A DNA stretch of 64,000 nucleotides from Qipengyuania marisflavi. GTDB taxonomy: Bacteria > Pseudomonadota > Alphaproteobacteria > Sphingomonadales > Sphingomonadaceae. The stretch is taken from assembly GCF_005884405.1 (NCBI RefSeq), contig NZ_VCAO01000003.1, positions 248,001 to 312,000 of the forward strand. The letters run 5' to 3'. The notes beneath the pieces are model-generated. The model saw only the letters and a program-made list of their open reading frames with translations, did not search any database and was not told where the DNA came from. Of this stretch, positions 1 to 64,000 are shown in pieces. The position numbers were made by a program, and so were the translations under genes. The first letter of the stretch is position 1; every line of letters starts with the position of its first letter.

Positions 1-45
1 AGCGGCTAGGCTTGCGTGATGCGGACAGGCCGCGGGAGACAGCTG

Positions 46-657
46 ATGGATGTGCGTGAAGACACGCTGCACGGGATGGCAGAACGCGCCGCATTCCGCG
101 AAATGAAGCAGGGCACCGCCGAAGATTGGGCGGTCATCGGCCGCGATTACCGCGAGTTTGCGCGCGGCTTGCCGGACCGTGTGCTGACCCATCTCAAATT
201 GCTTGATGGCGATTTCGGGGGCTTTCCGGTGTGCCGACTGGAACATTCCCTGCAGACCGCCACCCGCGCGCACCGCGATGGGCGGGCCGAGGATTACGTG
301 GTGATGGCGCTGCTGCACGACATGGGTGACACGCTGGGCAGTTATAACCATCCCGAAGTGGCGGCCGCCATCCTCAAGCCGTTTGTCAGCGAGGAATTGC
401 ACTGGATTTGTCAGAACCACGGCGCGTTCCAGGGCTATTACTATTTCCACTTTCTGGGCATGGACCAGAACGCACGCGAACAGTTCCGCGATCACCCGCA
501 TTTCGAGGCGTGCCGCGAATTTTGCGAGAAATATGATCAGGCGGCATTCGACCCGGATTACGCCAGCGAACCGCTGGAGTTTTTCGAACCGATGGTGCGG
601 CGCGTGATGGCAAAGCCGATCACCTCAGCCTATGCCAAGGCGATCGCCGAGGAATAA
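46..657 (+). CDS. HD-domain metal-dependent phosphohydrolase/oxygenase-like protein
   Basis: A protein of about 203 residues with a His-Asp metal site: an upstream His in LEHSLQTA, the HD pair in LLHDMGD, and later His residues in YNHPE and QNHGAF, ending in a basic FEPMVRR tail. The arrangement fits small HD-domain proteins of the PhnZ/MIOX-like group, which bind two metals and act as phosphohydrolases or mixed-valent diiron oxygenases. The substrate cannot be read. Alternative starts exist at 16 and 19, but 46 has a GGGAG Shine-Dalgarno 7 nt upstream and is preferred. It ends convergently, 4 nt from the next gene. The HD fold is fairly sure; the reaction is not. Confidence 0.7.
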   Translation: MDVREDTLHGMAERAAFREMKQGTAEDWAVIGRDYREFARGLPDRVLTHLKLLDGDFGGFPVCRLEHSLQTATRAHRDGRAEDYVVMALLHDMGDTLGSYNHPEVAAAILKPFVSEELHWICQNHGAFQGYYYFHFLGMDQNAREQFRDHPHFEACREFCEKYDQAAFDPDYASEPLEFFEPMVRRVMAKPITSAYAKAIAEE

Positions 658-661
658 GCGC

Positions 662-1348
662 TCAGCTGTCGCCCGCGATGGCGGCGGCCAGGCGGTCATA
701 GCCGACATAACCTTCCAGAGTAGAGCCACCCGCGATCCAGCTGGGCGTGCCGGAAAAGCCCAGCTTGCGGGCAAATTCACGGTTTTTCGCAATTTCCGCA
801 GTGACCGCATCGGATGCGGCGAACAGGCGGGCGGCGGAAAGGTCCATCCCGGCGGTGCGGGCGGCCTGCTCGACCGATGCGGCGCTGGGCGGGCCAAGAT
901 CGAACACGGCGTGATAATAAGCGGCGAACTTGCCCTGCTTGGCAGCTGCCAGACCCATCCGTGCAGCATCTTCGCTACCATCGAAAATCGGCCATTCGCG
1001 GACCACGATCTTCAGATCGGGATCTTCTTGCGCCAGCCGGTCGACATCGGCGATGCTCATCCGGCAATAGGTACAGCCATAATCGGTGAACTCAACCAGC
1101 GTCTTGCTGCCTTCGGGATTGCCCAGCACCGCGCCCGGAAACGGCGTGGTTACAGCGCCGCCGACATCGGCCAGCCGGTCCTCAGCCTGCTTTTGCTGAT
1201 ACGCTTCGGCCATGGCGGGCAGAATGTCGGGATTGCCGACCAGATAGCTGCGCGTCAGCCCGTTGCCCAGTCCGCTGGCAGCCCACAATCCGGCGCCCGC
1301 AAAGCCAAAGACAAGCGCGATCAGCGCGGTGATCAGATGGTTTTTCAT
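662..1348 (-). CDS. DsbA-family thioredoxin-fold protein, exported or membrane-anchored
   Basis: A 228-aa protein with an N-terminal hydrophobic segment (about residues 5-25), so the thioredoxin domain should lie in the periplasm. The redox site is C92-T-Y-C95 in the context TDYGCTYCRMS, and a cis-Pro loop is visible as SGTPSW. This matches the DsbA/Com1-like group (thioredoxin_4), which oxidises or isomerises disulfides in secreted proteins. An N-terminal spacer helix of about 50 residues precedes the domain. It lies just downstream of the M48 protease gene on the same strand (18-nt gap), so both may act in envelope protein quality control. The specific role (oxidase or isomerase) is not shown. 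Confidence 0.85.
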   Translation of the reverse strand: MKNHLITALIALVFGFAGAGLWAASGLGNGLTRSYLVGNPDILPAMAEAYQQKQAEDRLADVGGAVTTPFPGAVLGNPEGSKTLVEFTDYGCTYCRMSIADVDRLAQEDPDLKIVVREWPIFDGSEDAARMGLAAAKQGKFAAYYHAVFDLGPPSAASVEQAARTAGMDLSAARLFAASDAVTAEIAKNREFARKLGFSGTPSWIAGGSTLEGYVGYDRLAAAIAGDS

Positions 1349-1366
1349 GGCCGCGCCCGCTATCGC

Positions 1367-2761
1367 CTATCGTCCGCCAGTGCAATTGCGGCGGCGCTCG
1401 ATCTCGCATTGCTGTTCGATCAGCGCGCGGGCCTGCATCCCGATATCCTGCGCGCGCAGCCAGTCGGGTGTGCCCATGTCTAGGCCAGCTTCTGCCGCCT
1501 GCGCACTGCGCAGCGCCAAACCGTATTGCCCGCTCATCACCTGCTGTTCGGCGCTGGCGAGGCGCGCGCGCGGGATATCGCCGCGTTCGGCATAGACCAC
1601 GCCCAGCTGATACCAGGCGAACGGGTTCAGCCGGTCACGCCCCACTGCGGCACGCAGCACGCCCTCGGCCTCTTCGTAATGCGTCCGGTCCTCGGTCGCG
1701 ATCAGCGCATGGCCCAGCAGACCCGCAATCAGCGGCTCTGAATTGGAAAGATCGGTGGCGCGGCGCAGCGGCACAATGGCCTCGTCCGCGCGGCCCGATT
1801 CCAGCAGGACCTGACCCTTGAGTTCGAGGAAATAGGGATCTGCAGGATCCAGTTCGAGCAGCGCATCAGCCTCGGCCAGCGCTTTGTCGATGCGCGCTTC
1901 CTGATGATAGGCATAAGCGCGCGCATACATCGCCGGGACGCTGCGGTCGCTCTGCGGATAATCGCGGAACGTCGCTTCGGGTTTGGCGATATAGCCGGTC
2001 AGCTTGCCCTTCACGCGTTCAAACCGCCGTTGCCATTCGGTATCATCGGGGCGATCCCATGCCGGATCGCTTTCATACACTTCGCGCAAGGCGGAAATCC
2101 GGTCGCCCGATAGCGGATGCGTGCGGTTGAAGCCCGCCTCGTCATCCTGACGGTAGCCGTAACGGTATTCCTGATTGAGCAGCTTGCCAAAAAAGGTCAG
2201 CGAGCCGCGTCCGGAAATACCCGCTTTGCCAAGATATTCCGCGCCAGCGGCATCGGCGGAGGATTCCTGCGTGCGGGTGAAAGACAGGAAATTGCCCATC
2301 GCCGCGCGTTGTCCGGCCGACATGATGGCGGGCGCGGCCTCGCCAGCACCAGCCAGCGCGGCCCCGATCCCGGCCAGCATGGACAGCAGTATAATGGTCG
2401 TCGCGGACCGCGCGCCTTCACTGTAACGGTTGATGTGTCCGCCAGTGATATGGCCGATTTCATGTGCAATCACGCCCTGCACTTCGCTGGCAGAGTCCGC
2501 CGCCTCGATCAGTCCGCTGTGCAGATAGACCGTCTGGCCGCCCGCCACGAAAGCGTTGATCGATGGATCGTTGAGCAGCACCACATCGACATTGCCGGGT
2601 TCCAGCCCGGCAGCCTGAACCAGCGGAGCCGCAATTTCCTGCAGAAACGCCTCGGTCTCGGCATCGCGGAGCACCGATTGTGCCGCCACCGGCTGCGCTG
2701 CCAGCATGGCAGCAGCAAGCACGGCCAGCGTGCGGGCGAGGAGGCGGGAGAGCTGACGCAT
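1367..2761 (-). CDS. M48-family periplasmic metalloprotease with TPR repeats (BepA-like)
   Basis: A 464-aa protein with a Sec signal peptide ending near AQPVAAQS. The zinc site HExxH is at residues 100-104 (AHEIGHITGGH), with the third ligand expected in the SADAAGAEYL segment. From about residue 280 onward there are several helical TPR-like repeats (for example LELDPADPYFLELKGQ). This architecture matches BepA/YfgC, which degrades or assembles outer-membrane proteins such as LptD. It is the upstream partner of the DsbA-like gene and follows the hydrolase gene by 6 nt. BepA assignment is by architecture only, since other M48-TPR proteins share it. Confidence 0.88.
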   Translation of the reverse strand: MRQLSRLLARTLAVLAAAMLAAQPVAAQSVLRDAETEAFLQEIAAPLVQAAGLEPGNVDVVLLNDPSINAFVAGGQTVYLHSGLIEAADSASEVQGVIAHEIGHITGGHINRYSEGARSATTIILLSMLAGIGAALAGAGEAAPAIMSAGQRAAMGNFLSFTRTQESSADAAGAEYLGKAGISGRGSLTFFGKLLNQEYRYGYRQDDEAGFNRTHPLSGDRISALREVYESDPAWDRPDDTEWQRRFERVKGKLTGYIAKPEATFRDYPQSDRSVPAMYARAYAYHQEARIDKALAEADALLELDPADPYFLELKGQVLLESGRADEAIVPLRRATDLSNSEPLIAGLLGHALIATEDRTHYEEAEGVLRAAVGRDRLNPFAWYQLGVVYAERGDIPRARLASAEQQVMSGQYGLALRSAQAAEAGLDMGTPDWLRAQDIGMQARALIEQQCEIERRRNCTGGR

Positions 2762-2767
2762 TACCGC

Positions 2768-3760
2768 TTATTGCGCCGCCTCGCGCTGAACGGGCGCTGA
2801 AGCCGGGGCCTGGTCGGTCTGGCGCAGGAACGCCTGCACCCAATCCTTGACCGCCGGATCGCGGTCAAACGGGCGGGCGAAGGCCATGACGGTCCAGGCG
2901 TGGCTGGCATCGTCGATTTCGTGCAGGGTCACCGAGCCTCCGGCGTTGCGCACGGCGGCCTCCAGATTCTGCGAATTGTACGGCCTTACCACTGTATCGC
3001 CCGTGCCGTGGATCATCAGCAGCGGCGGCGCATCGCCGCGGGCATAGGTGATCGGCTGAGTCGCTTCGGGTGTGTCGGTATGGCCGAAGGCGTTCTGTGA
3101 AGAGGGTTTGTCGAAGGGATAGAAGTCCGCCGGACCGGACAGGCTGACCACGCCTGAAATTGCATCCTGCGGCACGCCAGCAGCGGCCAGCCATTGCGGG
3201 TCGAGGCCCATCATCAACACATTATACGCGCCCGCCGAATGGCCCATCAGCGCAATGCGGTCGGTTCTCGCGCCATGTTTTCCGGCATTGTCGCGCACCC
3301 ATTTGATACCGGCGGCGCTGTCTTCCAGCATGGCGGGATAGCGGCCATCGGGCACCAGCCGGTAACCAACCAGCGCGGTGGCATAGCCCATGTCCGCCAT
3401 AGCGCGGGCGATAAAGCGGTAATCCTCGGGCGCGCCGCTGTGCCAGCCGCCGCCGTGAAAGAACACCATCAGCGGATAGCGCAAGGGCTGTACCGGAGTG
3501 CCCGGCGGGGGTGCGGGTTCGGCAAAATCCTGACCCTTGGGCACCCACAATTCGACGCGCTGCGCCGGATCAGAGCCATATTGCGCCGATTGCGCCAGCA
3601 CGACATCGTGATGGCGAGAGAACCGCGCATCGACCCAGTCGAGCGTCGCAGCGGACCCGGTCGCAACGGCCCAGCGCCACACGCCGAACAGCGCGAGCGC
3701 GACCACCACCAATGCGATTAGCAATTTGACCATGCGGCTCATCTTTCGCTTCCCTGTCAT
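2768..3760 (-). CDS. Alpha/beta hydrolase (esterase/lipase, HSL-like)
   Basis: A 330-aa membrane-anchored or exported alpha/beta hydrolase, with a hydrophobic segment at residues 12-33. The oxyanion-hole motif HGGGW is at residues 102-106 and the nucleophile elbow GHSAG at 173-177 (Ser175). Downstream HGTGDTVV and DASHAW supply plausible acid and His residues. HGGG plus GxSAG is typical of the hormone-sensitive lipase/carboxylesterase branch. The start ATG overlaps the stop of the upstream App1-like gene by 4 nt (ATGA), indicating translational coupling. A lipid- or ester-degrading operon is inferred; the substrate is unknown. Confidence 0.85.
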   Translation of the reverse strand: MTGKRKMSRMVKLLIALVVVALALFGVWRWAVATGSAATLDWVDARFSRHHDVVLAQSAQYGSDPAQRVELWVPKGQDFAEPAPPPGTPVQPLRYPLMVFFHGGGWHSGAPEDYRFIARAMADMGYATALVGYRLVPDGRYPAMLEDSAAGIKWVRDNAGKHGARTDRIALMGHSAGAYNVLMMGLDPQWLAAAGVPQDAISGVVSLSGPADFYPFDKPSSQNAFGHTDTPEATQPITYARGDAPPLLMIHGTGDTVVRPYNSQNLEAAVRNAGGSVTLHEIDDASHAWTVMAFARPFDRDPAVKDWVQAFLRQTDQAPASAPVQREAAQ

Positions 3761-4872
3761 GTTGCAGGCTTGTCGGGCGTTTGGGCGGGTTTGTCGACGG
3801 CTTCGACAATGGCTTCTGCTTCATCGTCGCCCAGCAGGCCCATCGAGGCCAGAAAATCGTGCCCTTCGGAATAACCCTCGCCCAGCCACAGCGGGACCTT
3901 GGCCTGTTCGATGGCGGCTTTGGCGGCTTCCTCCTCGACACTGCTGGCCGCGCCCAGCTTGCGGATAAACACCGCGCGAATCCGCGAGGGATCAGCCACA
4001 ACGATTTCGCCAAACGCCACCAGATCGCCTTGCGAATCGTCACCAATCAGCGCGAATTTTAGGTCGGGGTAATGCGCCAGCAGGCCCGTGATCGCCGCCC
4101 GCTTGTGCGCGCCGTGGCTGGCACTGCCGAAGGTTGCGCGGTTGAGCCCCCAATCGCGCAGCAACACCGGACCCAGCGGCAGGCCGCGTCCGCCGATATA
4201 AGCGACGAGATAGGAAAACAGGTTCCATGGGCTGGATGAGACATAGAAAAACGGCCGCGAGGTCGCCTGCTGGCGGTCACCCGCATGGGCATCATCATGG
4301 CTCTGCACCGCGCCGCCGCCCAGCGCCTGATAAAACAGGTCTGCGCCGGGAACCAGCAGCCGTTCCTCCGGCATTTCCAGCAAGATACGCCGCCAATTGC
4401 GCATCACCGCGCGGAAATTTCCGGTAATGCCGGTTTCGACAATGGTATCGTCAATGTCGGAAATGACCGCAAGCTGCGTGGCTGTGCCCGGTGCAAGCAC
4501 ATGCCCTTCGGCGCAATGTTCGCCCTCTTCATTGTGCCAGTGGAACAGCACGGTTTCCCATGCTGGATCCACCGCATAATCCCATTCAGGGTCAAGGCGG
4601 ATATCGAAATGGACGAAGCCTTCCTTGTCGCTCAGCCCCTGATGCTGGTGGCTGACCCCGCCGGGCCGCGCGATTTCGAGAGTGACGGGCAGGCCCGCAA
4701 CCTCGTGGCTGGCAAATTGCGCCACCATGGTGCGAAAGGCCCGCCAGCGACCGCTTTTGGCAAAGGTGTTTTCGCGCGACCGCAGCGCGCGCGCAGTGAT
4801 GACCAGCCGGTCACGATTGCGATAGCCGAGATAGGGCTGGATACGGACGGGCGCGGTGGGAAATAGTGGCAT
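3757..4872 (-). CDS. App1-like phosphatidate phosphatase catalytic-domain protein (DUF2183)
   Basis: A 371-aa cytosolic-looking protein with the HAD-type motif SDIDDTIVETG (DxDDT at residues 139-143), followed by FFYVSSSPWNLF and LIGDDSQGD segments. These are the hallmark blocks of the DUF2183/App1 family, which includes yeast Mg-dependent phosphatidate phosphatase App1. The C-terminus is acidic and Pro/Lys-rich (DKPAQTPDKPAT). It is the first gene of a two-gene operon with the alpha/beta hydrolase. Together they could act on phospholipid or glycerolipid esters, which is inference. Bacterial members have mostly not been assayed. Confidence 0.85.
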   Translation of the reverse strand: MPLFPTAPVRIQPYLGYRNRDRLVITARALRSRENTFAKSGRWRAFRTMVAQFASHEVAGLPVTLEIARPGGVSHQHQGLSDKEGFVHFDIRLDPEWDYAVDPAWETVLFHWHNEEGEHCAEGHVLAPGTATQLAVISDIDDTIVETGITGNFRAVMRNWRRILLEMPEERLLVPGADLFYQALGGGAVQSHDDAHAGDRQQATSRPFFYVSSSPWNLFSYLVAYIGGRGLPLGPVLLRDWGLNRATFGSASHGAHKRAAITGLLAHYPDLKFALIGDDSQGDLVAFGEIVVADPSRIRAVFIRKLGAASSVEEEAAKAAIEQAKVPLWLGEGYSEGHDFLASMGLLGDDEAEAIVEAVDKPAQTPDKPAT

Positions 4873-4930
4873 AGCCCCGCGCTAGCGAAGCATGTGGCAA
4901 GGTGCCAAGCCTTTCGCGCAGATTATCGCG

Positions 4931-7060
4931 TCAGCCGAGCAGTTTGCGCGCGGCCCGCTCGATCAGCGGCACATCCTCGGGCACTTCGCCCAGCACCACC
5001 AGCTCACCATCGGCAGTGCGATGAACCATGACCAGCGCGAATTCGGCGCCATCATCTTCGACATCGGCGAAAGACAAAGGCTCAAGCTTGCGCAGCTTTT
5101 TCGCCAGCGCGGCACGGACGGAATTGACCTCCTGAGCCGGCTTGCCCTGTTCCTCGCGGCGGGCGCGGCGTTCGGCCTGGACCACACCTTTCAGCCCGCC
5201 TTCGGCGCTGCGAAGGAATTGCGACAGCTCGCCGCGCGCAACTTGCAGGCGGTGGGCATGGGTCAGCACGGCGGCATATTCGGTCAGCCGGGTCTTGTCG
5301 TAATCGGCACCGAAGACCAGCTTGACCACCGGCGTCATCGGCGCGCGGTCCTGAACGGTCAGGCCATTGTCGGCGATCAGTTCAGCGAATTCGTCGCGGT
5401 TTTCCTCGGCTTCAAGGCTGAAGTCATAGGCGCGGCCCACGGCGGCATAGAGCGTCTTGCGGCTGCGATCTTCGGTCGTCAGCGCAGCATGCGCCATCTC
5501 GCGTGCTGCGGCGAGGCAGTCGTACAGGCCTTCGGGTGAAGGTTCGGCCAGCAGCGGAGCGATGTCGGCGGCTGCGATGGCTTCCAGCGGCTGGGGTTCT
5601 GGCACCACCTGAGCGGGGACAGGGGCTTCGGCGACGGGTTCGGGCTGCGCCTCGACTGGCGGCTCGGGTTCGAACACTGGCTCTGCTTCAAGCTCAGGCT
5701 CGGGCATGATTTCAACCGCGTCCTCGGCGACCGATCCGACCGGCTCTTCAGCTTCGACCTCGGGTCCGCCGGCATATTCGCTGGGATCGATAAACGGCGG
5801 TTCGCCGCTTTCGCTCTCGTTCTCATAAGGTTCGGGCACAGGCGCCGCCGGTTCGATCCGCGATAGATCGACAGACCGCTTGGTGCGCATTCCCCGGCTG
5901 ACCAGTGAAACTAGGCTGCTTTCGGAATCTTCATCGGCGAGCGGGTCGACCAGATCGTCCACATCTTCGCCCTCGGGCTCTTCGTCCCAATCGGGCAGGC
6001 CGTAATCGGCGGCGGTTTTCATGCCGCTGTCGTAATCGTCGAGCGATTCGTATTCGCCGCCATGCTCTTCACCGGCACCGGGATGGGCGCCAATCGGATT
6101 GCCCAGCGCGTCCAGACCGCGCGTGCCGACGCGCGGCGGTGCGGGCGTCCATTCAGCGGCTGAGCCATCGTCGTAATCTTCGTCATCCTCGTCCAGCGTG
6201 GCCGCCAGCGGGGGCGTTTCGTCATCATCCTGTCCGAATGCGGGCAGCGGCAGCGCGCCTTCCGGCGTATCGTCGACCATCTGGGCATTGCCAAGGTCGA
6301 ACACGGTGTTGTCAGCGTCTTCGGGTCCAGTGAATTCGGCGGCGGCTTCGGCGGTAACTTCGGGCATCGCTTCAGCCTCCTGGCTTACGGCTTCACTCGT
6401 TTCGGTCAGCGTTTCGGCGGTTTCGAGCGGGCGTTCGGTGTCTTCGCCAATCTCGTCATTCACACCCAGCGACTGGTCGATTTCGAGCAGCAGCTCGTCG
6501 GCGGTCTGCTGGTCGGCCATTTCCTTCCAGTTGATTACGCCATAAATGAAGTCGATCGTCTCGTTATCCGAGGAATAGGGCAGCAGGATCCCGCGATAGA
6601 GCACGGTCAGCCCGGCATCGTTGACGAACTCCGCCTCGAATCCGATCGGCGCCTGATTCGCCAGGATTTGCATGTAATGATCGGTGATTCGGCTGAGCAC
6701 CGAACGGCTGGGTACGTCTGATAGGCGCACCAGTTGATTGCCGCCGCCGCATTCCTGCGCCAGCTCGGCCCCGACAAAGCGGACCTCGGCATCTTCGACG
6801 CCCACAGTGAAATCGAGCAGCACCGAATAGGGACCGAAATCGTCCAGCTGTTCGGGCTCAAGATCTTCGATACTGGGAAAATTGCGGTCGCCCAGCAGGC
6901 CCGCCCAATGATTGTAAGCGCGCACCTGCATGCGCCGTTCGTCCTGCCCGACGGGCGAGGGCGGATGATCGAGCGCGGAATCATCCTCGCCGATATCGTC
7001 CTCGTAATCGAGATGGTCGTCCGCGTCGTGCGAGCCAAAATAGCCGCCAAGCCTGTCCAT
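4931..7060 (-). CDS. PAS-like domain protein with long acidic Pro/Glu-rich region
   Basis: A 709-aa protein. Residues about 45-185 resemble the alphaproteobacterial PAS_5-type module (NHWAGLLGDRNFPSIEDLEP, then SVLLDFTVG and RFVGAEL). From about 190 to 500 the sequence is extremely rich in Glu, Asp, Pro and Ala, including EPEPELEAEP-type runs, and is probably disordered. The C-terminal 200 residues are helical and basic/mixed, with a conserved-looking LSFADVEDDGAEFALVMVHR end. There is no kinase, GGDEF or HTH domain. Function is unknown; an acidic spacer joining a sensor to a helical domain suggests a scaffolding role. The reading frame is uninterrupted. Confidence 0.7.
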   Translation of the reverse strand: MDRLGGYFGSHDADDHLDYEDDIGEDDSALDHPPSPVGQDERRMQVRAYNHWAGLLGDRNFPSIEDLEPEQLDDFGPYSVLLDFTVGVEDAEVRFVGAELAQECGGGNQLVRLSDVPSRSVLSRITDHYMQILANQAPIGFEAEFVNDAGLTVLYRGILLPYSSDNETIDFIYGVINWKEMADQQTADELLLEIDQSLGVNDEIGEDTERPLETAETLTETSEAVSQEAEAMPEVTAEAAAEFTGPEDADNTVFDLGNAQMVDDTPEGALPLPAFGQDDDETPPLAATLDEDDEDYDDGSAAEWTPAPPRVGTRGLDALGNPIGAHPGAGEEHGGEYESLDDYDSGMKTAADYGLPDWDEEPEGEDVDDLVDPLADEDSESSLVSLVSRGMRTKRSVDLSRIEPAAPVPEPYENESESGEPPFIDPSEYAGGPEVEAEEPVGSVAEDAVEIMPEPELEAEPVFEPEPPVEAQPEPVAEAPVPAQVVPEPQPLEAIAAADIAPLLAEPSPEGLYDCLAAAREMAHAALTTEDRSRKTLYAAVGRAYDFSLEAEENRDEFAELIADNGLTVQDRAPMTPVVKLVFGADYDKTRLTEYAAVLTHAHRLQVARGELSQFLRSAEGGLKGVVQAERRARREEQGKPAQEVNSVRAALAKKLRKLEPLSFADVEDDGAEFALVMVHRTADGELVVLGEVPEDVPLIERAARKLLG

Positions 7061-7161
7061 CGCTGTTTAAGCCCCCGAAGTTGCGTTGCGCATTCACAAG
7101 GCTTGTGGGGGAGCGTAGTAAACATCCGGTTAAAATCGTTAACCAAGGATGTCGGGGCAGA

Positions 7162-7644
7162 TCAGAGCAGATAGCGCATCCTGATACTGAAGTGCTGGTC
7201 AGCAGTGCCAATGTCGACTGCGGCCTCGGAGAATTTGGGCGGCCCCATGCGCACGCGCGCATCGCGGGAGAAGCCAAACCCTTCCTTTGGCATGAATCCC
7301 AGCGCCATATCGGCTTTGCCATTGCCGTTTTCATCATGCAGCAAAGCGATGGCGTACCGGCCCGGTTTGACGCCGGTGAATCGCAGTGTGACCGTCTTGC
7401 CCGCCGCGCTGACGGTTGTGCCCAGCACCTCGGCGGGGTTGTCACAGCGCGGGAACTGGCTCTCGGCCGATGTCATGCAGGCCTGCACCAGCCCCTTGGC
7501 ACTGCGCAGATCGGTGGCGGTAACGGTGACAGTTGCGCCCTCTTGTGGCGCGCTCGCTCCTGTCAGCCCGGCAGCCAGCGGCAACAGCAGCAGCGCCGCA
7601 GTGCGGCTCAGGCGTTGGCGCTCAGGCCCTTGTCGGTGCCGCAC
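7162..7644 (-). CDS. Exported DUF2141-domain protein
   Basis: A secreted protein of about 160 residues. The DUF2141 hallmark is ALLHDENGNGKADMALGF, a calcium-loop-like DxNxNGKxD motif preceded by KPGRYAIA, and the protein ends in an immunoglobulin-like beta segment (FSIRMRYLL). A GTG start at 7644 gives a short basic N-region and a signal peptide (AALLLLPLAAGLTGASA). It overlaps the upstream desaturase-family gene by 37 nt. An ATG at 7683 is possible, but would give a long charged N-terminus before the signal sequence. A second DUF2141 protein occurs at 24717-25214. The biological role of the family is not established. Confidence 0.75.
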   Translation of the reverse strand: MRHRQGPERQRLSRTAALLLLPLAAGLTGASAPQEGATVTVTATDLRSAKGLVQACMTSAESQFPRCDNPAEVLGTTVSAAGKTVTLRFTGVKPGRYAIALLHDENGNGKADMALGFMPKEGFGFSRDARVRMGPPKFSEAAVDIGTADQHFSIRMRYLL

Positions 7645-8324
7645 AGGCGATCCCAATGGCGGAAATACAGTCCGTAATTGCATTTGTACTCTTCATGATG
7701 ACGCTGATGATGGCTTGCTGTTATCAGCCAGCCCCCTAACCGGGAGTGAACCAGCCTGCGGGGAAACATTTCCCACCCCATGTGATTGGTCACACCCATT
7801 ACGGTCATGATCACTAATACCACACCCAGCATGGCGACATGGATCGGGATCACGAACACCAGCGCGGGGATCACCACGGCCCCGGTCAGTGCCTCGATCG
7901 GGTGAAAGCTCATCGCTGCCCATGCGGTGGGCGGGCGGCTGGCGTGATGCACAGCGTGGGCAATGCGGAATGGGCGGGGCCGATGCATCCAGCGGTGCGT
8001 CCAGTAAAACCACGCGTCATGCGCCAGCAGGTACAGCAATGGGGCAAGCGGCAGATACCACAGCGGATAGCTGTCCCAATCGCTGTAAACCTGTGTCCAG
8101 CCGCGGTGCTGCCAGCCCCAGGCCACCACCCCTGCAGGAACGCCGTAAATCGCAGCCGAGGCCAGTGACCAGCCAATTTCGCGCCGCATCTGCGGGCCAA
8201 GCTTGGCATAAAACCCCGGCAGCCGCCGCGCGGTGATCCACGCGAACAGCGCGCTCGCCGCCAGATAGCGCAGCGCGACAATCACAGTCATCGCGAGCGC
8301 GGAAAGAGCAATCGCAGTCAACAT
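7608..8324 (-). CDS. Sterol desaturase / fatty acid hydroxylase superfamily membrane protein
   Basis: A 238-aa integral membrane diiron enzyme. The His clusters are clear: HDAWFYWTHRWMH, HAVHHAS, and HHQRHHEEYKCNYG near the C-terminus. These match the FA_hydroxylase (sterol desaturase) superfamily, which hydroxylates or desaturates lipids with O2. Four or so hydrophobic segments are present (residues 1-25, 60-75, 85-105, 150-180). The protein is longer than typical CrtZ beta-carotene hydroxylase, and the third His cluster resembles ERG3-type proteins, so no carotenoid role is claimed. The ATG at 8324 gives a membrane-spanning N-terminus. The overlap with the DUF2141 gene suggests cotranscription. 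Confidence 0.85.
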   Translation of the reverse strand: MLTAIALSALAMTVIVALRYLAASALFAWITARRLPGFYAKLGPQMRREIGWSLASAAIYGVPAGVVAWGWQHRGWTQVYSDWDSYPLWYLPLAPLLYLLAHDAWFYWTHRWMHRPRPFRIAHAVHHASRPPTAWAAMSFHPIEALTGAVVIPALVFVIPIHVAMLGVVLVIMTVMGVTNHMGWEMFPRRLVHSRLGGWLITASHHQRHHEEYKCNYGLYFRHWDRLCGTDKGLSANA

Positions 8325-8370
8325 CGCAGGCGCTTATGCCGCAGCTTCGCGGGCGATGACAGAGCGCAGG

Positions 8371-8853
8371 TTAACTCTCCTGCCCCCAGGGCGCGCAGTG
8401 TGGATCGGCGGCCACGGTCATCCGGCGCAGCGCGGCGCGGGCCAGCCGCTCAACCTCCACCTTGCGGCGCGCGGCGCTGAGCGGGTGGAGCGGTGCGGGG
8501 CGCAGGATTTCGCCGTCATATTCATCGGCAACAATAATGCCGCAGCAATCAGGCTTGTGGCTGTCCCCTTCCAGCGGGCTGCGATCCATTCCGGGCGGAA
8601 CACCCCAGTAAAACCGGTCACAATAGTCCAGATAATCGGGCCATTTCCCATCGCCCAGCAAATCGCCGCGCTGGACCTTGATTTCGACAATGATCACCCG
8701 CCCCTTGGCGTCCACGCCCATCAGATCGGCGCGCCGTCCATTGCGCAGCGGCATTTCGGATAGGCACCAGATATCATTGCGCGCAAACAGCCGGGCAATA
8801 CCGCGCGCCACCTGCGCGGCGGTGCAATCGGAGATTAATTGTGAATCGCTCAT
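8371..8853 (-). CDS. mmcB: MmcB-family DNA repair protein
   Basis: A 160-aa soluble protein with a nuclease-like core: RRADLMGV, then IIVEIKVQRGDLLGDGKWPDYLDYCDRFYWGV, an E-x-K arrangement typical of the PD-(D/E)xK fold. The overall sequence matches MmcB (formerly DUF5071/YccF-like), implicated in alphaproteobacterial mitomycin C resistance. In Caulobacter it belongs to the LexA-controlled DNA damage response. The catalytic acids D43 and E-x-K57 can be read from the motif. The gene stands alone; no LexA box was identified upstream by eye. Length is normal for the family. Confidence 0.85.
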   Translation of the reverse strand: MSDSQLISDCTAAQVARGIARLFARNDIWCLSEMPLRNGRRADLMGVDAKGRVIIVEIKVQRGDLLGDGKWPDYLDYCDRFYWGVPPGMDRSPLEGDSHKPDCCGIIVADEYDGEILRPAPLHPLSAARRKVEVERLARAALRRMTVAADPHCAPWGQES

Positions 8854-8904
8854 GCCCCAGAAATGGAACAGAGCGCGAACAAGGTCAAGCGCAAGCTGGC
8901 TGGA

Positions 8905-9303
8905 TCAATCCTGCACGGCGATGCTCAGGATCGCGGCGCGCGCGATGTGAAATTCGCGCCACAGCGTCAGCGCCGCCGCTGTGGTGTCGCGGCCGTCCGC
9001 TGTCAGCGCCAGCAAGGCGCGCAGGCCCGGCTGCATCACTGCGGCCAGATCGTCGATCCCACGTGCAACCATTTCATAATGCCAGCCGCCCAACTCCGCC
9101 GCCCGCAGCGGCAAGGATTGCACCGAATAGTCTGTATCCTCGCGGCTGAGCTGCGCCAGATGGCCAACCGCCGCCGCCGCTTCGTGAACCGCATCCCATT
9201 GACTGGCCAGCGCGCCGGCATCCGGGATCGGGTGCGGCCCCGGCTTGGCGGGTGGCAACATCGTCGCTTGCGACAGGTCGAATTCGTGGGACATCGCGCT
9301 CAT
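8905..9303 (-). CDS. Hypothetical protein, alpha-helical, Sphingomonadales-type
   Basis: A 132-aa protein, largely alpha-helical and rich in Ala and Leu (for example HLAQLSREDTDYSVQSLPLR), with no signal peptide or recognised domain. The preferred starts are ATG 9303 or ATG 9294 (MSHEFDLS). The longer open frame up to 9456 runs into the tRNA-Arg gene and lacks codon character, so it is rejected. It lies between mmcB and the tRNA on the opposite strand from the tRNA. No function can be assigned. The gene call rests on coherent composition over 130 codons. Confidence 0.55.
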   Translation of the reverse strand: MSAMSHEFDLSQATMLPPAKPGPHPIPDAGALASQWDAVHEAAAAVGHLAQLSREDTDYSVQSLPLRAAELGGWHYEMVARGIDDLAAVMQPGLRALLALTADGRDTTAAALTLWREFHIARAAILSIAVQD

Positions 9304-9452
9304 GGGCGCAGAGTAACGCAGCCAGACTTGCCAAAACGCTAACGCCCGGCGCGAAAATGTTTGCGCGATCCCCCGCACATTCCCTTGCGCGATTTGCACT
9401 GGCGAGCAGTGGCACGCTTTGCTAAGCGCCCCGCTCGCCGCGAGGCCATGAT

Positions 9453-9530
<78 letters not shown>

Positions 9531-9733
9531 CTTTTCCGCCATTTTTGCCCTATCGCCCGATTTTGCAGTCCGGTGTATCTCCGGTGAAATGGGTAGAACA
9601 TTCGCGAATTTTCGCGTCGCCTAGGTAGCCGCGCGCGCCGAGCGCGCCGCACTAAGTCCGCTCTCGACCCATTTCGAGCGCAGCTCAATGCTGCTATCCT
9701 CGTCGCAATTGAGGTGGTGTTCGGAATGAATCA

Positions 9734-10054
9734 GTGAGCTTGTATCTCAAAACGCGAAAATGGGTTGATGCGCAGTGGAATGTACCGGGCAGTCGTCATC
9801 GTAAGCTGCTTGTAGTCTTGCCGTTCGTGCCAGCGTTGCTGACCCCAATCATCGGTAACTGGTGGTTCTGGCCATCCGTGGTATTTGGCCTTGCGTTCAA
9901 CGCATTCGCTGCGTGGCGTGGCGTGCGCACGATGCGGGCATCGGCGATTAGCACCGATCGTCAATACGATGGCGACGGAAAGTTCAAACTTTCGAAGGAG
10001 TATCACTCAACCGAGAGTGCGACTGCGGCGTCCCGAAGGTCTCGGAAAGGTTAA
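9734..10054 (+). CDS. Small hypothetical membrane protein at island left end
   Basis: A 106-aa open frame with a GTG start (MSLYLKTRK). Two hydrophobic stretches (about residues 24-40 and 45-60, including PIIGNWWFWPSVVFGLAF) suggest two membrane spans, followed by a polar Ser/Arg-rich tail. No recognised family and only a weak upstream ribosome site. It is the first frame inside the island after the tRNA. The Trp-rich hydrophobic pattern supports coding, but the opposite strand also has an open frame, so confidence is moderate. Confidence 0.4.
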   Translation: MSLYLKTRKWVDAQWNVPGSRHRKLLVVLPFVPALLTPIIGNWWFWPSVVFGLAFNAFAAWRGVRTMRASAISTDRQYDGDGKFKLSKEYHSTESATAASRRSRKG

Positions 10055-10125
10055 CCACCCCGCTGCCCGGAAGGCTCGCGAGCTACGCAGCCGTAATCTA
10101 CGTCCGCTTCCCACCACAGGACCGG

Positions 10126-11376
10126 TCATCCGCCTTCCATTTTCGTGGCGGCGAATGCCAACGGAGCCAGCGAAATAATCTCGTCAATGATCTCTTCGGT
10201 GACCTTCAGCGCTAGTGGGAAATCGCCTGGCGTATCGATGCCGTAGAGGTCCGATGGGTCCGGACGGTGATGGCCCAGCATATACTTGCCTTCGATCCAT
10301 GCGGTGCGGCCAAGGCGATCGCGGCCCAGCTGTGCCATGGACCGGCGGATCAGTTTCAATCCGGCCTCACGATCACCCGGGAGGCCGAGCGCGTCCTGCA
10401 TTGCTTCGAACGCCTTCCGGACCGAAGCCACGGTTACGAAGAAGCCGTCGGTATCGTCCAACAGCGGTGCCACCTGACGGGCAATCGGAACCGTTGGACG
10501 ATACTTGCGGGTCTGAGTGCGGCCCCGAGGATTGAGATTGAGCAACCGGCGCTTCGACTGCCACTGACCACGCTTACTGCTTGTCGATACGTCATGCGCT
10601 GCATCCGGGCGCGCCCACGTGGCTACGCTGATCTGGAGAAAGCGTAAAAGGTTACGACGGTCCGCGACTCGTTTCGCAAAGGTCTTGTCGCTTTCTCCAT
10701 CCTTTCTGGGCGGCTCAGTGCAATAGCGGAACATATCAGCGAGCTCGGACACCGCCGCACGGTAGGTCGGAGTATGGCTTACCTCGGTGTGCTTCTTCGG
10801 TTTGAACTGGGCACCCTTTCGAATGTGCTCTTGCTTCTTTGCGTAATTGATCGCCGCCGCCAGCTGCCTGACACTCGCTTCGACAGTGCCGGGAGCACGT
10901 TCCCGTGTCGAACCGTTGCCCTCCTCGACAGGGATCAAGATATTCCATTCGCGGAAGTCCTCGATCCATTCTTCGTCCACCTCGTTACAGAGCGTTGCCA
11001 AGGAGTCGTTCTGCGTGAGATAATCCAGCACATGAGCGATCCGTGGCCGTATGGAGCTGATGCTTGGTTTGCTGTTTTTGGCAGCCAAGTATGCTTCGAT
11101 GGCTTCGGTGAGCAGATAACTGTCGTCGGTCGTGATGGGTTGGCCACAAGCATAACATACGGCCCGCCCTTTTTCGTTTGCTAGGTAAAGCGCGTCGAGC
11201 TGCAGTTCAGCTACTTCAACATCCGCCGTGCCCGTCGACTTGCTGCGTTGACGTCCCGCGGCTCCGTCATACCAGACGATCTGGAGGTAGGGGGATCGGA
11301 GGGTGCCGTTGCGCTTCCGATCGTAGACGAGCTTATAGTCTCCCCGCTCGTAGAGGGGCTTATCCGTTTTGCGCAT
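10126..11376 (-). CDS. Divergent tyrosine recombinase-like protein
   Basis: A 416-aa protein with an N-terminal DNA-binding part containing a CYACG fragment, a central helical region, and a C-terminal half laid out like a tyrosine recombinase. Candidate catalytic residues are an early Arg (ATWARPDAAH), a Lys/Arg strand (KYRPTVPIARQV), an Arg in IRRSMAQLGRDRLG, a His in MLGHHRPDPSD and a Tyr in LYGID. The boxes are degenerate compared with phage integrases. The ATG at 11376 has an AGAGG Shine-Dalgarno 5 nt upstream and is preferred to 11499. It lies near the tRNA, the usual place for an island integrase. It may be a second recombinase or an excision accessory; activity is uncertain. Confidence 0.6.
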   Translation of the reverse strand: MRKTDKPLYERGDYKLVYDRKRNGTLRSPYLQIVWYDGAAGRQRSKSTGTADVEVAELQLDALYLANEKGRAVCYACGQPITTDDSYLLTEAIEAYLAAKNSKPSISSIRPRIAHVLDYLTQNDSLATLCNEVDEEWIEDFREWNILIPVEEGNGSTRERAPGTVEASVRQLAAAINYAKKQEHIRKGAQFKPKKHTEVSHTPTYRAAVSELADMFRYCTEPPRKDGESDKTFAKRVADRRNLLRFLQISVATWARPDAAHDVSTSSKRGQWQSKRRLLNLNPRGRTQTRKYRPTVPIARQVAPLLDDTDGFFVTVASVRKAFEAMQDALGLPGDREAGLKLIRRSMAQLGRDRLGRTAWIEGKYMLGHHRPDPSDLYGIDTPGDFPLALKVTEEIIDEIISLAPLAFAATKMEGG

Positions 11377-11531
11377 TCTAACCTCTGTTGTTTCGCGGCC
11401 TCGGCCTGGATGAGTTCGCCGACGCCAATCTCGTTGAGCCGGTCGAGCGCGACGGAATCGAGCCGAAGCCCTTTTCCCTTCTCGCTGTTTCTCGACCACT
11501 TCCGGGCGATCTCACTCAAAGACTGCTCCAC
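11211..11531 (-). CDS. Small ORF overlapping the recombinase start
   Basis: A 106-aa frame beginning at GTG 11531 behind a strong AAGGAG ribosome site (6-nt spacing), so translation very probably starts here. The first 55 residues look like a real charged helical peptide (for example LDRLNEIGVGELIQAEAAKQ). The rest is Ser/Thr/Arg low complexity and overlaps the recombinase in another frame by 166 nt. Either this is a short upstream protein with an overlong tail, or a frameshift near 11376 separated the recombinase from its original N-terminus. It diverges from the tandem-XRE gene, sharing a 67-nt intergenic region. Confidence 0.35.
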   Translation of the reverse strand: MEQSLSEIARKWSRNSEKGKGLRLDSVALDRLNEIGVGELIQAEAAKQQRLECAKRISPSTSGETISSSTIGSATAPSDPPTSRSSGMTEPRDVNAASRRARRMLK

Positions 11532-11598
11532 GCTTCGCTCCTTTCCATTCGCACGGCATGCCGTTGCGCTTGGTTTTTAGGATTGATTAGGATTAGGC

Positions 11599-12177
11599 GT
11601 GCAAACTCGGACCATGCCGAAGAAAGGCCCACCCCGTTTCGCTCGTCGATCTCTTGATAAATCTGTTGGCTGTCGCGTCCGGAAGCACCGTGAAGCTTCA
11701 GGAATCAGCCGAAATGACCTAGCGGGTGACGCGGCTATTGCCCCCCACACGCTAGCGAGGATTGAGCGAGGCCATCAGCTGCCAACGGAAGACACGCTCC
11801 GTCGTATAGCAGGTGTCTTGAGAGTGTCGGTTGGTCTGCTAGCACCCAATTGGGCAGCCGATGATCGCGAACGGATCGTGTTGGGCACAGAGCATCTGGG
11901 TTTGGGGCTGCGTCAGATTAGGGTTGGAAGGTCTATCACTCTGACAGAAGCTGCCCGCGCTGCGGGCGTGAGTATTAGCACGTTCTCGAGATTCGAGAGG
12001 GGACTTCATGGGGAGGGGGAACTAGCAAAGCTGTATAAAGCCGAAGGTAGGATGACCGAGCGCCTGACGCTTGTTTCTGACCCGCTGGCGAAGTTGCTCG
12101 GCTACCGGTCTGCGGCTGATTTAACCGACGCATGCGAATGGATTGAGTTAGGTCAGGCCTCGGTCCCAAGCGAATGA
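11599..12177 (+). CDS. Tandem helix-turn-helix (XRE-type) transcriptional regulator
   Basis: A 192-aa protein with two Cro/CI-type HTH units in one chain. The first is at about residues 22-80 (VRKHREASGISRNDLAGDAA, then LARIERGHQLPTEDTLRRIA). The second is at about 103-150 (LRQIRVGRSITLTEAARAAG, then STFSRFERG). A double HTH could bind two half-sites as a monomer. GTG 11599 has AGGA six nt upstream; ATG 11614 is an alternative start. It is divergent from the recombinase operon, so control of that operon is likely but inferred. No visible ligand or protease domain. Confidence 0.72.
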   Translation: MQTRTMPKKGPPRFARRSLDKSVGCRVRKHREASGISRNDLAGDAAIAPHTLARIERGHQLPTEDTLRRIAGVLRVSVGLLAPNWAADDRERIVLGTEHLGLGLRQIRVGRSITLTEAARAAGVSISTFSRFERGLHGEGELAKLYKAEGRMTERLTLVSDPLAKLLGYRSAADLTDACEWIELGQASVPSE

Positions 12178-12371
12178 CCGCTAAGCGCCCCAATCCCGGT
12201 CATTCGGTCCTGCCATCTCGCATCCCGAAAGCCGCCATTTTAAAGGTGAAATAAGCCAGACACGTTTGGGACGAACAGCGAGGTCCTATTGTAAGCTTGC
12301 CTTGGTGCCTCTCCCTAGCTCATCGCGCAGAACGGCTCGACATGGCACTGGCCGCCTGACGTCGTGCGCTT

Positions 12372-13415
12372 CTAGGCAGTCTCTCTCGCGATAAGCGCAG
12401 GCGGCATCACGATACTTTCGGTGTCCTCGTCGGCCACGCGGCGCAGCAGGAGGTCGATCATGGCGCGAGCACCGACCGCGATGTCCTGCCGGACAGTGGT
12501 GAGTGCCGGCGTGGTTTGTCGGGCGATCGGGAGGTCATCGAACCCGACTAGCTTCATCTGTTTGGGCACATCGATGCCGAGCTGGCGCAACTCGCCTATG
12601 CAGGCGAGCGCCAGCAGGTCGGTGGCGGCGAACAACCCATCGAAGCGCCCCTTGGCTTTACGCATCAGCGCAGCGATCTCCGATGTCATGCCCGAGGTCG
12701 CGAGGTGCGCCGGCATCTCGGCGAGGTCGAGGCCGAACGCTTGCGCTACATGCCGAGCTCCGGCGAAGCGGGCGGCGAACTCGGGCGCATTTGTGTCGCC
12801 CACGAATGCAAGTCGTGTGGCGCCTGCGGCGATCAGCCGCTCCATGGCGAGCTTGCCGCCGAGCAGGTTGTCGGTCCCCACCACGCAGTGGCGCTGGCCC
12901 TCGCGGTGCTGGCCCCAAACGACCATCGGACGGTAGCGCTCGGCGATCTCCTCCAGCCGGTCGAACTGGTCCGACTGTCCGACCACGATAACACCGTCGA
13001 TCATCCCCGATCCGATGAAGGGATCGAGCCAGTCCTCGTCCGCCGCAGGCACGACGCGGCGCAGCATGAGGTCGTATCCGCGCGCTGTCAGTTCGTCCGC
13101 CAAGTGGCCCAGCAGGGTGAGGAAGAACGTGTCCGAGACCTGTTGCTTCTGTTCGTGCCCCAGCGGGATGATGACGCCGATAACGCCGGTCTTCTGACGG
13201 CGCAGACGGCTCGCCATCTGGTTGGGGCGGAAGCCGTGCTCTCGCGCGATCGCCTCGATCTTCTCACGCGTCTTGGCATTAACGAGGCTCTTGCCCGCCA
13301 GCGCGCGAGAGACGGTGCCGGGCGAGACGCCGGCGAGCTTCGCCAGATCGGTGATGGTGCGCACGCGGTTTGATTCGACCTGGGCATCGTCGATTGGAGA
13401 TCTCGCGTCGCACAT
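12372..13415 (-). CDS. LacI-family transcriptional regulator
   Basis: A 347-aa protein of normal LacI/GalR length. The N-terminal HTH is clear (ITDLAKLAGVSPGTVSRALA), followed by the hinge helix and a periplasmic-binding-like effector domain (GVIGVIIPLGHEQ, LVGFDDLPIARQTTPALTTV). The family usually senses sugars or nucleosides and represses catabolic or uptake genes. ATG 13415 is chosen because upstream codons add a non-homologous tail. No sugar genes lie nearby. Its only divergent neighbour is the double-glycine peptide operon, with a palindrome at 13538-13553 near that operon's predicted start, suggesting it may control that operon (inference). Confidence 0.88.
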   Translation of the reverse strand: MCDARSPIDDAQVESNRVRTITDLAKLAGVSPGTVSRALAGKSLVNAKTREKIEAIAREHGFRPNQMASRLRRQKTGVIGVIIPLGHEQKQQVSDTFFLTLLGHLADELTARGYDLMLRRVVPAADEDWLDPFIGSGMIDGVIVVGQSDQFDRLEEIAERYRPMVVWGQHREGQRHCVVGTDNLLGGKLAMERLIAAGATRLAFVGDTNAPEFAARFAGARHVAQAFGLDLAEMPAHLATSGMTSEIAALMRKAKGRFDGLFAATDLLALACIGELRQLGIDVPKQMKLVGFDDLPIARQTTPALTTVRQDIAVGARAMIDLLLRRVADEDTESIVMPPALIARETA

Positions 13416-13504
13416 CTCATCGGTGAATGTGTGGCCATATGCAGGCTCTATGAATGCCGACAAGCACGACTTGCTTTTCGACCTACGAGCCGCCTGCTTT
13501 GGGC

Positions 13505-13532
13505 TTGACAACCATGTGGGCAATCTTATCGT
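13505..13532 (+). promoter_or_regulatory. Putative sigma-70-type promoter of the double-glycine peptide operon
   Basis: A perfect TTGACA -35 at 13505-13510 is followed 16 nt later by TATCGT (13527-13532, 4/6 match to TATAAT). The predicted start is near 13539, giving a leader of about 40 nt before the GGGAAGGG ribosome site of the peptide gene. Based on consensus only. Confidence 0.5.
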
Positions 13533-13537
13533 CGCCG

Positions 13538-13553
13538 TGTCGAAGAATCGACA
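13538..13553. promoter_or_regulatory. 16-bp palindrome at predicted transcription start (candidate operator)
   Basis: TGTCGA-AGAA-TCGACA is a perfect inverted repeat with a 4-nt centre, lying exactly at the predicted transcription start between the LacI-type gene and the peptide gene. Its position is ideal for a repressor. The divergent LacI-family protein is the natural candidate, though its centre is not the classical CG of LacI operators. It could instead fold as a small 5' leader hairpin. Confidence 0.45.
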
Positions 13554-13579
13554 TCACATCTATTTGGGAAGGGAACGCT

Positions 13580-13837
13580 ATGAGCTATATGACCAATACC
13601 GAATTTGCGCCAGCTGGTGGAATTCAAGAGCTGAGCTTCGACGAGGTAGGCCTTGTAGCTGGCGGCCCATTGCCTGCTCTGTTAGTTCCTGTGGTCGTCG
13701 CGGTCGTTGCGGGCGCTGCGGGGTATGTTACGGCCAGATCCACAGATGATTGCGTGACGACGACCACGACGCGAACGTCCACGAACGCCGCTGGGGAAAC
13801 TGTTACCAGAACCACAACTAGAACTACGTGTTCGTAA
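13580..13837 (+). CDS. Double-glycine leader, bacteriocin-like precursor peptide
   Basis: An 85-aa peptide starting at ATG 13580 behind a GGGAAGGG ribosome site; the longer frame from 13454 is discarded. Residues 1-29 form a leader ending ELSFDEVGLVAGG, the signature of double-glycine leaders cut by C39 peptidase ABC exporters. The predicted 56-aa core begins PLPALLVPVVV, a 20-residue hydrophobic segment with Gly/Ala. It ends in a Thr-rich tail bounded by two Cys (DDC at about residue 58, TTCS at the end) with a central NAAGE turn. This fits class II microcin/bacteriocin architecture. No exporter is present in the island, so export would use a distant transporter. Antibacterial activity is inference. 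Confidence 0.65.
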   Translation: MSYMTNTEFAPAGGIQELSFDEVGLVAGGPLPALLVPVVVAVVAGAAGYVTARSTDDCVTTTTTRTSTNAAGETVTRTTTRTTCS

Positions 13838-13842
13838 ATTAA

Positions 13843-14025
13843 ATGACTGATTCTGCGTTTAAGTTTGAAACAATTGTAAAAGCAATAGTTTTAACTCTGC
13901 TTGCGTTTGCGAGTTTTTGGCTAGTTTATTATATTGTCTCTGTTAGTGAGACCTGTGAGATAACCAAGACCGAAACTCCTACCGCTAGTGGAAGTATTGC
14001 GACTACGGTCTCTATTTGCAATTAG
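13843..14025 (+). CDS. Small membrane protein with Cys-bounded Thr-rich tail (immunity protein or second peptide)
   Basis: A 60-aa protein starting 5 nt after the peptide gene, with no separate ribosome site and so probably translationally coupled. Residues 12-32 form one membrane span (AIVLTLLAFASFWLVYYIV). The outer tail runs SETC, about 20 Thr/Ser-rich residues with a TASGS turn, then CN at the end. This copies the layout of the preceding peptide's core: hydrophobic helix, Cys, Thr-alternating strand, small-residue turn, strand, Cys, one residue, stop. It has no double-glycine leader. A membrane immunity protein or a two-peptide partner are the main options. The coding region is markedly AT-rich. 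Confidence 0.55.
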   Translation: MTDSAFKFETIVKAIVLTLLAFASFWLVYYIVSVSETCEITKTETPTASGSIATTVSICN

Positions 14026-14035
14026 GGCAACTTAA

Positions 14036-14058
14036 GGGACCTATATACCTAACTAGCC
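14036..14058 (+). repeat. Left terminal inverted repeat of the IS1595-type transposon
   Basis: 23 bp, a perfect inverse match to 16999-17021. The inner 12 bp (14047-14058, ACCTAACTAGCC) recur inverted at 14088-14099, just before the transposase start. Confidence 0.93.
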
Positions 14059-14099
14059 AGATTTAGCTTGACCTAGCCGCCCATTGTGGCTAGTTAGGT
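14047..14099 (+). promoter_or_regulatory. Terminal hairpin that can mask the transposase ribosome site
   Basis: ACCTAACTAGCC (14047-14058) pairs perfectly with GGCTAGTTAGGT (14088-14099). The 3' arm contains the only purine-rich ribosome-binding candidate (TTAGG) before ATG 14103. Transcripts entering from outside the element would fold and block initiation. Transcripts starting inside the loop would not. This is a known logic for limiting read-through expression of transposases; here it is inferred from the sequence. Confidence 0.55.
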
Positions 14100-14102
14100 T
14101 TC

Positions 14103-15047
14103 ATGAGCAACGCAAAAGACAAACCCGAAACCATCAGCCTCTACCAGTTTTTTGCGCGCATTCCTGATGAGGAAGCGGCTCGCAAGTATTTCGAAAACAA
14201 CCGCTGGGGCGACGAAGCCTGTTGCGGTCACTGTGGCAGCACGAACGTTGCTGTGATCGAAAACCAGAAGCCAATGCCTTATCGCTGCCGCGATTGCCGG
14301 AAGCATTTCAGCGTCCGCACAGGCACAGTCTTGGCTGAGAGCCGCCTTGGCCTCCACAAGTGGCTCATGGCGATCTACATGATGACAACGGCCCGCAAGG
14401 GCATCCCCTCTACCCAGATGGCCCGCGAACTCGGCATTACCCAAAAGTCCGCATGGTTCCTTGCGCAGCGCATCCGTGAAACTTGGCTTTCAGGCCGCGA
14501 TGAAGGCCCTATGGGCGATGATGTGCAGGTTGATGAGACTTACATCGGTGGCAAAGAGCGCAACAAGCACGCTTCCAAGAAGCTTCGCGCTGGTCGCGGC
14601 CCCGTCGGCAAGGTTGCAGTTCTCGGCATCCGCGACGAGAACGCGCAGGTCCGCGCCACTCCCATTGCTGATACGTCGGCACCGACCCTCAATGGCTATA
14701 TCAAGGCGAATGTCGAACAGGGCGCTTTCGTGACCACTGACGAGCATGGCGGCTATCAGGGCCTCCGCTCGGAAGGCTACCGCCACTTCACCGTGAACCA
14801 CTCCGCTGGCGAATACGTCCGCGATATGTGTATCCACACCAATGGCATCGAAAGCTTCTGGGCGCTACTCAAGCGCGGCCACTACGGTATCTACCACTTC
14901 ATGAGCCAGAAGCACTTGCACCGCTACGTGAACGAATTTGCATTCCGCCAGAACACTGCGCAGGATGGCACCATGCTTTTCATCGACAAGACGATTGCCC
15001 GCATGGTCGGCAAGCGCCTCACCTACAAGGGCCTCATCAATGCCTGA
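14103..15047 (+). CDS. IS1595 family (ISXO2-like) transposase
   Basis: A 314-aa transposase. The N-terminal zinc ribbon is CGHC and CRDC (about residues 39-42 and 60-63). The DDE-type catalytic region has VDETYIGGK, TTDEHGGY and NGIESFWALLKRGHYG, the ISXO2 pattern with a late Asn/Glu. The length is normal and the frame intact. It is the only transposase in the element. The stop overlaps the ATG of the P63C gene (ATGCCTGA), coupling the passenger to transposase translation. Its start is probably controlled by the hairpin just upstream. Confidence 0.93.
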   Translation: MSNAKDKPETISLYQFFARIPDEEAARKYFENNRWGDEACCGHCGSTNVAVIENQKPMPYRCRDCRKHFSVRTGTVLAESRLGLHKWLMAIYMMTTARKGIPSTQMARELGITQKSAWFLAQRIRETWLSGRDEGPMGDDVQVDETYIGGKERNKHASKKLRAGRGPVGKVAVLGIRDENAQVRATPIADTSAPTLNGYIKANVEQGAFVTTDEHGGYQGLRSEGYRHFTVNHSAGEYVRDMCIHTNGIESFWALLKRGHYGIYHFMSQKHLHRYVNEFAFRQNTAQDGTMLFIDKTIARMVGKRLTYKGLINA

Positions 15048-16065
15048 CAACAAAAAGACAATCGAACCCCTCGACGCTGGCTTTGACGAAGTGGCTCGAA
15101 AGATGATATCCCCCGCCACCCCTTTAATTAACAAAAACAAAGCTTTAGAAACAGTTTCCGGCCAATCGCCAGCCACCCCCAAACAGCTTAAATTGGACCT
15201 TGGGATTGAGGTCGAGCGCGTCGTTGGCGGCATCGAAATGGGCGTGCTTGAGAATGGAATTCCATATCTCACGCAGCGCGGTCTCGCAGAAATGACGGGA
15301 GCAGCGCGACGCAGTATCCAAGAGATCACTGAGGAATGGCAAGAGGCCCAGACGACAGACGTTTGGCGGGGCCGGATGCTCTACTTCCGCGACTACCTTT
15401 CAAAAGCCGATTTCGATGAACCGCGACTTTTTATCGAGATCACGAAAGACGGATCTCCGCACTATGCTTACCCCGACATGGTTTGCATGGCGATGGTGGA
15501 ATACTTCGCATTTGAGGCGCAGCGCACCAACGAGACTGCCATCACCAATTTCCGCAATCTAGCCCGCTACGGCCTCCAAAAGTTCATCTACGACGCGCTT
15601 GGCTACGTTCCCGAAGACCCATGGAAGCTTTTCAACGCCCGCGTGTCGCTACTCAAGGACAGCGTTCCTGCCGGTTATTTCAGTGTGTTCAAAGAGAGCA
15701 CTGGGCTGGTGGTGGACCTCATCAATGCGGGCCTACCAGTGAACCAGCACACCATCCCCGATGGTAGCGTGGGCGGCACCTGGGGGCGACACTGGACCGC
15801 TCAGAACCTTGCGGCAAAGTATGGCGAACGGATCGAATATCCGCATTATTATCCGCCAGAATATCCACAAAGCGCCAGCAATCCGCAAAAGGCAAACGCC
15901 TACCCAAATCAGGCTTGGCCGGAGTTCCAAGATTGGTTTCGTTCGGTTTACCTGCGCACGAAATACCCGCCCTACATTCTCAAGAAAGCCAAGATGCTGT
16001 CGGGCGGAGCCGATGAGGCCCGCCAACTTGCGGCAATGTATGAACAGAAAGCGATTGAAGGCTAA
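15040..16065 (+). CDS. P63C-domain protein, transposon passenger
   Basis: A 341-aa protein starting at ATG 15040, overlapping the transposase stop by 8 nt. An N-terminal KilA-N/HTH-like region (LTQRGLAEMTGAARRSIQEI) is followed by a helical middle (PDMVCMAMVEYFAFEAQRT). The P63C domain follows at about 215-300 (WKLFNARVSLLKDSVPAGYF, then GGTWGRHWTAQNLAAKYG). P63C domains occur in prophage and defence-related proteins with DNA-binding domains. The exact activity is not established. Its coupling to the transposase suggests expression only when transposase is made. The frame is intact. Confidence 0.78.
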   Translation: MPDNKKTIEPLDAGFDEVARKMISPATPLINKNKALETVSGQSPATPKQLKLDLGIEVERVVGGIEMGVLENGIPYLTQRGLAEMTGAARRSIQEITEEWQEAQTTDVWRGRMLYFRDYLSKADFDEPRLFIEITKDGSPHYAYPDMVCMAMVEYFAFEAQRTNETAITNFRNLARYGLQKFIYDALGYVPEDPWKLFNARVSLLKDSVPAGYFSVFKESTGLVVDLINAGLPVNQHTIPDGSVGGTWGRHWTAQNLAAKYGERIEYPHYYPPEYPQSASNPQKANAYPNQAWPEFQDWFRSVYLRTKYPPYILKKAKMLSGGADEARQLAAMYEQKAIEG

Positions 16066-16487
16066 TCCCGTTTGTTTCGAGCACCTACGAAAATTCCGGT
16101 CAATACCATCCCCACCAATCCGATGACCGTTACTGCGGTGCTACCAACCAAAAATTCAAGCACGCTGTCGGGTAGCGAGAACGCAATCCCTGCGAACCCG
16201 TGCATGATGAGCAAAAGCGCGACAATTCCAGCGTAGGCACACATAAAAATGAACGCCTTGTTGGCCATTGGCTCAATCAGGTCGTCCAGAATTTGAATGG
16301 TGCGAACGCGCTTCTGCGTCAGCTCAAGCTCGGCTTGTAATGCATCTTTTTCCGCGCCTACTTGGGATAGCGCGTTACGAAGGGTTTCTTCGCTGACAGC
16401 CGTATCACCCTTTGACATGACAACATCGTTTGGCGCGTTGTCGATATCATCGGGCGTAAGAGGCCGAGTGTCAGGTTCGTCCTGCAA
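16062..16487 (-). CDS. Coiled-coil, two-span membrane protein (possible PanT-like toxin)
   Basis: A 141-aa protein: acidic N-terminus, a coiled coil at about residues 32-66 (EKDALQAELELTQKRVRTIQ), then two membrane spans (about 78-98 and 108-134) and a basic GARNKRD end. No enzyme motif. It overlaps the upstream Panacea gene by 17 nt, so they form one operon, and meets the P63C gene tail to tail. Known PanA antitoxins neutralise many partner types, including small membrane toxins. A toxin role here is inference from that context and topology. Confidence 0.55.
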   Translation of the reverse strand: MQDEPDTRPLTPDDIDNAPNDVVMSKGDTAVSEETLRNALSQVGAEKDALQAELELTQKRVRTIQILDDLIEPMANKAFIFMCAYAGIVALLLIMHGFAGIAFSLPDSVLEFLVGSTAVTVIGLVGMVLTGIFVGARNKRD

Positions 16488-16935
16488 GGGCTAATTCAGT
16501 AAAGTGTTGCTTGATATCGTCGTTCTTAAGAGCGGCATTCCGACCCATGCCAAAATAGGCGTTACTCCACGGTGTTCCTTCTTGATGGGTCATCCGGGAA
16601 AGATCATTGCCTGTGTAGGAGCCATACCGCTTCCAAACATGGCGGATTATTGCCTTTTCGGAACCCGACAACTCGGCCTTGAACGGCTTTCCTTCCGCCT
16701 TTCCTAGAAGTCCGCCCTTAGCGTTAAAGCCTAAATCACGCAGGTGGTTCCAGATTATGCGCAGTACGGGGCCGCCATCCCATGCCTCGATGCGATCCTC
16801 GACCAGCGGCTCCCCATTGATTGCGAGATTCCAGCCGTGTGCGATATAAACCAGCTTCTGCAACCACATCTGGTTAGCAGGGCCTTCCTTGAGTTTTAGA
16901 AACTCGTTCGCAATGGCGCGAGCATCGTATGGCAT
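16471..16935 (-). CDS. Panacea-domain (DUF4065/SocA-like) protein, probable antitoxin
   Basis: A 154-aa protein with the Panacea pattern: MWLQKLVYIAHGWNLAINGE, then DRIEAWDGGPVLRIIW near the N-terminus, and DLSRMTHQEGTPWSNAY near the C-terminus. Proteins of this domain include SocA and the PanA antitoxins, which pair with diverse toxins. It is the first gene of a two-gene operon with the membrane protein. Transcription begins inside the transposon's right end, about 60 bp from the right inverted repeat. It would serve as an addiction module for the transposon if the partner is toxic. Confidence 0.8.
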   Translation of the reverse strand: MPYDARAIANEFLKLKEGPANQMWLQKLVYIAHGWNLAINGEPLVEDRIEAWDGGPVLRIIWNHLRDLGFNAKGGLLGKAEGKPFKAELSGSEKAIIRHVWKRYGSYTGNDLSRMTHQEGTPWSNAYFGMGRNAALKNDDIKQHFTELALAGRT

Positions 16936-16998
16936 GAGGTTTCTCCGTTCCCTATATGGTCCATGTCGAGTCAGGATGCAACCGTCGCAGCGCGGAGC

Positions 16999-17021
16999 GG
17001 CTAGTTAGGTATATAGGTCCC
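16999..17021 (-). repeat. Right terminal inverted repeat of the IS1595-type transposon
   Basis: 23 bp, a perfect inverse complement of 14036-14058. No internal hairpin partner is seen at this end, unlike the left end. Confidence 0.93.
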
Positions 17022-17257
17022 AAAAATAAGACGGGTAGGTCGACGGTGAATAGGATGAGTCAGAACCGTAACGGCGTACGCCACTACAGGCAGGACATGC
17101 CGCTGCGCCGCTTGAGGTACGGTGTCCTCTTGTTGGTGCTGTGCATCTAGCCATCGAAAATTCCTTCCAGCTAATCAGTTAAAATAAGTCGCTTCGATAC
17201 ATTCGCAAATCTGCGACCGGAACTGTCAATTGATCCTGGTTGCGTCGGACTCCCAAC

Positions 17258-17521
17258 TTAGCAATCGGGTAAATCATCCAAATTGTTCTTACTGGTATTG
17301 TCCCAATCGGTACGGAGATACTTGCCGTCGGTGCCATTGACTACGTGGATACTTGTTTCTGGACTGTTAGCCCAGTTGACCCAATATTCGTGCGCACCCG
17401 AATCGATATCGCTGATAGCATTGGCCTTCGAACGGGGAGACCACTCATGCACGCTGTTGCACAGGCGAGTGATATCTCCATCTTTGTCCTTGCCAGTTTG
17501 GCGAACATAACGCTTTGCCAT
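17258..17521 (-). CDS. DUF3892-domain protein
   Basis: An 87-aa protein with the DUF3892 pattern: DKDGDITRLCN near residue 12, WSPRSKANAISDIDSG, then GTDGKYLRTDWDNTSKNNL and a terminal LPDC. The family is small, common on mobile elements, and of unknown function; the YLRTxxD and NNLxxLP blocks are its signature. It is cotranscribed with the 47-aa basic protein upstream (65-nt gap). Both are read leftward from the operator region at 17782-17854. Confidence 0.75.
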   Translation of the reverse strand: MAKRYVRQTGKDKDGDITRLCNSVHEWSPRSKANAISDIDSGAHEYWVNWANSPETSIHVVNGTDGKYLRTDWDNTSKNNLDDLPDC

Positions 17522-17586
17522 GATTTATTCCTATCTTTTGGTCGGTTCTTGATATCGTGAGCGGGACATTGCTGCCCCGCCCATAT

Positions 17587-17730
17587 TCACTTCTTGTTCG
17601 GACGCTGCGTCAGCGCCGAAGCTGCCGCTGTTTTTGCAGCTTTGCTTGAACTGGGATTACGCAGCACTTTTGATGCCGCGGAAGCCGCCTTCTTGCTTGT
17701 CACTTCGGAATTGCCCTTTTTGCCCGCCAT
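17587..17730 (-). CDS. 47-aa Ala/Ser/Lys-rich basic small protein
   Basis: A 47-residue protein rich in Ala, Ser and Lys (SKKAASAASKVLRNPSSSKA, ending ALTQRPNKK). It has no hydrophobic segment and resembles small basic proteins found near DUF3892 genes on mobile DNA. The start is set by a near-perfect AAGGAGG ribosome site 8 nt upstream of ATG 17730, the strongest in the island. The longer frame to 17937 is discarded. High expected translation and a basic charge suggest nucleic-acid binding, unproven. It is divergent from the XRE regulator and probably controlled by it. Confidence 0.6.
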   Translation of the reverse strand: MAGKKGNSEVTSKKAASAASKVLRNPSSSKAAKTAAASALTQRPNKK

Positions 17731-17781
17731 TTCACTCACCTCCTTCCTTATTGACAGCAATTGCGATTCGTCGTACATTTT

Positions 17782-17797
17782 CCTACGTAAACGTAGG
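17782..17797. promoter_or_regulatory. Operator 1 (CTAC-N6-GTAG palindrome)
   Basis: CCTACGT-AA-ACGTAGG, a perfect palindrome in the intergenic region between the 47-aa protein and the XRE regulator. Its core CTAC-N6-GTAG (17783-17796) recurs at 17841-17854. The likely ligand is the XRE protein encoded at 17882. Confidence 0.6.
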
Positions 17798-17840
17798 GTG
17801 ATAGAGCGAAAATAAACGCCGCAGTTGCGACGCACTTGGG

Positions 17841-17854
17841 CTACTATTCCGTAG
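17841..17854. promoter_or_regulatory. Operator 2 (CTAC-N6-GTAG)
   Basis: CTAC-TATTCC-GTAG, the same half-sites and spacing as operator 1, 58 bp away. A lone half-site (CCGTAGG) follows at 17872-17878 and overlaps the ribosome site of the XRE gene. Multiple graded sites are typical of prophage-type repressor control. Confidence 0.55.
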
Positions 17855-17881
17855 GTATACAGCAATATTAACCGTAGGGCA

Positions 17882-18217
17882 ATGATGGTATCAAACGAAA
17901 ATGATTTCGGTGAGCGGCTCACCGCCGCGCGGGACAAGCGCGAGATGAATCAGGCCGAACTTGCGAAAAGAGCTGGCCTCCAAGCTGCTGCGATCGGACA
18001 TTTCGAACGAGGTCGACGCAAGCCTTCTTTCGCAAATGTTCGAGCTTTGGCGAAGGCGCTCAACGTGAGCTCAGACTATTTGCTTGGCAGAACTCCAAGT
18101 ATGGAAGGAGCTACGACGGCGTTCCGAGGCGAAGACGATCTTTCCAGTGCGGACCGTGATCAAATCCAGCTCATGATCGATATGATGCGCGAACGAAGAG
18201 AGCGGTCTGATCCGTGA
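17882..18217 (+). CDS. XRE-family (Cro/CI-type) repressor
   Basis: A 111-aa regulator with a single HTH_3 domain (residues about 10-65: LAKRAGLQAAAIGHFERGRR, then ALAKALNVSSDYLLGR) and a short charged C-terminus (MIDMMRERRERSDP). It starts at ATG 17882 or 17885 behind AGGG. The stop overlaps the GTG of the ImmA-type gene (GTGA). XRE plus ImmA/IrrE is the repressor/anti-repressor-protease arrangement of ICEBs1 and several prophages. Operators CTAC-N6-GTAG lie just upstream. Confidence 0.88.
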   Translation: MMVSNENDFGERLTAARDKREMNQAELAKRAGLQAAAIGHFERGRRKPSFANVRALAKALNVSSDYLLGRTPSMEGATTAFRGEDDLSSADRDQIQLMIDMMRERRERSDP

Positions 18218-19098
18218 GGCCCACACGAGCAGAGTGGGCACGCAAGTGTGGTGAGCGCAAAGCAAAGCAGTGTGGTTTTCTGCGTTTCCCAATAGACCCG
18301 TTTAGAATCGCTGAAGATGAGGATATCTTGGTCCAGGCGAAGAAAGCCGACCAAATAGGTGTAAGCGGTGGCATCATATTCAATGACGAAGATGTTGCCA
18401 TTTTCTATGCGACTAACATCAGTAGCTCCGGCTTTCAACGCTTCACTGTCGGCCATGAATTGGGTCACTACTTTCTCGAAGGCCATCCCGAAGAGATACT
18501 GCAGACCGGGCCGTTGCATGCTTCTAAGGCAGGCTTCTCTCAAGGCGACAGGGCGATCGAAATCGAAGCCGACCATTTTTCCTCTGGCCTGCTTTTGCCT
18601 GGGCACTTGGTCCGGCAGGCACTTGGAGATGGTCAAATAGGCCTAGAGGGAATCGAGGAACTTTCCGAATTATCCGAGTGTTCGCTAACTGCCTCTGCAA
18701 TCCGGGCAGCAGAATGCAGCCCTTACCCCATGGCTATTGTAATGAGCCGTGAGGACCAGATCTGTTACGGGTTTCTTTCAGATGGCTTCAAACAACTAAA
18801 GCCCCGCGCATTCCCCCGCAAAGGTGACTTGTTACCCGACTCTGCAACTCGCCAGTTCAATTTGGACACGGCCAACATCGAAAACGGCAAACGCCACGCG
18901 GGCGAAACCACGCTGGCAGACTGGTTTGACGGACCGCCGGGCATTATACTCGATGAAGAAGTTTTGGGACTTGGTAAGTATGGGTACACTCTTACGGTAT
19001 TTTCAAGCGAGGAACTACCTGAGGAGCCTGACGAATTCGAAGACGAGGAAGCAGCCCTAATAGGTAGCTATACGGCAAAGTTCGCTTATGGCCGATAA
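18214..19098 (+). CDS. ImmA/IrrE-family metallo-endopeptidase
   Basis: A 294-aa protein with a zinc protease site HELGH at residues 81-85 (FTVGHELGHYFLEGH) and the third ligand in EIEADHFSSGLLLP. The C-terminal 120 residues are acidic and end EDEEAALIGSY. GTG 18214 overlaps the XRE stop. ImmA-type proteases cut their cognate XRE repressor on DNA damage or quorum signals, switching on the mobile element. IrrE types act in stress response. Cleavage of the neighbouring XRE protein is predicted, not shown. Confidence 0.88.
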   Translation: MRPTRAEWARKCGERKAKQCGFLRFPIDPFRIAEDEDILVQAKKADQIGVSGGIIFNDEDVAIFYATNISSSGFQRFTVGHELGHYFLEGHPEEILQTGPLHASKAGFSQGDRAIEIEADHFSSGLLLPGHLVRQALGDGQIGLEGIEELSELSECSLTASAIRAAECSPYPMAIVMSREDQICYGFLSDGFKQLKPRAFPRKGDLLPDSATRQFNLDTANIENGKRHAGETTLADWFDGPPGIILDEEVLGLGKYGYTLTVFSSEELPEEPDEFEDEEAALIGSYTAKFAYGR

Positions 19099-19190
19099 CG
19101 GCAGCGCGCAGGAGACACTAGGTGCGCCGTGAACGTATGCAGCTTGCTTGGAGTGACTTTTAAGCGGCATCATTCTTTACAGCCGTACCT

Positions 19191-20519
19191 TCAGCTTAAG
19201 GACCAACCACCGCCACGCGTCACATGCGCATCTCGCTCTCTTAACGCGCGATCCAGGCCAAGTATCTCATTGAGGTGCGTTGCCGTATGCCCAAACAAGC
19301 GATCGAGTGCCGACATCTCCCGAGGAAAACTTGCCGACAACTCCTCGATCTTGTCGATCAGTTCGTCCGCCGCCGACCTTAGCAATGCTTTCGCACCCGA
19401 TGCTGGAATTCCGATGGCAGCGCAGAAGGCAATCAGGTCGTCGGCAGTTATGTCATCGAAACGACTGGCTGCCCCCACATTGAACGCCAGCTCGTCTGTG
19501 TAGTCGTCCCCCATCAGCACCGGGGTAAGGTCGTAAAATGGGGCAAGTTGCACCGATCCGCCTGGGACCAGGATTAGGCCGATGTTCTTGGCGTGGTTGT
19601 CGTTGTTGCCGAGAAGCAGGTTGAACAGCGTCATTCTTAGGAATGTGTTGCGAGCGAGAGCGGGCTGGTCCGTTGCGGCAAGCGTTCTTCCGATTGTCAC
19701 CGCATCGAACCGTCGTCCCGCCTCTCCACGCCGCTCATACTTGAGATCGGAGGGAAGGCCGCTCGCTTGGGCAAAGTCCTCGACATGCAAGCGGTACACC
19801 TTGTCGCCGTCGATAAGGCGATCAAACCGATTGATGAGAAGGATGTCGTGTTCACCGATTTGATCAGCGACGCATGTCCCGACCGCGAAGCCGCACTTGG
19901 CTGCCAGGTCGGTCAGAAAGGCTTCGTCCCGTGCCTCCTTAAGGTTCTGGCGATCCGGGAGCTTCAGAATGTGGGTCGTGGGCGCGCCCGTCCCATCTTT
20001 GGGAAGTGCGAAGCGTCCGTCGGGCAGTGCGGCGAGTGATATCTTCCGGCGCACACCCGCGACTGGCGAAGGGTCGCGCATCTTTTCTGGTAGGGGCTTG
20101 CCTGTGGCGAGGCGCTCGACGATGTCGCGCAACGTTCCCTCGTCGAGCGGATCATAGTCTTCGCTCAGCGTTCCAGGACGTTTCACCGGTGGACGGTCGA
20201 GACCGAGCACGCTGACAGCGCCCGGGCAGTCTGCCCCCAGATGTTCGAGCAGCCCTGCTATGTCGCTGCGCTCGATTCCATAGCGCGCCATGGTCGCTTC
20301 GAGCTGGTCATTTTCGTGGAGCAGGTTTCCAAACCACGCGCGCACGGGTACATCTCCGAAGGGCTGTTCGCTGAGTGGCAAAGAGAGCGAAAGAGCATGA
20401 CTGTTCGGGGCCGCCAGCCAATGGGCATTGTAGGTGAAAGACAGATCACCATCATCGCCTTTGACAAGGTAACCGACCGGCTCCGCCGACGCTTCGAGCC
20501 AGACTTGCAGGATGAGCAT
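19191..20519 (-). CDS. hipA: HipA-family serine/threonine kinase toxin
   Basis: A 442-aa full-length HipA-type kinase. The N-subdomain (couple_hipA) precedes PVAGVRRKISLAAL and THILKLP, which match the HipA nucleotide-binding blocks. The catalytic loop is GNNDNHAKNIGL, with Asp307, His309 and Asn312 in the usual places, and a DLTPVL segment follows. HipA phosphorylates glutamyl-tRNA synthetase in E. coli, halting translation and giving persistence. It overlaps the antitoxin stop by 1 nt (TGATG), the standard hipBA arrangement. All key residues are present, so it is probably active. Confidence 0.92.
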   Translation of the reverse strand: MLILQVWLEASAEPVGYLVKGDDGDLSFTYNAHWLAAPNSHALSLSLPLSEQPFGDVPVRAWFGNLLHENDQLEATMARYGIERSDIAGLLEHLGADCPGAVSVLGLDRPPVKRPGTLSEDYDPLDEGTLRDIVERLATGKPLPEKMRDPSPVAGVRRKISLAALPDGRFALPKDGTGAPTTHILKLPDRQNLKEARDEAFLTDLAAKCGFAVGTCVADQIGEHDILLINRFDRLIDGDKVYRLHVEDFAQASGLPSDLKYERRGEAGRRFDAVTIGRTLAATDQPALARNTFLRMTLFNLLLGNNDNHAKNIGLILVPGGSVQLAPFYDLTPVLMGDDYTDELAFNVGAASRFDDITADDLIAFCAAIGIPASGAKALLRSAADELIDKIEELSASFPREMSALDRLFGHTATHLNEILGLDRALRERDAHVTRGGGWSLS

Positions 20520-21031
20520 CAGCGGCTACGCAATCTGGCGGTAAGATCGATGCCTGCTGCCTGCGCACAGGCCATCACGCGGTCGAATTCCAGGCTTGGC
20601 TTCCCGCCTTCGAGTTCGGATACGAACCGCCGCCCGACACCGGCATGCGCAGCGAATTCCGACTGTTTCATCTTCATCGCCTTGCGCGCGCGCCGCACAA
20701 GCGCGCCCAGTTCCGCAACCGATCTTACGCGCTCGACAGAGGCTGGCATGCGCGGTGCTGCAATTCGTGGTGTGGGAGGTTTCGAAACGGAAAGGCCGGA
20801 TGAGGCATCCGAGAGCTGTCGTGCTATATCGATTGCTCGTTGATATTGTGGGGTTTGCAGCTGTTCGGCCACTTTTTGTATAGGCGACATCACCTCTGCC
20901 AATCTGGCATTGAGCTCGCGACCGGCCTTGCTTACCGAATTGATGGCTGGACTCGTAGCGAGCTTCCGAAATGCCTGATCCTGCTCGTTGAGAGCTTTCA
21001 GGAGGCGCTGACTATCAGAGGCCGGTTTCAT
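20519..21031 (-). CDS. hipB: HipB-like antitoxin with long N-terminal extension
   Basis: A 170-aa antitoxin from ATG 21031. The HTH_3 domain is C-terminal (about residues 105-160: LVRRARKAMKMKQSEFAAHA, then RFVSELEGGKPSLEFDRVM). Before it is a helical region of about 100 residues (LATSPAINSVSKAGRELNAR) not present in the 88-aa E. coli HipB. It represses hipBA and neutralises HipA by inference from family and context. The ribosome site AAGGGAT lies within the operator-like repeat at 21036-21052, so self-repression could also affect initiation. Confidence 0.82.
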   Translation of the reverse strand: MKPASDSQRLLKALNEQDQAFRKLATSPAINSVSKAGRELNARLAEVMSPIQKVAEQLQTPQYQRAIDIARQLSDASSGLSVSKPPTPRIAAPRMPASVERVRSVAELGALVRRARKAMKMKQSEFAAHAGVGRRFVSELEGGKPSLEFDRVMACAQAAGIDLTARLRSR

Positions 21032-21035
21032 TTTT

Positions 21036-21052
21036 GATCCCTTTCGGGAGCG
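21036..21052. promoter_or_regulatory. hipBA operator-like repeat, proximal
   Basis: GATCCCTTTCGGGAGCG contains the palindrome TCCC-N4-GGGA and matches 21136-21152 at 16 of 17 positions, exactly 100 bp away. HipB proteins bind paired palindromes; E. coli uses TATCC-N8-GGATA. This copy overlaps the hipB ribosome site. Confidence 0.5.
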
Positions 21053-21135
21053 AAATGGCATTCCAGACCTAAAAAGTCAACATTTGTTCCTGAAAGGGTG
21101 CATTTTGAGCAGTTGGGTAAACAATTTTCCATCGT

Positions 21136-21152
21136 GATCCCGTTCGGGAGCG
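21136..21152. promoter_or_regulatory. hipBA operator-like repeat, distal
   Basis: GATCCCGTTCGGGAGCG, again TCCC-N4-GGGA, located 105 bp upstream of hipB ATG. With the proximal copy it brackets the presumed hipBA promoter. Confidence 0.5.
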
Positions 21153-21215
21153 TTGTAAGATTCGGTAAAAAGCCGATATTCTCTGCGCAGTGAATATACG
21201 TCCAAGGCCTCCACC

Positions 21216-22463
21216 TCAATTTGTGGCTACGATCTTGAGGTGCGTTCGGGGCTTATCAAGCACTTCGACCGCCTCCCGCCGATGCTCCGGCGCAAGGTGC
21301 GCATAGCGGAGCGTCATTGCGTAGTCGCTGTGGCCAAGCAGTTCGCGGATCGTATTGAGGTCTACTGCCCCCATGGCAAGGCGAGAGGCGAAGTGGTGGC
21401 GCATGTCGTGCCAGCGGAAATCTGCAATCTTTGCGTCATCGAGCAGCTTCTTCCAAGATGAGTTGACGTTGTCGAAGCGCTTGCCGTCCTCGCTTTCGAA
21501 GACGCGGCTGTTGCCTAGGTCGCATTGGGAGCGCCAGGACTTCAAGGTCTCTTAGGCCTCTGCATTGAGCGGTATGTGCCGTGTTTTGCGAGACTTGGCG
21601 GTCTCGGCTGACACGGTCACAATCCGCCGATCGAAATTCACATGCGACCATTTGAGATCGAACAATTCACCGCGCCGCATACCCGTGTTGATCGATAGCA
21701 GAACCATCGGCGTCAGGTGATCGGCGAAGGGCACAGCGTGCAAGCTTGGGAGCAGTTCGCGGTCACGCTCACGCCTCCATTGATTGGCCGAATCGCGCTC
21801 GGTCCGCATTCTGTCTTCGCGTTTCCTTAGCTGCGAACGCAGGCGGTATTCCTCGGCTTCGTCCAAGTAACGAACGCGGACCTCCTTGTTCTCGCGCGCC
21901 TTCTTGACCTTGGCGATCGGATTTACCGCAATCAGTTCCCATTCGACGGCCCGGTTGAGCGCTGCCTTGATGGCCGTGATGTCCCGATTGACCGTATTGG
22001 TCTTCACGCCATCCTTCATTCGCTGGGCGCGCCAGCGTTCCAAATCGAGCGGTGAAATTGCCGCCATCGGAGTCTTGAGAAACTTCTTGAAGGTCACTTT
22101 CAGCCGCTTGATCGTGGCCTCTGCGGTCTTCTGGTGGACCCGTGCCCAAGCGGCATAATGCTCGTCGATAAACTCGCCGAACGTTGAGACTTGCTTGCGC
22201 TTCTGGCGCTCAATGCGCGGATCGACACCGGCCCAATACGGGCCAAGCGCGTTCTTTGCCGCCTCGACGGCTTCAGCGTATCCCATGCTGGTCAAGCGAC
22301 CGAGCCTGATGCGCTTGCCACGCTCAAATTCGAGATACCAAGTCTTCACACCGGAGGGCTGAACCCGCAGCAGTAAGCCGTTCAACTTGGGATCGCGCAG
22401 CTCGTAAGGGTTGGCCCTTGGGGCCGCCCGTTCTGCCACTGCGTTGTTCATGGAAGCTGGCAT
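21216..22463 (-). pseudogene. Island integrase (tyrosine recombinase) interrupted by an in-frame stop
   Basis: A 415-codon P4/P2-type integrase. The N-terminal arm-binding domain (YELRDPKLNGLLLRVQPSG, DUF4102-like) and core-binding domain (TFGEFIDEHYAAWARVHQ) are intact. The catalytic half begins NTGMRRGELFDLKWSHVNF (catalytic Arg). One TAA codon, at 21552-21554, follows LNAEA. The frame then continues without shift through WHDMRHHFASRL, LLGHSDY and TLRYAHLAPEH, supplying the second Arg, His and Tyr. Start ATG 22463 has AGGAAAG upstream. It lies next to attR. The stop separates the second Arg and Tyr from the N-terminal 303 residues, so the enzyme should be dead unless the stop is read through. 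Confidence 0.88.
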
Positions 22464-22774
22464 TGCGATCTTTCCTGTGATCACAAAGCTAGCCGATCCG
22501 TAAGTGAAATGTAAGTGCAAGAGGGGTGAACGCAGTGCAACAAATGCGAACGGTTCGCAACTTAGAGAAGCCAATTTAACCTATAAAAAATAATTGTTTA
22601 TCGTTCATTTTTGTTTTGTTGCGGTGCAAAATTTTTTCGCCATTTTTATGCCTCCGAAGGCAGAGGCCACAGGTTCGAATCCTGTCGGGTGCGCCAGGGC
22701 AAAGGTCCGCCTCCACATGATGACGAAAAATTTCCTAGGAAAGCCGTGGTTACCGCGGGTATTGCGATAGGGTA
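22464..22774. other. Island right junction, non-coding
   Basis: 311 bp without a gene. 22464-22650 is AT-rich island DNA upstream of the integrase, with an A/T run near 22575-22615 suited to a bent or IHF-bound recombination site, and TTTTTCGCCATTTTT at 22633-22647. 22651-22697 is attR. 22698-22774 is chromosomal DNA leading to the diacylglycerol kinase gene. Confidence 0.7.
22651..22697 (+). repeat. attR: truncated tRNA-Arg 3' end
   Basis: The right copy of the island repeat. It lacks the 5' half of the tRNA and cannot form a tRNA. 46 of 47 bases match 9484-9530. Confidence 0.93.
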
Positions 22775-23821
22775 ATGGACCGCACGACTTACCAGTTCGA
22801 CCGTATCGAGGCGTTGCGTGCAGCGCCGCTGCGGCGTGTCGGCGGTGGGTCTGGCGAACGTGCTCCGCCGCCCAATGCGCCAAATCCCCGCATTGGCGTG
22901 ATCTACAATCCGCGCAGCCACCGCAATCGCGGGCAGGATCTGGAATGCACGCAGCGGCTGGGCATTACCGTGGCGCAGCCCGAATCGCGCGAACAGATTG
23001 CCGAGGCGCTGGCCGATCTGGACCGCCAGGGCGTGGACTTCCTCATCATCAATGGCGGCGACGGTACGGTGCGCGATGTGCTGACCATGGGTCAGGGCGT
23101 GTTCGGTGACAACTGGCCTGCGCTGGCGGTGCTGCCCAAGGGCAAGACCAATGCGCTGACGGTTGATCTGGGCGTGCCGACCGACTGGTCGCTGAGCGAT
23201 GCCGTGGCGGCTTGGTCGGACGGTCGCCGCGTGCGCCGCCGCCCGCTGGCAATCACTGCGCAGGGGCGTGACGAGCCTGCGGTGATGGGCTTTTTCCTTG
23301 GCGCGGGCGCTTTCACCATTGGCACGCGCGCTGGTCAGGATGCCCATGCGCTGGGCTTCTTCGGCAGCCTTGCTGTCGGGGCCACTGCAGCCTGGGGCGT
23401 GCTACAGGCGCTGCTGGGCAGTAATCGTAACCAGTGGCGGCGCGGCAGCGAGATGGCAATCTCGCGGCTGTCCGATGGATCCGCGCTGGCGCACTCACAA
23501 CATGGCGATCCGGGCCGCCGCAGCATCATTCTGGCCAGCACGCTGCGGCATATGCCGATGGGGCTGAAATTGTTCGCGCCGGATAGCAGCGGCATCAAGC
23601 TGGTGGCGATGGACAAGCCGCTGCGGCGCCTGCTGCTCAGCTTCCCGGCGATTCTGTATGGCTGGCGTCCGGCATGGCTGGAGCGTGCCGGTTTCCACCA
23701 GACCGATGGCGAAGGCTTCGCAATGCGTTTTGCCGAGCCGTTTATCCTTGACGGGGAAGCCTTCGATCCCGGCCAATACCGCGTCGAACAGGGGCCGGAC
23801 CTGACCTTCGTCACCGCGTGA
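22775..23821 (+). CDS. Diacylglycerol kinase family protein
   Basis: A 348-aa protein with the DAGK catalytic signature: VIYNPRSHRN near residue 45 and NGGDGTVRDVL near residue 93, followed by LAVLPKGKTNALTVDLGVP, which holds the G-K-T-N block. These enzymes phosphorylate diacylglycerol or related lipids using ATP. The gene is the first after the island and chromosomal in composition. Its stop overlaps the GTG of the next gene by 4 nt (GTGA). The lipid substrate (diacylglycerol, ceramide or long-chain base) cannot be read from sequence, but the coupled gene suggests phosphatidate production. Confidence 0.85.
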   Translation: MDRTTYQFDRIEALRAAPLRRVGGGSGERAPPPNAPNPRIGVIYNPRSHRNRGQDLECTQRLGITVAQPESREQIAEALADLDRQGVDFLIINGGDGTVRDVLTMGQGVFGDNWPALAVLPKGKTNALTVDLGVPTDWSLSDAVAAWSDGRRVRRRPLAITAQGRDEPAVMGFFLGAGAFTIGTRAGQDAHALGFFGSLAVGATAAWGVLQALLGSNRNQWRRGSEMAISRLSDGSALAHSQHGDPGRRSIILASTLRHMPMGLKLFAPDSSGIKLVAMDKPLRRLLLSFPAILYGWRPAWLERAGFHQTDGEGFAMRFAEPFILDGEAFDPGQYRVEQGPDLTFVTA

Positions 23822-24726
23822 CTCAGGCCCTCCACCACCGCAGTGCAGATACGCTGGCGCAGCCGGTAGCCGCCGAAGTGCGCGCATGGGCCGCGCAATT
23901 GGGGGCTGAGGCGGGAGCGCTTGCGGTGCTGTTCTATGGCTCCAACCTGCGCACCGGATCGCTGGAGGGCGTGCTCGATTTCTATGTGCTGCTGCCGGGT
24001 CCGCAGCAGGAGCGAATCTGGCCGCGTGTGAGTTACCGTGAGCAGCGCAGCGGGGACAGCGTCCTGCGCGCCAAAATTGCCACCATGTCGCTGGACCAGT
24101 TCACGCAGGCTGCTGCCGGGCAATCGCGCGACACCACGATTTGGGCGCGGTTTGTCCAGCCCAGCGCGCTGGTTTGGGCGGCGGATGAAGCGGCGCGCGG
24201 CGCAGTGGTGCAGGCGGCGGCCAGCGCGGCGCAAACGGCGGCGCGGCTGGCGGCGGCGCTGGGGCCTGAGCAAGGGCCGGAGGATGCTTTCTGGCGCGCG
24301 CTGTTTCAGGCAACTTACAAAGCGGAATTCCGGGTGGAGAAAGCGGGGCGCGAGGAATCGATCCTGGCGGTCAATCGCGCGCATTTCGACGGGCTGTTGC
24401 CGCTGGCGTGGGAGGCTGGCGGGATCAGCTTTGCGCGTGCAGCCGATGCTCTGGCGCCGCAGCTGTCACCCACAGAACGCGCCGCTATCCTGCGCTGGTG
24501 GCAGCGCTGCGCGCGGCTGGGCAAACCGCTCAATCTGTTGCGGCTGGCCAAGGCGACCACGACGTTTGACGGGGCGGCGGATTATGCCGCGTGGAAGCTG
24601 GAGCGGCACACGGGCATCGCGCTGAAAGTCACGCCGTTTGCCGCGCGGCATCCCTTGCTGGCCGCGCCCGGTGCGATGTTTGCGCTATGGCGCGCCCGCA
24701 GGCGCGCGGCGCGCGATCACATATAA
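23818..24726 (+). CDS. Tam41-like nucleotidyltransferase, possible phosphatidate cytidylyltransferase
   Basis: A 302-aa protein of the nucleotidyltransferase fold: VLFYGSNLRTGS followed by VLDFYVLLPG supplies the G-S and acidic residues. The segment KIATMSLDQF, then a polar stretch ending TTIWARFVQPSALVW, lines up with the Tam41/Mmp37 pattern in which a GRLQKP-type segment follows. Tam41 makes CDP-diacylglycerol from phosphatidate and CTP in mitochondria. The GTG start overlaps the diacylglycerol kinase stop, placing a PA-making and a PA-using enzyme in one operon. Assignment is from motif and context and is moderately confident. It ends convergently with the DUF2141 gene (10-nt overlap). Confidence 0.58.
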   Translation: MTQALHHRSADTLAQPVAAEVRAWAAQLGAEAGALAVLFYGSNLRTGSLEGVLDFYVLLPGPQQERIWPRVSYREQRSGDSVLRAKIATMSLDQFTQAAAGQSRDTTIWARFVQPSALVWAADEAARGAVVQAAASAAQTAARLAAALGPEQGPEDAFWRALFQATYKAEFRVEKAGREESILAVNRAHFDGLLPLAWEAGGISFARAADALAPQLSPTERAAILRWWQRCARLGKPLNLLRLAKATTTFDGAADYAAWKLERHTGIALKVTPFAARHPLLAAPGAMFALWRARRRAARDHI

Positions 24727-25214
24727 CGCATGGTGATCGAGATCGCCTCGACACTGTTGCCGACGCTGAACGCGGTCTTCTTGTAGCTGGGTTTGCCCAG
24801 ATTGAAGATGTTCAGGCTGGGATTGTTCGACATTGCCCCGCCGTCTTTTGACAGATCGGTCTTGCCATTGCCGTTGAGGTCATGGCGCACCGCGATGCCA
24901 TAGCTGCCGCTGCTGGGCAGCGGGACGCAGAAACGCATGGTCCCGGCCCGGGCAGGTACTTCGATGCGGCTGAGCCACTTGCCCTTTTCCAGCCATTCGC
25001 CCGGCGTGGCGCGATAGCTCTGGACGCGCAGCGTACCGCCGCCCGCCGCAACGCCGGTGACAGTAACCTGCACCGCAGGCCCGCGGCCCGCAGCGCATTT
25101 GGCCGGATCATTGGCGATTTTCTGGCGATATTGCGCCTGCGCCGGAGCGGCGATCAGCGCCCCCGACAGTGCGAGAGCCAGCACACCCGAAAGTGCAGTG
25201 AAAGAGGTCTTCAT
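24717..25214 (-). CDS. Exported DUF2141-domain protein (second copy)
   Basis: A 165-aa protein with a signal peptide cut near AAPAQAQ (start MKTSFTALSG at ATG 25214). The domain shows GVAAGGGTLRVQSY, SYGIAVRHDLNGNGKTDLSK (the family's DxNGNGKxD loop) and a final ISITMRYM strand close to that of the first DUF2141 protein (SIRMRYLL at 7162). It stands immediately downstream of the RiPP exporter gene on the same strand (84-nt gap), but a role in that pathway is not indicated. Function of the family is unknown. Confidence 0.82.
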   Translation of the reverse strand: MKTSFTALSGVLALALSGALIAAPAQAQYRQKIANDPAKCAAGRGPAVQVTVTGVAAGGGTLRVQSYRATPGEWLEKGKWLSRIEVPARAGTMRFCVPLPSSGSYGIAVRHDLNGNGKTDLSKDGGAMSNNPSLNIFNLGKPSYKKTAFSVGNSVEAISITMRYM

Positions 25215-25298
25215 AATCATCCCGTCCATTCGCCGTCCGGCAGCCATAGCGGCGCCAGAGCGGCTGGTTTGGGAGTGAATATAGGCTTTCTCGCTGAA

Positions 25299-26978
25299 TT
25301 ACGGCTGAATTTGCGGCGCTGCAGCAATTTCCTGTTCGCGCAGCCGCCCGCCCTCCAGCATGATCCGGCGGCCATCAATCTGCGCCACCGCGCCGCGGTG
25401 GCCGATGACCAATACGGTGCATTGCCCCGCCAGTCCGGCAATGGCGCGGGCGATCTCCGCCTCCGCCGCAGGATCGAGCGCGCTGGTCGCTTCGTCGAGA
25501 ATCAGCAGATCGGGTTGCCGCAGCAGCGCCCGTGCCAGTGCGATTCGCTGCTTCTCCCCGCCCGAGAGCGCGCGCGCCGCCTCGCCAAGGTCGCAATCAA
25601 GACCGCCCGGCAAATCATGGACAAAGCCCGCATGCGCCTGTTCCAGCGCCCGCTGCAATGCCGGCTCATCAGCATCGGGCATGGCCCACAGCAAATTGCC
25701 GCGCACACTTCCGGCCAGCAGCACAGGCTCTTGCTGGACATAGGCCACGCGGCTGCGCCAGGCGGAGCGTGCGCCGCCGATGAGCGGCGTGTCGTCCACA
25801 GTCACTGTGCCGCTGTCAGGTGACAGCAACCCGCCCAGCAGATCCGCCAGCGTGCTCTTGCCCGCGCCCGATGGCCCTTCCAGCACCACCGTGCTGCGCG
25901 CCGCGATGGTCAGGTTTATGGCGCGCAGTGCCGGGCGGTCGGGCGCATGGGCCAATGACACACCGTGCAGCGCAATCGCGCTGGTCAGCTGCGGCGCGGG
26001 TAGCGTTGGCGGCGGCTCGGCAGCGGCTTCGGCGCGGTCGATCAGGGCGCGGGCTTCCTCCAGCGCTGGGAGAGCGTGGTGCCATTCCTGCGCGGTCGCT
26101 TGCAACGATCCCAGCAGCGGCACAGCGCGCACTGCGAGCGCAGCCAGCGGCAACAGGATCGCCAGCGGCACCTCCCAGCGGCTAGCTGCGAGCCACAGGG
26201 CGGCGGCCAGCCCGCCCGCCGCAACGATTTGCAATGCCGCGCGCGCCAGCCCGCTGACCAGGATATAGCGCCGTTCGGTAATGCGCAGCGCCCTGAAGGC
26301 CTCATCCGCATCGGCCAGCGCCGCGCGCTCGCGCCCGAAACTCTTGATAATCCGCAAGCTGCCCAGCACTTGCTCCAGACTGCGATAAATCGCCTCATAA
26401 CTGCGCGTGGTCGCCTCGCCCAGACGGCGGGCATGGCGGCGCAGACCGGCGTAGAGCGCCAGTGTGACCAGTGCCGCAAGTCCGCCGATTACCGATACCA
26501 ATGGCGCAATGGCCAGCGCAGCCAGCAGCAATGCAATCAGGCTGAGGCCGATGCGCAGCAGATCGGCAAACCACGCCGCGATGTGGCCAACTCTATCGAT
26601 CGTCGTGATCAGCATCGCGCGAGTGTCGCTGTGCCGCATCCGCGCCAGCAGCTTCCATTCCGCGCCGACCAGAGCTGCAAACGCGCGGCGGCGCAGGCCG
26701 TCGACAACCGCCACGGTCAGATCCTGCGCGATCAGTGCACGGTACATTTCGGCCCCCGCGCGCAGGCCGACCAGCAGCACGAAACCGGCAAGCAGCTGGC
26801 CCAGAGAAAACCGCAAGGGCAGCGCGGTGTCGCCGCCTGCCTGTAACCCCTCCAGCAGCGGAACCAGCAGGACAAAACCCGCACCCTCGGTGGCCGCAAC
26901 CAACAGTGTCAGCGCCGCAAGCGCCAGCGCTCTGCGCGGCCCGGCAAGGGCAAGAAGGGTGCGCCACGAAGCAGCCAT
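25299..26978 (-). CDS. ABC exporter (fused membrane and ATPase domains), RiPP cluster D protein
   Basis: A 559-aa half-transporter with six predicted spans in residues 1-300 and an ATPase domain from about 330. Walker A GPSGAGKST is at 368-376, signature LSGGEKQR, Walker B LLILDEATSALD, and H-loop VIGHR. It lacks a C39 peptidase domain. Its position, last in the PqqD-precursor-cyclase set, matches the D protein of lasso-peptide clusters, which exports the mature product. It is 53 nt downstream of the cyclase gene, same strand. Function as RiPP exporter and self-resistance is inferred from context. Confidence 0.85.
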   Translation of the reverse strand: MAASWRTLLALAGPRRALALAALTLLVAATEGAGFVLLVPLLEGLQAGGDTALPLRFSLGQLLAGFVLLVGLRAGAEMYRALIAQDLTVAVVDGLRRRAFAALVGAEWKLLARMRHSDTRAMLITTIDRVGHIAAWFADLLRIGLSLIALLLAALAIAPLVSVIGGLAALVTLALYAGLRRHARRLGEATTRSYEAIYRSLEQVLGSLRIIKSFGRERAALADADEAFRALRITERRYILVSGLARAALQIVAAGGLAAALWLAASRWEVPLAILLPLAALAVRAVPLLGSLQATAQEWHHALPALEEARALIDRAEAAAEPPPTLPAPQLTSAIALHGVSLAHAPDRPALRAINLTIAARSTVVLEGPSGAGKSTLADLLGGLLSPDSGTVTVDDTPLIGGARSAWRSRVAYVQQEPVLLAGSVRGNLLWAMPDADEPALQRALEQAHAGFVHDLPGGLDCDLGEAARALSGGEKQRIALARALLRQPDLLILDEATSALDPAAEAEIARAIAGLAGQCTVLVIGHRGAVAQIDGRRIMLEGGRLREQEIAAAPQIQP

Positions 26979-27031
26979 GCCCCACCTATGGCGCGCTGGG
27001 CGCTGGGTTCAAGCCTGTGCGGGCCGCCACC

Positions 27032-28930
27032 TCAGATATCATTGCGCCCCTTGGCACGCGCAATCATCCGGGCCGCAGCGATGGCGGAGGGCAGGCCGCA
27101 GGTGACAAACAGCCGTTCGTCCTCGCTGCCATCGGGCAGCGGAGCCAGTTGTTCGAGCCGCTGTTTCAAATCTGTCAGATCCAGTAGTCCGGCGATGTCT
27201 TCGTCACTCGCCATCAGGTCCAGTTCGGACTGCACTGCATCACGCGCCCGGAACAGGCGGTGGTGCCAATCGGCGTGGGTAGCGCCGTGCGTGGTGGCGG
27301 TTCGCTGGTCCTCGGGCATGATCCCGCGCGCCATCCGCCGCGCCAGAAAACGGGTCTCGCCATCGCGCAGGAATTGTTCGGGTGGCAGCGCGAGGCAGAA
27401 CTCGGCCAGCGCGCGGGTCAGCGTGGGGTCGCGATAGGGAATGCCATGCCGCGCTTCGAGCGCTTTGAGAGCATCGCTGCGCCCCTGATCATCGCGCGTG
27501 ACCAAGGCTTCAGTCAGTTCGTGCTGGCTCAGCGAACGCGGGTGGCGGCGGCGCAGGAATGCGAGCGCATTGCTGGCGGGCAGCTGTGCATCGGCCACAG
27601 CGCGTTGGCTAAGCCCCAATGCGGCAAAATGGCTGGCGGGCACCTGCGCACGCGGACCGCGCCCCGGCAGCCAATCGCCCAGCACCAGCCCCCCGAAGCG
27701 CCGCCACAGAGGCCTCGGGTCACCGCGCCGTGTGTTTAATTCGCGCCACAGTCGCCGCCATTGGCCGTGCCGGAAATAATGGCGATAGGCCCAGCCGCCA
27801 GTCGCGCTGAGCGTGGAATTGCCCTCATCACCGCCCAGCATCACATCGCAGCCACGGTCTGCGGCTGCGCCCAAGGCGGCAATTAAGGGGGCGACAATCC
27901 CCATCTCGCGCGGCGGACAGCGCGCAATGGCGAGCAATTCATCAAGTCCGGCGCGGAAGTCTTCCCCTTCGCTGCGCATGATGTGGGCATGGAGGCGGGG
28001 CGCATGGAATTGCGCGAAATTTCCGACAATCGCGCTTTCATCGCCAAATTCATTCGAGGGCAGGACCAGCGAATTGTCGATCTCGGGAGCGTAGGTGTAG
28101 CTGTGCAGCTGCTGTTCGCCCGACTGTCGCAGCAGGCTGGCGGCGACCAGCGAGGAATCCAGCCCGCCCGAAAGCGACACGCAGGGCGCATCCGCTCCCC
28201 TGCTTGCCCCCGCCACGGCCTTATCGAGCAAGCTCTGCGCGCGCTCTACCACTGCATCATCGCTCAGCGCTGCCGCATCCTGCTGCGGTGCGAAGCGATA
28301 GCGCCACAGTTCGCGAACTGATCCGGTCGCGACATCGACTGCCAGCGCCGTACCCATTGGGACACGCGCGGTGCCGGGATACCAGCCGCGCGCAGCGTCC
28401 TCGCTCGCCCCGGCCAGCACTGTCAGCAGCATATCGCTTTGTAAGGTCCGTAAAGCGATGCCCGGGAGCAGTTCCAGCGTCCGCAGCAATGATGATGCCA
28501 TTAATTGGCCGTCCGTCTGGGCGTAATGCAGCGGCGGCGCGGCAAAGGCGCTGCGTGAGAGTCTCAGGGTGTCTGAAAATGGCCCGCCAGTGACGATGGC
28601 GGCGTAACAGCCATCGACCTGCGCATCGGTTTGATCGCCCCAAAGCTGCAAGGCTGCGGCATACAATTGCGCATTGTTGATGCCGTCGGCGAGTCCAAGA
28701 TTCGCGCGCAACACCGCCCGATTGGCGATCCATCCGTCGAAAGCCACTGCCATGCCGCGCGCGCCAGTGGCCAGCGCAGGCTCACCCCCCGGCGCGCGCC
28801 ATGCGGCAAGTGCCAGATGTTGCTTGGCTTCGTGGTCGAGAAAGCGATTGGCAGCTGCGCCCAGCGTCGCAGCAAGTCGGGCGCAGTCAGGCGCAGGGTG
28901 TTCGGACGTGGCGAGCCAGGCGGCAATCAC
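27032..28930 (-). CDS. Asparagine synthetase-like macrocyclase (lasso cluster C-type)
   Basis: A 632-aa protein: an N-terminal class II glutaminase-like domain and a C-terminal synthetase domain with the PP-loop SGGLDSS at about 254-260. The N-terminal catalytic Cys2 of true glutaminases is absent (starts M-I-A-A-W), as expected if ammonia is not made. Lasso C proteins adenylate a side-chain carboxylate and close a macrolactam. The cluster context supports this rather than asparagine synthesis. The GTG start at 28930 has no clear ribosome site and lies 28 nt after the precursor stop, so coupling is likely. All PP-loop residues are intact. Confidence 0.85.
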   Translation of the reverse strand: MIAAWLATSEHPAPDCARLAATLGAAANRFLDHEAKQHLALAAWRAPGGEPALATGARGMAVAFDGWIANRAVLRANLGLADGINNAQLYAAALQLWGDQTDAQVDGCYAAIVTGGPFSDTLRLSRSAFAAPPLHYAQTDGQLMASSLLRTLELLPGIALRTLQSDMLLTVLAGASEDAARGWYPGTARVPMGTALAVDVATGSVRELWRYRFAPQQDAAALSDDAVVERAQSLLDKAVAGASRGADAPCVSLSGGLDSSLVAASLLRQSGEQQLHSYTYAPEIDNSLVLPSNEFGDESAIVGNFAQFHAPRLHAHIMRSEGEDFRAGLDELLAIARCPPREMGIVAPLIAALGAAADRGCDVMLGGDEGNSTLSATGGWAYRHYFRHGQWRRLWRELNTRRGDPRPLWRRFGGLVLGDWLPGRGPRAQVPASHFAALGLSQRAVADAQLPASNALAFLRRRHPRSLSQHELTEALVTRDDQGRSDALKALEARHGIPYRDPTLTRALAEFCLALPPEQFLRDGETRFLARRMARGIMPEDQRTATTHGATHADWHHRLFRARDAVQSELDLMASDEDIAGLLDLTDLKQRLEQLAPLPDGSEDERLFVTCGLPSAIAAARMIARAKGRNDI

Positions 28931-28958
28931 AGGGAAACGCGCGGCTCAGCTCGCATTC

Positions 28959-29108
28959 TCAGCTTGGAATGCGGTCCCGGTTCAAACCATTGGTCAGCGT
29001 TCCGCCCTTTGGGCCAGCAATATCGCGGATCGTACCCAGCTTGGTCAGCACCGGCGTGCTCCATTCTGGCCGCGCCTGCTGTGGGTTGCTCTGATCGTCA
29101 AATGGCAT
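28959..29108 (-). CDS. RiPP precursor peptide, lasso-leader-like
   Basis: A 49-aa peptide from ATG 29108 with an AGAGGA ribosome site 6 nt upstream. Residues 16-31 follow the lasso leader pattern (Y/W)-x2-P-x-L-x3-G-x5-T: W16 S T P19 V L21 T K L G25, but the usual Thr is A31. The predicted core (33-49, PKGGTLTNGLNRDRIPS) has T39, N40 and G41 at positions 7, 8 and 9. The only acid is D45 (position 13). A canonical 7-9 residue ring is therefore impossible with this core start. It may be a different modification class or a decayed precursor. It lies between pqqD and cyclase genes. Confidence 0.7.
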   Translation of the reverse strand: MPFDDQSNPQQARPEWSTPVLTKLGTIRDIAGPKGGTLTNGLNRDRIPS

Positions 29109-29189
29109 CGGGTATCCTCTTTTCAGGGCTGAGTTTAGCAGCTTGGCCGCGTTGCGCCAAGTTTTCCGCCTGCCCCCCCTCAACGCCGC

Positions 29190-29456
29190 TCAATTAACCA
29201 CCACCAACCGGGCCTCCGCCAGCTGCGCAACAAAGGATTCGCATTCGCTGCGGATGGCGGCGGCGTCCCCGTCATAGGCGTTGGCCAGGCTGGCCGCGAT
29301 TGCAGGCACGTCGCGACTGCCGTCGATCGCCAGCCAGATCGCGCGTGCGGTGCCCGTCAGCGAGAACAGTTCGCCGCCGTCCAGATCGATCAGCAGGACC
29401 TCGCCATCGACTTCGGTTTCGACAAAGGCTTCGGGCAATTTGCGAACAATGGGCAT
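29190..29456 (-). CDS. PqqD-family RiPP recognition element (lasso B1-like)
   Basis: An 88-aa PqqD-fold protein with the family blocks VLLIDLDGGELFSLTGTARA and IWLAIDGSRDVPAIAASLAN. In RiPP clusters this winged-helix domain binds the leader, docking on the YxxPxLxxxG motif seen in the neighbouring precursor. It is first in the set (order B1-A-C-D on the minus strand) and divergent from rpe. In usual lasso clusters a transglutaminase-like B2 protease follows or is fused. None is found here within the sequenced neighbourhood. Confidence 0.85.
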   Translation of the reverse strand: MPIVRKLPEAFVETEVDGEVLLIDLDGGELFSLTGTARAIWLAIDGSRDVPAIAASLANAYDGDAAAIRSECESFVAQLAEARLVVVN

Positions 29457-29579
29457 GACTGTGTGCTAGCGGCGGGCAGCCACGGAGGAAAGGCCATGTG
29501 GAAAAGGCCGCGCCAGCGCTTGTGAACCGCCCGTCCACCCGCGTAACGCCGTGGCCAAGCACCTGACAGGTCCGCGCCC

Positions 29580-30242
29580 ATGGCAGCCCCGCTGATATCC
29601 CCTTCCATCCTTTCGGCCGATTTCGCTCGGCTTGGCGAAGAGGTGCGCGCAATCGACGTGGCCGGGGCGGACTGGGTCCATATCGATGTGATGGACGGCC
29701 ATTACGTCCCAAACATCACCATCGGCCCCGACGTTGTAAAGGCGCTGCGGCCGCATACCGCCAAGGTGTTCGACGTGCATCTGATGATCACGCCGGTTGA
29801 TCCCTACCTCGTAGCGTTTGCGCAGGCCGGGGCGGATATCATCACCGTCCACCCCGAGGCGGGGCCGCATTGCCACCGCACGTTGCAGGCGATCCGCGCG
29901 TTGGGCAAGAAAGCCGGTGTGGTGCTCAATCCCGGCACGCCGGTCGATGCGCTCGACTATCTGCTCGAAGATGCCGATCTGGTGCTGGTGATGAGCGTCA
30001 ATCCCGGCTTTGGCGGGCAAAGCTTCATCCATTCGCAATTGCGCAAGATCGAGGATATCCGCCGCCGGATTGATGCGCTGGGCAAGCCGATCCATTTGCA
30101 AGTCGATGGCGGCGTCAATGCCGAAACCGCGCGGCTTTGCGTCGCTGCGGGGGCCGATGTGCTGGTCGCCGGATCGGCCACTTTCAAGGGCGGCCCGGAC
30201 TGCTACGCCGCCAATATCGCCGCGCTTAAAGGCGCAGCATGA
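29580..30242 (+). CDS. rpe: Ribulose-phosphate 3-epimerase
   Basis: A 220-aa cytosolic epimerase with the TIM-barrel blocks [51 protein letters not shown] and LQVDGGVN; metal-binding His and Asp residues are intact. It interconverts ribulose-5-phosphate and xylulose-5-phosphate in the pentose phosphate/Calvin pathways. The stop overlaps the ATG of the heparinase-like gene (ATGA). The length is normal. Confidence 0.97.
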
Positions 30243-32104
30243 CCGAGGGGTCGGCACGGCTGTCGCAGCGTCCGGCCAAGCCGCTTTCAAACGGCGCGCA
30301 GGCCGCCCTGCCATTGGGCGCAAGCGACGAGCCATTGGTGGTGCCGCGCATTGCTGCCGAAGATAGCGCCGCCGTTTCCGAGCCTTCACGCGCGCTGGCG
30401 CTGGCCGATTTCGCGCCGCCGCGCACCGGGCCGGTCGATGGGCTGGTGCGCTGGGCATACCGGCTTGGCGTGCCCCCGTCGGTGCTGGCCGCGCCGCTGC
30501 GCAAGCCTGCTCGCCCGCGCTTGCTGGCGACAGTGCAGAGCCCGCTGGGCGGGGACCGGGCGCAGGGGATGGCGCTGCGAGCCGGGTTCCTGTTGGTGGC
30601 CGGGCACAAATTGCCGACTCAGGCGCTCGATTTCTCCTTCCCCTCGCGGTTGACCCTGCCATTCCAGCGTGCGGTGCATAGCTTTACCTGGCTGCGCGAT
30701 CTGTCAAGTTGCGCCCCGCGCGAACAATGCACAGCGGTGGCCGAGCGGCTGCTGGCCGGATGGCTCGCGGCCATTCCCGAACCGGCCAAGGGGCCTGCCT
30801 GGAGCGTCGAGCACGCCGGACTGCGGCTGCTGACGTGGCTGGTCCATGCGCCGCTGATCCTGTCAGGTGAGGACGGGGCGCTGCGCACAAAAACGCTGGC
30901 CGCGATGGAGCGCACCGCGCGCTGGCTGGACCGTCATGTTGCCAATGCGGGTGACCGGCTGGGGCAGGTGGCAGGGTGGTGCGCAATTGTCGCTGCCGGG
31001 CTGCTGCTGCCCGACGGGCGGCCCCGGCGGCTGTATGGCGAGGCGGGGTTGCTGCGCGCTCTGGGCGAATTGGTCAGCGATGATGGCGGGGTGCTGTCGC
31101 GCAGCCCGCTGGCGCAAATGGAAGCGATTGCGCTGCTGGTGGATCTGCGCGCCTGTTATGCTGCGCTGGGCCGAGAACCGCCTCACGCGCTGGAAACCAT
31201 GCTGGCGCTGCTGGTGCCGCCACTGCTGACGCTGCGAATGGGCGATGGCGGATTGGGCAGCTGGCAGGGCGCGAATGCCGTGTCTGCGCCCACGGTCGCC
31301 GGTTTGATCGAGGCCAGCGGCGTACGCACTCGCCCGGCGCAGGACACGCGCTATTGGGGCTATCAGCGGCTGGCCGCGAACAAGGGTGTGGTGGTGATGG
31401 ACGCCGCCCCGCCGCCGCGTGCGCGCCATGCCCGTGCGGGCTGCGCGTCGACGCTGGCGTTTGAATTTTCGCACGCCAAGCAGCGGATCGTGGTCAATTG
31501 CGGCGGTGCAGAGCTGGCGGGCGGACAGGTTCCGCTGCGCATCGAACAGGGCCTGCGCGGCACAGCGGCTCATTCTACGCTGATGCTGGGCGATGCCAAT
31601 TCCACCGCCGTGCTGATCAATGGCGAAGTTGGCAAAGGCGTCGAGGAAGTCGAAATGGTCCGCGCGCAGGTCGCCATCGGACAGCGCCGCGCCTTGCGGA
31701 TCGAGGCCAGCCACAATGGTTATGCCGCACGCTTCGCCCTGGTGCACCGGCGCATCCTGATGCTGGCCGCCGACGGCATAGAACTGCGCGGCGAGGATCT
31801 GCTGGAACCGGCGGGGCGGCGCGGACAGCGCGGTAAAATCGGTTTTGCCATCCGCTTTCACCTGGCGCCCCGGATCGATGTCGGTCTGGCGGAGGACCGG
31901 CGCGGCGCGGGAATGGCTCTGCCTGACGGAAGCTACTGGCAATTCCGGCTGGGCGGCGATAGCGGCGAGGCCGAACTGGCCATCGAGGAAAGCCTGTGGG
32001 TCGACGGGCAAGGTCGCCCGCGCGCCAACCGGCAGCTGGTGGTGGAAGGCATGACATCGCGCGGCGGGGGACGGTTCCCCTGGCTGTTCAAACGAATGGG
32101 ATAA
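30239..32104 (+). CDS. Heparinase II/III family protein
   Basis: A 621-aa protein with a heparinase II/III-type layout: helical (alpha/alpha) toroid N-half ([27 protein letters not shown]) and a beta-sandwich C-half ([33 protein letters not shown]). Family members cleave uronic-acid polysaccharides by lyase action. There is no signal peptide, so a cytosolic or atypical role is likely. It is coupled to rpe and followed by purH after 5 nt. A residue-level catalytic call is not possible by eye. Confidence 0.8.
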
Positions 32105-32109
32105 TTCAC

Positions 32110-33699
32110 GTGACGGATGTGACGATTGCGCGGGCACTGCTTTCAGTGTCCGAAAAAAGCGGGCTGGTTGATCTGGGCAAGGCGCTGGCAGCGCGCGGGG
32201 TAGAGCTGGTTTCGACCGGCGGCACTGCCAAGGCGCTGCGCGATGCCGGGCTGGACGTCCGCGATGTGTCCGACCTGACCGGATTTCCCGAAATGATGGA
32301 TGGCCGCGTCAAGACGCTGCACCCGATGGTGCATGGCGGCTTGCTGGCGGTGCGCGACAATCCCCATCACGCCAAGGCTATGGAAGATCACGCAATTGGC
32401 GCGATCGACCTGGTCGTGGTCAATCTCTATCCTTTCGAAGCCACTGTCATGCGCGGTGCCGGGCGGGACGAGATTATCGAGAATATCGATATCGGCGGGC
32501 CAAGTATGGTTCGTTCAGCGGCGAAAAATCACCAATTCGTCACTATTGTCACTGACCCATCGGATTATGGCACTCTCGTGGAAGAACTAGAAGCAAGCAG
32601 CGGCAAGACCAGTGTGGAGTTCCGTCGCAAGATGGCGGCCAAGGCGTTTGCCGCCACCGCAGCCTATGATTCGATGATCAGCCAGTGGTTCGCCTTCGCC
32701 GATCAGCAGCAGACTTTCCCCGATATGCTCAGCGTCAATGGCCGCCGAGTTACCGAACTGCGCTATGGCGAAAATCCGCACCAGAAGGCGGCGCTGTACA
32801 CGCCGGTCGGGCCACATGGCAGCGGCATCGCGCAGGCGCAGCAGCTGCAGGGCAAGGAATTGTCCTATAACAATTACAACGACGCCGATGCCGCGCTGGA
32901 ACTGTGCGCCGAGTTTGCCGGACAGGACCCGGCGGTCATCATCGTCAAGCACGCCAACCCCTGCGGCGTGGCGCAGGCACCGACACTGATCGCAGCATGG
33001 GATGCAGCGCTCGCCTGCGATTCGGTTTCAGCCTTTGGCGGGATCGTCGCGGTCAATTGCGAGCTTGATGCCGAAACCGCCGAAGCTATCGGCCAGATAT
33101 TCACCGAAGTGGTGATTGCGCCGTCCGTAACTGACGATGCGCGCGCGGTGTTCGCCAAAAAGAAGAACCTGCGGCTGCTGCTGACCGGCGAACTGCCCGA
33201 TCCGCGCCGCGGCGGGCTGTCGGTCAAGCCGATCACTGGCGGCCTGCTGGTGCAGACCCGCGATAATGGTGCGATCTCGCCGGACGATCTCAAAGTCGTG
33301 ACGCAGCGTGCGCCAACCGATCAGGAATTGCAGGACTGCCTGTTTGCCTGGACCGTGGCGCGTCACGTCAAATCCAACGCCATCGTTTATGCCAAGGATG
33401 GGGCCACCGCAGGGATTGGCGCAGGCCAGATGAATCGCCGCGACAGCAGCCGGATTGCCGCAATGAAGGCCGCCGAAGCTGCCGAGAAATACGGCTGGGA
33501 CGCTGCGCGCACCGTAGGCAGCGCTGTGGCATCGGATGCCTTCTTCCCCTTCGCCGACGGCCTGCTGGCGGCAGCCGAAGCGGGCGCGACGGCGGTTATC
33601 CAGCCGGGCGGATCGATTCGCGATGACGAGGTGATCGCGGCGGCGGACAAAGCAGGGCTGGCGATGGTCTTCACAGCAATGCGCCATTTCCGCCATTAG
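32110..33699 (+). CDS. purH: Bifunctional AICAR transformylase/IMP cyclohydrolase
   Basis: A 529-aa enzyme from GTG 32110. The N-terminal IMP cyclohydrolase domain shows [18 protein letters not shown] and [14 protein letters not shown], and the transformylase domain shows [13 protein letters not shown] and [12 protein letters not shown]. It performs the last two steps of IMP synthesis. The frame open from 31996 is only an upstream extension; the start is fixed by family alignment. It lies 5 nt after the heparinase-like gene, so cotranscribed. The protein is full length. Confidence 0.96.
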
Positions 33700-33841
33700 G
33701 CGCAAATAATGTTCGCGCTGTAACCAATCGGGCCGGGGCTGCGAACCACCCGGTACAGATGAACCGCAAGCAACCTGCACATTAAGGATGTTGCAAAGCC
33801 TGATCGGCTAACCATCTGTCGAACCCGAGATAGGAATCGAT

Positions 33842-33973
33842 ATGGAACTGTTTACCGCTGACCTTTACCGCAATTTCGGCATCGGCTTTGCCGCCGGCGC
33901 GTTGGCATTGGCGATGACAAATGGCGCGAACCTGTTTTCCGCTGTTCCGCAGATGATTGCCGCGATTTTCTGA
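33842..33973 (+). CDS. 43-aa single-span membrane protein upstream of msrA
   Basis: A short gene, ATG 33842 to TGA 33973. Residues 11-29 form a membrane span (YRNFGIGFAAGALALAMTNG), and the C-terminus is also hydrophobic (FSAVPQMIAAIF). The stop overlaps the msrA ATG (TGATG), so translation is coupled. It has no known function, but the coupling and clean hydrophobic profile make it a real gene. It may tether or regulate the exported MsrA. Confidence 0.65.
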   Translation: MELFTADLYRNFGIGFAAGALALAMTNGANLFSAVPQMIAAIF

Positions 33974-34653
33974 TGCAATTGCGCGCACCGCTTTTCGCTC
34001 TGGCGCTCGCGGTGACCGCGATGGGCTGTCAGCAGCCCGCTTTCGCCAGCGAGAAGCCGGTATCAGCCCCCGCCGCCAGCCGCGTCGCCAAGGAAGGCGC
34101 CGGGCTCAAGACTGCGATCTTCGCCGGTGGCTGCTTCTGGGGAGTCGAGGGCGTGTTCAGCCATGTCAAAGGCGTGACCAGCGCGGTGTCCGGCTATCAC
34201 GGCGGAACCAAGCGTTCGGCCAGCTATGATCTGGTGTCCTCCGGCATGACCGATCATGCCGAGGCGGTGAAGATCACCTATGATCCCAAAGTCATCCGTT
34301 ACGACCAGCTGCTGCGGATCTATTTCTCGGTGGTCGCCGATCCGACATTGAAGAACCGTCAGGGCCCCGATGTCGGCGCGCATTATCGTTCTGCCATTGT
34401 CCCTCTTTCGGGTGAGCAGACCGCCGTGGCCAAGGCCTATATCGCGCAGCTGTCCAAGGCCGGATTGTGGAACAAGCCGATTGTCACCGCGATCGAACGG
34501 TCTTCGGGCTTCTATCCGGCAGAAACCTATCATCAGGATTTCATGATCAAGAACCCGCGCCACGGATATATCCGGCGCTGGGATGCACCCAAAATTGCGG
34601 CGCTGAAAGCGATGTATCCGGGTGTCTATAGCGCGACTTTCAAGCGCAACTAA
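33973..34653 (+). CDS. msrA: Exported peptide-methionine (S)-S-oxide reductase
   Basis: A 226-aa MsrA with an N-terminal signal (MQLRAPLFALALAVTAMGC) having a lipobox-like end at C19, so periplasmic or lipid-anchored. The catalytic GGCFWG motif has Cys54, followed by VKGVTSAVSGYHGG and SGMTDHAEAVKI; AETYHQDF is the conserved late block. It reduces S-methionine sulfoxide in oxidised envelope proteins. A partner msrB is at 44101, also exported. Coupled to the 43-aa gene upstream. Confidence 0.93.
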   Translation: MQLRAPLFALALAVTAMGCQQPAFASEKPVSAPAASRVAKEGAGLKTAIFAGGCFWGVEGVFSHVKGVTSAVSGYHGGTKRSASYDLVSSGMTDHAEAVKITYDPKVIRYDQLLRIYFSVVADPTLKNRQGPDVGAHYRSAIVPLSGEQTAVAKAYIAQLSKAGLWNKPIVTAIERSSGFYPAETYHQDFMIKNPRHGYIRRWDAPKIAALKAMYPGVYSATFKRN

Positions 34654-34689
34654 CTTGAACGCGCGCGCACAGAGGCTTACCTCCCGCGC

Positions 34690-35151
34690 ATGGCAGGTCA
34701 CACACACAAGGAACATTCGGGCGAGGCGCTGATTGACGCCGCGCGCCGCTCGCTCACCGATGCAGGCGAACAGTGGACGGGCCTGCGCGAATCGGTGTTT
34801 CAGGAACTGGCGCGGCATGACAAGCCCGCCTCTGCCTATGATATTGCCGACAATCTTGGTGCGGCGCGCGGCAAACGCGTTGCCCCCAACAGCGTTTACC
34901 GCATTCTTGATCTGTTCGTGCGCACCAATCTGGCCAACCGGATCGAAAGCGCGAACGCTTATCTGGTCAACACGCATCCCGGTTGCCGCCACGATTGCAT
35001 TTTCCTGATCTGCGATGATTGCGGCAAGGCCACGCATCTGGATGACGAGCGGGTGACCGGCGCGCTGCGCGATGCCGGGAATGCCGCCGGTTTTGCCGAT
35101 GTGCGCCCCGTGGTCGAATTGCGCGGCCTGTGCACAGAATGCGCCGCCTGA
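34690..35151 (+). CDS. Fur-family (Zur-like) metalloregulator
   Basis: A 153-aa winged-helix regulator: DNA-binding part KPASAYDIADNLGAARG and APNSVYRILDLF, and metal-binding C-terminus HDCIFLICDDCGKATH and LCTEC. The CDDC and CTEC Cys pairs form the structural zinc site. The pattern fits Zur more than Fur, but target genes are not visible. It lies 36 nt after msrA, same strand. Confidence 0.85.
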   Translation: MAGHTHKEHSGEALIDAARRSLTDAGEQWTGLRESVFQELARHDKPASAYDIADNLGAARGKRVAPNSVYRILDLFVRTNLANRIESANAYLVNTHPGCRHDCIFLICDDCGKATHLDDERVTGALRDAGNAAGFADVRPVVELRGLCTECAA

Positions 35152-35233
35152 TTAGCGTGGCTGCCTAGAGGCCTGACAGCATCTGTGAACGGTTCATCGA
35201 CAGGCTAGAACAGCCAGTGTATGGCCCTCGGCC

Positions 35234-37156
35234 ATGACTTCACGCCCTGACACACCGCTGCTCGATACGGTTGATAATCCCCGCGAACTCCGCAAGCTTG
35301 AACAGCCGCAATTGCGCCAGCTATCGGACGAATTGCGCGCCGAAATGATCAATGCCGTCGGCTCTACCGGTGGGCATTTGGGTTCGGGTCTGGGCGTGGT
35401 CGAACTGACCGTGGCGATCCATTATGTGTTCGATACGCCGGCTGACCGGCTGGTGTGGGATGTTGGCCATCAGGCCTACCCGCATAAGATCCTGACCGAA
35501 CGCCGCGACCGCATCCGCACGCTGCGTCAGGCTGACGGGCTGAGCGGCTTTACCAAGCGCAGCGAAAGCGAATACGATCCGTTCGGCGCGGCGCATTCCT
35601 CCACCTCGATCAGCGCGGCGCTGGGCTTTGCTGTGGCGAACAAGTTGCAGGGCAAGCCGGGGCGCGGGATTGCCGTGATCGGCGACGGCGCGATGAGCGC
35701 TGGCATGGCCTATGAGGCGATGAACAATGCCGAACAGGCTGGCAATCGCCTGATCGTGATCCTCAATGACAATGACATGTCCATCGCCCCGCCGGTGGGC
35801 GGCTTGTCCGCCTATCTGGCGCGTATGGTATCGAGCAGCGAATATCTCGGCCTGCGCACTCTGGCCTCCAAACTCGCGCGCAAGCTGTCGCGCCGGGTGC
35901 ACTCAGGTCTCGAAAAAGCCGAGGAATTTACGCGCGGCATGGTGACCGGCGGGACTTTGTTTGAAGAGCTGGGCTTTTATTACGTCGGCCCCATCGACGG
36001 CCACAATCTGGACCATCTGATCCCTGTGCTCGAAAATGTCCGCGACAGCGAACAGGGTCCGGTGCTGATCCATGTCGTTACCAAAAAGGGCAAGGGTTAC
36101 GGCCCCGCTGAAGACAGCGATGACAAATATCATGGCGTGCCGAAATTTGATGTGGTGACGGGCGAAAAGGCGAAGTCCGCCCCCGGTGCACCCGCCTATC
36201 AGAACGTATTTGGCGAAACGCTGGCCAAGCTGGCCGAATCCGATGACCGAATTTGCGCGATCACTGCCGCAATGCCCAGCGGCACCGGCGTGGACCGCTT
36301 TGCCAAGGCGCATCCTGACCGCACTTTCGACGTCGGCATTGCCGAACAGCACGGCGTGACCTTTGCTGCCGGTCTGGCCGCGCAGGGGATGCGCCCCTTC
36401 GCCGCGATCTATTCCACCTTCCTCCAGCGCGCGTTTGATCAGGTGGTGCACGATGTGTGCATCCAGAACCTGCCCGTGCGCTTCGCTATCGACCGCGCCG
36501 GTCTGGTGGGTGCCGACGGCGCGACCCATGCGGGCAGCTTCGACGTCACCTATCTGGCAACGCTGCCCAATATGGTGGTGATGGCCGCCGCTGATGAGGC
36601 GGAGCTGGTCCACATGACCTACACCGCCGCCGAATATGACGATGGCCCGATCGCCTTCCGCTATCCACGCGGCAACGGCGTGGGCGTGGATTTGCCAGAG
36701 GTTCCGCAGAAGCTAGAGATCGGCAAGGGCCGCATCGTCCGCCACGGCACCAAGGTCGCGATCCTCAGTTTGGGCACACGCTTGCAGGAGGCGCTCAAAG
36801 CGGCCGACCAGCTGGAGGCCAAGGGGCTTTCCACCACAGTTGCCGATCTGCGCTTCGCCAAGCCGCTCGACAGCGCGCTGATCGAAAAGGCCATGCGCGA
36901 TCACGATGTTGTGGTGACGGTAGAGGAAGCCGCGATTGGCGGGCTGGGTGCCCATGTCCTGACGCTCGCCAGTGACCGGGGACTGATGGATGCAGGCCTC
37001 AAGATCCGCACCATGCGCCTGCCCGACGCGTTTCAGGACCACGGCGATCCGATGAAGCAATATGACGAAGCCGGGCTGAATGCGCCGCAGATCGTCGACA
37101 CCGTGCTCACCGCGCTACGGCACAATTCGGCAGGCGTGGAAGAGGCGCGGGCTTAG
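35234..37156 (+). CDS. dxs: 1-deoxy-D-xylulose-5-phosphate synthase
   Basis: A 640-aa thiamine diphosphate enzyme. It shows [19 protein letters not shown], the TPP-binding [19 protein letters not shown], and the transketolase pyrimidine block with [15 protein letters not shown]. It condenses pyruvate and glyceraldehyde-3-phosphate for MEP-pathway isoprenoids, which in this group feed carotenoids and quinones. Normal length, clean start at ATG 35234. Confidence 0.97.
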
Positions 37157-37202
37157 GTCACGCTTTAGGAGCGGGTTTGGCGGCCAGCCCCAGCCGAACG
37201 CA

Positions 37203-37700
37203 CTACTTTCCCGCAATCGCCAACAGCTCGATCTTGAACAGCAGCGTGGCGTTGCCCGGGATGGGGCCTCTGCCAACCGGGCCATAGGCGAGGTCTGCGG
37301 GGGCGGCGATTTCGATGGTGTCGCCCACGCCCATTTGCGGGATCGCCATCTGCCATGCCTTGACCAACCGGCCCAGCGGGAAGGTGGCAGGTTCGCCGCG
37401 TTCGTAGGAGCTGTCGAAGCCCGTGCCGTCGATCAGCGTCCCGGCGTAATGGACCGTTACCGTGTCCTCGACACTGGGGTGCGCGCCCGATCCGTCGCCG
37501 GCGGTGCGCCGCCAGTGCAGCCCGCCGGGCAACGCGCGCCAACCATCGGCAGCGGCGAGGCCGGAGAGATAGGATTGCTGCGCGCTGTGCCACGCCATGT
37601 CCTGCGACCGGTCAACAGCTGCGGGTTCTTCCTGCGCCAGCGCTGGCACGACGAGCATCACTGCGGCAACGGCAAGCATGGTGTGCTTCACCGCGTTCAC
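37203..37700 (-). CDS. Exported FKBP-type peptidyl-prolyl isomerase
   Basis: A 165-aa protein with a signal peptide (AVAAVMLVVPALAQ) and one FKBP domain: VTVHYAGTLIDGTGFDSSYE, PLGRLVKAWQMAIPQMGVGD, AYGPVGRGPIPGNATLLFKI. It isomerises prolyl bonds in periplasmic proteins. The ATG overlaps the stop of the amidohydrolase-like gene by 4 nt, so it belongs to that operon. Confidence 0.93.
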   Translation of the reverse strand: MNAVKHTMLAVAAVMLVVPALAQEEPAAVDRSQDMAWHSAQQSYLSGLAAADGWRALPGGLHWRRTAGDGSGAHPSVEDTVTVHYAGTLIDGTGFDSSYERGEPATFPLGRLVKAWQMAIPQMGVGDTIEIAAPADLAYGPVGRGPIPGNATLLFKIELLAIAGK

Positions 37701-39079
37701 CAGTCATACGCCTTGGGCATCTGGCTCTCGTCCAGGTCGCGGTAGCGTTCGCGCAGGCCGCTCTGATGATTGTCGAGCGGTTGTTCGACCCCGTCGATAT
37801 ACACCGTGACCGGCGCGCTCGACACTTCGAGCGGGTCGCCGTCCCAGATTACCATGTCGCCAGCCGCGCCCGCTGTCAGCGTGCCGAACCGGCCGCCATA
37901 GCCCGCAATCGATGCCGGGATGGATGTGATGGTGGCAAAGGCTTGCCCCCAGCTTAGCCCGGTGGCCCCCGGTACGCGGGTCAGCGCCACCAGATTGCCG
38001 GCATATTGCGCGAGATTCTTGGGCTGGTCTCCGGTGGTGCCCGACAGTCCGCCCAGTGCCACCTTGACCCCGGCGGCAATCATCCGTCCAACATTGCTCT
38101 GCGTTGCGCCCAGCTGTTCGAAGCTGGAGGGCAGATCGTCGAGCGGATCGGCAATCACCGGCACCCCTGCCGCCGCGATTTCGCGGGCGGCCAGCCAGCC
38201 TTCGCTGACCCCGACCAACACCATGTCGAGCCGGGGAAATTCCTGCCTGAGTGCCAGCACATTGCGAATGTCGGCGGCGCGTTCGACCACTACATAGAGT
38301 TTCTGCTCGCCGCGCACGACTGGCACCAGCGCCGCCGCATCGAAGCGGGTCAGCAGCACATCGTCACCGCGATTGGCGGCATTGTCGATCATCCGCGTAT
38401 CGACTGGAATGTCGTCACCCGTCGAAACCTGACCGCGCGCGCCGCCGCCGGTAATCCGGGCATCGCTGCCATATTGCCGCGCCTCGCGCAGTGAATTGCG
38501 GAACAGCGCGTGTGCGGAGGTGCGGCTGCCACCTGCCAGCCTTGCGCCATATTCGCCCAGCACCACCATCTGGAAGGCGCGGGGGCGGACCAGCATGGTG
38601 CTGTCTGCGCCCATATCGACCACTGCGCCCTGGCCACCAAAGATCGAGCTGGATGGTTGCGAATAGACGCTGCCGCGGGTGATCCCCGAAGCGCGCGCCA
38701 CTGCGACGTGCTGCGATGCCGGATTGAGGGCGGGAGCCACGTCGAGCGCAGCACCGAAGGGCGAATTGCGCGCGCCGCTGTCATTGCTCTCCTGCACCCC
38801 GCCCACATCGAACAGGCCCAGCGTTGTCAGCGAAGCAAAGATGCCGGGCGTGACCCAGCGTCCGGTCCCGTCGACTACCGGCATTCCGGCGGGCACGGCC
38901 ACGCCCTGCCCGGCGGCGACCACGCGGCCGCTGCGGACCACAACAGTGGCACCCTGAACCGGATCGGAGCCATCGCCAGTGGCGACGGTGGCGTTGGTGA
39001 TGACCATGTCCTGCGCGGCGGCAGGGCTGGCGCATGCTGTTACGGCAGCGGCGGCGAGGAGGAGTGCGCGGGCGTTCAT
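37697..39079 (-). CDS. Amidohydrolase paralogue lacking metal ligands (probable pseudoenzyme)
   Basis: A 460-aa exported protein (signal ending ASPAAAQ) with an amidohydrolase scaffold: DGTGRWVTPGIFASLTTLGL near the N-terminus and MVIWDGDPLEV near the C-terminus. The position of the first metal motif holds F-A-S-L where the neighbour has I-H-S-H, and later His and Asp ligand segments are also replaced (VLLTRFDAAAL versus LVHNHCYRADE; VALGGLSG versus VVIHSDDENG). It probably does not bind catalytic zinc. It overlaps the active paralogue upstream by 4 nt, suggesting a paired or chaperone-like role. Confidence 0.82.
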   Translation of the reverse strand: MNARALLLAAAAVTACASPAAAQDMVITNATVATGDGSDPVQGATVVVRSGRVVAAGQGVAVPAGMPVVDGTGRWVTPGIFASLTTLGLFDVGGVQESNDSGARNSPFGAALDVAPALNPASQHVAVARASGITRGSVYSQPSSSIFGGQGAVVDMGADSTMLVRPRAFQMVVLGEYGARLAGGSRTSAHALFRNSLREARQYGSDARITGGGARGQVSTGDDIPVDTRMIDNAANRGDDVLLTRFDAAALVPVVRGEQKLYVVVERAADIRNVLALRQEFPRLDMVLVGVSEGWLAAREIAAAGVPVIADPLDDLPSSFEQLGATQSNVGRMIAAGVKVALGGLSGTTGDQPKNLAQYAGNLVALTRVPGATGLSWGQAFATITSIPASIAGYGGRFGTLTAGAAGDMVIWDGDPLEVSSAPVTVYIDGVEQPLDNHQSGLRERYRDLDESQMPKAYDW

Positions 39080-40455
39080 TTCACGTCTCCTGCACCGGGC
39101 TGTCCCAGCTCGAAATCGCTGATCGGGCGGCGTTTGGGATCATTGGCATCATACATCAGCGCGCCGTCGATCCAGACCTTTTCGGGGCGCGAATATACTG
39201 ACAGCGGATCGCCGTTCCATAGCACCACATCGGCCATTTTTCCGGCCTCCAGACTACCGGTCATGTCATCGATGCCCATCGCTTTGGCGGCGTTGAGGGT
39301 GATCCAGCGGACCACTTCGGCATCGGGAATATCGATGCCCATCCGCCTGCCCGCAGCCTGCGCCTTGGCGGCTTCCTGGTTCAGCCGCTGGATACCGTTT
39401 TCGTCATCGGAATGGATAACGACGCAGGCCCCGGCCTTCCATAGCAAGGCGCCGTTTTCCTGAATGCCGTCATAGCTTTCCATCTTGAAGCCGTACCAGT
39501 CGGCCCAGATCGCGCTGCACACGTCGTTTTCCTTGAGCAGGTCGCCGATCTTGTAGCTTTCGACCGCATGATGGAAGGCACTGACTTTATATCCCATCTC
39601 CTTGGCCATATCCATCACCAGCGCCATTTCGTCCGCGCGGTAACAATGGTTGTGGACCAGAATATCGCCATCTAGGACGCCGGCGAGCGTTTCCTTGGCG
39701 AGGTCGCGTTTCTTGCGGTCGCCATCGGCATAGGTCTTGGCGTCGAGCCAGGTCTGGCGATTGACGGCGAAATTGCCCATCCGGGTGGATGGCATCCGGC
39801 CCTTGCCGCCATAGACGCGCTTGGGATTTTCGCCGCACGCCATCTTGAAGCCATAGGGCGCGCCGGGGAATTTCATGCCCTGCACAGTGCGCGCGGGGAC
39901 GTTCTTGAGCGTGGCCGAGCGGCCGCCCATGAGGTTGGCCGAGCCGGGCAGGATCTGCAGGCTGGTGATCCCGCCATTGGCCAGCGCGCGGCTGAAGCCG
40001 GGGTCCTGCGGCCAGACCGAATGTTCGGCCCAGACTTCGGGCGTGGTCGGGCTGGTCGCTTCATTCCCGTCCGAATGCGCATCGACGCTGGGGCTGGGAT
40101 AATCGCCAAGGTGGCTGTGAATGTCGATAATGCCGGGGGTGACGAATTTGCCCGTGCCGTCGATCCGGTCGTACCCGTCAGTGGCCAGTGCCGCATCGCC
40201 AATTGCCACCACTTCGCCATCGCGCAGCAGTACCGTGCCATTGTCGATCCGTCCGCCATTGCCGTCATAGACGGTCGCGCCGACTAATGCGGTCGGGCGG
40301 CCGGGATAGCGGTTGTAGGTGGAGGGGAACGGGGTTGGCGCATCCTTGGCGGTCTGTGTGTCGGAGGCGGTTTTCGGCCCCTCGCCATTGGTAGTGGAGC
40401 AGGCGGCGGCAACAAATGCGAGCGCGGCGATGATCGAAAAGCGGAGTTGTTTCAT
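39076..40455 (-). CDS. Exported amidohydrolase (metal-dependent)
   Basis: A 459-aa protein from ATG 40455 with a lipoprotein-type signal (FVAAACST lipobox). The amidohydrolase metal motif is intact: VTPGIIDIHSHLGDYPS (H-x-H), then ILVHNHCYRADE, VSAFHHAVESY and the late Asp in VIHSDDENG. The C-terminus has DVVLWNGDPLSVY. Members hydrolyse cyclic amides, dipeptides or acyl amino acids in the periplasm. It is followed by the metal-free paralogue and FKBP; the upstream POT peptide transporter ends in a terminator, so it is probably a separate unit. A peptide-related substrate is inferred. Confidence 0.88.
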   Translation of the reverse strand: MKQLRFSIIAALAFVAAACSTTNGEGPKTASDTQTAKDAPTPFPSTYNRYPGRPTALVGATVYDGNGGRIDNGTVLLRDGEVVAIGDAALATDGYDRIDGTGKFVTPGIIDIHSHLGDYPSPSVDAHSDGNEATSPTTPEVWAEHSVWPQDPGFSRALANGGITSLQILPGSANLMGGRSATLKNVPARTVQGMKFPGAPYGFKMACGENPKRVYGGKGRMPSTRMGNFAVNRQTWLDAKTYADGDRKKRDLAKETLAGVLDGDILVHNHCYRADEMALVMDMAKEMGYKVSAFHHAVESYKIGDLLKENDVCSAIWADWYGFKMESYDGIQENGALLWKAGACVVIHSDDENGIQRLNQEAAKAQAAGRRMGIDIPDAEVVRWITLNAAKAMGIDDMTGSLEAGKMADVVLWNGDPLSVYSRPEKVWIDGALMYDANDPKRRPISDFELGQPGAGDVK

Positions 40456-40463
40456 CGGATCCC

Positions 40464-40497
40464 CAAAGAAAAAGGGCGCGGCCTGAACCGCGCCCTT
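40464..40497 (-). terminator. Rho-independent terminator of the POT transporter gene
   Basis: A perfect 10-bp stem (AAGGGCGCGG with CCGCGCCCTT, 40472-40481 and 40488-40497) with a 6-nt loop. On the minus strand it is followed by a T-rich run (TTTCTTT), 12 nt after the transporter stop. Confidence 0.85.
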
Positions 40498-40508
40498 ATT
40501 TGTCATTG

Positions 40509-42146
40509 TCAGTCTTGCTGGCGGGTGGCGGGATGGATCCCGGCGCCCTGTGGTTCACCGGGGCCTTCGCTCTGGCCCAGCAGATCGTCACCGACATCGT
40601 CATCGGCCAGCGTGTCGAGATGCATCCAATGCTTCACGAAGCGCGAAATGAGGATAACCACCAGACCCACGCCGATCGCCACGAGGCCGATCTGCCAATA
40701 GATGTCCATGGTTGCCTCACGCGTCATCGCGCCATCTTCGCCGCCGGTCGCAGCGCCGATCATGCCCGCGACATAGTTGCCGCCAGCCGTGGCGAAGAAC
40801 CAAGCGCCCATGATCAGGCTGGCCAGATGACGCGGCGCCAGCCGGTTCATCGCGGACAGGCCGACAGGTGACAGGCACAGCTCGCCAGTGGTGTGGAAGA
40901 AGTAGATGCCGAACAGGAAGATGACCGGCACCTTCGCGTCGATCCCTACCGATGCCGCACTCCAGACCAGCACCAGGAAGCCGAAGCCCAGCTGGATCAG
41001 GCCCAGGCCGAACTTGGCCGGAGTGGACGGTTCCAGACCCTTGCGGCCCAGGAAAGTCCACAGCCATGCAAAGATCGGAGCCAGCAGGATGATGTAGATC
41101 GGGTTGATCGACTGGAAGATCGGTGCCGGAACACCGCCCAGATCGATATAACGGTCGGTGAACAGGTTGAGCGAGCCGCCCGCCTGTTCGAACAGGCCCC
41201 AGAACAGGGGCTGCAGCGCGATCAGGAACAGGATCGCAAACATCCGCTCACGCGGCTGCTTTTCCAGCTTGAAGGCTTCCATCAGGACATAGCCAAGCAG
41301 AGCGACACCCGACAGCAGCATCAGGCCGCCTACCACCGACTGGTACTGGATCAGCAGCCACATGATGGCGACGCCGACAATACCAACTGCGTACATGATC
41401 ATTTCGGTGCCCTTGGCGAGCAGCTTGGGCGGTTCACCCTGACCAAGCAGCAACGGACGGCCAAGCACGAAGACGATCAGGCCCAGCAGCATGCCGATAC
41501 CGGCAGCGCCGAAGCCATAGGACCAGCCCAGCGTCACGCCGAGATAGCCCGCTACGATCGTACCGATCGCTGCGCCGACATTAATGCCCATGTAGAAGAT
41601 GGTGTAAGCGCCATCGCGGCGGACGTCGGTGCGCGGGTAAAGCTGGCCGACGATGACCGAGATGTTCGCCTTGAGGAAGCCCGAGCCCACGATGATGAAG
41701 GCAAGAGCAAGCCAGAAGATGTTGATCGTCGGATCGTTCTGTCCGCCGGTCCCTTCGAATGCCATCAGGAAGTGGCCGAAGGTCAGCAAGACTGCACCGA
41801 ACTGCACCGCCTTGCGCTGGCCCAGATAGCGGTCAGCAATCCAGCCGCCGAGCACGGGGGTAATATACACCAAGCTGACATAGGCACCGTAGACAATGTT
41901 GGAAGCGCTGTCGTTGAACAGCCAATGCTGCGTCAGGTAGAAAATCAGCAGCGCGCGCATGCCGTAATAGGAGAACCGCTCCCACATTTCGGCGAAGAAC
42001 AGGATATACAGGCCCTTGGGATGGCCAGCGACTTCAGGCTCCTTGCGGGTTACCGCCCAGGCGCCAGCGATGAGAAAAATTGCCAGGACGACTGCTGCGA
42101 TACCCGCAATCCAGTCCTCCGTGCCCCAAAGTGCCATGTCTTTCAT
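40509..42146 (-). CDS. POT/PTR-family proton-coupled oligopeptide transporter
   Basis: A 545-aa MFS protein with about 14 predicted spans. It has the POT signatures: FFAEMWERFSYYGMRALLIF (ExxER-type), GGWIADRYLGQRKAVQFGAV and FYMGINVGAAIGTIVAGYLG. It imports di- and tripeptides with protons. The ATG 42146 follows GGGGAG; the 42236 extension is not coding. Divergent from the GntR regulator. Confidence 0.92.
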   Translation of the reverse strand: MKDMALWGTEDWIAGIAAVVLAIFLIAGAWAVTRKEPEVAGHPKGLYILFFAEMWERFSYYGMRALLIFYLTQHWLFNDSASNIVYGAYVSLVYITPVLGGWIADRYLGQRKAVQFGAVLLTFGHFLMAFEGTGGQNDPTINIFWLALAFIIVGSGFLKANISVIVGQLYPRTDVRRDGAYTIFYMGINVGAAIGTIVAGYLGVTLGWSYGFGAAGIGMLLGLIVFVLGRPLLLGQGEPPKLLAKGTEMIMYAVGIVGVAIMWLLIQYQSVVGGLMLLSGVALLGYVLMEAFKLEKQPRERMFAILFLIALQPLFWGLFEQAGGSLNLFTDRYIDLGGVPAPIFQSINPIYIILLAPIFAWLWTFLGRKGLEPSTPAKFGLGLIQLGFGFLVLVWSAASVGIDAKVPVIFLFGIYFFHTTGELCLSPVGLSAMNRLAPRHLASLIMGAWFFATAGGNYVAGMIGAATGGEDGAMTREATMDIYWQIGLVAIGVGLVVILISRFVKHWMHLDTLADDDVGDDLLGQSEGPGEPQGAGIHPATRQQD

Positions 42147-42352
42147 GCGAACTCCCCAATATCCATTATCTGGTCCGGCCCCCTCAGGGCCGTCATGGGC
42201 GGGCAACCTAACGCCTTGTGCGCAGTTGTGAAGCAATAGTTACAAGCGCGACAGGTTTCGCTGCGGACAGCCGTCCTAATTTGCCGCAGACGGGAACCTT
42301 GCGCGCGGCGCTGTATTATGGCACTGATGCACTTACGCATCGGGGAAATACC

Positions 42353-42694
42353 ATGTCCACCCAGTCGAAGCCCGTTTATCTCAAATTGCGCGACATGATT
42401 GCCGCCGCGATCATCGATGGACGTTATGCCGAAACCGAGATGCTGCCATCGGTGCGCGCTCTGGCGGCGGAGCAGGGTGCGAACCCGCTGACCGTGGCCA
42501 AGGCCTATCAGCAATTCCAGGCTGATGGGCTGGTCGAGGTGCAGCGCGGGGTTGGAATGTATGTGGTGCGCGGTGCCGCTGATACTCTGCGCGCGCGCGA
42601 ACGCGCTGCGTTTTTGCAGGAAGAGTGGCCGGAAATTCGCGGCCGCATGGCTCGGCTGGGCATCCGCGCCGAGGAGCTGCTGCACGACGCCTGA
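42353..42694 (+). CDS. GntR-family regulator (YtrA-type)
   Basis: A 113-aa short GntR protein: winged helix PVYLKLRDMIAAAIIDGRYA and ETEMLPSVRALAAEQGANPL, followed by a short helical dimerisation tail, as in the YtrA group. ATG 42353 follows a GGGGA ribosome site. YtrA types usually control transport genes, and it diverges from the POT transporter gene, a plausible target. Confidence 0.85.
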   Translation: MSTQSKPVYLKLRDMIAAAIIDGRYAETEMLPSVRALAAEQGANPLTVAKAYQQFQADGLVEVQRGVGMYVVRGAADTLRARERAAFLQEEWPEIRGRMARLGIRAEELLHDA

Positions 42695-42870
42695 GGGGCC
42701 GTGACCGCCGCCCACCCACATTGATTACACATGTTTACTTGCAGCAAGGCGCGCCATCTGGCAAAATGCTTTTCTTCGAACCGGCGCATGCGCCGCTGGT
42801 CGAGCTTGGGGCGCACTGAGAAACCAGAGCACGGGTCGCGTCGCATCGCACGTGATCAGGAGATTACCGC

Positions 42871-43152
42871 ATGATTCGATCCGAACTCCTTTCCGCCTTG
42901 GCGCAGGACAATCCAGGCTTGCGCGCGGAAGAGATCGAGCAGATCGTCGATGTCTTTTTCGATGAAATTGCCGAACGTCTGGCCGAAGGTGGCCGCGTCG
43001 AATTGCGCGGCTTCGGGGCGTTTTCAACCCGCGAGCGAGAAGCGCGCAAGGGCCGCAACCCGCGCACTGGCGAAGCGGTCGATGTGCCCGCCAAGCGCGT
43101 GCCCTATTTCAAGCCTGGCAAGGATATGCGCCGCCGCCTCAACGAAGATTGA
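42871..43152 (+). CDS. ihfB: Integration host factor subunit beta
   Basis: A 93-aa DNA-bending protein: [40 protein letters not shown] and the DNA-arm [19 protein letters not shown]. The RVPYFKPGK segment and VELRGFG place it as IHF-beta rather than HU. It pairs with IHF-alpha. Good ribosome site AGGAG 8 nt upstream. Confidence 0.93.
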
Positions 43153-43213
43153 TGGCAATGCGTCGCGCAGGCGATTGCAGCACCGCAGCATTATCTCTAG
43201 TCCCCCGCGCAGC

Positions 43214-43298
43214 GCGGGTGTGGCGGAATGGTAGACGCCGGGGACTTAAAATCCCCTGAGCTTTGCTCGTGCGGGTTCGAGTCCCGCCACCCGCACCA
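43214..43298 (+). tRNA. tRNA-Leu (anticodon TAA)
   Basis: An 85-nt class II tRNA. Acceptor GCGGGTG/CACCCGC, anticodon stem GGGGA/TCCCC with loop CTTAAAA (anticodon TAA), a variable arm (TGAGCTTTGCTCG), T arm GTTCGAGTC and an encoded CCA. Reads TTA leucine codons. Confidence 0.96.
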
Positions 43299-43443
43299 AA
43301 CCTTTAAAGCCCGTTCACCCTGTCCCGCGCCCTGCGTGTTAACCCCTATCGCTCCAGTAGGTGCGTTCAAGGGGGCACTGGTCCAGTGCAAGTGATGGTT
43401 TCGCCGCAAGGCGCGGGCCGATCTTGAAAGGTCAGGGGACGAC

Positions 43444-44088
43444 ATGGATTTGGCGACGGGTTTCAATCACACCAATACGGCTGAGGATCAGCAGGAAGAA
43501 CAACGCGCAGTGCCGCGTTACACTTCGCTGATTCGCGCTGCGAAGATCGTATCGGCGCAGGGCGAGTTCGTCTGCGTAATCCGCGATGTGTCACAGGAAG
43601 GGGTGAAGCTGCGCACCTTCCACGATCTGCCGATGTGCAAACAGATCGCGCTCGAACTGCAGAACGGCGAATGTTTCGAGCTTGAAAAGGTGAGCGAAGA
43701 TGGCCGCGAGGCAAACTTTCGCTTCGATGGCTCAGTCGCGGTGGAGCAACTGATCCACGAATCCTGGGCCTTCCCCAAGCGCCAGCTGCGGCTGAATCTG
43801 GCGATGCCGCTGGTCCTCACCACGCTGACCGCGCGGCATGAAGCAATTGCCGAAAACCTGTCACAACAGGGCGCGCGCGTGGATTGCGAGGCGCAATTTG
43901 CAATCGACCAGACCGTGCGCATCCAAGGCGAGCAACTGCCCGAAATCCGCGCGAAGGTCCGCTGGCGGCGTGATCACAGCTATGGATTGGTGTTCGACAA
44001 CACCTTCACCCTGCGCGATTTTTCATTGCTGGCAGCAACGGTGCAATGCCCAACGCTGGTTTTGGCCGAAGACCGGACGGCGTCCTAA
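43444..44088 (+). CDS. PilZ-domain protein (two PilZ units)
   Basis: A 214-aa protein. The first half has RYTSLIRAAKIV and IRDVSQEGVKLRT; the second has RQLRLNLAMPLVL and AENLSQQGARV, ending RWRRDHSYGLVF. These are PilZ patterns (R-rich strand and [DN]xSxxG) for binding cyclic-di-GMP, though the first copy lacks a clear RxxxR. It may bind one c-di-GMP or serve as an adaptor. Follows tRNA-Leu. Confidence 0.85.
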   Translation: MDLATGFNHTNTAEDQQEEQRAVPRYTSLIRAAKIVSAQGEFVCVIRDVSQEGVKLRTFHDLPMCKQIALELQNGECFELEKVSEDGREANFRFDGSVAVEQLIHESWAFPKRQLRLNLAMPLVLTTLTARHEAIAENLSQQGARVDCEAQFAIDQTVRIQGEQLPEIRAKVRWRRDHSYGLVFDNTFTLRDFSLLAATVQCPTLVLAEDRTAS

Positions 44089-44100
44089 GCGCAACCCGAA

Positions 44101-44604
44101 TCAGGCGGCGCGGAATTTCATCGCCGCGCCATTGATACAGTGCCGTTTGCCCGTCGGTTTTGGGCCATCGTTGAAGATATGTCCCAGATGGCCGCCGCAA
44201 TCGGCGCAATGCACTTCAGTGCGGGGGTAGCCGATCTTGTAATCCTTGCTGGTCCCGACCCCGCCGGGCAGCGCCTGCCAGAAGCTGGGCCAGCCGGTGC
44301 GCGAATCGAACTTCGTCTTGCTGGAATAAACCGCATTGTCACAGCCCGCGCAGACGAAGGTTCCGGCGCGTTTCTCCTTGTCGAGCGGCGAGGTGTAGGG
44401 CCGTTCGGTCCCTTCTTCGCGCAGCACGTAAAATTGCGCCTTGGTCAGCTTCTTGCGCCATTCCGCCTCGCTCAGTGCGACCGGGTAATTCTTCGCCTCG
44501 GCGCGGCCTGAACCGCATCCGGCCAGCACGGCAAAACTGGCGGTTGCGCCAAGCCAGCCGAGCAGGCCGCGGCGCGTAGCGGGGAGTGTTTTGGTATCAG
44601 TCAT
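44101..44604 (-). CDS. msrB: Exported peptide-methionine (R)-S-oxide reductase
   Basis: A 167-aa MsrB with a Tat-type lipoprotein signal: T-R-R at 10-12 and lipobox VLAGC (Cys30). Zinc Cys pairs are C85-x2-C88 and C133-x2-C136; the catalytic Cys is C155 in GKRHCINGA. It reduces R-methionine sulfoxide in the envelope and complements exported MsrA at 33973. Normal domain length. Confidence 0.93.
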   Translation of the reverse strand: MTDTKTLPATRRGLLGWLGATASFAVLAGCGSGRAEAKNYPVALSEAEWRKKLTKAQFYVLREEGTERPYTSPLDKEKRAGTFVCAGCDNAVYSSKTKFDSRTGWPSFWQALPGGVGTSKDYKIGYPRTEVHCADCGGHLGHIFNDGPKPTGKRHCINGAAMKFRAA

Positions 44605-44648
44605 GCAGCCGCCTTATCATGGTGCGTCTGAACCGCGCTTGTCGCAGA

Positions 44649-45983
44649 TCAGAATTCGGTGACTTCGACTTCCAGCTTGCGGAAGCCATGAACGAAATTG
44701 GCACGCACTCGCTCGACATCGCCGGCAACATGCACGCGCAGACGGCGTTCGTGCATTTCTTCCAGCAGGATGCGCAATTGCAGTTCGGCCAGCCGGGCTC
44801 CCACGCAGCGGTGGATGCCATAGCCGAACGCCAGATGCCGCCGCGCATTGTCGCGGTCGATTTGCAATTTGTCGGGGTTGTCGAACACTTCCTCGTCGCG
44901 ATTGGCGGACAGATACCACAGCACCAGCTTGTCGCCCTTCTTCACCTGCTCGCCGAACAGTTCGGTATCCTCGCTCGCCGTGCGGCGCATATGCGCCAGC
45001 GGGGTCTGCATCCGGATGCACTCCTGCACGGCATTGGGGATCAGATCGGGGCGTTCCTCGAACAATTTGCGTTGCTCGGGAAATTTGTCGAGGCCGTGGA
45101 TGATCCCGCTCATCGTGTTGCGGGTGGTGTCGTTGCCGCCAACAATCAGCAGCACCAGATTGCCCATGAATTCCTGCGGATCCATCTGGTTCATGGCTTC
45201 GGAATGGATCATCATCGAGATCAGGTCGGGCGCGGGATCCTGATTGGTCCGCTCCATCCACAGCATCTGAAAATACATCGCCATTTCGCGCAAGATGCCC
45301 TGCCGCTGCTCGTCCAGATCGCGCACCAGCGCCAGTTCGGTGTCACCCGCCCAGTCGGACCAGAAGGTCAGCAACCGGCGATCTTCCCACGGGAAGCCGA
45401 ACAGCAGCGCCAGCATTCCGGTGGTCAGTTCGATCGAGACAGTATCGACCCAGTCAAACACTTCGCCGCGCGGCAGTGTGTCGAGCAATTCGCCGGTGCG
45501 CTGGCGAATGCTGTCTTCCATGCCCTTCATAGCGCTGGGCGTGAAGGCGGGGGCGACAGTGCGGCGCTGGCCAGTGTGCTTGGGCCGGTCCATCGCAATA
45601 AACATCGGCAGTTCGAAGCGTTCGCGGCCCATTTCGGCCAGCTTTTCGTCATCAAGCCGGTCGAGGATCGTGATCCCTCCATGCTCCCAGCTTGAGGAGA
45701 AAAGCTCGGGCAGCGCCTCGATATGCTGGATCGCCTTGTGCTGCACCACCGCCCAATAGGGGCCGAACGGGCTCTCGGGGATGTAATGCATCGGACCCTT
45801 GGCGCGCATGTCAGCGAAGATGGGCTGCCAGCGGTCTTCGAAATAGATGTCCGACCGGCTGACATCCCATTCATGCGGATGGTCGGGATGCCATTCAGGA
45901 TTGGATTCGTAATGATCCTGCAACGCGCGATGCGCGGTGGGCGCAGTGCGGAATTGTGGCTTCTCGGGGGCGGTGGTGGCCAT
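44649..45983 (-). CDS. Cytochrome P450, CYP153-type (alkane/fatty-acid terminal hydroxylase)
   Basis: A 444-aa P450: I-helix LLIVGGNDTTRNTMSG, ExxR in the K-helix region, and heme motif FGYGIHRCVG at 386-395 (Cys393). The GGNDTTRN and YGIHRCVG forms are characteristic of CYP153, which hydroxylate alkanes and fatty acids at the terminal carbon. It needs a ferredoxin and reductase; a reductase is at 49418, no ferredoxin is nearby. ATG 45983 has AGGAGAG. Substrate range is unknown. Confidence 0.88.
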   Translation of the reverse strand: MATTAPEKPQFRTAPTAHRALQDHYESNPEWHPDHPHEWDVSRSDIYFEDRWQPIFADMRAKGPMHYIPESPFGPYWAVVQHKAIQHIEALPELFSSSWEHGGITILDRLDDEKLAEMGRERFELPMFIAMDRPKHTGQRRTVAPAFTPSAMKGMEDSIRQRTGELLDTLPRGEVFDWVDTVSIELTTGMLALLFGFPWEDRRLLTFWSDWAGDTELALVRDLDEQRQGILREMAMYFQMLWMERTNQDPAPDLISMMIHSEAMNQMDPQEFMGNLVLLIVGGNDTTRNTMSGIIHGLDKFPEQRKLFEERPDLIPNAVQECIRMQTPLAHMRRTASEDTELFGEQVKKGDKLVLWYLSANRDEEVFDNPDKLQIDRDNARRHLAFGYGIHRCVGARLAELQLRILLEEMHERRLRVHVAGDVERVRANFVHGFRKLEVEVTEF

Positions 45984-46123
45984 GGCTATCTCTCTCCTGC
46001 CGGACGGATCTGCTGCGCGCCCTGACTTGATGGCATCGTGCCCTAGCTGACAATGATGTCAATAGTGCGTTGCAAAGCGGAACCTACATGGCAGCAGGCT
46101 TGATGGATTGGAGGTTTCCGACG

Positions 46124-47338
46124 TCAGGCTGCGCGGCGGGCGGTCTTGCCGGCGCGCCCTGCCTTGCCGGACTTCATCACCCTGCGGCGGAACAGCGCCG
46201 CGCCAAACCGCACGAACAGCAGCACGCACAGCGCCTGCCAGGCAATTGCCAGGGCGTGCGGCCACAGCGATTCGAACTGAGCCGCCCGCGCCAGCATCGC
46301 AAATGGCGAGCTGAGCGGGAAAGTCGCCGCCGCCAGTTCGAGCAGCGATCCGGGCTGGGTAATCGCATAAGCGGCCAGGAAGAACACCAGCAGCTGCATC
46401 ATGGTGATCGGCATCGATAGCGTCTGCACCTCGCGTACTGTCGCCGCCATCCCGCCAATGGTCAGGAACAGCGATCCCAGCAGCAGATAACCCATCGCGA
46501 AATAGACAATGCCCAGCGCGATAAACAGCGGCCAGCCCAGCGCGGGCGTGGGCAGAGACGGCAGCGCATCGCCGCCCAGCGCTATGATCAGTGCGGCAAA
46601 GGATCCCCACACGGCGATCCCGACAAAGCTGACCCCCAGCATGGCGAACAATTTGCCAAAGAACACCGCATCCATCGGGATGGCGGCGGCCAGCACTTCG
46701 ATCACCTTGTTGGCCTTTTCCTCGACCAGATTGGACAGCACCATGCCCGCCAGCAGCATCATCAGCAGGAACAGCAGCAATTGTCCGGCCTGCGCGGTGC
46801 GGATGCGGTCGGACCGGGCCGCGGCCACGCTGGTCGCCGTGGGGCTGCGCGTAACCGCAGGATAGGCGGCGGGGGTGTCAGCGGCGGCATTGGCGGCCAG
46901 CAGCGCCACCGGCCCGCTCCAATAGGCAATCGGGCCTTCGGGTCCGGTCAGCACAGGCGCGGTGAGTGTGCCGGAAATGACGGCAGCGTAATTCTCCCCG
47001 GTCAGCTTGAGTATTTCCTCCGGCGCGATCTGTTGTTCTGCCGGGGTCAGCGTGGGCAGGCCCTGCCCCAATTGCGGGGCCAGCCGTTCGCGCGCGCGCA
47101 GCATTGCAGCGTTGTCCGCAGGGGCCATTGCCAGCGCCAGCGTGTTGACCGCTGCCTCACGCTGGACCTGTCCGCCTATGCCGCCTGCCATCGCCCCGAC
47201 CAGCACCGGAAACAGCGGGCCGAGCAAGAAGAAGAAGAACGCGCGGCTGAACAGAATGGCATGGAAATCGCGCCGGGCGACCACGCGGGCAGCAGCAAAC
47301 AGCGACAGCCGGGCCTTGTCATGGGGGATGTCCATCAC
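46124..47338 (-). CDS. ABC-2-type transporter permease (NatB-like)
   Basis: A 404-aa permease with an N-terminal span, a large extracytoplasmic loop (about residues 45-180), then five C-terminal spans. The layout matches NatB/ABC2_membrane exporters. It forms a pair with the ATPase gene upstream, overlapping 4 nt. Natural substrates of bacterial NatAB-like exporters include sodium or small molecules, but here it is unknown. Basic C-tail (SGKAGRAGKTARRAA). Confidence 0.83.
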   Translation of the reverse strand: MMDIPHDKARLSLFAAARVVARRDFHAILFSRAFFFFLLGPLFPVLVGAMAGGIGGQVQREAAVNTLALAMAPADNAAMLRARERLAPQLGQGLPTLTPAEQQIAPEEILKLTGENYAAVISGTLTAPVLTGPEGPIAYWSGPVALLAANAAADTPAAYPAVTRSPTATSVAAARSDRIRTAQAGQLLLFLLMMLLAGMVLSNLVEEKANKVIEVLAAAIPMDAVFFGKLFAMLGVSFVGIAVWGSFAALIIALGGDALPSLPTPALGWPLFIALGIVYFAMGYLLLGSLFLTIGGMAATVREVQTLSMPITMMQLLVFFLAAYAITQPGSLLELAAATFPLSSPFAMLARAAQFESLWPHALAIAWQALCVLLFVRFGAALFRRRVMKSGKAGRAGKTARRAA

Positions 47339-48348
47339 GCCTGTTCCTGCGCATCTTCGGCCAGCGCGCGCGCCGCCGCTTCTCCGGCAATCTCGACAAA
47401 GGCATCATGCAGGCCCGCGCGTTCGATCGACAGCGACAGGATGCCCGCCTCACCTTCTATGAGCCGCTTGAGCAGCGCCTCGATACCGGTATCGGGAATG
47501 GGGAAATGCCAGAAATGGCTGGCACTGGCCTTGTGGTCATGCCGCGCGTCTTCGGGGAGCGCGCTGCGCCAAACACCCTCGCCGCGCGCAGTTTCCAGCC
47601 GGACCTGCGCCGGGATCCGGTCGCGTGCCAGATCGACCGAACCGGCATAGGGCACGCGTCCCCCGGCAATGATCGCCACATCATCGCACAGCCGTTCGGC
47701 GTGGTGGATGACATGGGTGGAGAAAATCACCGTCGTCCCGCCGCGTGCCAGATCGCGGATCATCACTTCCAGCTTGCCCTGGTTGATCGCGTCAAGCCCG
47801 CTGAACGGTTCATCAAACACCACCAGCCGGGGGTGATGGACCAGCGTGCCAAGCAATTGCACGGTTTGCGCCATGCCCTTCGACAGCTGCCGGATCTGCC
47901 GGTCGATCGCATAGCCCAGCCCGTGATTTTCCAGCAGTTCGCGCCCGCGCTTGCGCCCTTCTTCCAGCGGCAATCCGCGCAATGCGCCCATAAAGGCAAT
48001 TGCCTCGTCGCATTTCATCGCCGGATACAGCCCGCGTTCTTCGGGCAGATAGCCGATCAGCCGCGCGACCTCGTGCGGGCGGTCATTCCCGAACACCCGG
48101 CGCACCCCGGCATCGGGGTCGATAATGCCCAGCAGCATCCGCAGGGTTGTGGTCTTGCCCGCACCATTGGGGCCAAGGATGCCGTAGATCGCGCCTTCGG
48201 GCACGGCGATGTCCACACCGTCCACCGCCAGCGTGTTGTCAAAGCGTTTGACCAGGCCGCGCGCCTCGATGGCCAGCGGGCGAGTGTGTGTTAAGGGTCG
48301 CGGCGCCGCGCTTGGCTGGGTAAGCATGCCCAGCGGCGTACCCGCCAT
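47335..48348 (-). CDS. ABC transporter ATP-binding protein (NatA-like)
   Basis: A 337-aa ATPase: Walker A GPNGAGKTT, signature LSKGMAQTV (family variant), Walker B VVFDEPFSGLDAINQ, H-loop FSTHVIHHAERLC. C-terminal extension of about 100 residues. The start is 48348 or 48327. It overlaps its permease by 4 nt. Confidence 0.88.
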   Translation of the reverse strand: MAGTPLGMLTQPSAAPRPLTHTRPLAIEARGLVKRFDNTLAVDGVDIAVPEGAIYGILGPNGAGKTTTLRMLLGIIDPDAGVRRVFGNDRPHEVARLIGYLPEERGLYPAMKCDEAIAFMGALRGLPLEEGRKRGRELLENHGLGYAIDRQIRQLSKGMAQTVQLLGTLVHHPRLVVFDEPFSGLDAINQGKLEVMIRDLARGGTTVIFSTHVIHHAERLCDDVAIIAGGRVPYAGSVDLARDRIPAQVRLETARGEGVWRSALPEDARHDHKASASHFWHFPIPDTGIEALLKRLIEGEAGILSLSIERAGLHDAFVEIAGEAAARALAEDAQEQA

Positions 48349-48372
48349 GCGTGAACGGGAGCAACAGGAAGT

Positions 48373-49434
48373 TTGGTTAAGGACCGTTCAATCGCTGCGC
48401 TGCAGGCCGATCTGCAGCAGGAAGCTGCCCGGCTGGGCTTTGTCGCCTGCGGCTTCACCAGCGCGGCGCCCGACGCGCTGCGCGGCGAACGGCTGGAACA
48501 ATGGCTGGGCGAGGGCAGCCACGGTGCGATGGAGTGGATGGAGACGCGCAAGGCTCAGCGCGCCAGTCCGCAGGGGCTGTGGCCAGAAGCGCGCAGCGTG
48601 ATCGCTCTGGGCATGAGCTATGCCCCCGATGGCGATCCGTTGGCGCTGGCGGATGCGCCGGACAAGGCGCGCATCTCGGTCTATGCGCATGGCCGCGATT
48701 ATCACGATGTGGTGAAAAAGGCGCTCAAAACGCTCGCCCGCTGGCTGGTGGCGCGCGAACCGGACAGCCAGCTCAAGGTGTTCGTCGATACCGCCCCTGT
48801 AATGGAAAAGCCGCTGGGGCAAGCGGCGGGGATCGGCTGGCAGGGCAAGCACACCAATCTGGTCAGCCGCACACATGGCAGTTGGCTGTTCCTTGGCGCG
48901 ATTTACTCAACGCTGGATTTTGCCATGGATGCGCCGGGCAGCGACCATTGCGGTTCGTGCCGTGCCTGTCAGGACGCCTGCCCGACCGATGCGTTTCCCG
49001 CGCCTTACCGGCTCGATGCGCGGCGGTGCATTTCCTATCTGACGATCGAGCACAAGGGGCCGATCCCGGTGGAATTCCGCAAGGCGCTGGGCAACCGTAT
49101 CTATGGCTGTGACGATTGCCTGGCAGTGTGCCCGTGGAACAAGTTTGCCGACACTGCGCACCGCCATTTGAAGCTCGCCCCGCGCGTAGAACTGATCGCG
49201 CCGCCGCTGGCGGATTTCCTGGCATTCGATGATGCTGGCTTCCGGCAGTTTTTCTCCGGCTCGCCCATCAAGCGGATCGGGCGCGACCGGTTTGTGCGCA
49301 ATTGCCTCTACGCTGCGGGCAATAGCGGAAAGGGGCATCTGGTGCCGCAGGTCGAGAGGTTGCGCGCTGATCCCGACCCGGCGGTTGCCGAGGCGGCGGA
49401 CTGGGCTGCCGGGCAGCTCAGAGCATCTCTTTAA
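48373..49434 (+). CDS. queG: Epoxyqueuosine reductase
   Basis: A 353-aa cobalamin/iron-sulfur enzyme: [11 protein letters not shown], ClLuster motifs [16 protein letters not shown] and [13 protein letters not shown] (two 4Fe-4S sites). It performs the last step of queuosine tRNA modification. Probable TTG start at 48373. Converges with the ferredoxin reductase gene (17-nt overlap). Confidence 0.94.
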
Positions 49435-50644
49435 GCGGAACCTCGGTGTCGGCGAGCAGCGCCGGTTCTATCTCCGCGCGCGCTTCCACCAGCTTGCGGC
49501 CCTGCGCATAATCGCGGGTGTTGTTGACGCAATCGAGCGCCAGCACGTGGCCTTCCTTCAGATAGATCACGCTGAACTTGCGCGCCTCGGGATCGCCGCG
49601 CAGCACGGTGGCGTCATAATCCAGCGACAATCCGACCGTTTGCAGACGCAGATCATACTGGTTCGACCAGAACCACGGCACGGCATCGTAATCCTGTTTG
49701 TCACCCATGATCGACCGCGCGGTGGTGGTCGCCATGTCATTGGCGTTCTGCACCGATTCGAGGCGGATCACCTTGTTGCTTGCATAGGGATTGGCGTGCG
49801 CGGCGCAGTCGCCGATGGCGTAGATATCATCCAGCGAGGTGCGGCAGAACGTGTCCACATCGACCCCGTTGCTGCCTGCGGCACCGGCAGCAATCAGCGG
49901 GCCGACGGACGGGACGATGCCCACGCCCACCACCAGAATATCGCAGGCGATGGTTTCGCCGGAATCGGAAACCACCGCGCTTACACGGTCGTCCTCGCCT
50001 TCGATCCGCTCCACCCCGGTACCCAGCCGCAGATCGACGCCCTGCGCACTGTGTTCGGCGGCGTAGAAGGCGGATAGCTCCGGCCCGGCAACCCGCGCCA
50101 GCACGCGGTCGAGCCGTTCCAGCACCGTCACTTCGCAGCCCAGCTTGCGCAACACGGCGGCGGCTTCCAGCCCGATATATCCGGCGCCAGCGATTACTAC
50201 GCGGCGCGCTCCGACCGCCAGTTCGGCGCGCAGCGCGTCCACGTCGCGGCGGCTGCGGACGGTGTGAATTCCTGCAAGATCGGCTCCGGGACAAGAGAGC
50301 CGGCGGGCATCGCCGCCCGCCGCCCAGATCATCTTGCGATAGCCGACCTTACCGCCGTCAGAGAGCGCGAGTTCGTGGCTCATCCAGTCGACGACATCGA
50401 CGTTGCAGCCCAGCCGCAAGGTTACATTGCGATCAGCCCAGAATTGTTCTGGCCGGATCAGGATCCGTTCAAACGGTTTCTCGCCCGCCAGATAATCCTT
50501 TGACAGCGGGGGCCGTTCATAGGGCGGATTGCGGTCACGGCTGACCATGAGGATGCTGTCCTCATGCCCGGCCTGGCGCAGCGCGATGGCGGCTTGCGCG
50601 CCGCCATGCCCCGAACCCACGATGACGATGTCATACTGCTCCAT
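49418..50644 (-). CDS. FAD-dependent ferredoxin reductase (P450 reductase-type)
   Basis: A 408-aa flavoprotein: FAD site [23 protein letters not shown] site [20 protein letters not shown] and DIYAIGDCA. It matches putidaredoxin/rubredoxin reductases that feed ferredoxin to P450s. It is 3.4 kb from the CYP153 gene and may serve it. ATG 50644 is preferred to 50665. Confidence 0.88.
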
Positions 50645-50702
50645 CGCGGGAAGGGCTGGCGTCAAAATGGGCCGAGGTCAAGCGGCAGGGCACAGCGCAC
50701 TG

Positions 50703-53700
50703 TCACCGGCCCAGCAGGTTGCGGGCCATGCTGGCAATCTGCGCCAGCATTGCCGGGGCAACCGGGCTTTGCGACTGGGCACGGTCGATCATGGCACGGA
50801 ACTGGCGCACGCCGCCTTCGTGGTCATCGACCCATTTGGCAACCGCTTCGGGCATGTCTTCCTTGGCGCCCTTACGGCGCGACAGACGGCGCAGCAGGTC
50901 CAGCCGCATCTGCTGGAAATCGCGTGCGAGGCCGGACACCAGCAGCCGTTCCCACACATCCGAAGGGTTCATCAGCGCGGCAGTGCTTTGCGCCCAGTCG
51001 ATACCCAGCGTCTCGCCAATCGCGCTGAAGCCCAGCGTGAGCGATTTGGGTTCGATATCGGTTTCTTTCGCCAGTCTGGCCAAACCGACCGAGCCATCCA
51101 GATCGAACAGGCGCGAGACATGCTCGGCAATCCGCTCCGGCGCGCCGACAGCGGTGAAGCCTTCCTGCAATTTGGCCGATTGCAGGCGCAATTCCTTGGC
51201 CAGCAGCTGGTCGGTCGATTCGGTCAGGATACGTACGCCCTTGCCCAGTTCGGCGAACATCTTGCTCGGCTCGATCTGGCCTGCTCCGGCGCGCAGCACG
51301 TCGGAAACCAGATTGCCGATCGACGCCGCCAGCCGGTCAAACAGCACCAGCCGCGCCTTTTCGGCCATGTCGGCCTGCTCCAGCTCTTCCCATAACGGGG
51401 CAAGGTCGAACAAATGCTCCACAGCGACAAAGGCGGCGGCGACTTGCGACAGCTCGACGCCTTCTTCTTCGGCCAGCTCGAACGGGTGCACGATACCCAT
51501 GCGGTTGATCATGCGGTTGGCCAGTTTGGTCGCGATAATCTCGCGCCGCAGCCGGTGCGTTTCGATCTGCTTGCGATACGGCCCGCGCATCGGTTCGGGG
51601 AAGCTGTTCATCAACAGGTCGTGCAGCGCCTTGTCATCGGCCAGCGGGCTGGTTTCGATGGCATCCTGAAGCACCAGCTTGGTGGAGGACAGCAGCACGG
51701 CCAGTTCCGGCCGGGTTAGCCCGATGCCATCCGCAGCGCGGCGGCTCAGCGTCTGATTGTCGGCCAGCCCTTCGGTGCGGCGATCCAGATTGCCGCCGCC
51801 TTCGAGCGTTTCGATCAGATGGAGCTGCGAATTCATCGCGCGTTCGCCGCCGGTCTGGGCAATCGACAGCGCCAGCGCTTGCAGGCGGTTGTCTTCGAGC
51901 ACCAGTGCCGACACTTCACCGGTCATCGATTCCAGCAGCTTGACGCGCTTGGGTTCGGACAGCCGCCCGGCACGCTTGGCAGCGGCGAGCGCGATCTTGA
52001 TATTGACCTCGTTATCCGAACAATCGACGCCTGCCGAATTGTCGATAAAGTCAGTATTGATGCGTCCACCGGCCAACGCAAATTCAATACGGCCCGCCTG
52101 CGTGATGCCCAGATTGGCACCTTCGCCCAGCACCTTTGCGCGCACGGCACTGGCATCCACGCGCAGCGAGTCGTTGGCCGGATCGCCGACCTGGACGTTA
52201 TTTTCCGCCCCGGCCTTGATGTAGGTGCCGATGCCGCCAAACCACATCAGATCGATGGGTGCCTTGAGGATGGCAGAGATCAGCATTTCCGGCTCAACCT
52301 CGCCATGTTCGATATCGAGCAGCTTTTGCACGGTCTTGGACAATTTGATCGTCTTGGCATCGCGCGCAAACACGCCGCCGCCGCGTGAAATCAGCTTGGG
52401 ATCGTAATCTTCCCAGCTCGAACGCGGCAGGTTGAACATCCGCTGGCGTTCTTTCCAGCTGGCCGCCGGATCGGGATCGGGGTCGAGGAAAATGTGGCGG
52501 TGATCGAAGGCGGCGACCAGCTTGATCGCCTTGGACAGCAACATGCCATTGCCGAACACATCGCCCGACATATCGCCGCAGCCCGCCACCGTTACCGGTT
52601 CGGACTGCACATCCACGCCCATTTCCAGGAAATGGCGCTGGACCGAAACCCATGCGCCCTTGGCGGTAATGCCCATCGCCTTGTGGTCATAGCCGTTCGA
52701 CCCACCCGAAGCGAAAGCATCATCCAGCCAGAAATCGCGGCTTTCGGCGATGGCATTGGCGATATCAGAGAATTTGGCCGTGCCCTTGTCCGCAGCGACC
52801 ACGAAATAAGGATCTTCGCCATCGGTGATCACCACCTGATCTGGATGCACCACCTTGTCGTCCACAATGTTGTCGGTGATCGACAGCAGCGTGCGGATGA
52901 ACACCTCGTAACTGCCCTGTCCCTCAGCCGCCCAGCCATCGCGGTCGATAGTCGGGTTGGGCAGCAACTTGGGATAGAACCCGCCCTTGGCCCCGGTCGG
53001 GACGATCACGGCATTCTTGACCCGCTGCGCCTTCATCAGGCCCAGGATTTCGGTGCGGAAATCGTCGCGCCGGTCGGACCAGCGCAGCCCGCCGCGGGCA
53101 ATCGGGCCGGACCGCAGATGGATACCTTCGACGCGCCGCGAATAGACGAAAATTTCGCGCCAGGGGATTGGCCGGGGCAGACCGGGGACCAGTTGCGAAT
53201 CGATCTTGAACGCCAGCGCTTCTGTCGCCGCAGGGGAAAAGGCATTGGTGCGCAGAACCGCGTCGATAACAGAATTGTATAGCCTGAGCAGGCGGTCGTC
53301 ATTGATTGCCTGAACCTTGGACAGGCCGCGTTTGATGGCGCCGGCCGCATCTTCCACCGCCTTGTCGCGATTACCCTTGAAGGCAGGGTCATGCTGCGCC
53401 GTGAACAGCGCGATCAGCGCGCGGGTTACATCGGGCGCAGCGCTCAGCGCATCGACCACAGTATAGATGGTGAAGCCCATCCCGGCCTGCCGCAGGTAGC
53501 GATAGATCGCGCGCAGCCAATTGGCTTCATGCGCGGTCAGCCCGGCTTCGGGCACCAGCCGGTTGAACGGATCATTCTCCGCCTCGCCATTGAGCACGGC
53601 GGCGATGGCGGTTTCGATCTGGTCGGCGCGTTCGATCAGGCTTTCGACATCGCTGCCCTGCCGCAGGTCGAGCCGGAAATCATGGATTGTACCCAGCTTG

Positions 53701-55406
53701 CCATCATCAAGCACGGTGGGCATTTCGGACTGCACATGGAAGCCGAAATCCTCCAGCGTCGGCACGGCAGAGGACAGCGGCAGGCTGCCTTCCGCCTGAT
53801 ACAGTTTCAGCCGCAGGCACCCGGCCTTTTCGCGCTCGCAGAAATACATCCGCGCGTCGCGCTGGCTGGCCTGTTCGCTGTCGGCATGGGCGCCCAGCCG
53901 GTGCAGCCGGGCAATGTCGCGCGCGGCCTCTTGCGGGCCGAAACGCGCGCGATAGGCGGTGGGAAAGGCATCGGCAAAGCGCAGCGCCACAGCAGCGGCG
54001 CGGGCGGTATCTTCCATCCCGGCCAGTTCGGCCTCGACAGCTTCGCCCCAGCCGCGCAGCATGGTTTGCAGCTGTTCTTCCAGCGTGGCCTCGTCAGGCA
54101 CGCGGCCAGCCTCGCGAATATCCAGCACAAAGCGCAGCATTGCCAGATTGCCGCCTTCGACCTCGAGGCTCCAGTCGAGCATCCGCGCCGCAGCGCCATC
54201 TTCGAGCAGCGCCTGGATTTCCAGCCGGACCTGCGTCGCCAGCATATCGCGCGGCAACCACACGAAGGCGAACAGATGGCGGGCTAGCGGCGCCTCGACC
54301 AGCGCCAGCCGGGGGCGCGGGCGGTCGACCAGGCTCATCATCGCGGTGGATACCCGCTCGACATCCTCGTCCGGAAAACCGATCATCAGATCATGCGGCA
54401 GCGCGGTCAGCGCATGGACCAGCGCCTTGCCCGCATGGCTGCTATCGTCAAAGCTCAGCCGCCCGCGCAGATCGTCGAGATGGCGGCGCAGCACCGGCAC
54501 GGTGCGCGGCGGGGCCGCCAGCGCGGCGCTGGTCCAGACACCGGCATGGACCGACAGGGCAGTGACCTTGTCCTTGTCGCGCACCGGCACAATGAACAGG
54601 TCGAGCGGCACGCGGCGGTGCACATGTGACAGCAGATTGGCCTTGATAATCAGCGGAACGCGCGCATCGCGGCGACTGTCAAACCAGGCAAAGGCACGCT
54701 CGAACGAGGCATCGGCGAGCAGATCCTTCGCGCTTTTGCGGCAGATCCCCAGCGCATCGGTCTGGCTGCCATCGCGGTGCCGGGTCAGATGGCCCAGCTG
54801 GGTCAGCATCCCTTCGTTCAGCCAGTCGAGCAGCGCCGCGCCTTCGGTTTCTTCGATTTGCGCGGCATCATCGGCCATCGCTTTTTGCAGCTTGGGCCAG
54901 TCGTTCACGGCAGCGCGGACATCGCCCAGCGCGCGGCGCAAAACCGCCAGCAATTCACGCCGCGCCTTGGCATCGACGCGCGCGGTTTCGACATAGATCA
55001 GCGATTCGTAATAGCCATCCTCGGGATCATCCGAGGGGACACTGGTCAGCGTGCAATCGTCATCGCGGACCACCGGGATAACCGGGTGGACCAGCCGGTC
55101 AATCGACAGTCCCAGCCCAGCGATAGCAGCGGCAACCGAATCGACCAGAAACGGCATATCGTCATTGACGATGGCGATCCTTGTGTAGCGGTATTCGTCG
55201 CTGACGCTTTCCAGTTCGATCGACAATTTGCCGAACTCGCGCTGCATCGCCGCCCCCAGCAGGAACTGCGCGGCTTCGTTAAGCCGCTCCTTGCGGAAGG
55301 GCGTGTCGCCGCGCAGCAGCGACTGCTCCATGCGCGTCGCAAAGGCTTTCAGCAGGGGCTTGGGAAGGGCGTCCGATGCGGACTTGGTGGCGGTCTTCGA
55401 ACCCAT
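50703..55406 (-). CDS. gdhB: NAD-specific glutamate dehydrogenase (large, 180-kDa type)
   Basis: A 1567-aa enzyme of the L-GDH-180 group: regulatory ACT-like N-terminal half and catalytic part with [48 protein letters not shown] and [19 protein letters not shown]. It deaminates glutamate to 2-oxoglutarate with NAD. ATG 55406 has AGAGG 6 nt upstream; 18 extra codons to 55460 are rejected. One of the longest genes in the window, intact. Confidence 0.95.
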   Translation of the reverse strand: [1567 protein letters not shown]

Positions 55407-55543
55407 CGGGGGCCTCTCGCTTGTCGGCGCACGATCATGTCGCGGCGGTGTAATATCCATGTCGTGACAGGCACAACTAACCCGCCGCGCCTAGGCCTGT
55501 TGCCGTAGCGTCGCAAGACCCGACGCGCCGGTCACGTGCATTC

Positions 55544-56542
55544 CTATGCGGCGGCGGCTGCTCTGCCCATAATATCGGCCGCCAATTCGAGCGAGCGGAT
55601 GCGCCCCGCGGGATCGAAAGTCGGGCCGGCAAAGACAATCTCGTCAGCGCCGGTTCGCGCCACAAATGCGGCGACTGCGTCGCGCGCCTGCTGGGGTGTG
55701 CCAGTGGCGCTGGCCTGGCCAATATGCGCCAGCATGGCAGCAGCGGGGGCGGGCAGCGTATCGCGGTAACCGCGAACAGGCGGCGGCAATTTGCCCGGAC
55801 GCCCGGTCCTGAGCGCGACAAAAGCCTGCATCTGCGAGGTCGCCAGATATTCAGCTTCTTCAGCAGTGTCAGCCACGAACAAATTCATCGCCGCCATCAC
55901 ATGCGGACGCGCCAGCGCCTCCGATGGCTGGAAATCGCGGCGATAGACGCCCAGCGCATTGTCCAGCTGGTCGGGGGCAAAATGGCTGGCAAAGGCATAG
56001 GGCAGGCCCAGCCGCGCGGCGAGCTGGGCACCGAACAGGCTGCTGCCCAGCATCCACAATTGCGGGTTTGCGCCGAAACCGGGCGTTGCGCGGATCGGCA
56101 AATCGATGTCGCCGGTGAAAAGAGCGCGCAGCTCGGCCACGTCCTGCGGGAAGCTTTCCGCTGCGCGGTGGAGGTCTTTGCGCAAGGCGCGCTGCAATTC
56201 CGGCCCGGCCCCCGGCGCGCGGCCCAGTCCAAGGTCGATCCGGCCGGGGAACAGCGCGTCCAGCGTGCCAAACTGCTCGGCGATCTGAAACGGTGTGTGA
56301 TTGGGCAGCATGATCCCGCCAGAGCCGATCCGGATCGTGCTGGTGGCATTGCCGATATGCGCCAGCACCACGGCGGTGGCGCCGCCCGCAATGCCCTCCA
56401 TCGCGTGATGCTCGGCCACCCAGAACCGGCGGTACCCTGCAGCTTCGGCAGACTGTGCCAGCTCGGTCGCAGCGCTCAGCGCTTCGGCCACAGTTCCGCC
56501 CTGGCGGACAGGCACCAGATCGAGCACGGAATATGTGGTCAT
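55544..56542 (-). CDS. LLM-class flavin-dependent oxidoreductase
   Basis: A 332-aa luciferase-like monooxygenase-fold protein: FWVAEHHAMEGIAGGATAVV, IGSGGIMLPNHTPFQIAEQF and RIDLGLGRAPG. Uses FMNH2 or F420-like cofactors; substrate unknown. It overlaps the TPR gene by 4 nt. Confidence 0.9.
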   Translation of the reverse strand: MTTYSVLDLVPVRQGGTVAEALSAATELAQSAEAAGYRRFWVAEHHAMEGIAGGATAVVLAHIGNATSTIRIGSGGIMLPNHTPFQIAEQFGTLDALFPGRIDLGLGRAPGAGPELQRALRKDLHRAAESFPQDVAELRALFTGDIDLPIRATPGFGANPQLWMLGSSLFGAQLAARLGLPYAFASHFAPDQLDNALGVYRRDFQPSEALARPHVMAAMNLFVADTAEEAEYLATSQMQAFVALRTGRPGKLPPPVRGYRDTLPAPAAAMLAHIGQASATGTPQQARDAVAAFVARTGADEIVFAGPTFDPAGRIRSLELAADIMGRAAAAA

Positions 56543-57369
56543 GGCTGGAGCTGCGCCAGATAGACCTGCGCGCGGCGGGCTTCATCGCTGTCCGGGGCGA
56601 CATCGATAACCGAGGCAAAACTGCGCCGCGCATCCTGTTCGCGGCCCGCCAGAGCGGCGATTACGCCTGCTTCCAGCCCGATGGCCGGGTTGGTGGGGGC
56701 CAGAGTGGCGGCGTATTCAATTGATTGCTGCGCTTCGCCCAGCCGCTCCTGACGGCGCGACAGCGTGGCCGATAGCAGCCACGCCTGTGCATTGGCGGGG
56801 TCACTGGCGCGGGCCTGCGCCAGCGCTGCAGCGGCTTCGTCAAGCCGGTCCAGCGCCACCAGCGCACGTGCGCGGTCGATATGAAGCCCGGCTGTCAGTC
56901 CCGAATCATCGGCAGCCTTGGCATGTTCCACCGCACCGGCAAACAGCCCGGCAGCGCCATCGGCATCGCCCGCAGCCAGCGCGGCATTGCCCGCCATCGC
57001 CGCCAGCCGTGCGCGATAGGCAGGCGCTTCGAGCGGAGCCTCTTCACTGGCCAGCGAAAAGATCTGCTGCGCTTCGCCAAAGCGTTCCAGCGCCACCAGT
57101 GCCAGCCCCAGACAATGCGCCGATTGCGCCAGTTCCAGATTGCTGTTCGCGCTCTCGCGCCACGCCTGCGCACGGTCGAGCGCCGCATCGGCATCGTCCC
57201 GCGACAGCAGCAGGCAATCGGTTAGCGGGCTGTTGCGCGCAGGTGCGGCAGTCTGCGGCTGTGCGCGCGGGGCGCGGTTGCGCAGTTCATCGGGCAGACC
57301 CTGAATCGCGCCATCGGCAGGATTGGGTCCGGCCTGCATCATCAGCAGGGCAAGGGCAGCAGCAATCAC
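56539..57369 (-). CDS. Exported TPR-repeat protein
   Basis: A 276-aa protein from GTG 57369 with a short signal (IAAALALLMMQAG). Several TPR-like helical repeats follow (LGLALVALERFGEAQQIFSL, ALVALDRLDEAAAALAQARA). No catalytic motif. GTG overlaps the stop of the hydrolase gene upstream, and its own stop overlaps the LLM gene start: a three-gene operon. Probably a periplasmic scaffold. Confidence 0.75.
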   Translation of the reverse strand: MIAAALALLMMQAGPNPADGAIQGLPDELRNRAPRAQPQTAAPARNSPLTDCLLLSRDDADAALDRAQAWRESANSNLELAQSAHCLGLALVALERFGEAQQIFSLASEEAPLEAPAYRARLAAMAGNAALAAGDADGAAGLFAGAVEHAKAADDSGLTAGLHIDRARALVALDRLDEAAAALAQARASDPANAQAWLLSATLSRRQERLGEAQQSIEYAATLAPTNPAIGLEAGVIAALAGREQDARRSFASVIDVAPDSDEARRAQVYLAQLQP

Positions 57370-58109
57370 TCGAATGTCTCCGTCAACAGAGCCGCAGTCC
57401 GCAGCAGCAGGGCAATATCCTGCGGCCGCGACAGGCGGTGGTCGCCGTCCTTTACCAGCGTCACCTGTATGTCGTCCGAACGCAGCGCCTCGGCCAGCTG
57501 CAGGCTGAGCCGCCACGGCACATCGGCATCACGCTGGCCGTGGATCAGCCGCACCGGCGCATCGATCGGAATGGTGGAGCCAAGCTGCAATTGCGCCTGA
57601 CCATCGGCAAAAAAGCCGGGATGGATCGGCGTGGGTTCGGGGCCGTAAGGATTGTCCTCAAGTACGATCTCACCCGCTGCCAGCCGTGCTTTGTCGCCCT
57701 CGCCATAGCCCCAATCAGTAAAGTCCGGCGCGGCGGCTATGCCGATCAGCCCTGCGACCTGCGTGCTCAACGCCCGTGCCACCAGCAGCATCAGCCAGCC
57801 GCCCATCGACGATCCCACCAGCACCACGGGGCCGTCCAATTGCACTTTGATCAGCGCCGCCACCTCGGCGGACCAGCGCGACAGCGTGCCATCCGCAAAT
57901 TCGCCCGCGCTTGTCCCGCAGCCCGAATAATCCATCAGCAGGCAGCTGCGCCCTGTCTGCTGCGCCCATGCCATTAGCGCGCTCGCCTTGCCGCCTGCCA
58001 TGTCGGACATATAGCCGGGCAGGAAGACCAGCGCGGGATCAGCCCCGCGATGCAGCCGGAAGGCGACGCGGCGGCCGTCTGGCATGGTGTGGAATTGCGT
58101 TTCGATCAT
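57366..58109 (-). CDS. Alpha/beta hydrolase
   Basis: A 247-aa cytosolic hydrolase: VFLPGYMSDMAGGK, nucleophile elbow VGSSMGGWLM (Ser), then IHGQRDADVPW (Asp) and DGDHRLSRP (His). Resembles mycophenolic acid acyl-glucuronide esterase/ABHD10-type enzymes. First gene of the operon with the TPR and LLM genes. Confidence 0.88.
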   Translation of the reverse strand: MIETQFHTMPDGRRVAFRLHRGADPALVFLPGYMSDMAGGKASALMAWAQQTGRSCLLMDYSGCGTSAGEFADGTLSRWSAEVAALIKVQLDGPVVLVGSSMGGWLMLLVARALSTQVAGLIGIAAAPDFTDWGYGEGDKARLAAGEIVLEDNPYGPEPTPIHPGFFADGQAQLQLGSTIPIDAPVRLIHGQRDADVPWRLSLQLAEALRSDDIQVTLVKDGDHRLSRPQDIALLLRTAALLTETFE

Positions 58110-58166
58110 GGCGTCACGCTGTCGGGCGCGGCGGCCCGCAGTGCAAGCCTGCTGTGACCGATGGCA

Positions 58167-59243
58167 TCAGAAGAAGTCGAAATCCTCGACATCGGGATCG
58201 TCCTTGCACGCGGATTTGAGCGCGGCGAATTCCTGCTTGGTCAGCACCGGGGGATAGGCGGCACCCTCAGTTGCCGAGGTGCGATAAGCCTTTGCGCGGT
58301 CGCGGGACGAGGGGTGCGTGGCGATCCAGCCGATCAGCGCAGGGCTTTCACCCTCGCCGCTTTCCTTAGCCATCCGCTCGAAAAAGCCCGCTGCGCCCAA
58401 AGGCGAAACGCGGCCCTTCGCCATCTGCTTGCGGGCATAGGCGTCGGCCTCCAGCTCGGCATCGCGGGAATATCCCATAGCGGCAATTCCGAAGGCGGTA
58501 TCGCCCAGCCCTGAATTGGCCCCGGCAAGCAAGATCGACAGCCCGAACTGCCGCAGCAATGCGGTCATCACATGGCGTTCGCGGACATGGCCGATCTCAT
58601 GCCCCAATACGCCCGCCAGCTCTTCAGGGCTTTCGGCTTGCTGGATGATCCCGTCGAACATCAACACCTGCCCACCGGGCAGGGCGACGGCATTGACCAT
58701 GTCGATATTGGCCAGGCCGACCCGGATATCGCCCGCAGCCGGATCAATGCGATCCTGCATCTTGGCCAGCGCGGCATCGGCGGCGGGTGTGTGGCAAAGT
58801 CGGCCCCCGAAATTGCCGATCATGGCGTCGCCCATTTTCCGTTCCCAGCTGACCGGGACGCGCGGCCCCAGCCATTCGGGCGCGGTCATGAACAGGGCCA
58901 CCGCCACCGCGCTGATTGCGCCGAAGCCGATGATCGCCTTGCCCAGCCCCATCCGGTCGATCCAGGCGCCATATTCGCCGCGTGTGGGCAAGGCGCGGTC
59001 CAGCGCGGGCGGCAGATCTGCGGGCAGTACCAGCCGAAAGTCGGCCACGCTGTCACGGGCATAGACCAGCGAATCGCGCCGTTTTTCGAAGTAGCGCAGA
59101 TCTTCCAGCGCGACAGCAGTGCTCTGCCCGTCGGAGGAATGGAGCAGCAACTGGCCGCTGCCATCCCACTCGGCTTCACCCTCGTGCCGGCGCGCGGTGA
59201 CGCCGTCATACCACTGTGCGCTGGTGCGAAAGCCCTGCTCCAC
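58167..59243 (-). CDS. M48-family metallopeptidase
   Basis: A 358-aa protein from GTG 59243: an N-terminal soluble region, one membrane span (AIIGFGAISAVAVALFM), and a catalytic HExxH in VLGHEIGHVRERH with the downstream acid in SRDAELEADAYAR. A second M48 enzyme is at 1367. Overlapping longer frame to 59291 is rejected because it reads into the DUF898 gene. It is 4 nt after that gene and cotranscribed. Confidence 0.88.
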   Translation of the reverse strand: MEQGFRTSAQWYDGVTARRHEGEAEWDGSGQLLLHSSDGQSTAVALEDLRYFEKRRDSLVYARDSVADFRLVLPADLPPALDRALPTRGEYGAWIDRMGLGKAIIGFGAISAVAVALFMTAPEWLGPRVPVSWERKMGDAMIGNFGGRLCHTPAADAALAKMQDRIDPAAGDIRVGLANIDMVNAVALPGGQVLMFDGIIQQAESPEELAGVLGHEIGHVRERHVMTALLRQFGLSILLAGANSGLGDTAFGIAAMGYSRDAELEADAYARKQMAKGRVSPLGAAGFFERMAKESGEGESPALIGWIATHPSSRDRAKAYRTSATEGAAYPPVLTKQEFAALKSACKDDPDVEDFDFF

Positions 59244-59247
59244 CGGC

Positions 59248-60327
59248 CTAGATCGCGCCCATGTCGAACGCGTCAAGCAGGCCTTCGCCATGCGTGGCCG
59301 TCCGGGTGGTCGACTGGGTCAGCTCGTCGAGCAGGATTTCGCCGCGCGCTTCCAAATGGACCATGAAGAATTTCCAATGGCGATAGCTCAGGAAAATCCA
59401 GCCGATGCCCAGTGTCAGCACCACCAGCGCAAAATCGCCAAGCAGCAGCTTGATCCAGTCCCCGGTCGATGCCTCGAAACTGAAACCGATATCGCGCCAC
59501 TGTGTCGCGCCGACCACCTCGCGGTAATATTTGGCGTAGAACACCACCGCAATCAGGCCCAGGCCGAGATAGAAAAACAGGGCAATGCCCAGCAAGCTCA
59601 CGAAGCCGCCAATTTTGGCGCCTTCTTCGCCGCCAACTCCAAATCCAGCCAGCATCCCCATTGCACCGAGCACCAGTGCGCCGACGAAGAAGATAAGCGG
59701 CGAGAGATAAAACAGCAGGAAGCGGGCAAACACGCCGCCCGATTCGGCATTGGCTTGGAATTCATAAGGGCCGAAGCTCATCTTGCCCCAGCGTTCGTTC
59801 CACAGGCTGGTCATCGACCACGGAATCATCAGGCCCAGCGCCACATAACCGACCAATGTCTTCCACATATAGGACAGGCCGAACCCGAACCCCTGATTGT
59901 CACTGCCGCCGCGAATACCGCGCCAGCGAGTGCGCGACAGGCGATAACGCAGCGCGCGAAACCGGGCGACACCGGCGAGGTAGAAAATGAGCAGGAATGA
60001 CCCGAGTGTCAGAATCGTACCGAGTGCTTCCTGCCCGCGCATCACCAGCGCCTGAGCCACCTGGCTGATGACAAAAAACGGCAAGGCAAACAGCAAAAGC
60101 ACCAGCAGGAAGCCGATAAACAGTTCCTTGCCCGTGCCCGCCCATTCGAGATTTTCATCAACAAAGCGGCTGCGCGACCACAGATAACGCCGTTCGCGCG
60201 GGGTCGCCCAGAAGCGGTAAATGCCCAGCGTCACAATGGTCAGCAGCAGATTGGTAAAAGCGATCGGCGCAAATTCGCGCCAGCTGCCCTCGAACCCGAA
60301 GGCGCTCGCCCCGTCTTGATCATCCAT
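59248..60327 (-). CDS. YjgN/DUF898-family membrane protein
   Basis: A 359-aa protein with about six to seven spans. The start FGFEGSWREFAPIAFTNLLL, then RFWATPRERRYLWSRSRF, is the family signature. Function unknown. Just upstream of the M48 gene (4-nt gap). Confidence 0.85.
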   Translation of the reverse strand: MDDQDGASAFGFEGSWREFAPIAFTNLLLTIVTLGIYRFWATPRERRYLWSRSRFVDENLEWAGTGKELFIGFLLVLLLFALPFFVISQVAQALVMRGQEALGTILTLGSFLLIFYLAGVARFRALRYRLSRTRWRGIRGGSDNQGFGFGLSYMWKTLVGYVALGLMIPWSMTSLWNERWGKMSFGPYEFQANAESGGVFARFLLFYLSPLIFFVGALVLGAMGMLAGFGVGGEEGAKIGGFVSLLGIALFFYLGLGLIAVVFYAKYYREVVGATQWRDIGFSFEASTGDWIKLLLGDFALVVLTLGIGWIFLSYRHWKFFMVHLEARGEILLDELTQSTTRTATHGEGLLDAFDMGAI

Positions 60328-60410
60328 GAATTACCGGCCCCTGTTTCCCGTGCAGACTTGGTCCGGGACCGGAGTGACTTTGTCAATGCTTCTGCACCGT
60401 TTGCACGGAC

Positions 60411-60602
60411 CTATTTGCGGAGGAATATCTCCTCGATCGGCATGGCGAATATATCGGCAATACGGAACGCCAGCGGCAGCGAGGGATCATAGCGCCCGGT
60501 TTCGATGGCGTTCACCGACTGGCGGCTGACATCGAGCCGGGTGGCCAGTTCCTGCTGGCTCCAGTCACGCTCGGCGCGCAGGACCTTGAGGCGGTTTTTC
60601 AT
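60411..60602 (-). CDS. Small XRE-type regulator
   Basis: A 63-aa single HTH protein: VLRAERDWSQQELATRLDVS, then QSVNAIETGRYDPSLPLAFR and EEIFLRK. Typical of short regulators linked to membrane-protein partners. ATG 60602 overlaps the stop of the frameshifted gene (ATGA). Confidence 0.9.
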   Translation of the reverse strand: MKNRLKVLRAERDWSQQELATRLDVSRQSVNAIETGRYDPSLPLAFRIADIFAMPIEEIFLRK

Positions 60603-61194
60603 GTTTCGCGCACTTTCCAGACCAGCTGCGCAAGGCCCATGCCCAGTGCCCAGATCGGTACACTCCACCAGCCCGGCACATGCGGCACCAGCTCGAATGT
60701 TTCGAGGAAGCCCCAGAACGATCCGACGCCCAGCACCGCTGCCAATCCGACCAGCGATGCGGTGACCGCGCGGTGGCGCAGATATTCGTCGGTTTCCTCT
60801 TTCAGATAGCGGGCCATCACCCAGATCATCGCCAGAATCGGGATGATCGGCATCAGCGCCAGCAGAAAAGTGATGCCATCGGCCAATTCGTAATTGCGCC
60901 ACAACGTGACCGCGATGCCCAGCCCAAGGATGTAGGCGAGCGAGGCCATCATGATGCCGCGGGTGTAGCGGACCGCCGCTGCGCTGCCCGAGGCGGTGCC
61001 GCGATTGACCCGCTGCGCCGCGCGGTAAATGCCAGCATCAAGATGACCGGCACGATCGCCAGAATCATCACGGTTGACCGGTTGATGGCATCGGTGAATT
61101 TCAGCGCGGCCAGTACGCCAATCGAAGCCAGCATTAGCCCGCCCCAAAACCCGGCGGAGCGCTGCCTGCCAGCGGCGTTCTCAGGCGCGCTCAT
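60599..61194 (-). pseudogene. Frameshifted multi-span membrane protein
   Basis: Two frames give one protein. The first (from ATG 61194) reads FWGGLMLASIGVLAALKFTD and VMILAIVPVILMLAFTA. The second reads RVNRGTASGSAAAVRYTRG and on through VTLWRNYELADGITFLLALM and TDEYLRHRAVTA. The switch is near 61012-61025 in a GCGC-rich run. Adding one base restores 198 codons and fits ATGA overlaps at both ends (with the 61-aa gene and the XRE gene). It may be a true one-base deletion or a sequencing error. Confidence 0.75.
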
Positions 61195-61376
61195 GCTCTC
61201 AGCCCGGGGCAGCGACCGCCCGCTTTCCGGCCATAAGCCAGCGATGCGATGGCCAGTGCCGGCAGTGTCAGGGTGAGCGTTTGCGCGGTGTCGGCGTCCA
61301 TCACGCCATAACGACCGGCAGATGCGACTGCGAGGATTGAGGTCGCCCAGATGAGGGCCTTGGTAATCTGTGACAT
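61191..61376 (-). CDS. Small membrane protein, first gene of the XRE operon
   Basis: A 61-aa protein from ATG 61376 with two hydrophobic segments (ALIWATSILAVASAG and TLTLPALAIASLAYG) and a basic end. Its stop overlaps the next gene's ATG 61194. A gene of unknown function that appears cotranscribed with the frameshifted gene and XRE regulator. Confidence 0.6.
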   Translation of the reverse strand: MSQITKALIWATSILAVASAGRYGVMDADTAQTLTLTLPALAIASLAYGRKAGGRCPGLRA

Positions 61377-61539
61377 GGTCAAGCTCCTTTGCAATAATGT
61401 AAAGCGTAGTTGTCACGACGCTGCGTCGTTGTCAAGCATCATTGACAAATAGGAGCGCAGGCTTGTCACTTGCGATTTGCCCTTGTCTTTGGCCTGTCAT
61501 CCATCGCAGTCACGTGTCGCTGACATTTGGAGACTGCCT

Positions 61540-63216
61540 GTGATCCCGACCGAACCACCTGCCACCGCGCCGCTGCTGCCGCTGGATCGGCGCAGCCTGA
61601 TCAAGGGCGGGATCCTTGGTGCCGGGCTGGCGGCCGCGCCGCTTTCTGCGCAGGTGGGGCAGCGCGGGTTCTCGCATGGTGTCGCCAGTGGGGAGCCCGG
61701 TGCGCGGCGGGTGCTGTTGTGGACGCGCTATGTCGCGGCGCAGGAAACCGCGCTGACTTGCGAGTTGAGCGAATCGCTTGATTTCGCGCGGCCAATTGCC
61801 GGGGGGCAGACGCCGGCTTCACCCGACCGGGATTTCTGCGCCAAGCTGTTTGTGGAGGGCCTGGAGCCGGGGCGCTGGTATTATTATCGCTTTATCGCAC
61901 CCGATGGCGCGGTTTCCGACATTGGCCGCACCAAGACACTGTCCGAAGGGGAGACCGGGCGGTTTCGCATGGCGGTATTTTCCTGTTCCAACATCGGCTT
62001 TGGCTGGTTCAATGCCTATGCCCATGCGGCACAGGCCGATGATGTCGACTGCGTGCTGCATCTGGGCGATTATTTCTATGAATATGCGCCGGGCACTTAT
62101 CCTTCCGCTGGCGATGTGACTCCGGGCCGCACGGTCTGGCCAGAGCGCGAGCTGGTGGCGCTGGCTGATTACCGCGCGCGCTTTGCCGCTTATCGCCGCG
62201 ATGCCGATTTGCGCCGTCTGCACCAACTGTTCCCGATGATCGCAGTGGCGGACGATCACGAAAGCGCGAATGATTCGTGGGCGGGCGGCGCGCAGAACCA
62301 CCAACCGGACAGCGAAGGCCCGTGGGATGTGCGCAAGGCCGCCGCGATCCGCGCCTATCGTGAATGGATGCCGGTATCGGACGAGCCATGGGCCGAATAT
62401 GAAATCGGCAATCTGGCGACGCTGTTCCGGCTGGAAACCCGGCTGACCGCGCGCTCAGAGCAATTTTCCTTCGATGATCTGCTGGCGGGCAAGACCACTT
62501 CCGAAGCAGCACAGGCGGCGCTGATCGCTTTTCGTGATGAAACCTATCGCGACCCCGCGCGCGAAATGCTGGGCGCGGCGCAGCAGGGCTGGCTGGCAAA
62601 TGGCCTGAAGCGGTCGCGCGGTGACGGCAAAATCTGGCAAGTGCTGGTGCAGCAGGTGTTGATGGGCAGTCTGTCCTCGCCGCCGGGTGTCGATGCGCTG
62701 CTGCCCAAGGATACGCCCGATTTCATACGCAAGCGGGTGGTGGCAGGCGCGCGGGCGGCGGAGACCGGGCTGCCGCTCAATATGGATGCGTGGGATGGCT
62801 ATCCCGCCGCGCGCGAACGGCTGTTTGCAGCCGCGCTGGCCGCCGATGCCAATCTGATTTCGCTGGCGGGCGACACGCACAATGCATGGGCCTTCGACCT
62901 GTCGCATGACAGCGCGCCGGTGGGTGTCGAATTTGGCGGCCAGTCGGTGTCATCGCCGGGTTTCGAAGGCTATCTGCCCATGCTTCCGCCGCCGGTCCTG
63001 ACGGGCGCATTGGTGCAGCGCAATCCGCAATTGCGCTGGGCCGACACGTCGCAGCGCGGCTATATGGCGGTCGAACTCACGCCCCAGCGGGCGAGCAGCG
63101 AATACCGCTTTGTCAGCAGCGTGCGGACGCGCGGTGCCGATCTGGCGGGGACCAAGACGCTCACCACGCTGACGGGCAGGCGGACGCTGGCGCTGGGCGC
63201 AGAAACCGGGTCCTGA
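61540..63216 (+). CDS. phoD: Exported PhoD-type alkaline phosphatase
   Basis: A 558-aa protein from GTG 61540 (GGAG 7 nt upstream). A Tat signal begins DRRSLIKGGILGAGLAAAPL. Phosphodiesterase/phosphatase blocks: FSHGVASGEP, FRMAVFSCSNIGFGWFNAY, VLHLGDYFYEYAPGT, MIAVADDHESANDSW, LAGDTHNAWAFDL. PhoD cleaves phosphomono- and diesters, cofactors Fe/Ca. No Pho box was identified by eye. Confidence 0.9.
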   Translation: MIPTEPPATAPLLPLDRRSLIKGGILGAGLAAAPLSAQVGQRGFSHGVASGEPGARRVLLWTRYVAAQETALTCELSESLDFARPIAGGQTPASPDRDFCAKLFVEGLEPGRWYYYRFIAPDGAVSDIGRTKTLSEGETGRFRMAVFSCSNIGFGWFNAYAHAAQADDVDCVLHLGDYFYEYAPGTYPSAGDVTPGRTVWPERELVALADYRARFAAYRRDADLRRLHQLFPMIAVADDHESANDSWAGGAQNHQPDSEGPWDVRKAAAIRAYREWMPVSDEPWAEYEIGNLATLFRLETRLTARSEQFSFDDLLAGKTTSEAAQAALIAFRDETYRDPAREMLGAAQQGWLANGLKRSRGDGKIWQVLVQQVLMGSLSSPPGVDALLPKDTPDFIRKRVVAGARAAETGLPLNMDAWDGYPAARERLFAAALAADANLISLAGDTHNAWAFDLSHDSAPVGVEFGGQSVSSPGFEGYLPMLPPPVLTGALVQRNPQLRWADTSQRGYMAVELTPQRASSEYRFVSSVRTRGADLAGTKTLTTLTGRRTLALGAETGS

Positions 63217-63283
63217 CCAAACGCCGCTTCAAGCGCGCGCCGTGATGTGCCATGGGCGCGGCACACCAAACGGACGAGTACAC

Positions 63284-64000
63284 ATGACCGAACTGCTCAA
63301 GATCAGCCTACCCGATGGATCGGTGCGCGAAGTGGCGCATGGCTCCACCCCGGCGGATATCGCCGCTGCGATCGGCCCCGGCCTTGCCAAGGCGGCGCTG
63401 GCCGCGCGTGTCGACCACGGCTCAGGCGAGGAATTGCGTGACCTCAACCGCCCCTTCGAAGGCGATGCGCAGCTGGCACTGGTCACTGCGCGCGACGAGG
63501 ATGACGCGCTGGAACTGGCGCGCCACGATTTCGCGCATGTTCTGGCCGAGGCGGTGCAGGCGCTTTATCCCGGCACGCAGATCACCTTTGGTCCCTCGAC
63601 CGAGGACGGCTTCTACTACGATGTCAAGGCGCCCGATAACCGCGAGCCGTTCAGCATGGACGATCTGCCCGCGATCGAAGAACAGATGCGCGCGATCATC
63701 AAGGCCGACAAGCCGCTGCGCCGCGAGGTGTGGAGCCGCGAACAGCTGATCGAAAAATGGGCGGCCGAGGGCGAAAGCTTCAAGGCCGAATGGGCGCGCG
63801 AACTGCCCGAGGGCGAAGAACTGACGGTCTATCATTCGGGCGAGGACTGGCTGGATATGTGCCGCGGCCCGCATTTGCCCAGCACCGGCAAACTGGACCC
63901 TGCGGCATTCAAGCTGATGCGGGTTGCCGGGGCATATTGGCGCGGCGACCAGAACAATGCGCAGCTGACGCGGATTTACGGCACGGGCTGGCTCAACAAG
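63284..64000 (+). CDS. thrS: Threonyl-tRNA synthetase, 5' part (runs off window)
   Basis: The first 239 codons of thrS from ATG 63284. TGS domain (LPDGSVREVAHGSTPADIAA), editing domain HDFAHVLAEAVQALYPG, FGPSTEDGFYYDV and DMCRGPHLPSTGK (editing His and Cys blocks), then RVAGAYWRGDQNN. The frame is open to the window end. It charges tRNA-Thr and edits Ser. Confidence 0.95.
   Translation, partial: MTELLKISLPDGSVREVAHGSTPADIAAAIGPGLAKAALAARVDHGSGEELRDLNRPFEGDAQLALVTARDEDDALELARHDFAHVLAEAVQALYPGTQITFGPSTEDGFYYDVKAPDNREPFSMDDLPAIEEQMRAIIKADKPLRREVWSREQLIEKWAAEGESFKAEWARELPEGEELTVYHSGEDWLDMCRGPHLPSTGKLDPAAFKLMRVAGAYWRGDQNNAQLTRIYGTGWLNK

Follow-up and report, generated by a model that had tools for sequence, protein, structure and literature searches.

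A putative lasso-type RiPP pathway dispersed over several loci in Qipengyuania marisflavi, with an amide at the proposed ring-closing position

A four-gene cassette at a conserved site

In a 64,000-nucleotide stretch of the Qipengyuania marisflavi genome (hereafter the window), we found the genes B1, A, C and D grouped at 25299-29456, all on the minus strand and lying between two border genes:

24717..25247, minus strand, DUF2141 gene, left border of the cassette site (PF09912, 73.9 bits)
25299..26978, minus strand, D, ABC exporter (PF00005, 102.2 bits; PF00664, 44.9 bits)
27032..28930, minus strand, C, asparagine-synthetase-like, lasso-type cyclase of 632 aa (PF00733, Asn_synthase, 86.8 bits, cut-off 21)
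28959..29108, minus strand, A, precursor of 49 aa with the leader motif W..P.L..LG...DIA
29190..29456, minus strand, B1, discrete PqqD-type RiPP recognition element, RRE (PF05402, PqqD, 56.3 bits, cut-off 23.4)
29580..30242, plus strand, presumably an rpe-like gene, right border of the cassette site

The right border is followed by what we take to be a heparinase-like gene (30239-32104) and purH (32110-33699), and the DUF2141 gene is also found in genomes whose cassette site is empty. A preliminary description of this DNA had recognised a lasso-type B1-A-C-D set on one strand with no adjoining B2 leader protease; the Pfam matches confirm order and strand, and a whole-genome PF13471 search placed no lasso B2, which would be expected within a lasso cluster, on the window's contig. 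The discrete RRE and the leader motif [YW]xxPx[LVIFA] that are typical of lasso systems are both present, the latter as WSTPVL in A. The precursor itself matched no Pfam family at E 0.1 and scored 12.1 bits against NCBIfam lasso_leader_L3, short of its cut-off of 19. The sequence AGAGGA just 5' of A reads as a ribosome site.

By its PF00733 match and its fold, C has the character of an Asn-synthetase-like macrolactam synthetase, and it scored 108.1 bits against NCBIfam lass_lactam_cya, without reaching the cut-off of 525. The pyrophosphate loop SGGLDS is intact, Cys is absent from residue 2, and among 26 aligned cyclase rows the loop reads SGGLDS in 25 and GGGLDS in one. The predicted structure of C (model pLDDT 83.2) had TsnB9, beta-lactam synthetase and AsnB as its best PDB matches. 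In the stretches compared, its motifs show no visible difference from those of sister cyclases: a lost GGDE-type motif was rejected as a sign of new chemistry, the GN form being common in sister cyclases too, and so was a new catalytic Cys, the two frequent Cys being either unspecific or not invariant. Among close relatives that carry the cassette at one fixed site, C identity was 31-40% in 7 of 12 pairs with purH identity of 97% or more (for the pair G240/G246, 31% in this comparison and 36% by pairwise alignment); precursor identities were left unused, the precursor pick for G210 being a spurious frame. Such a variable cassette at a fixed site suggests that the locus is selected for diversity.

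Precursors carry an amide where an acid is expected

A precursor profile search gave 26 matches in 24 of 199 family genomes, all with E 2.1e-12 or better (hits above E 0.001, in G115, in G095 and a second one in G033, were left out of this count), and a pattern search found a precursor beside the cyclase in 25 of the 42 cyclase loci examined, the remaining 17 being cyclases of other branches or a fragment; the precursor is therefore more than a chance reading frame. We gathered 53 distinct precursors, which remained of 58 rows once three from L071 and two from L080 had been removed before counting, and all 20 new loci of a genus precursor profile search are among them. The gathering pattern fixed the W, P, G and V/I places, so that these residues are no findings, and Gln8 and the last Ser were not part of it.

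The proposed core of the window's precursor is GPKGGTLTNGLNRDRIPS, with Asn at position 9 and a C-terminal Ser. At the ring position the 53 precursors have Gln8 (47), Asn9 (3), Gln9 (1), Glu8 (1) or Asp9 (1), which amounts to Gln or Asn instead of Asp/Glu in 51 of 53, and 12 of the 47 Gln8 precursors carry an Asp one residue away, at 7 or 9. Depending on the register, the Asp/Glu at core 7-9 that marks lasso precursors is present in 14 of 53 and absent in 39, and the window's core, with its Asn9, lacks it. Gly1 was chosen as the core start because sister precursors show Thr where window-type precursors show Ile/Val; a start shifted by one residue either way would place the amide at 9 or 7. Ring closure in known lasso peptides requires an acid, and since 35 of the 53 cores are without any Asp or Glu, ordinary lasso chemistry cannot close them. 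A ring on Asp14 of the window's core is unlikely, a close variant in L194 being acid-free. All but one of the 53 precursors, the window's included, end in Ser (52), and the remaining one ends in Thr.

Precursors beside sister cyclases served as a weak control, whose filter itself admitted only rows that end in S or T and have T/I/V/A as the penultimate leader residue, a small amino acid as core residue 1 and D/E/N/Q within 7-9. Eight rows passed, and L094 and L131 were removed as unlikely precursors (L131 would be Asn); within the limits set by this filter, the six rows kept all carry an acid, Asp or Glu, at position 8 or 9, and five of them have Thr at the penultimate leader place (Ala in L107). 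Plausible precursors chosen by eye, with no last Ser required, end in Ser at the sister-cyclase loci L091, L094, L095 (two) and L099.

A solo B2 and a kinase are kept together with the cassette

The PF13471 search of the window's genome passed its cut-off only at C1:920964, with 64.4 bits; a second hit, at C17:45787, fell short of it with 11.6 bits. The former gene stands alone on another contig than the window's (C12) and matches NCBIfam lasso_biosyn_B2 with 59.1 bits (cut-off 33). Across 60 genomes of the genus, the precursor and the W-type cyclase occur in the same 23, and an intact solo B2 is present in all 23 of these and in 4 of the 37 without cassette. Besides these four, one cassette-minus genome has a B2 in two frames and one a short piece, and in two of these six (G241, G244) remnants of D are left at the cassette site. 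An unlinked HprK-like kinase is distributed in much the same way (22 of 23 genomes with cassette, 6 of 37 without). G251 has B2 without kinase, and G231 is without a kinase match. Co-occurrence with the cassette gave Fisher p values of 7.5e-13 for solo B2 and 5.2e-10 for the kinase over the 60 genus genomes, not tree-corrected; a tree-corrected sign test did not reach significance, with a median p of 0.125 and, out of 6 pairs, 3.7 in the same direction and 0 in the opposite one.

Cassette, solo B2 and kinase each sit at their own conserved chromosomal site: the gene for acyl-CoA dehydrogenase adjoins solo B2 at all 29 loci, and the kinase neighbours nhaP in 22 and purC in 6 of 28. The solo kinase scored 30.3 bits against Hpr_kinase_C (cut-off 33.3) and stays below both the Pfam and the NCBIfam cut-offs, and the corresponding kinases in two sister clusters (L095, L099) match the same profile and pass the Hpr_kinase_C cut-off. 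One unlinked PF14907 gene (143.7 bits) in the window's genome is a candidate NTP transferase.

Of 15 genomes in the wider family whose cassette lacks B2, only 9 have a solo-type B2, as have 4 of the 175 without cassette. B2 lies within the cluster in 9 of the 24 family genomes having the set, the kinase being in the cluster as well in 6 of these 9, and some relatives have a single operon, K-B1-B2-A-C-D(-N). The preliminary description had reasoned that a B2 adjoining the set in relatives would mean that it was simply lost here; such relatives do exist, but simple loss does not hold, because the unlinked B2 is kept in all 23 cassette-bearing genomes of the genus. A FastTree tree of B2, used without its support values and with part of the printed alignment cut, leads us to reject simple relocation of the operon B2, and neither solo B2 nor solo kinase is a sister of the in-operon copies, so the dispersed arrangement did not come about by simply splitting one operon. 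Of 30 gene pairs, 29 gave a ratio, and in these dN/dS was 0.05-0.45 (simple counting method, some dS saturated).

A proposed dispersed pathway

Taken as a whole, we consider it probable that these genes form a lasso-type RiPP pathway akin to those of the phosphorylated lasso peptides such as paeninodin; that the pathway is dispersed, with B2 and the kinase serving the cassette in trans, is by itself very likely. B1 would bind the WxxPxL leader, the solo B2 would cut in trans after D-I/V-A, and D would export the product. The HprK-like kinase, present though unlinked and under its cut-off, would phosphorylate the precursor's C-terminal Ser, a step that is itself fairly probable; the kinase PadeK modifies a C-terminal Ser, according to excerpts of PMC9266682. 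C would join the new N-terminal amine (Gly1) to the side chain at 8 or 9, giving a ring, and from the conserved amide in the precursor sequences we favour the proposal that C acts on an amide. Because almost every member has Gln or Asn at the ring position, we suggest that C gives the usual lactam at Gln8/Asn9 with release of ammonia, directly or after deamidation; a ring at the amide residue is close to an even chance, leaning to the doubtful side. More tentative is the broader notion of a lasso-type cyclase family that closes the ring on a Gln/Asn carboxamide, in a pathway spread over three or four loci, where B1-A-C would be a specificity cassette open to exchange at a fixed site, and protease and kinase would act on it in trans. 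For the missing B2 three explanations had been offered in the preliminary description: a B2 elsewhere is borne out, a housekeeping protease is not needed with a solo B2 in the genome that is co-kept in 23 of 23, and a differing chemistry gains support on grounds not given then, namely the amide in 51 of 53 precursors.

Genome-mining tools seek adjacent lasso genes and expect an acid at core position 7-9. Lasso mining tools would thus call a pathway of this kind incomplete or miss it, on gene linkage and ring acid both. If C acts on an amide, this would be a new RiPP chemistry, testable with a small peptide, and an unlinked yet co-kept B2 and kinase are a natural case of RiPP enzymes acting in trans.

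It is also conceivable, if unlikely, that the peptide is uncyclised, C having another role (chaperone or other modification) and the product being a linear phosphopeptide like the LPP family of Bacillota. An amide in place of the acid takes away the usual acceptor, and LPP systems have RRE, HprK-like kinase, NTP transferase and exporter with no cyclase, in the excerpts of PMC13381572. Against this, the cyclase is found in all 23 precursor-bearing genomes of the genus, under purifying selection, and its loop is kept in the aligned rows. Less probable still is that C activates the C-terminal carboxylate, on the conserved Ser, for bonding with the N-terminal amine, to give a head-to-tail peptide and no lasso. 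That carboxylate is the only one common to every core, 35 of which are acid-free, the last Ser is nearly invariant, and carboxylate-activating enzymes are among the best fold matches of C; however, Ser also ends the plausible sister-cyclase precursors, most with an acid near 8, the kinase already accounts for the C-terminal Ser, and this reading would give no reason for the conservation of Gln8, or for the Glu8 and Asp9 of two relatives.

We give a low probability to a cassette that is B2-independent or served by a housekeeping protease, with solo B2 part of something else, although pseudomycoidin was made without leader and leader peptidase, going by a title in the reference list of PMC9266682, and some cassette-free genomes also hold a solo-type B2 (4 of 175 in the family, 4 of 37 in the genus). 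The complete co-retention speaks against it, as do the in-cluster B2 of 9 of 24 family genomes and the search results for the window's genome, in which no PF13471 gene except solo B2 exceeded the cut-off and no cyclase except the window's C was found at E 1e-20. N-type ATP pyrophosphatases such as TilS and argininosuccinate synthase activate amide-like oxygens, and by analogy C might activate the side-chain amide oxygen for attack by the amine, giving a macrocyclic amidine; the conserved amide and the intact ATP pyrophosphatase loop would suit this, but those enzymes are only distant relatives of C, and we regard it as very improbable.

Comparison with known systems

A literature search, with subscription journals mostly uncovered, returned among the matches listed no title or abstract dealing with lasso precursors that have an amide acceptor, or with a lasso B2 that is unlinked. 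Beta-lactam synthetase, AsnB and TsnB9 share with C a predicted two-domain fold, at identities of 12-17% in structural alignments; unlike them, C would have a peptide as substrate and has no Cys at residue 2 for glutaminase activity. LPP systems resemble the present one in RRE, kinase, exporter, a leader motif of the [Y/W]xxP kind and an NTP transferase (a candidate here), but in the excerpts of PMC13381572 they are without cyclase and use a signal-peptidase-like protease, whereas the present system has a cyclase and could draw on a B2. Bsf-type lasso precursors with Ile/Val(-2), from Bradymonas and also reported for Sphingomonadales, share the penultimate Ile/Val of the leader (in the register chosen), and Bsf clusters hold a kinase; BsfA has Asp8 and Tyr(-17), in contrast to the Trp, with a spacing one residue shorter, and the Gln8/Asn9 found here (excerpts of PMC10368454). 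With paeninodin and pseudomycoidin the likeness extends over RRE, B2, Asn-synthetase-like cyclase, HprK-like kinase, exporter and, as a candidate here, NTP transferase, and over the WxxP leader and the C-terminal Ser, which is kinase-modified in those systems (excerpts of PMC9266682 and PMC13381572) and is seen here as the Ser only. The present pathway differs from them in that B2, kinase and the candidate NTP transferase are unlinked, in that an amide replaces the ring-closing acid in 51 of 53 precursors, and in that the leader mostly ends in D-I/V-A and not with Thr(-2).

The cassette and its probable unlinked partners

The preliminary description proposed a lasso-like B1-A-C-D set on one strand, and all four genes were confirmed:

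29190-29456, minus strand: B1, PqqD-type RRE
28959-29108, minus strand: A, precursor
27032-28930, minus strand: C, Asn-synthetase-like, lasso-type cyclase
25299-26978, minus strand: D, ABC exporter

Its remark that no B2 (lasso leader peptidase) stands beside them also held, as a whole-genome profile search placed the sole PF13471 gene over the cut-off at position 920964 of contig C1, the window being on C12. NCBIfam assigns this gene to lasso B2 (59.1 bits vs a cut-off of 33), and its neighbours encode a Cys-rich small protein and an acyl-CoA dehydrogenase (names from sequence). The source genome holds a single cyclase of the window-C kind (E 1e-20) and two HprK-like genes (one of 310 aa on C11, one short), as well as one NTP_transf_5 gene, which shares C12 with the cassette at a distance of about 60 kb. 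The AlphaFold2 model of C (mean pLDDT 83.2, pTM 0.87) has two domains with an AsnB/beta-lactam synthetase fold, and its top PDB matches in a structure search are TsnB9, beta-lactam synthetase and AsnB; in an alignment of 26 rows the SGGLDS loop of window C is intact, and residue 2 is non-Cys here as in 26/26 rows.

Co-occurrence across the genus

Among 60 genomes of the genus (57 at least 90% complete), the precursor and the W-type cyclase (at least 478 bits) occur in the identical 23. A solo B2, unlinked to the cassette (at least 163 bits), was found in 23/23 cassette genomes vs 4/37 others (G202, G208, G241, G251), with a two-frame copy in G244 and a short piece in G226, both cassette-minus. 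The kinase (at least 306 bits) was found in 22/23 vs 6/37 (G202, G208, G220, G226, G241, G244), the sole cassette genome without a match, G231, being a draft 91% complete in about 290 contigs. Five of the six kinase-bearing cassette-minus genomes keep a B2 gene or piece, and the sixth, G220, shows a weak B2 match (29 bits) that contains a stop; in G251 B2 stands without a kinase. Mapped on a tree built from three housekeeping proteins (54 genomes), the cassette requires 8 changes and B2 requires 7, and B2 parallels the cassette in 3.7 of 6 independent pairs, never the opposite (median p 0.125). Because the B2-only genomes are nested within cassette-bearing groups, we read them as probable relics left after cassette loss.

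The cassette lies between a DUF2141 gene and rpe in 22/23 cassette genomes; in G231 the contig begins inside D. One locus, L267 of G250, has B1, A and C at the site and no D there. Cassette-minus sites were fetched for 35 of 37 genomes: 26/35 are empty, no cassette gene having been found between DUF2141 and the rpe gene that comes after it, 2/35 hold D remnants (G241, G244), and 7/35 were unread (contig end in G235 and G247, another flank in G242, DUF2141 unrecognised in G200, G224, G232 and G234). The solo genes have fixed neighbours too, an acyl-CoA dehydrogenase gene adjoining B2 in 29/29 loci, and nhaP (22/28) or purC (6/28) neighbouring the kinase. A gene for a 302-aa protein with no Pfam match at E 0.1 (window 23818-24726, plus strand) adjoins the cassette site in 50/58 genus stretches, and a 340-aa open frame a few kb from the site (21552-22574, minus strand) reads like a phage-type tyrosine integrase.

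Proposed exchange at the cassette site

In 12 genome pairs with purH identity of at least 97%, C identity is 31-40% in seven and 78-91% in five. The pair G201/G214 combines purH 99%, rpe 100%, B2 97%, kinase 73% and D 78% with B1 46% and C 35%; G240/G246 has purH 98%, B2 89%, kinase 91%, D 62%, B1 56% and C 31%; G217/G252 has purH 98%, B2 81%, kinase 92% and C 40%; and G253/G254 has purH 99%, B2 73%, kinase 75% and C 38%. Clustering at 55% identity splits the 22 C proteins into 7 groups. Correlation with purH identity (210 of 231 pairs, G250 being without D) is 0.28 for C and B1, 0.55 for D, 0.65 for B2 and 0.59 for the kinase. We interpret this pattern as B1-A-C being swapped while the chromosomal site stays the same; B2 and kinase are steadier, yet not constant. 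Of 30 dN/dS values (five pairs), 29 lie between 0.05 and 0.45, the one for A that is undefined apart, with some dS saturated.

Two arrangements in the family

Among 199 family genomes, the cyclase query matched in 35 (E 1e-20) and PF13471 in 86 (E 1e-5), including all 35; a profile built from 26 precursors found precursors in 24 (E 2.1e-12 or better). B2 lies within the cluster in 9 of these 24 and not within it in 15, one of which, G061, carries a B2 a few kb off, together with a further B1 and D. Solo-type B2 (at least 172 bits, type read with the B2 tree) occurs in 9/15 B2-less, 0/9 B2-inside and 4/175 other genomes; the remaining six B2-less genomes have solely other kinds of B2, some in other clusters. 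A kinase adjoins B1 in 6/9 B2-inside genomes (L072, L075, L077, L079, L081, L085), with an NTP transferase after D in three (L072, L075, L079), and at L064, L071 and L080 neither was seen at the locus. L089 has a kinase and no B2, and D was seen at 21/26 loci.

In the B2 tree the operon copies group apart from the solo copies, and the kinases divide likewise into an operon group of 11 (support 0.961) and a solo group of 28 (support 0.999), so the two arrangements of one pathway use different lineages of both enzymes. The unlinked arrangement is therefore no simple split of an operon.

An amide at the proposed ring-closing position

The fetched loci gave 53 distinct precursors, after 5/58 rows were dropped as spurious. 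W, P, G and V/I were required by the search pattern; at the V/I leader place 28 have Ile and 25 Val, the residue after it is Ala in 50, Lys in two and Gly in one, and the next residue was numbered core 1. Core 1 is Gly in 43/53, and 52 precursors end in Ser, one in Thr. Gln8 occurs in 47/53 and Asn9 in three (the window, L063, L194), with Gln9, Glu8 and Asp9 in one each; 12 of the 47 Gln8 precursors have Asp at 7 or 9 as well. Because six sister-cyclase precursors, a small control (n=6) partly shaped by its own filter, have Asp or Glu at position 8 or 9 (ungapped alignment from W/Y), the amide (Gln/Asn) appears to occupy the place of the acid in relatives, and the Glu8 and Asp9 members of the family support the same position. 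Locus L082 (G013) carries two tandem precursors ahead of one cyclase, both Gln8, with cores that differ on either side of it.

WxxP leaders are bound by RREs, according to passages of PMC13381572. We hypothesise that B2, acting in trans, would cut the leader after Ala(-1) and that C would form a ring at Gln8/Asn9. As Asp/Glu is wholly absent from most cores (35/53), four options arise: C may displace ammonia from the amide, the amide may be hydrolysed before ring closure, C may use the C-terminal carboxylate, or no ring may form.

Comparison with known systems

Tested for the acid at core 7-9 of lasso peptides, 39/53 precursors have no Asp/Glu there, and the pathway is therefore not filed as a lasso peptide, though built of lasso-type parts. 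A sister lasso-type locus, L094, has a sulfotransferase gene (1462-2388, minus strand; Sulfotransfer_1, 74.4 bits) beside a kinase-like gene and the cyclase, a possible further tailoring step. In relatives, as passages of PMC9266682 describe, the kinase modifies the precursor's C-terminal Ser ahead of B2 and C action, and an added hexose requires the NTP transferase gene. Kinase and C-terminal Ser are common to the cassette pathway and the phosphorylated lasso peptides of the paeninodin group, which is for this reason the nearest known group.
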